25,465 bases of DNA, from positions 1-25,465 of IMG/VR virus record IMGVR_UViG_3300032118_003130; one strand, 5' to 3'. The DNA is from a virus. Of this stretch, positions 1-25,465 are shown piece by piece (the first letter of the stretch is position 1; each line of letters opens with the position of its first letter). The notes beneath the pieces are model-generated. The model was not told where the DNA came from, did no database searches, and worked only from the letters and a program-made list of their open reading frames with translations. The translations under genes were made by a program, and so were the position numbers.

Positions 1-636
1 ATGACCATTGAGATGTATAAAAAAGGATTCCACTCAACGATAAAGGAACCGGCGGCGCGGCTGGGGAAAAACAAGATTCACTTCAACATGGCGGCGATGG
101 AAAAATATCTGGCCGGATATCATTATGCCGACCTCGGCTATGACAGGGATACCGGGCAGATTATTATGAAGTTGCTGATCAAAAAGGGTCCCGACTCCCT
201 GTGTTTTAACCTGACCAGAAAAACAAAAGGGATGTCTTTTTCGTCCACCGGCCTTGTCAAACACTTCCGACTCGAATCGCAGACCGGATATCGATACTCC
301 ATTGAAGAGAAAAAACTCCCCGCGCTTGGGCTGGTGTTAATCCTGACGCCGGGGGAAAAGATAAACAGAAAACCATCCACAAAAAAAACAGATGCAAATA
401 TATCCCCCGTCGGCCGCAAGCCATTGGTTTCAAATTTGATGAGAGAAACGGTCGAAGACCTTCATAGTGCCACGATGACGGGCGCATTCATGTGTCATGG
501 ATGCGGATATTCCCACCCAAACTGGAAATATGCTTTTAAAGCCGAACATCCGCAGAAATGTATAAAGTGCGGCGGGACAAAATTCGAGCGGACGGCGAGT
601 CCGAGAAAAAGGATCCCGGAAGCGACAGCGGTTTAA
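1..636 (+). CDS. Hypothetical protein with C-terminal zinc ribbon
   Basis: The frame is open from the first base of the window (ATG at 1), so the true start may lie upstream; as read it is 211 aa. Residues 1-120 form a mixed alpha/beta region I do not recognise. The C-terminus has two CxxC pairs (C165/C168 and C187/C190) separated by an aromatic and basic stretch, the usual layout of a zinc ribbon that binds nucleic acid or protein. The tail after residue 195 is basic. It is followed by a hairpin-rich non-coding stretch. Function is unknown; a DNA- or RNA-associated role is inferred only from the zinc ribbon. Confidence 0.75.
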   Translation: MTIEMYKKGFHSTIKEPAARLGKNKIHFNMAAMEKYLAGYHYADLGYDRDTGQIIMKLLIKKGPDSLCFNLTRKTKGMSFSSTGLVKHFRLESQTGYRYSIEEKKLPALGLVLILTPGEKINRKPSTKKTDANISPVGRKPLVSNLMRETVEDLHSATMTGAFMCHGCGYSHPNWKYAFKAEHPQKCIKCGGTKFERTASPRKRIPEATAV

Positions 637-681
637 CTTTGAGATTATGAAATAATTTCTGAAGCGCTCTTTGAAAAATTG

Positions 682-768
682 ATGCGGAATGGCAAACCCC
701 TCTTTGCAGAGGCTAACGGTAAGGGTAAACCTCACCAGATAAAAACAAGACCGGCCGTCCGCATTTTT
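682..768 (+). terminator. Three-way-junction hairpin ending in T-run
   Basis: A 7-bp closing stem (682-688 with 758-764) encloses two smaller hairpins (699-703/708-712 with a 4-nt loop, and 718-724/730-736 with one mismatch) and is followed by TTTT at 765-768. It lies just after the zinc-ribbon gene, so it may end that transcript. The branched form is unusual for a simple terminator and could be a structured RNA. The rest of 637-896 shows no convincing gene. Confidence 0.4.
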
Positions 769-896
769 GAATTGGATTTGTTGTACCCCCGATAAAGACA
801 TTCGGGGCAGGCCGCCACTGTTCGACGGAATCGACAGGACGTAATACCCTCCTTCTGACAACCCGGCGCCGCAGCGGGAAATCTGCGGCAACCTTT

Positions 897-1142
897 ATGA
901 CGAAGCTGAAAAAACCAGTGCGACGCGAAACAAACGCGATGGTCCGCGAGGCGGGAAAACCGCGGGAGATTATTATCATCCTGCGGCAGCCGAATGTCCT
1001 CGGATTCAAGGCCAAAGGATGCCGCAGGGAATATACTCTGACGGCGGAGGTATGCTACACAATGGCCGTGCGGGCGGACGTGGCGGCAAAGAAAAATCAA
1101 AGATACCTGTGGCATAAATTAAAACTCAAAAGGCAAAAATAA
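897..1142 (+). CDS. Small hypothetical basic phage protein
   Basis: An 81-aa protein, strongly basic at both ends, with a central beta-rich part (an IIIILR stretch followed by a KAKGCRREYTL stretch). The pattern resembles small phage proteins of unknown role found in early regions; I cannot name a family with certainty. No strong ribosome-binding site is visible before the ATG, and the frame stays open upstream, so the start is uncertain. It is followed 12 bp later by another small gene on the same strand. Confidence 0.6.
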   Translation: MTKLKKPVRRETNAMVREAGKPREIIIILRQPNVLGFKAKGCRREYTLTAEVCYTMAVRADVAAKKNQRYLWHKLKLKRQK

Positions 1143-1154
1143 TCACGGTGAAAA

Positions 1155-1316
1155 ATGAGAAAGATAGATCCGAAAACATTGAAAATTTGTGCTAATTTCA
1201 AAAAGAAAATGCAACGCATTGTTGATAAAGATGACGGCATTACAGGTATCAGTCTGCAATTCGGCGATGACCCGCCCATTCTTATTGCCGGAGAAAAGAA
1301 AAAGGACTCAAAATGA
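1155..1316 (+). CDS. Small hypothetical protein, 53 aa
   Basis: ATG at 1155 follows GGTGA (1148-1152). The product is a lysine-rich soluble 53-residue protein with two cysteine-free halves: a basic helix (about 1-25) and an acidic/hydrophobic segment ending in KKKDSK. Its TGA overlaps the ATG of the next gene (ATGA at 1313-1316), which supports translation of both by coupling. No recognised family. Confidence 0.55.
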   Translation: MRKIDPKTLKICANFKKKMQRIVDKDDGITGISLQFGDDPPILIAGEKKKDSK

Positions 1317-1462
1317 ACGGAATCCATGAATCATCGGCGGCGAATGTGTTTATTGGCATCGGACTCGTGATGGTGTTTGTGGTGTTCGTCTATTGTCTGC
1401 TGAGGCGGTGGAATAACGAATCGAGATGGAGAGAACGTCTTCGATGGCGTCTTCGGAAATAA
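1313..1462 (+). CDS. Small single-span membrane protein, 49 aa
   Basis: The start overlaps the stop of the upstream gene (ATGA). Residues about 11-30 form one hydrophobic transmembrane helix (VFIGIGLVMVFVVFVYCLL), followed by a very basic tail rich in Arg and Trp. This topology (outside N-terminus, basic cytoplasmic tail) fits small phage membrane proteins such as lysis accessory or superinfection proteins, but no specific function can be assigned. Confidence 0.6.
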   Translation: MNGIHESSAANVFIGIGLVMVFVVFVYCLLRRWNNESRWRERLRWRLRK

Positions 1463-1469
1463 AGTTGTT

Positions 1470-1661
1470 ATGAATAATGACGTTGTCACGGATGGAGATT
1501 TATACGGGCAGATAGAGCGGGACACGGCCGCCGGCCAGTTGCCGGTGAATTTCTGCCCTTATCTTTTAATCGTCTGTATGTGCTGGATGGACGGGGAATG
1601 CAAGGCGGGAAAATGTCTTTATAACAACATTCAACAGACAGCGGAAAGCGGACAGGAATGA
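1470..1661 (+). CDS. Small cysteine-rich hypothetical protein
   Basis: A 63-aa ORF 7 bp after the small membrane protein. Five cysteines lie between residues 29 and 49 (spaced as C, C-x-C, C, C), suggesting metal binding or a disulfide-linked small domain. Its TGA overlaps the ATG of the next gene (1658-1661). The ribosome-binding site is weak. Family unknown. Confidence 0.5.
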   Translation: MNNDVVTDGDLYGQIERDTAAGQLPVNFCPYLLIVCMCWMDGECKAGKCLYNNIQQTAESGQE

Positions 1662-1900
1662 ATATGGAAATTGTCATAGCCATCGAATTAGGAATTTTGG
1701 CGGTTGTTGGAATTTTGGATTTCTCCGCGACAATCATTCTCGTGAGGCGTAAATCGGCCAAGGTTAATCAGTTTATTATACCGAAAAGCCACCTGGCATA
1801 CGGAACAGGTGACCGGTGGTTCATCAAAAAAGATGATGGATCAATAGAGTTTGAACCATACCGAAAAGCCACCTGGCATACGGAACAAAGGAGAATATGA
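1658..1900 (+). CDS. Small membrane protein with repeat-derived C-terminus
   Basis: An 80-aa protein whose first 28 residues form one hydrophobic segment, followed by RRK and a soluble tail. It is coupled to the upstream gene by ATGA and overlaps the next gene start by 4 bp (ATGA at 1897). The tail carries both copies of a perfect 30-bp direct repeat read in two different frames, so about 15 C-terminal residues look acquired by duplication. Function unknown. Confidence 0.55.
   Translation: MNMEIVIAIELGILAVVGILDFSATIILVRRKSAKVNQFIIPKSHLAYGTGDRWFIKKDDGSIEFEPYRKATWHTEQRRI
1778..1807 (+). repeat. 30-bp direct repeat, copy 1
   Basis: Identical over 30 bp to 1858-1887. The period is 80 bp, not a multiple of three, so the two copies are translated in different frames of the same ORF. 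Confidence 0.95.
1858..1887 (+). repeat. 30-bp direct repeat, copy 2
   Basis: Perfect copy of 1778-1807. It ends directly before the ribosome-binding site (AAGGAG at about 1887-1892) of the metallopeptidase gene. Confidence 0.95.
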
Positions 1901-2688
1901 GCATGGAAACGACACAAACGACAGCGATAAATTTTGATGTGTTGCTCTGCCCGAAACCATTCACGGCGAATATTATTTCGCCGGCGGTGGGCAATGTATG
2001 GAACGAGGTCGATGGAATCATCCCGGCCGATAAACGGTTTTGCGACCTGGCACAGAATATCATCGACAGTTTTGATGAGCATATTCACCTGCGGAAGGCA
2101 CGCATCCTGCTGCTGGTTCGGCATAGCGATTCGGACAAAAAGAAATTAGAAGCCGGGACGAAAATTAGCGTCGGCCACGCAAAGAAGATGAACTGTAAAC
2201 TCAGGGCCCTGATGGCGTCGCTGTGCTCGGTCAGCCTGACGGCGAAATCGAAAATCAAATCACAGACTGCGGATTTTGTCGTCACTCTGTCCGGCGACTG
2301 GCTCGATGGCGTCGGGGCGCTATGCGAAGGCAAGGAGTTAGAGGACTGCGAGGGTGTGCGGAAAGCGGCGGCGCTGATCGACCACGAGTTGAGTCACTGT
2401 TCGGCCGTGATCGCGGGGAAAACCGTCAGCGAGGAAGGCGCTGCGATTGAAATCGAATCACTTAGTGATGCGTTTCTGGAGCGATGCGATGGCGTCGCAG
2501 GGCCGGGTAATGTTTTTATCCGGTATTACAAACTTAAAAACGGCAGATACCAATGGAAGATGCGAAAGCATGACCTTGAGGAATTCACGGGCGTCGTCAA
2601 GCGGCATGGGCCGTGGGACAAAACCCTGCGGAAATTGGTGGACGTGATTGAAGAATGGACGCCGGAAGAAAAAAAACTATTTACATAA
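1897..2688 (+). CDS. Putative phage metallopeptidase
   Basis: A 263-aa protein with a zinc-peptidase HExxH motif at residues 163-167 (HELSH) inside a helix with the pattern AALIDHELSHC, typical of the family described as putative phage metallopeptidase. A C-terminal KHDLEEF segment (H225) followed by a GPW motif is the conserved end of this family and may give a third ligand. The N-terminal half (about 20-110) probably packs around the catalytic helix. The start is supported by AAGGAG a few bases upstream and ATGA overlap with the previous gene. Its substrate is unknown. It sits in a run of small early genes, not in the lysis or head cluster. Confidence 0.8.
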   Translation: MSMETTQTTAINFDVLLCPKPFTANIISPAVGNVWNEVDGIIPADKRFCDLAQNIIDSFDEHIHLRKARILLLVRHSDSDKKKLEAGTKISVGHAKKMNCKLRALMASLCSVSLTAKSKIKSQTADFVVTLSGDWLDGVGALCEGKELEDCEGVRKAAALIDHELSHCSAVIAGKTVSEEGAAIEIESLSDAFLERCDGVAGPGNVFIRYYKLKNGRYQWKMRKHDLEEFTGVVKRHGPWDKTLRKLVDVIEEWTPEEKKLFT

Positions 2689-2707
2689 CAACGGAAAGGA
2701 TTCGGAC

Positions 2708-3142
2708 ATGAAAAAGGCAAGATGGATTATTGTCGCGGCGGCGGCGATGCTGATGATGATGGGCTGCGGGACGGAATTTGCCGGCGGAGCGACGGCCGGG
2801 GCGGCGGCGACGGGAACCCTGCAGGGAATTATGCAGGTTCAACAGCAAAGAGCAGCGGAAATTCAAACGCAACTTGACGCGGCCACGAAGCGGCTTGAGG
2901 CGGCTGCCGGTGAAACGGACAAGCTGGCCGCAGAGACTGAGATCGCAAATCTTAAACAACAGCTTGAAAGGGCACGGGCCGTCCAGACCGCGACCCAGCT
3001 CGGACGGGCAGCCGTCAAAACAAACTGGTCGGACCCTGCGTCGGTCAATTCCTGGATACTGTCGGCGGCCATCGCGGGCGCTGGGTATCTGTCCAGCCGA
3101 AAAAAAATTACCCTTGGCGCGGACAAGGACAAGGGAACATAA
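2708..3142 (+). CDS. Small lipoprotein with coiled coil
   Basis: I place the start at 2708: KKARWII, a hydrophobic stretch and then MMMGCG form a lipoprotein-type signal with C20 or so as the likely lipidated residue (lipobox weak). A start at 2648 would add 20 residues that overlap the metallopeptidase gene. Residues about 38-100 are rich in Gln, Ala, Glu and Lys with heptad character, predicted coiled coil. Near the C-terminus a short hydrophobic stretch (WILSAAIAGAGYLSS) may be a second membrane contact. The 144-aa product is probably an envelope protein; a role in lysis or host-surface change is possible but unproven. A strong terminator follows. Confidence 0.65.
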   Translation: MKKARWIIVAAAAMLMMMGCGTEFAGGATAGAAATGTLQGIMQVQQQRAAEIQTQLDAATKRLEAAAGETDKLAAETEIANLKQQLERARAVQTATQLGRAAVKTNWSDPASVNSWILSAAIAGAGYLSSRKKITLGADKDKGT

Positions 3143-3163
3143 ATTTCATCGCCCTCCTCCGAT

Positions 3164-3194
3164 CCCGCCGGCTGTGGATGGCCGGCGGGGTTTT
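3164..3194 (+). terminator. Rho-independent terminator after lipoprotein gene
   Basis: A perfect 9-bp GC stem (3164-3172 with 3181-3189), 8-nt loop, then G and TTTT. It begins 22 bp after the lipoprotein stop and separates the early small genes from parB. Confidence 0.85.
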
Positions 3195-3214
3195 ATAAAA
3201 ACAAGAAACACTGG

Positions 3215-3234
3215 ATTCCCGCCTACGCGGGAAT
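3215..3234 (+). repeat. Dispersed-type inverted repeat (ATTCCCGC...GCGGGAAT)
   Basis: Two 8-bp arms with a 4-nt loop, within a GGATTCCCGCCTACGCGGGA context. This sequence is a common interspersed intergenic palindrome in many bacterial genomes, which suggests exchange with a host chromosome. It lies just before the parB ribosome-binding site. Confidence 0.7.
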
Positions 3235-3249
3235 GACAAATAAAGGAAA

Positions 3250-4809
3250 ATGACTATGAACTCGGAAAAAATCTCTCCACAAAAAGAATCCATTCAAGAC
3301 ATCAACATCAAACTGCTCATTCCCACGCCGGACAATACGCGGGAGATCAACGAAAAATCCCCGGCATTTACGGACCTGCTGGCCAGCGTCAGGAAAAGCG
3401 GCGTCAAAATCCCGGTCATCGCGCGGCCGCACCCGACACAGAAGGGAAAGTTTGATATGCGGGCAGGCGCCCGGAGATTGCGGGCGGCGAAAATTGCCGG
3501 ATTGAAAACAATCCCAGTGATCATCAGGGAGATGTCAGACCTTGAGGCCTTTGATATCACATACATCGAAAACTTCGGGCGGGAAGATTTGACACCCCTG
3601 CAGGAGGCGGCATTAGTTGCAGCGATGCTCGAAAAACACAACGGTGATTATCAGGCCATCGCCGACACGCTCGGCAAGCCGGTGTCATGGGTCGCATTGC
3701 GGGCCAATGTCGGCAAGAACCTGGCTCCGGAGTGGGTCAAGGCGATCAACGCCAAAGACAGTATCTTTGCTAAATGGACCAATGGTCACTTTGGATTGAT
3801 TGCGCGATTCGGCCACGATACGCAGGTCCGTCTGCTGAAAGAAGCCATGGAAAATAAATGGCGACAGGAGAGAATCAGCATCAAAGAACTCCAGAAGGAA
3901 ATTGATGATGAGATGCGGATATTGAAAAAAGCCGCCTGGCAGATGGATGAGCAACTCTGGGAAGACGGCAGGAAACTGCCGGTCTGTGAGGATTGCACCT
4001 CGCGGTCGGGATGCAGGCCGATGCTGTTTGCTGATAAAATCGAGAAAGACAAAGGGGACATGTGTTTAGACTCGATGTGCTGGCAGCAAAAACAGATTGC
4101 GGCAACGAAACGGATCATTGAGAAAAACAAGGTAAAGTATCCGAATCTTGTGATTATCAGCGATGCCGTAGTTGAGCCGCTCGGCGTCATCAAAAACAAA
4201 TATGAATACATGCCGGCAAAGAAAGAGGACAAGAAGGCGGTGCCGTGTCTTGATATCAGCAACAGTAAAGCCGGGTCTGTGAACTGGATGAAGCCGCGAT
4301 ATGCCGATTCCGCGGGCACAAAAACAAAGGGAAGAAAACCGGCGACGATGGAGAGCCGCAAGGATGAGATGAATCGCAAGCGATGGTTTTTTGTGCTGGG
4401 GGCGATGGAGAAACTGCTCGATGAAACGCCATTGGAGAAAATCACACCCAAAGACAAGGTTGCGGCGGTCTTGATTCTGACGGCACAATTTACGGCGTCG
4501 AATGAGGGACGAAGACCGGACAGCTCGCCAAGCTGGGACAAAAAACTGCTCAATAAAAAATTTCAGGGCAGCAGGGAATGGAAAATAACGCTCATCGAGG
4601 TGTGGGAGATGGTCAAGCCGGGAATCCGTCAGAGTTTTCATTATATGGGGCCGATCACGCAGACGCCGGACGAGAAGATTGAGGCGGGTAAGAAGGTCGC
4701 CTGGCTCATCGGCGCGGATATCGACGAGCTGACGAAAAAGGCGTGCGAAGAATACCCGGTGCCGAAGGCGTGGAAGAAATTAGAAGCGACAAAATCCAAT
4801 AAAAAATAA
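3250..4809 (+). CDS. ParB/RepB/Spo0J-like DNA-binding protein
   Basis: A 519-aa protein with a clear ParB N-terminal domain: residues 18-100 with the GARRLRAA box (73-80), the ENFGREDLTP box (107-116) and a helix-turn-helix around 132-155 (DYQAIADTLGKPVSWV). In ParB these bind CTP and a parS-like site. The middle carries five cysteines (C246, C249, C255, C272, C277), a likely metal site also seen in other phage and plasmid ParB-like proteins. The C-terminal 200 residues are basic and unassigned. AAAGGA precedes the ATG; a second ATG lies two codons in. No ParA ATPase gene is visible, so a role as a partition protein or as a transcription or replication regulator remains open. The tyrosine recombinase starts 9 bp downstream. 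Confidence 0.85.
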   Translation: MTMNSEKISPQKESIQDINIKLLIPTPDNTREINEKSPAFTDLLASVRKSGVKIPVIARPHPTQKGKFDMRAGARRLRAAKIAGLKTIPVIIREMSDLEAFDITYIENFGREDLTPLQEAALVAAMLEKHNGDYQAIADTLGKPVSWVALRANVGKNLAPEWVKAINAKDSIFAKWTNGHFGLIARFGHDTQVRLLKEAMENKWRQERISIKELQKEIDDEMRILKKAAWQMDEQLWEDGRKLPVCEDCTSRSGCRPMLFADKIEKDKGDMCLDSMCWQQKQIAATKRIIEKNKVKYPNLVIISDAVVEPLGVIKNKYEYMPAKKEDKKAVPCLDISNSKAGSVNWMKPRYADSAGTKTKGRKPATMESRKDEMNRKRWFFVLGAMEKLLDETPLEKITPKDKVAAVLILTAQFTASNEGRRPDSSPSWDKKLLNKKFQGSREWKITLIEVWEMVKPGIRQSFHYMGPITQTPDEKIEAGKKVAWLIGADIDELTKKACEEYPVPKAWKKLEATKSNKK

Positions 4810-4818
4810 GGTCTGATT

Positions 4819-5574
4819 ATGAAATCAAAACGCAAAATCAGGCGGGGTGGATTGGCTCCGGATAAGTATCTGACGGAAGAGCAGGTGGAACGGCTGCTGA
4901 CCTGGCTGGGTTATGCTGCGAAGTCGGGCAGCAACCGTTCCATTGTGAATCGATTCATCATAATCATGCTGCTCTATACGGGCTTGCGAGCCGAGGAGCT
5001 GCTGAGCCTGCGAATTAAAGATACGCCGGCATATCACGGCAAGCCCATCATTGACGTGCAGGAAGGCAAAGGATGCATAGCGCGTGCGGTGGATATACCG
5101 GATTGGCTTGTTCCCGTGATTAAAGATTTTATCCATCAATATCGCTTTGGGGCAAAGCCGGGGTCGGTATTGATTGCCAGTGAGAAAGGATTCCGCACAC
5201 TGTGGCTCAATAAGGTGATGATGGAAAACGGTCAGCGGACTGTGACCAAGAAACAAGAACGCAGTGCCCGGATGATATACACATGTCTGCGAGAACGGCT
5301 GGAGAGAATCGGCGAAAACTCCGGCATCGGCAGGTTGAGACCTCACATGCTTCGACATACTTATGCCACGTTGCTATATAGCCGCAAGCAGGACCTTTTG
5401 TGCGTTCAGGATGCACTCGGGCACAGCGATCCAAAGACTACTGCAATCTATGCCAGGACGCTCAATGATAACCGACGAAAGCAAGTTAATTCGTTGCCGG
5501 TTTGGCCGTCTTTATCAATAAAAACCCAAGAATTGCAGAGCAGACATAGGGATAGAAAGACAGCCAGATGTTAA
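4819..5574 (+). CDS. Short tyrosine recombinase (Xer/integrase-like)
   Basis: A 251-aa protein with the catalytic set of tyrosine recombinases: R57 (YTGLRAEELL), H176-x-x-R179 (HMLRHTYA), H202 (GHSDPKTTAIYAR) and nucleophile Y211. The usual N-terminal core-binding domain is missing or greatly shortened; only about 40 residues precede the catalytic domain. The C-terminus continues about 40 basic residues after Y211. It follows the parB-like gene closely, so a role in dimer resolution of a circular form, like Cre in P1, is an attractive inference. It could also be an integrase of limited range. The second, full-length integrase at 13126 suggests the two enzymes have different jobs. Confidence 0.88.
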   Translation: MKSKRKIRRGGLAPDKYLTEEQVERLLTWLGYAAKSGSNRSIVNRFIIIMLLYTGLRAEELLSLRIKDTPAYHGKPIIDVQEGKGCIARAVDIPDWLVPVIKDFIHQYRFGAKPGSVLIASEKGFRTLWLNKVMMENGQRTVTKKQERSARMIYTCLRERLERIGENSGIGRLRPHMLRHTYATLLYSRKQDLLCVQDALGHSDPKTTAIYARTLNDNRRKQVNSLPVWPSLSIKTQELQSRHRDRKTARC

Positions 5575-5862
5575 ACGGTTTAATACGAAGGGACTTACAG
5601 GTTCAAAAGCGTGGCGCCAAAACACAACTTTTGAGCCTGAATTGTGGAGAGGAAAGCAACCGGAAACACATCTCCTTAACAAATGGCAGTATTGAAACGG
5701 AATCAATGATTGTTAAAATTGGGTATTAAAGACATATTTCCGCCCGCAATTAAAAAAAGAACGTAAACAAAGGACTTATAGACGGGCTATAGTAGAGCCG
5801 CAATAAAAACAATAGGCGTTTTTTGCGGCGATTTTCGACGGCACTTTTGAGGCAAGGACGCG
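5575..5862. other. Non-coding gap with hairpin
   Basis: 288 bases without a convincing gene. The main structure is a hairpin at 5797-5829 with GCCGCA (5797-5802) and AAAAAC (5805-5810) pairing with GTTTTT (5818-5823) and TGCGGC (5824-5829), an AT bulge on the left arm and a 7-nt loop. There is no T-run after it. The stretch directly follows the recombinase gene, so it could hold that enzyme's recombination site, but I cannot identify a core. Confidence 0.4.
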
Positions 5863-6216
5863 ATGAAATATGACACACTGCTGGGCAGACCAAAAGCAAG
5901 GGCAGCCAAACCATCGGCGACCAAACCATTACCCGAATTGGTGTCGGTTGATGTGGTCACATCGGGGTGCATGCTTATCGGCAACGTCGAAGAGCGATTG
6001 GAGCGATTCGATAATGGATGGGTTATCACATTCGTTGCCGAGTGGAATGACGCTGGCAGCCGGGCGTTCTGTTGGAAGGTGTACCCCGCAAAGCAGAATG
6101 AATCGCTGGCCATTGAGGCGCTGCGTCGCAAGGCAAAAGACTATGGCATCGATAGGATTGGCATACTGTGCATTGATAGGCCTGTTAGTTCAGCCAAGGC
6201 AGACGATGAAAAATAA
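5863..6216 (+). CDS. Hypothetical protein, 117 aa
   Basis: AAGGA lies a few bases before the ATG. The N-terminal 28 residues are basic and Ala/Pro-rich, followed by a compact beta/alpha domain (about 28-107) with two hydrophobic strands and one cysteine in each half. No motif I can tie to a family. A longer frame at 5870 is out of frame with it and reads as low-complexity, so I prefer this gene. The next gene start overlaps its last codons. Confidence 0.65.
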   Translation: MKYDTLLGRPKARAAKPSATKPLPELVSVDVVTSGCMLIGNVEERLERFDNGWVITFVAEWNDAGSRAFCWKVYPAKQNESLAIEALRRKAKDYGIDRIGILCIDRPVSSAKADDEK

Positions 6217-6460
6217 ACCATCGCCACGATGGACCAGGATGAGCGGACACAGAAAAGAGGCACACCCATACGCACGGCGGCATTGGCTGCCCGCGTTGAA
6301 TATGGCGCTCCTGGCGGCAATTCTATGGGTCCTTCCGGCGGAAATCGCCCAGAGCGGTGCGTTCGCAGGCCATTCTCCGAAAAAAAGTTGCGGCGAAAAT
6401 CGAGTTTCCGGTGGGCGAAAGGCGGGGTTTACGCCGCCGGGTGGAAAAACGGGACTTTGA
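6206..6460 (+). CDS. Small protein with one membrane segment
   Basis: An 84-aa ORF whose ATG overlaps the end of the previous gene by 11 bp. A basic N-terminus (about 1-28) is followed by one hydrophobic segment (LNMALLAAILWVLPAEIA) and a basic, glycine-rich tail. It could be a signal-anchored or secreted small protein. Two other frames are also open here, so the reading is uncertain. Confidence 0.4.
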   Translation: MKNKPSPRWTRMSGHRKEAHPYARRHWLPALNMALLAAILWVLPAEIAQSGAFAGHSPKKSCGENRVSGGRKAGFTPPGGKTGL

Positions 6461-6545
6461 AATTTTAGTTGACGCCGTCGGCAAAAACAGGCGGTCTGGT
6501 TTACAAAAGGATTTGGTTGTGACGGAAAAGTTACAGGAGTCAAAA

Positions 6546-6770
6546 ATGAAGACAAATGAGTTTGTGAATGGTGTATCGAAAGAACTGCTGCGGGCGATGA
6601 CGCCCGTGGCGGCGACGCTGGGGATATTGATCGGCATGGGCGAAGGTTGGAAGTGGGGCGCAATATTCGGCACGATGGCGGTAATTGCGGCGGCGGCGTT
6701 CGTGTTGCTGGACGATCCGCCAATAAGAGAAATTATCTGCAACATCGAACCCATTGATGATGAAATCTGA
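6546..6770 (+). CDS. Small two-helix membrane protein (holin-like size)
   Basis: The ATG at 6546 follows CAGGAG with suitable spacing. The 74-aa product has two hydrophobic segments (about 16-29 and 34-54) with a short charged N-terminus and an acidic C-terminus. Size and topology resemble class II holins, but the gene is not in a lysis cluster, so this is only a description. The frame is open upstream to an ATG at 6357, which would add 63 basic residues with no domain; I use the start with the ribosome-binding site. Confidence 0.6.
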   Translation: MKTNEFVNGVSKELLRAMTPVAATLGILIGMGEGWKWGAIFGTMAVIAAAAFVLLDDPPIREIICNIEPIDDEI

Positions 6771-6783
6771 TCAGTGAAAATAG

Positions 6784-6832
6784 TTTGAAAACGGTCAGCG
6801 GGCAGTGGTCAGCGGAAATAGTTTAAGAAAAA
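6784..6832 (+). repeat. 49-bp intergenic repeat, copy A
   Basis: Matches 7144-7192 with about 7 differences over 49 bp. It contains an AGTGGTCAG core typical of dispersed intergenic repeats and ends at the GTG start of the next gene. Confidence 0.8.
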
Positions 6833-7138
6833 GTGAGTAAAAAAATGAGAATGGGATTTAGAACACATAAGGAAGATCGCAAACTGGCTGCGTTGCAGGA
6901 TCGCAGTGTCGATATGGGGTTAAGTTCACCGCATTATTATACGTTGTGGATTCGGATCCGGATTGCCTTATTGTTTTTGGCCGGTGTGGATAGTTCCGAA
7001 CTGGTCTTTCCAATCAAGAAAAATATCAGCACGGCAAAACAGGTTAGTCAATGGGTTGATGAGAACCGTTCACCGCAGATATGTGAGGCATTTAAGAGGG
7101 CCGCCGAAGTTCGCGGTGAAAAAGATGGTGAAGAATGA
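6833..7138 (+). CDS. Hypothetical protein, about 100 aa
   Basis: Begins with GTG at 6833 or ATG at 6845 (second choice gives 97 aa). The N-terminus is basic; a central hydrophobic helix (LWIRIRIALLFLAGV) may be buried or membrane-associated; the C-terminus is acidic. Copies of a 49-bp repeat flank the gene on both sides (6784-6832 and 7144-7192), so it may have arrived as, or been duplicated with, a repeat-bounded segment. No family recognised. Confidence 0.55.
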   Translation: MSKKMRMGFRTHKEDRKLAALQDRSVDMGLSSPHYYTLWIRIRIALLFLAGVDSSELVFPIKKNISTAKQVSQWVDENRSPQICEAFKRAAEVRGEKDGEE

Positions 7139-7143
7139 AGATA

Positions 7144-7192
7144 TTTGAAAACGGTCGGCGGGAAGTGGTCAGTGGGAATAGTTTGAGGAAAA
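7144..7192 (+). repeat. 49-bp intergenic repeat, copy B
   Basis: Second copy of the repeat at 6784-6832, offset 360 bp, ending 6 bp before the ATG at 7199. All but one of the differences are transitions. Confidence 0.8.
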
Positions 7193-7198
7193 TAAAAG

Positions 7199-7660
7199 AT
7201 GAGCAGGTATGCGGGGAAAACAAACGTCTCTGTGGATAAATCCAAAGGGGAACTGGAATGGCTCCTGAAACGGTTTGGGGCGTCTCAATTCGCCTATATG
7301 ACGAGCCCGACGAAATCACAGATCGGATTTATCATTCAAGGCCGGCGGATTGAGGTGACATTGGTTCTGCCGAACCCGAAAGAATTCGAGCGGACAGAGG
7401 CAGGACGCCAACGACGGAACCAGGCGGATGTTTTGAAATGTCATGAACAGGCCTGCCGGTCAAGTTGGCGGGAACTGGTGCTGATGATCAAGGCAAAATT
7501 GGTGGGTATCCAAGCGAAGATTGCAACGATAGACAATGAATTTCTGGCTTATACCGCACTTCCGAATGGTCAAACCATCGGGGACGTATTGAAACCCCAG
7601 GTCTCGGCAATGATCACTGGAGGCAAAGTGCCTCAATTATTGAAAGGCGGTGAAGGATGA
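7199..7660 (+). CDS. Conserved phage hypothetical protein
   Basis: A 153-aa protein of a layout common in phage genomes: an N-terminal segment with NVSVDKSKGELEWLLKRFGA, a beta hairpin with IGFIIQGRRIEVTLVLP, then a helix with RSSWRELVLMIKAKLVGIQ and a C-terminal EFLAYTALPNGQTIGD segment. Such proteins are often found near replication and DNA-modification genes but have no known function. Its TGA overlaps the ATG of the next small gene. Confidence 0.75.
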   Translation: MSRYAGKTNVSVDKSKGELEWLLKRFGASQFAYMTSPTKSQIGFIIQGRRIEVTLVLPNPKEFERTEAGRQRRNQADVLKCHEQACRSSWRELVLMIKAKLVGIQAKIATIDNEFLAYTALPNGQTIGDVLKPQVSAMITGGKVPQLLKGGEG

Positions 7661-7809
7661 GTAGTTTTTGGTGGTGCATTGGCGGGCTTTTTATCGATTC
7701 TGTATTGGGGTATTTTACGGCGGCGCTAATGTTTATCAGCAGAGATAGAGAAAGAAAAAGGCGCCGCGGTGATTATGCGGGCGATAAAAGAAACCACGGA
7801 TTTCGCTGA
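7657..7809 (+). CDS. Small membrane protein, tail formed by repeat
   Basis: A 50-aa ORF coupled by ATGA to the gene before it. Residues 3-28 are hydrophobic (WWCIGGLFIDSVLGYFTAALMF), followed by a very basic tail. The last 14 residues are encoded by the first copy of the 104-bp repeat that bounds the C5 methyltransferase gene, read in another frame than in the methyltransferase, so the tail probably postdates that rearrangement. Confidence 0.5.
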   Translation: MSSFWWCIGGLFIDSVLGYFTAALMFISRDRERKRRRGDYAGDKRNHGFR

Positions 7810-7871
7810 TTTTCGATGGATGATGGATGATTGATGATTGAGATGAAGGACATTTTGAATATGGTGATTTG
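7768..7871 (+). repeat. 104-bp direct repeat, upstream copy
   Basis: Matches 8885-8988 with five differences, all transitions, at an offset of 1117 bp. It holds a relic of the last 21 codons of a C5 methyltransferase plus the first codons of the downstream amino-methyltransferase (MIEMKDILN then a stop soon after). Confidence 0.95.
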
Positions 7872-7874
7872 CGA

Positions 7875-8951
7875 ATGAGACATCTTGATTTATTCAGCGG
7901 CATCGGCGGTTTTGCTTTGGCTGCCGGTTGGGTATGGGGCAACTCCCACAAAATCGTGGCTTTTTGTGAGATTGATAAATTCTGCCAGAAGGTATTGAAG
8001 AAGCATTGGCCGGCCGTGCCTATATGCGAAGACATAAGGAACTTAACGAATGAGAAAATTATTGCCAACGCCACAGGCAAGCGACTTTGTAGAAGGTGCG
8101 AGAACCGCACCGAACAGCAATCAAGCATGCCTGGGCAAGACACTGCGGAGGATGAACAAATCGACCTTCTCACGGGGGGATTTCCCTGCCAGCCTTTTTC
8201 CTGTGCCGGGAAGCGACGAGGCAAGGATGATGACCGTGCGCTCTGGCCGGAAATGCTGCGAGTTATTAAAGCGGTTAAACCACAATGGGTTATTGGCGAA
8301 AACGTTGCTGGGTTCGTCAATATGGCACTCGAAGAATGTTGCCTTGACCTGGAAATGGAAGGCTATGAAGTCCAGCCGTATATTATTCCAGCTTGCGCCG
8401 TCAATGCCCCACACCGACGAGACAGGGTGTGGATTATTGCCCACAATGGCAATGGGGACTCACGGCAGGGGCGGCTCGCTGGAGAAAAATATAGTGGCGG
8501 ATTTGAGGACGGGAAGAAAACCAAAACATCAAGTATTGCTTGTGGACAAAATAGCGGCGGCAGCGATGTTGCCGACACCGCAGACACAGGGGATGAAAGT
8601 TTGCGACGAGAACGGAAAGACCCGGTTTTTCAAGATGCTTGCGACTCCATCCGCAACGGACTGTCAAGGAACGCACGGCGGGGGTCGGGGCAAGAATTTG
8701 AGGACGGATTTGCACAAGACGCCAATAGAAAATGGTCAAGGCCGTGGCTTGAAGTTGCAGCCGAACTTTGTGGAGTGGATGATGGGCTACCCGCAGAACT
8801 GGACGGACTTAAATTGTCAAAGTCCAAACACAGGGAAAACAGACTTAAGTCCCTCGGCAACGCCATAGTGCCGCAAGTGGCAATGGTGATTATGCAGGCG
8901 ATAAAAGAAACCACGGATTTCGCTGATTTTCAATGGATGATGGATGATTGA
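7875..8951 (+). CDS. dcm: DNA (cytosine-5) methyltransferase
   Basis: A 358-aa C5-cytosine methyltransferase that transfers a methyl group from SAM to cytosine in DNA. Visible motifs: I (LDLFSGIGG, residues 4-12), IV with catalytic Cys (GGFPCQPFS, PCQ 104-106), VI (GENVAGF, ENV 142-144), VIII (RRDRVWIIA, 181-189) and X (SLGNAIVPQVA, about 336-346). Residues 190-330 are the variable target-recognition region. TTG at 7869 is possible, but ATG at 7875 gives the family N-terminus. No restriction enzyme is next to it, so it looks like an orphan phage methyltransferase, perhaps protective. A 272-codon ORF lies entirely inside it in the +1 frame. Its last 15 or so residues derive from a dispersed intergenic repeat. 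Confidence 0.95.
   Translation: MRHLDLFSGIGGFALAAGWVWGNSHKIVAFCEIDKFCQKVLKKHWPAVPICEDIRNLTNEKIIANATGKRLCRRCENRTEQQSSMPGQDTAEDEQIDLLTGGFPCQPFSCAGKRRGKDDDRALWPEMLRVIKAVKPQWVIGENVAGFVNMALEECCLDLEMEGYEVQPYIIPACAVNAPHRRDRVWIIAHNGNGDSRQGRLAGEKYSGGFEDGKKTKTSSIACGQNSGGSDVADTADTGDESLRRERKDPVFQDACDSIRNGLSRNARRGSGQEFEDGFAQDANRKWSRPWLEVAAELCGVDDGLPAELDGLKLSKSKHRENRLKSLGNAIVPQVAMVIMQAIKETTDFADFQWMMDD
8050..8868 (+). CDS. Nested +1-frame ORF inside dcm, LPTP-rich protein
   Basis: A 272-aa ORF in the +1 frame of the C5 methyltransferase gene. It has its own ATG at 8050 with AAGGA ending at 8040 (9-nt spacing). The product reads like a protein family often seen next to or overlapping phage dcm genes: repeated L(P/A)TP elements (KLLPTPQASD near residue 3, MLPTPQTQGM, LATPSATDCQG), a GRKCCELL segment, a SSIWHS...LTWKWK block and a C-terminal NFVEWMMGYPQNWTDL signature. 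From memory this family exists as annotated stand-alone proteins of unknown function. Whether it is translated here cannot be proven from sequence; it may be a true overlapping gene or a recurrent shadow of dcm. Confidence 0.55.
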   Translation: MRKLLPTPQASDFVEGARTAPNSNQACLGKTLRRMNKSTFSRGDFPASLFPVPGSDEARMMTVRSGRKCCELLKRLNHNGLLAKTLLGSSIWHSKNVALTWKWKAMKSSRILFQLAPSMPHTDETGCGLLPTMAMGTHGRGGSLEKNIVADLRTGRKPKHQVLLVDKIAAAAMLPTPQTQGMKVCDENGKTRFFKMLATPSATDCQGTHGGGRGKNLRTDLHKTPIENGQGRGLKLQPNFVEWMMGYPQNWTDLNCQSPNTGKTDLSPSATP

Positions 8952-8988
8952 TGATTGAGATGAAGGACATTTTAAATACGGTAATTTG
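8885..8988 (+). repeat. 104-bp direct repeat, downstream copy
   Basis: Spans the C-terminal codons of dcm and the first codons of the next methyltransferase; matches 7768-7871 with five transitions. Confidence 0.95.
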
Positions 8989-10579
8989 TGGCGATTGCCT
9001 TGAGGTTCTAAAAACCTTGCCGGATGAGGTTGTGGATTGTGTTATCACGTCGCCTCCATATTGGGGCTTGCGGGATTATGGAACGGCGAAGTGGGAAGGC
9101 GGGAGTGCGGACTGTAAGCACCTTGACGACTTTACCGCCGCCAAGCGGCGTAGAAACCGGAAAGGTCTTGCCAATAACGCCAATGAAGGAGACGGCGGGA
9201 ACAGAACCGCAGAAATACAAAACGGAATAGATAAGGCGTTTCAATACAAAGATGTGTGCCTGAAATGCGGTGCAGTTCGGATCGACAGTCAGCTTGGCCT
9301 TGAAAAAACTCCCGAAGAATATATCGCCAAGATGGTGGTGTTGTTTCGTGAGGTTCGGCGGGTGCTTAAAAAGGCGGGGACGCTGTGGCTGAATCTGGGG
9401 GATAGCTATTGTGGTGGTGGTGGTTATTGTCCAGACGCTCCAAGTAATAAAAATAGTGGTTCTTTATCCTCCAGACAGGACTCAGGAAGTGGAGCAAAAC
9501 CAAAAGGGATAAAACCGGTATCCGGTATTAAACCCAAAGACCTTTGTATGATACCCGCCCGTGTTGCTCTGGCGTTGCAGGCGGATGGCTGGTGGTTGCG
9601 GTCGGAGATTGTGTGGGCCAAGCCGAATCCGATGCCAGAAAGCGTTACAGACCGGCCTACGAAGGCACACGAGATGGTGTACCTGCTGACGAAATCGGGA
9701 GAATCGAATTATTGGGTCAATAATAAAACCGGCAGATTATCAAGTGTTCGCCCCGCCGGAACAAACGGAATCGAGGGGCGGGACTGGAAATGGATTGAAC
9801 ATTCGGCCTGTAAAGGCAGGGGTTGTGATAATAGCCGATGCGTTGCGGGCAAGGTAAAAACCTCTTTGTGGAACGGATATGATTATTTTTACGATGCCGA
9901 GGCGATAAAAGAAGAAGCGGTTGAAACAAATGACGCGCGGCCGAGAATGGGGCAGGGACCGAATACGCAGTATAACCAAAAGCGGGGGTTCATAACAAAA
10001 CCAGAAGAATCCGGGCTTTCGCCGCAAAAACATGGACAAAACATAGAGACTCGCGGCAAGCGCAATCGCCGTTCCGTCTGGACCATCCCGACACAGGCGT
10101 ACTCCGAGGCGCATTTCGCCACATTCCCTGAAAAGCTGATTGAGCCGATGATTCTGGCCGGGTGTCCGAAAGAGGTCTGCTCAAAGTGCGGCAAGGCGAG
10201 GGAAAGAATTGTGGAAACGTCATATCAAAAAAATGGAAGCGGAACCGTTGGGGGGCGTGGGCGATTTAGCGAAAATGATAATTCAGGATTCACGGGCAAG
10301 CCGAATATGAGCCGAATAGATCAAACCATCGGCTTTACCGACTGCGGTTGTGGTGAAAAATTTATACCCGGCCTTGTCCTTGACCCATTTATGGGCAGCG
10401 GCACGGTCGGCTATGTGGCGGCTGTCAATCAGAGAGATTATCTCGGCATTGAACTGAATCCGAAATATATTGAGATGGCAAAGATGAGAATTGCGAAAGC
10501 CGAGACCGGCGTATCGGTCGAAGAACAAAAGCAGGGGCAGGGGTGTTTAATAAATCTGTGCCGTCTGTGGTCTCTGTGA
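8951..10579 (+). CDS. DNA amino-methyltransferase (N4-cytosine/N6-adenine)
   Basis: A 542-aa methyltransferase of the beta class: catalytic motif IV TSPPYWGLRDYG (33-44) near the N-terminus and SAM-binding motif I DPFMGSGTVGYVA (478-490) near the C-terminus. SPPYW favours N4-cytosine but N6-adenine is possible. Between them lie a large target-recognition region and several CxxC-type pairs (CLKCG, CSKCGKARER, DCGCG), suggesting zinc ribbons. The ATG at 8951 overlaps the dcm TGA by one base; an in-frame TTG lies just upstream and ATG at 8960 is another option. The last 12 or so residues are encoded by a dispersed CTGTGG-type repeat. It acts in tandem with dcm, likely giving two kinds of methylation. 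Confidence 0.92.
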   Translation: MIEMKDILNTVICGDCLEVLKTLPDEVVDCVITSPPYWGLRDYGTAKWEGGSADCKHLDDFTAAKRRRNRKGLANNANEGDGGNRTAEIQNGIDKAFQYKDVCLKCGAVRIDSQLGLEKTPEEYIAKMVVLFREVRRVLKKAGTLWLNLGDSYCGGGGYCPDAPSNKNSGSLSSRQDSGSGAKPKGIKPVSGIKPKDLCMIPARVALALQADGWWLRSEIVWAKPNPMPESVTDRPTKAHEMVYLLTKSGESNYWVNNKTGRLSSVRPAGTNGIEGRDWKWIEHSACKGRGCDNSRCVAGKVKTSLWNGYDYFYDAEAIKEEAVETNDARPRMGQGPNTQYNQKRGFITKPEESGLSPQKHGQNIETRGKRNRRSVWTIPTQAYSEAHFATFPEKLIEPMILAGCPKEVCSKCGKARERIVETSYQKNGSGTVGGRGRFSENDNSGFTGKPNMSRIDQTIGFTDCGCGEKFIPGLVLDPFMGSGTVGYVAAVNQRDYLGIELNPKYIEMAKMRIAKAETGVSVEEQKQGQGCLINLCRLWSL

Positions 10580-10630
10580 ACTCTGTGGCAGAAACAAATC
10601 GATGAAATCTGCGAAATCTGTGATTGAAAA
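10553..10630 (+). repeat. Dispersed CTGTGG/AATCTG repeat element
   Basis: A run of degenerate copies of the ...TCTGTGG.../...AAATCTGCGAAATCTGTG... unit that recurs across the window. It supplies the stop codon region of the amino-methyltransferase and ends just before the next ribosome-binding site. Confidence 0.7.
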
Positions 10631-10643
10631 AACGAGGTGAAAA

Positions 10644-11513
10644 ATGACGCTGATTTATAAAACCAAAGGCGAAGCGCTCGAGTATGCGTACTTAGGACTG
10701 AATCACTATGCCGGATGCTCCCACGGCTGCGCTTATTGCTATATGCGGCGGATGGATGAACGGTTCGGCAATATCGACTTTGACCGTCCGCGGCCAAAAA
10801 GGGAACCGACCGAATTGATTCGGCAACTCGAACGGGAGGCGGAAAAACTGGCCGGAACGAACAGGCGGGTACAACTCTGCTTTTCAACCGACCCTTATCA
10901 GCCCCTGGATGCCGAATTGAAACTGACGCGGGCGGTGATCCGCGTCCTAATAGAACTCCATATCCCCTTCCAGTCGCTGACCAAGGGCGGATTTCTGGCC
11001 CGGAGGGATTTCGATTTATATGGGGCGGACGATTTGTTCGGCGTGACGATGACGGCAATATCCATGGAATTATTTTCGAAGATACACAAAAGAGCCGACG
11101 AACCTAAAATTCAGATTTGCAGTCTGCGGGTTGCAAAATCTTATGGCATTAAGACATGGGTATCGCTGGAACCGGTGATATGGCCGTCGGAATCACTGCA
11201 AATCATTGAACAGACGTATGAGTTTGTGGACCTGTACAAGATCGGCAGACTGAATCCGCCGGACAGCGGCGACAATATTAATTGGCCGAAATTCGCCGCC
11301 GACGCGGTTGGCCTGTGTGAGAAACTCGGTGTCAAATATTATCTCAAAAACAATCTGACAAGACTGCTGCCGGCGGGCAGCTATCATAATACGGACTGGA
11401 GAAAAATTGAAACCACAGATATCCTGGGCATAAAAAACAACAAAATCCCCTGCCGGCAACCGGCGGCGGCGGAGTCGCGGGATGAACAAAACAAACCATT
11501 TCCTTACGCATAA
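10644..11513 (+). CDS. SPL-like radical SAM protein
   Basis: A 289-aa protein with a CX3CX2C iron-sulfur motif (C25, C29, C32: CSHGCAYC) followed by a YMRR segment, the N-terminus of the radical SAM family related to spore photoproduct lyase and phage Gp37/Gp68. Later blocks include CFSTDPYQPLDAEL (about 77-90), LTKGGFLARRD (about 113-123) and WVSLEPVIWP (about 172-181), all typical of this family. GAGGTG precedes the ATG. The family cleaves SAM to a radical; the substrate here is unknown. Repair of UV-damaged DNA or a DNA or RNA base modification would fit its place between two DNA methyltransferases and the replication gene. Confidence 0.88.
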   Translation: MTLIYKTKGEALEYAYLGLNHYAGCSHGCAYCYMRRMDERFGNIDFDRPRPKREPTELIRQLEREAEKLAGTNRRVQLCFSTDPYQPLDAELKLTRAVIRVLIELHIPFQSLTKGGFLARRDFDLYGADDLFGVTMTAISMELFSKIHKRADEPKIQICSLRVAKSYGIKTWVSLEPVIWPSESLQIIEQTYEFVDLYKIGRLNPPDSGDNINWPKFAADAVGLCEKLGVKYYLKNNLTRLLPAGSYHNTDWRKIETTDILGIKNNKIPCRQPAAAESRDEQNKPFPYA

Positions 11514-11552
11514 AAACCGGCAGTGGGTTTTTTGAGAAGGTGGAAAAAACAA

Positions 11553-11831
11553 ATGAGTGTTTATGTGGACAACCTGCAGGTGACGGGAGCATTTGAAAAC
11601 CCAAAATGGCGATTTCCCAAGTTCTGTCACCTCATGGCTGACAGCCTTGAGGAATTGCATTTGTTCGCGTCAAAAATCGGTCTTAAAAAAGAATGATTTC
11701 AAAATCATCCAAAATATCCACACTATGATTTGACAGAACATAAACGCCGACAGGCCATTTTGATGGGGGCTGTTGAAAAAACAGACCTTGAATTGATTAA
11801 GTATTTCAGGAAAAAACAAATATCGAGGTAA
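11553..11831 (+). pseudogene. DUF4031 gene with in-frame TGA
   Basis: From ATG 11553 the frame reads SVYVDNL...CHLMADSLEELHLFASKIGLKKE, then TGA (11694-11696), then FQNHPKYPHYDL...RRQAILMGAVEKTDLEL to TAA at 11831. Both halves match the DUF4031 family, and the TGA falls where that family has Trp (K-x-W-F-Q). A single TGG to TGA change explains it. The intact product would be 92 aa. Because TGA is a normal stop elsewhere in the window, the likely reading is a nonsense mutation or sequence error; readthrough is possible. The 47-residue N-terminal part would still be made. Function of DUF4031 is unknown; it is common in phages next to DNA-metabolism genes. Confidence 0.8.
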
Positions 11832-11834
11832 ATT

Positions 11835-12692
11835 ATGACACAGGCGAGCTATGACATCATCATTCCCGGCCGGGTGCGGCAGGACAAACGGCTCGGACTA
11901 TTCGAACAGGTACTGTACGGTGAGGTACGGGGCCTGTGCCGACTAAATGGCTATTGCTGGGCGTCCAACGCGTTCCTGGCGGGCCGTATGCAGTGCGATG
12001 GGCGATCCGTGCGGCGATGGCTGGCAAAACTCCAGGAATGCAAACACATTGCCATTGAGCGGGGGGACGAAAACAAAAACCTGCGAAAAATTACCCTGAC
12101 CGAAGGGCGGACCGGCGTGTCCACCCTGCGGACTCCAGAGTCCATCCCAAGGACTGCCCAGTCCGCAGGCCGGACCCCAGTGTCCGGCAAAGGGCGGACT
12201 CCAGTGTCCGCGCTGGCGGGCGGTATAAGGAAGAATACTAATAAAACACCACCACCAACATGCAGAGACCAGAGAAAAAAGAGGAATGGTGATGATGATG
12301 GATTTAATTTTTTAAAATTACCAAAACAAATAAAAGATCGATTTGGAGTTAAAAAAACACTGCGGAGATTTTTCAAAGACTGCGACGGCAATATCGCCTT
12401 AATGCAGCGATACTTCAACTACGCCAACAAGGCCAGGGCCAAAAATCCGACCGGCATGGCGGTCAGACTCGCACAGGATTACAAAACCGAAGGACCGCCG
12501 GGAGGAACGGTGGGGAAGCCGTGTGCGTTTTGTGTTGAACCCGGCGAAACCTGCGTGGAGCGTTCCGGGATGAAAATATGGCTTTGCAAAAAACATCGGA
12601 ACATTTATCGCGGACTTCGGGATGCGGGAAAACAGGAACATCTGTGCATGATTGAGACGGCGGTGCAAAAAATGAAAGGAATCGGCCAATGA
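11835..12692 (+). CDS. O-like replication initiator with internal origin
   Basis: A 285-aa protein. Residues about 25-75 form a winged-helix/HTH domain (GYCWASNAFLAGRM...GRSVRRWLAKLQ) like lambda O or phage replisome organizers. Residues 92-126 hold a heptapeptide repeat (RTGVSTL, RTPESIP, RTAQSAG, RTPVSGKG, RTPVS) encoded by five palindromic DNA iterons. A basic AT-rich linker follows, then a helical domain (155-215) and a C-terminal Cys/His cluster (C230, C233, C240, C251, H254), likely zinc binding. It would bind the origin and recruit the host helicase. ATG 11835 lies 3 bp after the DUF4031 stop; its TGA overlaps the next ATG. Confidence 0.75.
   Translation: MTQASYDIIIPGRVRQDKRLGLFEQVLYGEVRGLCRLNGYCWASNAFLAGRMQCDGRSVRRWLAKLQECKHIAIERGDENKNLRKITLTEGRTGVSTLRTPESIPRTAQSAGRTPVSGKGRTPVSALAGGIRKNTNKTPPPTCRDQRKKRNGDDDGFNFLKLPKQIKDRFGVKKTLRRFFKDCDGNIALMQRYFNYANKARAKNPTGMAVRLAQDYKTEGPPGGTVGKPCAFCVEPGETCVERSGMKIWLCKKHRNIYRGLRDAGKQEHLCMIETAVQKMKGIGQ
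12109..12360 (+). other. Candidate replication origin: five iterons plus AT-rich DNA
   Basis: Five copies of the hyphenated palindrome GGAC-N6-GTCC lie at 12109-12122, 12130-12143, 12151-12164, 12172-12185 and 12196-12209. Centre spacing is 21, 21, 21 and 24 bp, close to two DNA turns. They sit in the middle of the initiator gene and are followed by AT-rich DNA, strongest at about 12301-12360. This is the arrangement of the lambda origin inside gene O. Iterons by sequence are certain; origin function is inferred. Confidence 0.7.
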
Positions 12693-12841
12693 CGACGGAA
12701 TATGCCGCATGGAAAAAACAGTTTTTGAACTCGCTGGGGAAAGGAATATTCGGGCGATGGGGGTGGTTTTGGTTGCGGATTCGGATGTGGATCGAGGATC
12801 GACTGCCGAAAAGCCGGGGAAAACGGGAAGTCAAAAAATGA
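12689..12841 (+). CDS. Small hypothetical protein, Trp-rich, 50 aa
   Basis: ATG overlaps the stop of the O-like gene (ATGA) and its own TGA overlaps the next ATG (ATGA at 12838-12841). The middle is rich in Trp, Phe and Arg (GRWGWFWLRIRMW), which suggests an amphipathic membrane-binding helix. The end is basic. The double coupling is the main support. A frame starting at 12709 reads through this region instead but lacks its own ribosome-binding site. Confidence 0.55.
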   Translation: MTTEYAAWKKQFLNSLGKGIFGRWGWFWLRIRMWIEDRLPKSRGKREVKK

Positions 12842-13044
12842 CGACAAAGCCGATCACCATGCAGGGAGAGATAGACCGAAATGCCCGGCGGCTGTGCGAT
12901 GTGATGCTGGCGGAAACATTAGACAAGATGGACTGGGGCGGATTCGACCCGGACAAGGCGCTGACGCTGACGCTGGAAGAGATTGGAGCGGGAAGGCTGC
13001 GGCCGATTCGGCCGGGGGAAAACGTAAAAGGATTGTGCGTTTAA
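12838..13044 (+). CDS. Small hypothetical acidic protein, 68 aa
   Basis: Starts by ATGA overlap with the preceding gene. It is a soluble, mostly helical protein with an NARRLCDVMLAETLDKMDWGGFD segment and an LTLTLEEIGAGRLRP segment. It is translationally coupled to the replication gene, so a helicase-loader-like accessory role could be imagined but nothing in the sequence shows it. An upstream start at 12709 would overlap the previous gene extensively. Confidence 0.6.
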   Translation: MTTKPITMQGEIDRNARRLCDVMLAETLDKMDWGGFDPDKALTLTLEEIGAGRLRPIRPGENVKGLCV

Positions 13045-13087
13045 ATAGCAGGAAGGAATGACAGGGATGTCGGTTTAAAAAAATATT

Positions 13088-13110
13088 GGAACACGGATTT
13101 CACAGATTGA
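13088..13110 (+). repeat. Dispersed repeat fragment (ACACGGATTTCACAGATT)
   Basis: A short single-arm copy of the recurrent ACCACAGATT family, lying between the replication block and the integrase gene. Confidence 0.6.
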
Positions 13111-13125
13111 AAAAGAAAGGAAAAA

Positions 13126-14364
13126 ATGAGATTTTTTAAGCCACTATATAAAAATCAAAACGGACAAAAAAAACGCACAATAAAGTTCTATTTAGATTTT
13201 GTTGATCATGCAAGCCGTCGCCGCCGAATGCCAGCATTTGAAAGTCAGACCAAAACCGAAATCTTATCAAAAAAAATAAAGGAGTTGATATTTTTTGTTT
13301 ATCAAAGTGAACCACTTGACGGTCTTCTTTTACGATGGTTTTTTTCCCAGCCTCAGCGGATTCAGCGAAAATTGGAAAATTGGGGGCTATTGCCAAAACA
13401 AGAATCTTTTGACGATATCAGTCTGGTTAAAAATGTCGCTGATTATCAAACGTCGCTGCGAGCCGGGGGCAAAAGTGAAACACATATCCAGGGGACTGTA
13501 AATCGAATCCGGGCAATCATAAATTTTTGCGGATGGAAAACCATTAAGGATATCGAGGCCTTTGGGGTCGATAGGTATTTGCAAAATCTTAGAACCGCGA
13601 ATCGGTCGGCGACAACAATCAATCATTACCAGGCGGCTTTGAGGGCATTCTGTGGTTGGCTGAAACGATACGGTCGCATGCAGAATAATCCCGTTGATTT
13701 TATGAATAAATTAAAAACCCATCCCGCACAAAGAGGTATATTGACTGCAGAACAATTCCGAACATTGATAGAAAAAACGGTTGACAATAAACAGGAATTT
13801 TATGAGATACGTAGAAAAAAACTCAAATTTCAGTTGAGTGGTCCATCGCGGGCGACGCTTTATCTGGTTGCCGGCTTGACTGGTTTTCGGCGGGGTGAGT
13901 TGCTGTCTATGCGATGGTCGGATGTTATTCTCAACGAAAATAATCCGGCGATCCTGCTGGATGGAAGCCGGACGAAAAACCACAGGAACGCTGTGCAGCC
14001 GATCCCGAACGGTCTATGCAGAATGTTGTTCTGTTGGAAACAGACCTTAAACCCCGGATCAGATGAGCCGTTATTCCATAATTTCACGGAACATGGCAGA
14101 CCGAGCGAATGGATTCGAGAGGACTTGAAGGCGGCGAACTTGCCGACTAAGGATTATGAGGGCCGTAAAATTGATTTTCACAGCCTACGCGGCTCGTACA
14201 TCACGTTTCTTGCCAACAGCCAAACTCCAGTGAGGGTCACGCAGGAACTTGCAAGGCATTCAAACCCAGCCCTTACAATGAATGTTTATGCGAAAGTCCT
14301 GCCGGAAATTCAAAAGCAAGCGGTTCGGTCTTTGCCTGATATAAATCCTTTGCTTTTATATTAG
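13126..14364 (+). CDS. int: Phage integrase, tyrosine recombinase
   Basis: A 412-aa tyrosine recombinase. Residues 1-60 look like an arm-type N-terminal domain, 95-190 a SAM-like core-binding domain (TINHYQAALRAFCGWL), and 205-400 the catalytic domain. Catalytic residues: R255 (LTGFRRGELL), K284 (SRTKNH), H352-x-x-R355 (FHSLRGSYIT), H378 (ARHSNPA) and nucleophile Y388 (NVYAKV). The HxLRG form, with Gly after the Arg, is common in this subgroup. The gene is more AT-rich than the head genes. It sits beside an excisionase-like gene, so it is the likely prophage integrase. The attachment site should be near but I could not identify it. Confidence 0.93.
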   Translation: MRFFKPLYKNQNGQKKRTIKFYLDFVDHASRRRRMPAFESQTKTEILSKKIKELIFFVYQSEPLDGLLLRWFFSQPQRIQRKLENWGLLPKQESFDDISLVKNVADYQTSLRAGGKSETHIQGTVNRIRAIINFCGWKTIKDIEAFGVDRYLQNLRTANRSATTINHYQAALRAFCGWLKRYGRMQNNPVDFMNKLKTHPAQRGILTAEQFRTLIEKTVDNKQEFYEIRRKKLKFQLSGPSRATLYLVAGLTGFRRGELLSMRWSDVILNENNPAILLDGSRTKNHRNAVQPIPNGLCRMLFCWKQTLNPGSDEPLFHNFTEHGRPSEWIREDLKAANLPTKDYEGRKIDFHSLRGSYITFLANSQTPVRVTQELARHSNPALTMNVYAKVLPEIQKQAVRSLPDINPLLLY

Positions 14365-14393
14365 ATAATTAAAAATTTTAGAAGGGGTATGGT

Positions 14394-14612
14394 ATGAAGA
14401 GTGAAAATTTAGACAAGCTTTTGTTGTCCGTAAGTGAAGTTTGTAAAATATTAAGTATATCACGGGGAACATATTTCGTGCTTAAGGCGGCTGGTCGAAT
14501 CGGGCCAAAGGAAATTAAATTTGGGGTAAAAATATATTTGCGTAAAAACGAAATTTACGCATGGGTTGACGCGGGATGTCCATCAAAAAACAAATGGCAC
14601 TGGGAGAAATAA
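14394..14612 (+). CDS. Excisionase/AlpA-like HTH protein
   Basis: A 72-aa protein with a MerR-like winged helix of the excisionase/AlpA type: LLSVSEVCKILSISRGTYFVLKAAGRI, then KIYLRKNEIYAWVDAG. AGAAGGGG lies before the ATG. Placed 29 bp after the integrase it probably bends DNA for excision and/or controls int. Regulation of a neighbouring gene is the alternative role for this family. Confidence 0.85.
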   Translation: MKSENLDKLLLSVSEVCKILSISRGTYFVLKAAGRIGPKEIKFGVKIYLRKNEIYAWVDAGCPSKNKWHWEK

Positions 14613-14613
14613 A

Positions 14614-15174
14614 ATGGGTATTTATGTTTTTGCTGTTGTATCAAACGAATATCAAATTAGCGAAATATCGAATTTAAAACATAGTAATACGATAAAGATT
14701 GGATATTCAGAAAATTATGATAACGCATTAAAAAGAATTTTAGAGATGCAAACCGGATGTCCATACAAGATATGTCTCTTGTGTTGGAATGAAAAATTAA
14801 ATAGAGAATATGAGAACATGTTTCATAAATTGTTAAATCCATTTCGTATAAAAATAACAAAGGGGCATGAATGGTTCAAGGAAAACATGCGATGGGAAAA
14901 TGCCAAGATAAAATATTGCCGAAATGGAAGTATATCAAAATGGACCAGACAAATTGAATGTCCTGTTTTTTGTTCTATAATCAAAATTATATCCAATTTG
15001 ACCTTAAAACAAAAAAACGCCTTGTGTTCAATGATGGGATATGAATCTCTTGATATGGCATTTATGTTATTTTTCAATGCCAATTTAAAAACGTGGAAAA
15101 ATTACGGCGAAACACAAGAAGAAACAATCCAATTCCTTAAAAATTTACAGGGATTATTCATTATAAATCAGTGA
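14614..15174 (+). CDS. GIY-YIG-type (T5orf172/MUG113-like) protein
   Basis: A 186-aa, AT-rich gene starting 1 bp after the HTH gene stop. The N-terminal half has the pattern IYVFAV ... TIKIGYSENYDNALKRILEMQTGCP ... ENMFHKLL ... GHEWFKENM, which fits the T5orf172/MUG113 branch of the GIY-YIG nuclease superfamily. The C-terminal 80 residues are helical and unassigned. Codon use (many A/T-ending codons) differs sharply from the terminase genes downstream, so it looks like an imported cargo gene, possibly nuclease or defence related. Its TGA is supplied by a dispersed repeat. A start at 14566 overlaps the HTH gene and is less likely. Confidence 0.7.
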   Translation: MGIYVFAVVSNEYQISEISNLKHSNTIKIGYSENYDNALKRILEMQTGCPYKICLLCWNEKLNREYENMFHKLLNPFRIKITKGHEWFKENMRWENAKIKYCRNGSISKWTRQIECPVFCSIIKIISNLTLKQKNALCSMMGYESLDMAFMLFFNANLKTWKNYGETQEETIQFLKNLQGLFIINQ

Positions 15175-15198
15175 AATCTGCGCAATCTGTGGTTAAAA
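15168..15198 (+). repeat. Dispersed repeat copy (AATCTGTGGTTA)
   Basis: The right-arm half of the ACCACAGATT family. It overlaps the end of the GIY-YIG gene and provides its stop codon. Confidence 0.65.
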
Positions 15199-15300
15199 AA
15201 TATCAGCATGGATGCTTAAAAAATCGACAATCCAAAATCCAAAACAGAAAACGAGAAACAAGTCATCCGGTCGCAAAAAGAGGCAGCCGACTACTGCGGC

Positions 15301-15816
15301 GTGGAACCGCGGACCGTCCGCAACTGGGAACAAGAAGAAGTCCTCCGCGACAAGAGGGGCCGGTACGATATTGCAAAATTAGACGCCCATCGACTCAACG
15401 GTAATCCGGAAAAACCCAATGTCAAACAGCAGGTCCTTTTCGCGGACCTCGATCTGAAAAGTAAAAAAAGCGAACTGGCCCAGTTGCAGATCAACATGCA
15501 GTCCGGAAAACTCATTCTCGTCGAAGAGATTGACCGGCAGCGGGTCAGCCGAATCATCGAGGTACGGCGTGTGCTGATGTCGCTGGTGCGAAAATTGCCG
15601 GCCAAGCTGCAGAACCTGAATGTCCACCGGATGCAGGAGGTCTGCCGCGATGAGATTTATCGCTGCTTAGATATTTTCGCGGGGGAAAAATTAGAACCGT
15701 CCGAGGACCGCATCCGGGAACTGCTGGAGTATTACGGGAATTTGACCCCTGCGGAAAAAAGACAATTTAAAGTGAAACTCAATGACCGCCATCACCAACA
15801 AAAACCGAAGGAATAA
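15301..15816 (+). CDS. Nu1-like terminase small subunit, damaged 5' end
   Basis: The HTH (KEAADYCGVEPRTVRNWEQEEV) begins at about 15277, upstream of the first usable start, GTG 15301. No ATG, GTG or TTG lies in this frame between the stop at 15217 and 15301. An ATG at 15212 opens another frame; one extra A in the A6 run at 15217-15222 would join it to give an intact MLKKIDNP start. So the gene probably begins at 15212 with an apparent one-base deletion. After the HTH come a helical segment and RIIEVRRVLMSLVRKLPAKL, matching lambda Nu1-type architecture. It would bind the packaging site. It overlaps terL by 35 bp. Confidence 0.72.
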   Translation: MEPRTVRNWEQEEVLRDKRGRYDIAKLDAHRLNGNPEKPNVKQQVLFADLDLKSKKSELAQLQINMQSGKLILVEEIDRQRVSRIIEVRRVLMSLVRKLPAKLQNLNVHRMQEVCRDEIYRCLDIFAGEKLEPSEDRIRELLEYYGNLTPAEKRQFKVKLNDRHHQQKPKE

Positions 15817-17800
15817 CAGCCTTCTTCGGCGATCACAAGACAGGCTGTTCCAATGGCCGGACGGCCAGCCCCGTCAACAAACCCAGGGCGGGCCGCAGAA
15901 TAAGCGGCGACAATCGGGCCCGCCGCGATGGACGGCGGCCGAACGCTCTGCCTGGAAGAGACCGCCGGACATCAGCACCAGCCGGCACGCGGACCTGTAC
16001 CGCATCGTCGATGATACCTCGTCCGAATCGGGACCGTGGAGAACAGACCGCACGCCCTATCTGCGCGCAATTATGGATGCCTTCGATGAACCTGACACGC
16101 AGGAAATTACCATCGTGGGCCCCGGTCGCTGCGGAAAAACCGAGGCCACGTTTAATATGATGGCCAAGCATGTCAATCTGACTCCGTCGCCGATTCTATA
16201 CGCCACGGCGGTCGAGGAGATGATACCCTCCACCGCCCGGGACCGGCTGGCGCCGATGTTTGAAAACAGCCCCGAATTAGCCAAACACCTGACGGGCCGC
16301 GACTGGGACCTGCAGGGCGCCGAGTTTCGATTTAAGACCATGCCAATGTATTTCGTAGGCCTTCGCTCCGCGATAAAATTATCCTCCCGGTCTATCGGCC
16401 TGCTAATTGTTACAGAGACGGACAAATCGCCGGACACCCTGCAGACGGAAGGCAACCCGATACGCTTAGCCTTCCGCCGCGGCCAGACCTATCCGGATTT
16501 CAAAGCAATCTATGACTGCACGCCGACGACGGCCGAGGGGTTTATCAATGTCTCATACCATCGCTCCGATATGCGTCGGTATTATATCCCATGCCCTCGC
16601 TGTAATGGATATCAGATTCCAAAATTCGGCAGACTGAAGGTTGACCCGCCGGACCTGCGGGACAAAGAAGTCATCATCAAAACCAATTGTGTCTATTATG
16701 AATGCGAGCATTGCAGCCATCATATTCCGCCTCAGCAGCGGGATGAAATCGTGGCAAAGGGCGTCTGGTGCCCTGAAGGATGCACGGTCAACCGCGATGG
16801 GACGTTATCGGGAAAACCCAAACGCGGGAAACTGCATGTCGGATTCTGGATTCCGCCTCTTGTCAGCCCGTGGCACAACTGGGCGGAGCTGCTGGCCGAG
16901 TGGTTCGAGCTGCAGCATGACCCGGTCAGCAAGAAAGGACGCCTGCAGGAATTCCGCAACCAGGTGATGGCCGAACTCTGGGAGGAAGAAGGGATATCCG
17001 TCAGTTATGAACATCTCAAAAAAAATATCGGTGCCAACCCGCGAGGATTTGTGCCGGCTGATTGCAAAATCCTTGTGGCGGGCGCCGACCCGCATAAAAA
17101 CGACATAGGAGAATGGCGAATCGATTATATGCTCAGGGCTTTTGCGCCGGGACCGCGAAGCTATGTGATTTCCGCAGGTTCCGTTGAAAGCTGGGAGATG
17201 CTGAAGGAAGAAATTCTTATCCCCTTCTTTGGACAATTGGCAGTGGACCCGGTGTTTGTCGATAGCGGCGCTGAGACGATGGAAATCTATGACTGGGCGA
17301 TTCAATATCTCGGCGTCGTGTGGCCCACCAAGGGGCTCGATTTTCTGCCGGAGATCATCCGCATCAAGCGGTGGAAACCGGAAGACGATAAAAAATGCCG
17401 GCGACGCCGCCGAAAAAACCTGGAGGGTCTGGAATGGATTGACATCGGAACGAATGAATTAAAGGACAAGGTCGCGGCGAACCTTGAAAAGGAGATCGGC
17501 GCTATCGGCAGCATAGAGTTTTATGCCGATATCCCGCCGCATATCCTTTCGCAGATTTGCGGAGAACATAAGGTCAAAGAACGCCGACGGGGACATATCG
17601 TCTCGATATGGAAACCCAAGACGGAACACGGGGACGTGCATTTTTGGGACACATTGGTTTTAACCGAGGCGGCCGGGTATAAGAAAAAGGCATATCTGCT
17701 GCGGGATGAAAACGAGCCGGAACGAGTACCGGCGGCGATGCGGAATAGGCCGGAGAAAAAACGGATTGTGATGTCGGCGATGCCGAGACGGAGAATTTAA
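15782..17800 (+). CDS. terL: Terminase large subunit, GpA-like
   Basis: A 672-aa packaging motor of the lambda gpA type. The ATPase domain has a Walker A-like GPGRCGKTEA (113-122) and a Walker B position LLIVTETD (207-214), where the usual Asp is Thr but the following Glu (E212) is kept. A CPRC (271-274) and CEHC (308-311) pair forms a zinc ribbon. The nuclease domain has AGADPHKND (433-441), with D436 as a likely metal ligand. N-terminal 60 residues are basic and low-complexity. Length fits the family. It cuts and pumps DNA at the portal. Confidence 0.93.
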   Translation: MTAITNKNRRNNSLLRRSQDRLFQWPDGQPRQQTQGGPQNKRRQSGPPRWTAAERSAWKRPPDISTSRHADLYRIVDDTSSESGPWRTDRTPYLRAIMDAFDEPDTQEITIVGPGRCGKTEATFNMMAKHVNLTPSPILYATAVEEMIPSTARDRLAPMFENSPELAKHLTGRDWDLQGAEFRFKTMPMYFVGLRSAIKLSSRSIGLLIVTETDKSPDTLQTEGNPIRLAFRRGQTYPDFKAIYDCTPTTAEGFINVSYHRSDMRRYYIPCPRCNGYQIPKFGRLKVDPPDLRDKEVIIKTNCVYYECEHCSHHIPPQQRDEIVAKGVWCPEGCTVNRDGTLSGKPKRGKLHVGFWIPPLVSPWHNWAELLAEWFELQHDPVSKKGRLQEFRNQVMAELWEEEGISVSYEHLKKNIGANPRGFVPADCKILVAGADPHKNDIGEWRIDYMLRAFAPGPRSYVISAGSVESWEMLKEEILIPFFGQLAVDPVFVDSGAETMEIYDWAIQYLGVVWPTKGLDFLPEIIRIKRWKPEDDKKCRRRRRKNLEGLEWIDIGTNELKDKVAANLEKEIGAIGSIEFYADIPPHILSQICGEHKVKERRRGHIVSIWKPKTEHGDVHFWDTLVLTEAAGYKKKAYLLRDENEPERVPAAMRNRPEKKRIVMSAMPRRRI

Positions 17801-17815
17801 AAACCACAAAAAAGG

Positions 17816-17888
17816 AACCACAGATTAACACAGATTTTCGCAGATAAATATTTTTAATAAATCAGTGGAATCGGTGAAATCTGTGGTT
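17816..17888 (+). repeat. Inverted dispersed repeat after terL
   Basis: Arms AACCACAGATT (17816-17826) and AATCTGTGGTT (17878-17888), 11 bp and perfect, enclose degenerate internal copies. It would form a long hairpin in RNA and lies between terL and the zinc-ribbon gene. Confidence 0.85.
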
Positions 17889-17898
17889 ACAAAAAATT

Positions 17899-18234
17899 AT
17901 GAAAAAAGAGCAAAAGAAAAAAAATAAAGACATCATCGTCACCGGCGGATGTGTTGTGGTAAAAAATACCGGCGAGATATTGAGGGAACTAAAGAATACA
18001 GGAACACAAGAACTCAAGAACCCACGAACGCAAGAATTAAAAAAACGGGAGATGCCGAAACCGGCGGAGATTCCGGTCGGAATCCAATGTCGCAACTGTG
18101 GATGCAGACATTTTGACGTTACCCATAAGATACCAATCTCCGGCAATCGTGAACGGCGATATATGAAATGTCGGTACTGTGGACTGATTCACCGCACAAT
18201 TGAAATGGTAGAAAAAACCACATCTCATAATTAA
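17899..18234 (+). CDS. Zinc-ribbon phage protein
   Basis: A 111-aa protein. Residues 64-96 carry CRNCGCRHFDV...KCRYCG, a two-CxxC zinc ribbon with the wording of small phage late-region zinc ribbons of the Ogr-like kind. The first half is basic and includes NTGTQELKNPRTQELKKR, a duplicated peptide encoded by an AAGAAC-type dispersed DNA repeat inserted in frame. It lies between terminase and gpW, where such small zinc proteins are common; a late-gene regulator or packaging helper is possible. Confidence 0.7.
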   Translation: MKKEQKKKNKDIIVTGGCVVVKNTGEILRELKNTGTQELKNPRTQELKKREMPKPAEIPVGIQCRNCGCRHFDVTHKIPISGNRERRYMKCRYCGLIHRTIEMVEKTTSHN

Positions 18235-18251
18235 AATTTTGTGATGAAAAC

Positions 18252-18283
18252 AAGATTTTATGCTACTGGTAGCATAAAATCTT
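18252..18283. repeat. Perfect 14-bp palindrome with CTGG loop
   Basis: Arms 18252-18265 and 18270-18283 pair completely. It may be an operator-like site or an RNA hairpin. It has only a weak T-rich tail, so it is not a clear terminator. Confidence 0.85.
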
Positions 18284-18402
18284 TAATTTTGGGCGGATTT
18301 TTGTTGCATTTTCCATTTCATGAGGGATTACTTTAATATGACAAGTTCATAGTCCGGGTTTTGGTCAGGTTGATCAGCCTGACCGGACGAACAGGCAAAA
18401 AC

Positions 18403-18447
18403 AAGACGGCCGTCCAGGGCTGGACACCCAGGCGGCCGTCTTTTTTT
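18403..18447 (+). terminator. Rho-independent terminator
   Basis: A 10-bp stem AAGACGGCCG (18403-18412) with CGGCCGTCTT (18433-18442) and a loop that itself contains a small hairpin, followed by a run of T to 18447. Very strong by base composition. It lies upstream of the head genes, so it may end a short upstream RNA. Confidence 0.9.
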
Positions 18448-18467
18448 GCGCCCGAAGAAAAAAAGTA

Positions 18468-18537
18468 TTAACCACAGATTTCACAGATAAACACAGATTT
18501 TTTTAATCAGCGAAAATCAGTGTGAATCGGTGGTTAA
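18468..18537 (+). repeat. Inverted dispersed repeat before gpW
   Basis: Arms TTAACCACAGATT (18468-18480) and AATCGGTGGTTAA (18525-18537), one mismatch in 13 bp. Same family as 17816-17888. Confidence 0.85.
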
Positions 18538-18555
18538 AAATTATGGTTGAAAATT

Positions 18556-18786
18556 ATGGTGGCAAATTATCAGACAATCATTGATGACATCAATACGGCA
18601 ATCGCCGCCGGCGTCAGCAGTCCCGGCAAACTCACAACGCGAGACGGCAGAACCATCGAATACCGCGACCTCGCCGATCTTGTCGCCGCACGAAAAGAAT
18701 ATGCGTCCCTGCTGGCCCAGCAGACCAAAGGCGGCGGGAAACGATTCGGCATCATCCCAATGTCCCACGGTTCGGGGGTATTGTAA
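18556..18786 (+). CDS. gpW-like head-tail joining protein
   Basis: A 76-aa protein of gpW type: an N-terminal helix (NYQTIIDDINTAIAAG), a beta hairpin (KLTTRDGRTIEYRDLADL) and a C-terminal helix (VAARKEYASLLAQQ). Lambda gpW plugs the head connector. I prefer ATG 18556 over TTG 18547 because it gives the family's usual N-terminus. It directly precedes the portal gene, as in lambda. Confidence 0.85.
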   Translation: MVANYQTIIDDINTAIAAGVSSPGKLTTRDGRTIEYRDLADLVAARKEYASLLAQQTKGGGKRFGIIPMSHGSGVL

Positions 18787-18787
18787 A

Positions 18788-20296
18788 ATGCAACAGGCGA
18801 TTGTCAGACGCAGACAGACGGGACAAATCCTCGACCAGTTCGGCAGGCCGTTTGAAAAATTAGCCGCCAGCTTCGCCGACAGCGCTGAAACCACACGCCT
18901 TAACTCCAGGCACTGGGCCCGGGCAAAGTCCGGAGATTTTAACGCACTCATCCAGGGAGACCTGGCCACGCTGCAGCGCCGCGCACGATATGAGATGCTC
19001 AATAACAGCTACGCCTCCGGCATCGCCGATACGCTGGCCTTCGACTTTATCGGCAGCGGACCGAAACCGCAGCTCAACAGCGGAAATGAACCCTTCGACC
19101 AGGAAGCCGAAGAGCGATTTCTCGAATGGGCGGCACAATGTGATTTCGGCAGACAGATGGACCTCGCGGAAATCCTGCAGTCCCAGATGGCCCTTCAGCA
19201 ATGCGAGGCGGGGGCATCCATCACCGTGTTGAAACGGGAGGACATACCCTACAATATCTCACTGCGACTCTTGTGCGTGGATATCGACCGGCTGGATTCC
19301 TCGGCCGGGATGATGAATACGGCCATTAAAAACGGCATTGAATTTGATTCACTCGGCCGCCCCGTCGCCTACCACATACGAAAATATGACCCGCGGCTGG
19401 GATATACCCCCTACTCCATGCAATCCGAACGCATCATGGCCAGCGACGTCATACACCTTTATCGAATCAAGCGTCCCGGACAGATGCACGGCATACCGTG
19501 GTTTACGCCAGTATTGGATAAATTTGCGCAGTTGCGAAGATTCGTCGATGCCACGCTCGATTCGGCCGAGACGGCGGCCCAACCTTCGGCGGTCATATCC
19601 TGCAAAGACCCGGATTCCGAGGCCTCCCACAAAATACAGGAAAACGATGTCCTGGAATTTGAGCGCAATGCAATGCTCGTTCTGCCGGATAATTACGAGA
19701 CGTTTCAGATCAAGCCCGAACATCCGGCGGCGACTTTTGAAATGTTCAAGGCGGAGATCATCAACGAGATCGCACGCTGCGTGCTGATGCCCTACAACGT
19801 CGCGGCAATGAACAGCGCCAAATACAACTATGCCAGCGGCCGACTTGACCATCAGAAATATCACCGGTTCATCGCCGCCATCCGGACATGGGGAGCAAGG
19901 CGATTTTTGAACCGTGTGTTTGCCGAGTGGCTATCCGAGGGCTATCTGCTCGATGGATTTTTTACGACGCGACCCACATTCGAACAGGTGATGAAGGCCA
20001 TCCGAACCATCAAATGGCAATGGGACGGATTCGAACACGTGGACCCGGTCAAAGAAGCTGATTCGCAGAATACCCGCCTGCAAAAATCAGGCACTACAAC
20101 TTTGGCCGCCGAATATGCCAAAGACGGCAAGGACTGGCGGCGCGAAACGCGACAGCGGCTTAAAGAGATATTCAGTATTTTGGAGGACGCCGACGCCGCG
20201 GGCGTGCCGAGGGAGATTGCCATGAAATTGTTTTTTGGTGAACAAAAACAGGAAATTCAAAAAACTTATCAGGTCAATGAAGACACTGCGGATTAG
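18788..20296 (+). CDS. Portal protein, lambda gpB-like
   Basis: A 502-aa portal protein that forms the dodecameric DNA gate at one vertex of the head. The start at 18788, 1 bp after gpW, gives the expected N-terminus; a frame beginning at 18581 only overlaps gpW. Family features: SRHWARAKSGDFNALIQGDLATLQRRARYEMLNNSYASGIADTL near residue 40-80, RIKRPGQMHGIPWF (about 225-240) and a late SAKYNYASGRLDHQKYHRFIA segment. Length matches the lambda-type portal. The C-terminus after residue 470 looks flexible and acidic. It is followed by the protease-capsid gene. Confidence 0.93.
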   Translation: MQQAIVRRRQTGQILDQFGRPFEKLAASFADSAETTRLNSRHWARAKSGDFNALIQGDLATLQRRARYEMLNNSYASGIADTLAFDFIGSGPKPQLNSGNEPFDQEAEERFLEWAAQCDFGRQMDLAEILQSQMALQQCEAGASITVLKREDIPYNISLRLLCVDIDRLDSSAGMMNTAIKNGIEFDSLGRPVAYHIRKYDPRLGYTPYSMQSERIMASDVIHLYRIKRPGQMHGIPWFTPVLDKFAQLRRFVDATLDSAETAAQPSAVISCKDPDSEASHKIQENDVLEFERNAMLVLPDNYETFQIKPEHPAATFEMFKAEIINEIARCVLMPYNVAAMNSAKYNYASGRLDHQKYHRFIAAIRTWGARRFLNRVFAEWLSEGYLLDGFFTTRPTFEQVMKAIRTIKWQWDGFEHVDPVKEADSQNTRLQKSGTTTLAAEYAKDGKDWRRETRQRLKEIFSILEDADAAGVPREIAMKLFFGEQKQEIQKTYQVNEDTAD

Positions 20297-20306
20297 GAGT
20301 TTTGCG

Positions 20307-22448
20307 ATGAAACAAATACGCGGCAAAATTGAAGCGGAACAAAAGAAATTCGCGGCCATCGCCATGCCGTGCGAGCTGGAGATCGTCGCGGCGGCCGAGG
20401 GCAATGCCAAATCGGCGCCGACATTCAAATTGCTGGCCTATACCGGCGGACTGCTGATGCTGGAGTATTGGGATTACCCGGTCGTGGTGGAACTGGCCGG
20501 GATGAATGTCCCCTCTCAAACACTCCCAGCGCGGATGCAGCATGACCCGTTAAAAGGCGTCGGACACACCACGAAAATTACAAAGACAAAAAACAAACTG
20601 ACCGCCGAAGGCGTCATCAGCCGCGTTACGGAATGGGCCAGGGATGTCATCGAAAGCAGCAAGAATGGTTTCCCATGGCAGGTCAGCATGGGGGCAAGAC
20701 CGGTCGAGGTGGTCTTTGCCGGGGAAAAACAAAAGGTCAAGGCCAACGGCCAGACATTCGAAGGGCCGGTCTATCTCGTTTCCAAATCCGTGCTGGACGA
20801 GCTGAGCTTCGTGGACCTCGGCGCGGACACCCATTCGTCAGCCGCCATCGCGGCACAAAATGAAAATACCCATCAATTACAGGAGACAGACAAAATGAAG
20901 ATTGCAGAACTGCGCCTGTTGGCGCAAAAATTCACAGGGCGGCTGACCAAAGAACAGCTTGACCAGGAGATTCTGGCGGCCGCGGAAAACGACATCATCA
21001 CCGCCGAGGCGTTTACGGCGAAACTGGAAGAGCTGGCGGTCAAACATGCTGCACCACCGGCCGCGGCGGTACAGGCGGCCGCAAGACAGGACCCGGCAGC
21101 CGGCAGCGTCGATACGGCCGCCATCACAAAGGCGGCCACCGAGGCCGAGGCCCTGCGTCAGAAAACCATCCGGGCCGAGGCAGCAGGCCTGGGCATCGCG
21201 CCGGACAAGATCGAAAAAATGGCGACGGACACATCCGTGACCATCGACGCGGCACGCGCTCAAATGCTCACTGAAATCCGCGCGAAGTTCAACAACAAGA
21301 TCGGCTCGGCGCCGGCCATTCATATCGCCCGGGATGGACAGAACACGGCCAAAGTGCTGGAGGCGGCGGCATTGATCTCCGGCGGGTTCGGAGAGAAAAA
21401 GGTCGTTGAACAATACGGCGCCGAGACCGTTGAGTTCGCATACCGTCAATACCACGGCAGGATGGGACTTCAGCAGTTGCTGATGGAGGCGGCGATTGCC
21501 ACCGGATGGTCCGGGCGGTATTTCCGCGGCAATGAACGTGAAATCCTGCAGGCGGCGTTCAGCACGGCGGACATCTCCGGCATTCTAAGCAATATCGCCA
21601 ATAAGTATATGCTGGCGGCATTTATGGCCGTCGAGCAGACGTGGCGGCTGCTTGCGAAAATTCGCCCGGTCAATGATTTCAAGACCGTGACGGGTTACCG
21701 GCTGACCGGGGACCTGACGTTTGAAAAAGTCGGCCCGGGCGGCGAGTTAAAACATGGCACCGCCGGAGAGGAAACCTTCACCAATAAGGCGGACACCTAC
21801 GGAAAGCTGTTTGATATCTCCCGAACGGACCTGATCAATGACGACCTCGGCGCTTTGAGCGCCATGCCGGCACTGATAGGCCGCGGCGGAGCGATAAAAC
21901 TGTGCATCGTGTTCTGGACGGAATTCCAGAGCAACACCGGTTCTTTCTATTCGGCGGTTGCCCACCTCAACCTGACCGGTTCGGCAACGCTGGCCATCGA
22001 TACACTGACGGCCGCGGCCCTGAAATTTGTGGACCAGGTGGATTCCAACAAGGACCCCATCGCGGTAGAACCGAAACTGCTCGTGGTCGGATCATCCAAC
22101 AAGACCCTCGCCGAAAGACTGTTCAAAGACACCAACATCATCGCCGGGACATCCACGGCCAAGCAGACCAGCGGCAACCCGCACCAGGGCAGATATACCC
22201 CCGCCGTCAGCGCATACGTCGAAAAGACGAAATACGGCGGCGTTTTGGGCGACTGGTATCTGGTCGCGGACCCGTTGGACCTGCCACTCATCGAAGTGGT
22301 GTTCCTCAACGGCAACGAGACGCCGATTGTGGAATCCGCGGACGCCGATTTCAACACGCTGGGCATCAAGATGCGCGGCTACTATGACTTCGGCGCGGCC
22401 AAACAGGATTACCGCGCTGCGCAAAAGTGCACTGTCGCCGCACTGTAA
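20307..22448 (+). CDS. Prohead protease-major capsid fusion protein
   Basis: A 713-aa protein. Residues 1-190 form a prohead serine protease domain (candidate catalytic H79 or H87 in MQHDPLKGVGH and S126 in GFPWQVSMGARP). Residues 197-340 are Ala/Glu/Lys-rich and coiled-coil, a delta or scaffold domain. Residues about 350-713 form the HK97-fold capsid protein. The start follows TAGGAG at 20294-20299. Inside the gene AGGAG (20881-20885) and ATG 20895 could start the scaffold-capsid part alone (517 aa). This recalls lambda C/Nu3, though here the capsid itself is downstream. The protease would remove the scaffold during maturation. Confidence 0.9.
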   Translation: MKQIRGKIEAEQKKFAAIAMPCELEIVAAAEGNAKSAPTFKLLAYTGGLLMLEYWDYPVVVELAGMNVPSQTLPARMQHDPLKGVGHTTKITKTKNKLTAEGVISRVTEWARDVIESSKNGFPWQVSMGARPVEVVFAGEKQKVKANGQTFEGPVYLVSKSVLDELSFVDLGADTHSSAAIAAQNENTHQLQETDKMKIAELRLLAQKFTGRLTKEQLDQEILAAAENDIITAEAFTAKLEELAVKHAAPPAAAVQAAARQDPAAGSVDTAAITKAATEAEALRQKTIRAEAAGLGIAPDKIEKMATDTSVTIDAARAQMLTEIRAKFNNKIGSAPAIHIARDGQNTAKVLEAAALISGGFGEKKVVEQYGAETVEFAYRQYHGRMGLQQLLMEAAIATGWSGRYFRGNEREILQAAFSTADISGILSNIANKYMLAAFMAVEQTWRLLAKIRPVNDFKTVTGYRLTGDLTFEKVGPGGELKHGTAGEETFTNKADTYGKLFDISRTDLINDDLGALSAMPALIGRGGAIKLCIVFWTEFQSNTGSFYSAVAHLNLTGSATLAIDTLTAAALKFVDQVDSNKDPIAVEPKLLVVGSSNKTLAERLFKDTNIIAGTSTAKQTSGNPHQGRYTPAVSAYVEKTKYGGVLGDWYLVADPLDLPLIEVVFLNGNETPIVESADADFNTLGIKMRGYYDFGAAKQDYRAAQKCTVAAL

Positions 22449-22457
22449 AACTATGAC

Positions 22458-22482
22458 GGCGGAGGAACGCTGTTCTTCCGCC
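22458..22482 (+). terminator. Hairpin between capsid and decoration genes
   Basis: An 11-bp stem (22458-22468 with 22472-22482, one GU pair) and a 3-nt loop, 10 bases after the capsid stop. It lacks a T-run, so it may be an mRNA-stabilising element or weak terminator rather than a full stop. Confidence 0.5.
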
Positions 22483-22552
22483 ATCCTTTCAGGATTTGAA
22501 AATCAGTTTTGTAACCGTTAAAAAATAGAATTTTTTTACAGGAGATAACACA

Positions 22553-23299
22553 ATGACAATGTTCACAGAAGCTCAAAATTTGGCCCAGGGGGCCGTGATT
22601 GACCATACCCCCGCGGCGGCGCTGGAAGCCGGTCAGGTCATTAAGGTCGGCGGCCGTGCGGCCTTCGCCGTCACAGATATCGCCGCGAATGTACTGGGGG
22701 CGATCCAGGTGGCGGGGAACGCAAAGGCCCAGGCCGGGGCGGTCGTCGGCAATGTCGGCGATAACCTGTACTGGGACGAAAACGGCAGTTCCGTCAATGG
22801 GACCGCCAGCGCCGGCTGCGCCACCACCAACGCGGTCGCCGGAGATATCTGGCTCGGCACACTGACCAAGGCCCTTGCCGCCACGGACGGCGAGGCGGAG
22901 TTCGCACTAAATGTGGTCAATCCGGAACAGCCGGCATGGATCAACCGATACCATATCGCCGACACCACCGGCACGATGGATAATACCGACGGCGGCATTG
23001 TCCACCACATCCAGACCGCCGACCAGACGATCACCCTGCCGGAGATCGCCACGGTGTATATCGGTCTGGAATTGATCCTCATCAATGACCTGGCGGACGC
23101 CGCCGGCTCGGTTGGATTGATCGTTGCACCGCATGCTAACGACGGATTTAACGGGTTCGGGATCACGCACGCGGTCAATAAGAGCCTGACCAATACCGCG
23201 GCTACCAGCAAACGCGGAGATTATCTGCGGCTGCAGGCCACCGGCGATACAATGTGGCAGGTCATTGAAAAACGCGGCACCTGGCTGCGGGCCACATAA
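22553..23299 (+). CDS. DUF2190-type decoration protein with extra C-terminal domain
   Basis: A 248-aa protein. Residues 1-115 match the DUF2190 capsid decoration family (AQNLAQGAVIDHTPAAALEAGQVIKVGGRAAFAVTDI..., ending in EAEFALNVV). Such proteins bind the outside of the capsid. The usual length is about 110 aa; here 130 more residues follow, with beta-rich content and GDYLRLQATGDTMWQVIEKRGTW, the type of repeat seen at the ends of phage surface proteins. CAGGAG at 22539-22544 fits ATG 22553 with 8-nt spacing. A terminator-like hairpin follows the gene. Confidence 0.8.
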   Translation: MTMFTEAQNLAQGAVIDHTPAAALEAGQVIKVGGRAAFAVTDIAANVLGAIQVAGNAKAQAGAVVGNVGDNLYWDENGSSVNGTASAGCATTNAVAGDIWLGTLTKALAATDGEAEFALNVVNPEQPAWINRYHIADTTGTMDNTDGGIVHHIQTADQTITLPEIATVYIGLELILINDLADAAGSVGLIVAPHANDGFNGFGITHAVNKSLTNTAATSKRGDYLRLQATGDTMWQVIEKRGTWLRAT

Positions 23300-23322
23300 C
23301 CAGCATATAGTCCCCCTATAGA

Positions 23323-23357
23323 CCGGTCCGGCTGCGGCCAGACACAGTCCGGACCGG
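23323..23357 (+). terminator. Terminator-like hairpin after DUF2190 gene
   Basis: A perfect 9-bp stem CCGGTCCGG (23323-23331) with CCGGACCGG (23349-23357), a 17-nt loop and a short A/T tail (CCATATTTT). It probably ends the head operon. Confidence 0.7.
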
Positions 23358-23397
23358 CCATATTTTGGCGGAATAAATCCGAAATCCGAAATCCGAA

Positions 23398-23604
23398 ATG
23401 AAAAAAATGAACACACTGGCGGAACATATCGCGGAGCTGGAAGAGACATTAAACCTGATGACGGCGAACGGACATTTCGCCGACGAGGAACTCAACGCCG
23501 CGGGAAAGATGCTGGACGATGTCATTGCCCTGCTGTGGAAACGACAACGGGAACTTTCGAGTTCATTGAATATTGAAAAAGACAATGAAGGGGTCGCAAT
23601 ATGA
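23398..23604 (+). CDS. Small acidic coiled-coil protein, 68 aa
   Basis: Starts just after a CCGAAAT triple repeat. The 68-aa product has hydrophobic and acidic residues in heptad positions (IAELEETLNLM...LNAAGKMLDDVIALLWKRQREL), a likely helical coiled coil. ATG 23398 and ATG 23407 are both possible. Its TGA overlaps the ATG of the next gene (23601). Function unknown; small helical proteins at this place often help head completion or lysis. Confidence 0.55.
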   Translation: MKKMNTLAEHIAELEETLNLMTANGHFADEELNAAGKMLDDVIALLWKRQRELSSSLNIEKDNEGVAI

Positions 23605-24023
23605 ACGGACAGGATAATCAGGGCGGCGCAAAGCAACCGCAAATTTTGGTTCCTCTCGATGAGTTTGTCAGACAGATCGGACGGGAGGCTGGGACCGTAG
23701 CGGCAAAAATGGCCATTGAGGACCATAGCCAGAACTGTCCGGCAAGGATAAAGATTGAGACCTGCGGAAGAATCGCACGACACCTTCCCCACGTCATAAC
23801 GGCGACATTATCATCAATCGTCACCGTTACGGCGGTCCTGGGCGTCGTGTCCCCAAAACTCTACGCGAAATTCGAGGAAAAGATAAAAATTCTCCAGACA
23901 ATCAAACAGGAGATTGAAAAAACGCAATCGAGCGGGCCGGCACAAACACCGTCTGCATTGAATCTGTCGAATCCCTTGGGGACAAGTGGCTTAGCCACAA
24001 GTGCAACGGAAAAACCAAAATGA
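23601..24023 (+). CDS. Single-span membrane protein, possible lysis protein
   Basis: A 140-aa protein coupled by ATGA to the gene before and the gene after. Residues about 62-85 (HVITATLSSIVTVTAVLGVVSP) form one transmembrane helix with a soluble N-terminal part and a basic to Ser/Pro-rich tail. The last 25 residues are low-complexity. A holin or spanin-like role is a guess from position only. Confidence 0.55.
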   Translation: MNGQDNQGGAKQPQILVPLDEFVRQIGREAGTVAAKMAIEDHSQNCPARIKIETCGRIARHLPHVITATLSSIVTVTAVLGVVSPKLYAKFEEKIKILQTIKQEIEKTQSSGPAQTPSALNLSNPLGTSGLATSATEKPK

Positions 24024-24484
24024 TTATTTATCGAAACCTGAAATCCTATAAGTATGAATTACTGGAGGATTATGTCGTTGATATCGACATCCATCCGCCG
24101 AAGGATATCTGCTTAGAATTTATCAGCATGACTATCGAAGGACACCTGATTACCCGCAAAGGGTATGCCTGGGACGGACCCAGCGGACCGGCAATCGACA
24201 CGAAAAATTTCATGCAGGGTTCGCTGACACATGACGTACTTTGCCAACTCATGCGGATGGGACTGCTGCCAATGACCTGCAAGGACGCGGCGGACAGGTT
24301 GCTGGAAAAAACTTTTGTCGAATCTTCCAGGCTGCAAAAAGACACATGGTGGCAGCGATGCGAGTTCAGGCAGTGGCTATGTAAAATACGGTCGAAGTGG
24401 ATATATGAAGGGGTGCATCTGTTCGGGGCGGGAAGCTCCAAACTGACGGGTGAAAAAGAGGTTGAGATACTGACGGCGCCGTGA
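24020..24484 (+). CDS. DUF1353 family phage protein
   Basis: A 154-aa protein with the DUF1353 signature GYAWDGPSGPA (residues about 48-58) followed by SLTHDVLCQLM (about 68-78), which places a conserved Asp and a His-Asp pair in the same order as the family. Its start overlaps the previous gene by ATGA. DUF1353 proteins are common in phages near tail or lysis genes; their role is unknown. The C-terminal 50 residues are basic with Trp. Confidence 0.8.
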   Translation: MIIYRNLKSYKYELLEDYVVDIDIHPPKDICLEFISMTIEGHLITRKGYAWDGPSGPAIDTKNFMQGSLTHDVLCQLMRMGLLPMTCKDAADRLLEKTFVESSRLQKDTWWQRCEFRQWLCKIRSKWIYEGVHLFGAGSSKLTGEKEVEILTAP

Positions 24485-24489
24485 AAATA

Positions 24490-24635
24490 TTAACCACGGA
24501 TTAACACGGATAGATGCGGATTAAAATAAAAACAAGGAACCACAGATTACACAGATGACACTGATTTGTTAAAAAAAATAATCTGTGAAAATCTGTGAAA
24601 TCTGTGGTTTTAAAAAAGTGAAATCTGTGGCAAAA
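24490..24635 (+). repeat. Long dispersed-repeat block
   Basis: A cluster of degenerate ACCACAGATT/AATCTGTGG units with a perfect 11-bp inverted pair (24538-24548 and 24599-24609). It fills the space between DUF1353 and the propeller gene and ends before GAGGTG. Confidence 0.85.
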
Positions 24636-24649
24636 AAATGAGGTGAAAA

Positions 24650-25465
24650 ATGAGACGGATAACGATTTTATTTTTGATAATGATGTCGGTGGCGCCAGCG
24701 ATCCCGCCGATTAAAGAGGGTGGAGTCAATATGTCCGTCAATACCGTCCGGAATTCCACGGCGATTTCCACCGATTATACAACAACTTTAGCCGTCAATC
24801 AGGGTCGGACAGAAAAAGTTTTGTTATCTCAACCCCTGACAAAAATAAGAGATATTGCTTATGCCCCGTTAGCCACCGATACCACGAGAGGCGTTGCCTT
24901 ATTTGGTGACCTATGCCCCAATGCGAACAATATCTATACTTCCTCCGACGGGGTTACCTTTACAAAAATAGCGGATAAAACAGCCGGGGCTTTTTTAACT
25001 TATAGGACAGCCGTTGGAGTGAGTATTTCGTTATTTTCCGTGGCCGTTCTGGATAACGGCGATTATCTTCTTTCGGCGGGGACGGGAGTGGAATGGGACG
25101 GAAATGCGGCGCATCCGGCGGGCAGATTATTTCGTTCCACCGATGGCGGTACAATTTGGACGGCTGTACTGGATACGCTTCACGGCTATCTTCTGACTTT
25201 CGGCTGGGGCGGAATTGACGGGGCCAATGTCGCTATCGGGGAATATGGTTATAATGCCGCCGGTACTGTTGCATATTCCCCGTCGAGAATATATGTCTCA
25301 ACAGATTACGGTGCGACGTGGGGGACTATCCCCGCATACGATGACGGGTTTTCCGCAACAAAACATATTCACTGTGTTGTCTTCGACCCGACCAAGACAG
25401 ACCACAGTAAGATTTATGTTGCACAGGGAGACGGGACAGGACTTTCTGAAATCTATTCCATCTCA
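24650..25465 (+). CDS. Asp-box beta-propeller protein, partial
   Basis: The frame is open from ATG 24650 (after GAGGTG) to the end of the window, 272 codons with no stop, so the 3' end is missing. Residues 1-20 look like a signal peptide (MRRITILFLIMMSVAPA). Asp-box motifs typical of sialidase/BNR propeller repeats occur at about 97-106 (YTSSDGVTFT), 163-170 (STDGGTIW) and 217-224 (STDYGATW). Such proteins often bind or act on cell-surface glycans. In a phage it could be a receptor-binding tail protein or an exported host-range or virulence-type protein; the signal peptide favours export. Confidence 0.75.
   Translation, partial: MRRITILFLIMMSVAPAIPPIKEGGVNMSVNTVRNSTAISTDYTTTLAVNQGRTEKVLLSQPLTKIRDIAYAPLATDTTRGVALFGDLCPNANNIYTSSDGVTFTKIADKTAGAFLTYRTAVGVSISLFSVAVLDNGDYLLSAGTGVEWDGNAAHPAGRLFRSTDGGTIWTAVLDTLHGYLLTFGWGGIDGANVAIGEYGYNAAGTVAYSPSRIYVSTDYGATWGTIPAYDDGFSATKHIHCVVFDPTKTDHSKIYVAQGDGTGLSEIYSIS

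Follow-up and report, generated by a model that had tools for sequence, protein, structure and literature searches.

The window analysed here spans the full 25,465 bp of an IMG/VR virus record and contains a replication initiator gene of the HTH_36 family whose central segment is, with a probability of roughly 0.87, the origin of the phage: the N-terminal domain of the initiator would bind a set of palindromes located in this segment and the neighbouring AT-rich DNA would melt. In the best reading, the window is a new member of the in-gene origins, of known architecture, found in a separate initiator family (HTH_36, with a fold near that of RepA_N). This reading draws on the sequence, homology and array conservation, on the AT-rich flank, on the disorder predicted for the linker and on covariation between residues and bases. 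Binding by dimers, melting, recruitment of the helicase and origin function are proposed, the models for the first three being drawn from lambda (PMC7466680) and the RepA_N plasmids (PMC5703833).

The initiator gene and its genomic context

The initiator gene (positions 11835-12692, plus strand, 285 amino acids) has been identified through Pfam and PHROG matches. HTH_36 (PF13730; E=2.9e-7, 30.6 bits with a cut-off of 25) is its only Pfam match at E up to 0.001, the lambda O family (Phage_rep_O) and the RepA_N domain (PF06970) being absent among the matches within this limit. Furthermore, PHROG families of the category "replication initiation protein" match the initiator (19658, E=5.8e-12, and 270, E=1.3e-11), and matches to O-like PHROG families are weak (391, E=9.6e-6, and 678). 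In named phages with an HTH_36-type domain, the following gene often encodes a replicative helicase, a DnaC-like loader or a replication P protein. The ORF next after the initiator of the window (12709-13044) has no family match in Pfam or PHROG, and no helicase or P-type loader gene has been recognised beside the initiator with these two resources.

Several other genes have been recorded in the window. A radical SAM protein gene (10644-11513) lies immediately 5' of the initiator, and adjoining DNA methyltransferase-like genes are found at 8050-8868 and 8948-10579, the latter being matched by N6_N4_Mtase in two stretches. Two tyrosine integrase-like genes (4819-5574 and 13126-14364) stand apart from each other in one short phage record. 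A ParB-like protein of 519 amino acids is encoded at 3250-4809, and the C-terminal part of a 263-amino acid ORF (1897-2688) shows a transposase-like match.

Palindromic iterons and AT-rich DNA in the window

Five GGAC-N6-GTCC palindromes, spaced by 21, 21, 21 and 24 bp, had been described inside the initiator gene in an earlier note on this DNA, and all of them are exact and spaced as claimed: iteron 1 (GGACCGGCGTGTCC, 12109-12122), iteron 2 (GGACTCCAGAGTCC, 12130-12143), iteron 3 (GGACTGCCCAGTCC, 12151-12164), iteron 4 (GGACCCCAGTGTCC, 12172-12185) and iteron 5 (GGACTCCAGTGTCC, 12196-12209). These are the only exact copies of GGAC-N6-GTCC in the 25,465 bp, and one-mismatch matches amount to seven others, scattered over the window. 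When the codons were redrawn with the protein kept fixed and the window's own codon usage, five palindromes appeared in 0 of 200,000 versions and four in 4 of them, so the array is not explained by codon choice. Moreover, a purpose-made palindrome-array finder, used de novo, placed the array of the window at the usual site with a score of 31, as compared with about 8 for shuffles. No clear turn in GC skew is visible at the array across the window, the record being a fragment. Short tandem repeats are also present elsewhere in the window, at 17986-18041 (24-bp unit), 18531-18570 (13-bp unit) and 23375-23399 (7-bp unit).

The palindromes had also been said to stand next to AT-rich DNA. Such DNA is indeed present on the 3' side, where a candidate unwinding element (12235-12359) has an AT content of 56-88% per 25 bp, compared with about 50% for the window; it is not immediately adjacent, beginning about 25 bp after iteron 5, and this gap exceeds the family average. 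By stretch, the AT content is 36% at 12210-12234, 64% at 12235-12259 and 72-88% at 12285-12359. Among the arrays of the family (94 members), the AT maximum falls within 50 bp on the 3' side, the first two 25-bp bins exceeding the locus mean by 0.16 and 0.10, and no AT peak is seen on the 5' side of the GGAC arrays. The 3' rise has been observed beside non-GGAC arrays as well.

Predicted domain organisation

The AlphaFold2 model of the initiator, whose overall pTM is only 0.38, comprises an N-terminal winged-helix DNA-binding domain (amino acids 1-92; 11835-12110, plus strand) with pLDDT mostly above 90. The recognition helix of this domain (amino acids 56-68; 12000-12038, plus strand), proposed from the model and from covariation with half-site bases, carries R57, R60 and R61 on one face. 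The following segment (amino acids 93-156; 12111-12302, plus strand), which includes the iterons, is a predicted disordered linker, pLDDT being below 50 for residues 95-156. Finally, the C-terminal region (amino acids 157-285; 12303-12689, plus strand) contains a Cys/His motif, forms a separate and partly confident region of the model and may contact the helicase or its loader. In a fold search, the N-terminal domain was aligned with the RepA_N structures 4pql and 4pt7 (Z 10.6 and 10.5, rmsd 2.6, 89 residues aligned); among initiators the RepA_N N-terminal domains are the closest fold, with other winged helices scoring similarly, and MarR-type regulators are among the solved structures most similar to the domain.

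Conservation of the array in related initiators

Viral contigs were scanned, with no protein information, for three GGAC-N6-GTCC sites spaced by 21-25 bp, and 109 stretches were obtained. A pattern with looser spacing had been swamped by collagen-like Gly-Pro repeats (18/27 bp), which the 21-25 bp limit cleared. With the array masked in the comparison, an HTH domain like that of the window was found directly upstream of 88 of the 115 viral arrays; only 10 of the 7,928 array-free ORFs from the same loci fit the domain model, and these mostly adjoin an array. In bacterial genomes the HTH domain accompanies 22 of 120 arrays, and there other tandem repeats also produce such arrays. The GGAC arrays located in viral contigs from DNA alone thus fall mostly within homologous initiator genes, at the equivalent position.

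The 94 non-redundant arrays mostly consist of 3-5 copies with a spacing of 22, 23 or 24 bp in most cases. Because the reading frame changes within the array in 102 of 117 in-gene cases, and six arrays are situated just beyond the end of a short HTH reading frame, it is the DNA and not the peptide that is conserved. In the window the spacing does preserve the frame and generates the RTxxS repeat previously pointed out, the five in-frame copies reading RTGVS, RTPES, RTAQS, RTPVS and RTPVS, but neither the frame-keeping 21-bp phase nor the peptide holds as a rule among these relatives. In fact, a phase of 21 bp, as in the window, marks the limit of the range, the RTxxS repeat being an incidental result of it. 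At one locus (L161) the GGAC array (220-278) is located just 5' of the HTH ORF (305-1183) and not inside it, and the open frame before this ORF ends in an initiator-like linker peptide.

A further set of loci was picked by protein similarity alone and then scanned with the palindrome-array finder. Scores of at least 14 were reached by 242 of 412 HTH ORFs, a count in which the DNA-selected set is included, versus 1 of 2,060 shuffles; about 40% of the scanned HTH ORFs have no palindromic array by this finder, direct repeats being present in some. Many protein-selected relatives carry an array at the same place with different half-sites, for example TGAC, TTGA, GGAA or GTGAA. In two Firmicute-type relatives (L001, 5268-5375, and L025, 5267-5329), 18-nt direct repeats without clear palindromes occupy the same gene position with a spacing of 22-23 bp. 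Cellulophaga phage phi39:1 is a relative whose host is in culture.

Covariation between recognition helix and half-site

The diversity of half-sites has been compared with the residues of the recognition helix in a training set of 53 protein-selected clusters at 80% identity. In 31 of the 35 clusters with Arg at column 42 of the domain the third core base is C, as against 2 of the 18 with other residues; where column 38 is Arg or Lys the first core base is typically G, and where column 41 is Arg or Lys a G typically adjoins the core on its outer side. These three rules were fixed in writing before more loci were fetched, and were then applied to 20 new clusters less than 80% identical to the earlier ones, the window being left out of the covariation tests as it had suggested the motif. 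In the test clusters, the R61-type Arg of column 42 occurs with C in 9 of 9 cases and other residues in 0 of 11; the corresponding values are 14/14 versus 2/6 for column 38 and 2/2 versus 2/18 for column 41. Moreover, the three rule pairs rank at the top of 312 column-base pairs at 80% and 60% clustering, and the ranking blurs at 50% (25 clusters). In matched pairs of similar background that differ in the residue, the base tracks the residue by 20:0, 17:1 and 11:0. Five plasmid loci were added later: a single array was above threshold and it violates the column-42 rule, having Lys with C.

From the Arg residues at R57, R60 and R61, GGAC is predicted for the window, as observed. The fact that the arms track recognition-helix residues across the family points to a contact between protein and DNA. 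The HTH_36 initiators are probably one large family in which the three helix positions occupied by R57, R60 and R61 determine the half-site of the in-gene origin. If this is true, the protein sequence could be used to predict the origin in many phages that are still uncharacterised, and a shift of compatibility type would come about by paired changes of helix and iterons inside one gene.

Alternative explanations and proposed mechanism

The liveliest rival is autoregulation from within the gene, in which the palindromes would be operators through which the initiator regulates transcription from inside its own gene, the phage origin being elsewhere. Winged-helix proteins are often repressors acting on palindromes, and MarR-type regulators are among the closest solved folds of the N-terminal domain. 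On the other hand, no exact copy of the palindrome is found near a promoter, the arrangement of 3-5 sites 22-24 bp apart with an AT-rich 3' flank is the anatomy of an origin, the PHROG profiles are those of replication initiators, and in named phages the initiator is often adjoined by a helicase, loader or replication P gene. Operators with an origin elsewhere are therefore improbable, and the in-gene sites of an origin could also serve autoregulation.

Folding of the strand of the iteron segment, which is better than that of shuffled sequence (z = -4.7), might suggest that this part of the initiator mRNA acts as a structured element. Good folding is expected of any array of palindromes, however, and the arms follow the recognition-helix residues across the family, for which reason this explanation has been rejected as very unlikely. 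Still less credible is an RTxxS minisatellite selected for its peptide, with the DNA palindrome as a by-product: the repeat of the window is in frame and the peptide regular, but five palindromes never arise in the codon redraws, the relatives retain the DNA while changing frame (102/117), six arrays lie outside the ORF and the linker is predicted to be disordered. The frame changes and the redraws contradict the peptide reading, which has been rejected.

An iteron origin inside an O-like gene, whose DNA doubles as a protein linker, had been proposed for this segment, and such an origin is predicted here with the support of homology, array conservation, 3' AT-rich DNA, modelled disorder and covariation. 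In the proposed mechanism, each 14-bp palindrome would be bound by two N-terminal winged-helix domains acting as a dimer, with R60 contacting the first G of GGAC, R57 the second G and R61 the G opposite the C. Five dimers placed about two helical turns apart would form a nucleoprotein array, the AT-rich DNA at 12235-12359 would open next to it, and the host helicase or its loader would be recruited by the C-terminal region. The sequence of a disordered linker is presumably little constrained, leaving the same DNA free to carry the sites.

Comparison with known systems

Origins of this in-gene type have been described in lambda, P22, phage L and the RepA_N plasmids, the sites being particular to each. 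Neither the GGAC class nor the residue-base code has been found reported in the open-access papers searched, which is not proof of novelty, and a text search of the open-access literature returned no paper on the GGAC-N6-GTCC palindrome. With residues matched to bases in one family of hundreds of members, origins would become locatable and their specificity predictable from sequence. It would also become directly testable how the replicons of phages and plasmids switch origin specificity and stay functional, because protein and site are encoded in a single gene, separated by a few dozen codons.

In lambda, the iterons are located within an O-like gene. The sites bound by lambda O are imperfect inverted repeats in the central part of its own gene, flanked on one side by an AT-rich tract (PMC7466680), and the window shares with ori-lambda both the mid-gene inverted repeats and the AT-rich tract beside them (12235-12359). 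The description of the window as lambda-like is thus appropriate for the architecture but not for membership, since the window protein belongs to HTH_36 and not to lambda O in Pfam, its fold is nearest to RepA_N among initiators and no recognised P-type gene follows; the iteron itself, GGAC-N6-GTCC, differs from the lambda sequence, as had been stated. Phages P22 and L possess O-like initiators (gp18 in phage L) with type-specific repeats in the gene (PMC8022706). A link to phage L through the half-site TGTCC (similar to GGACA) was considered and dropped, as gp18 lacks the HTH_36 match of the window protein and is associated with direct repeats of 11 bp.

In the RepA_N initiators of pSK41 and pTZ2162, the Rep boxes lie centrally in the rep gene and are the binding sites of the N-terminal winged helix, and the ori-encoded middle of the pSK41-type protein is a linker (PMC5703833). 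The winged-helix N-terminal fold (Z about 10.5, 89 residues) and the central position of the sites are shared with the window, which differs in its HTH_36 assignment by Pfam, in its sites and in being a phage and not a plasmid. Another related system is pPR9, whose Rep is a plasmid chimera of an HTH_36 N-terminal domain and a pSK41-type C-terminal domain; the HTH_36 domain, which it has in common with the window protein, and the in-gene region support autonomous replication, and pPR9 is compatible with pSK41 (PMC5703833). Finally, the initiator of Staphylococcus phage 77 (NC_005356) shares with the window the HTH_36 N-terminal domain and an in-gene palindromic array and is followed by a DnaC-like loader, but differs in its half-site (TTGAC), its helix (KETISRR) and its C-terminal domain (Phg_2220_C).
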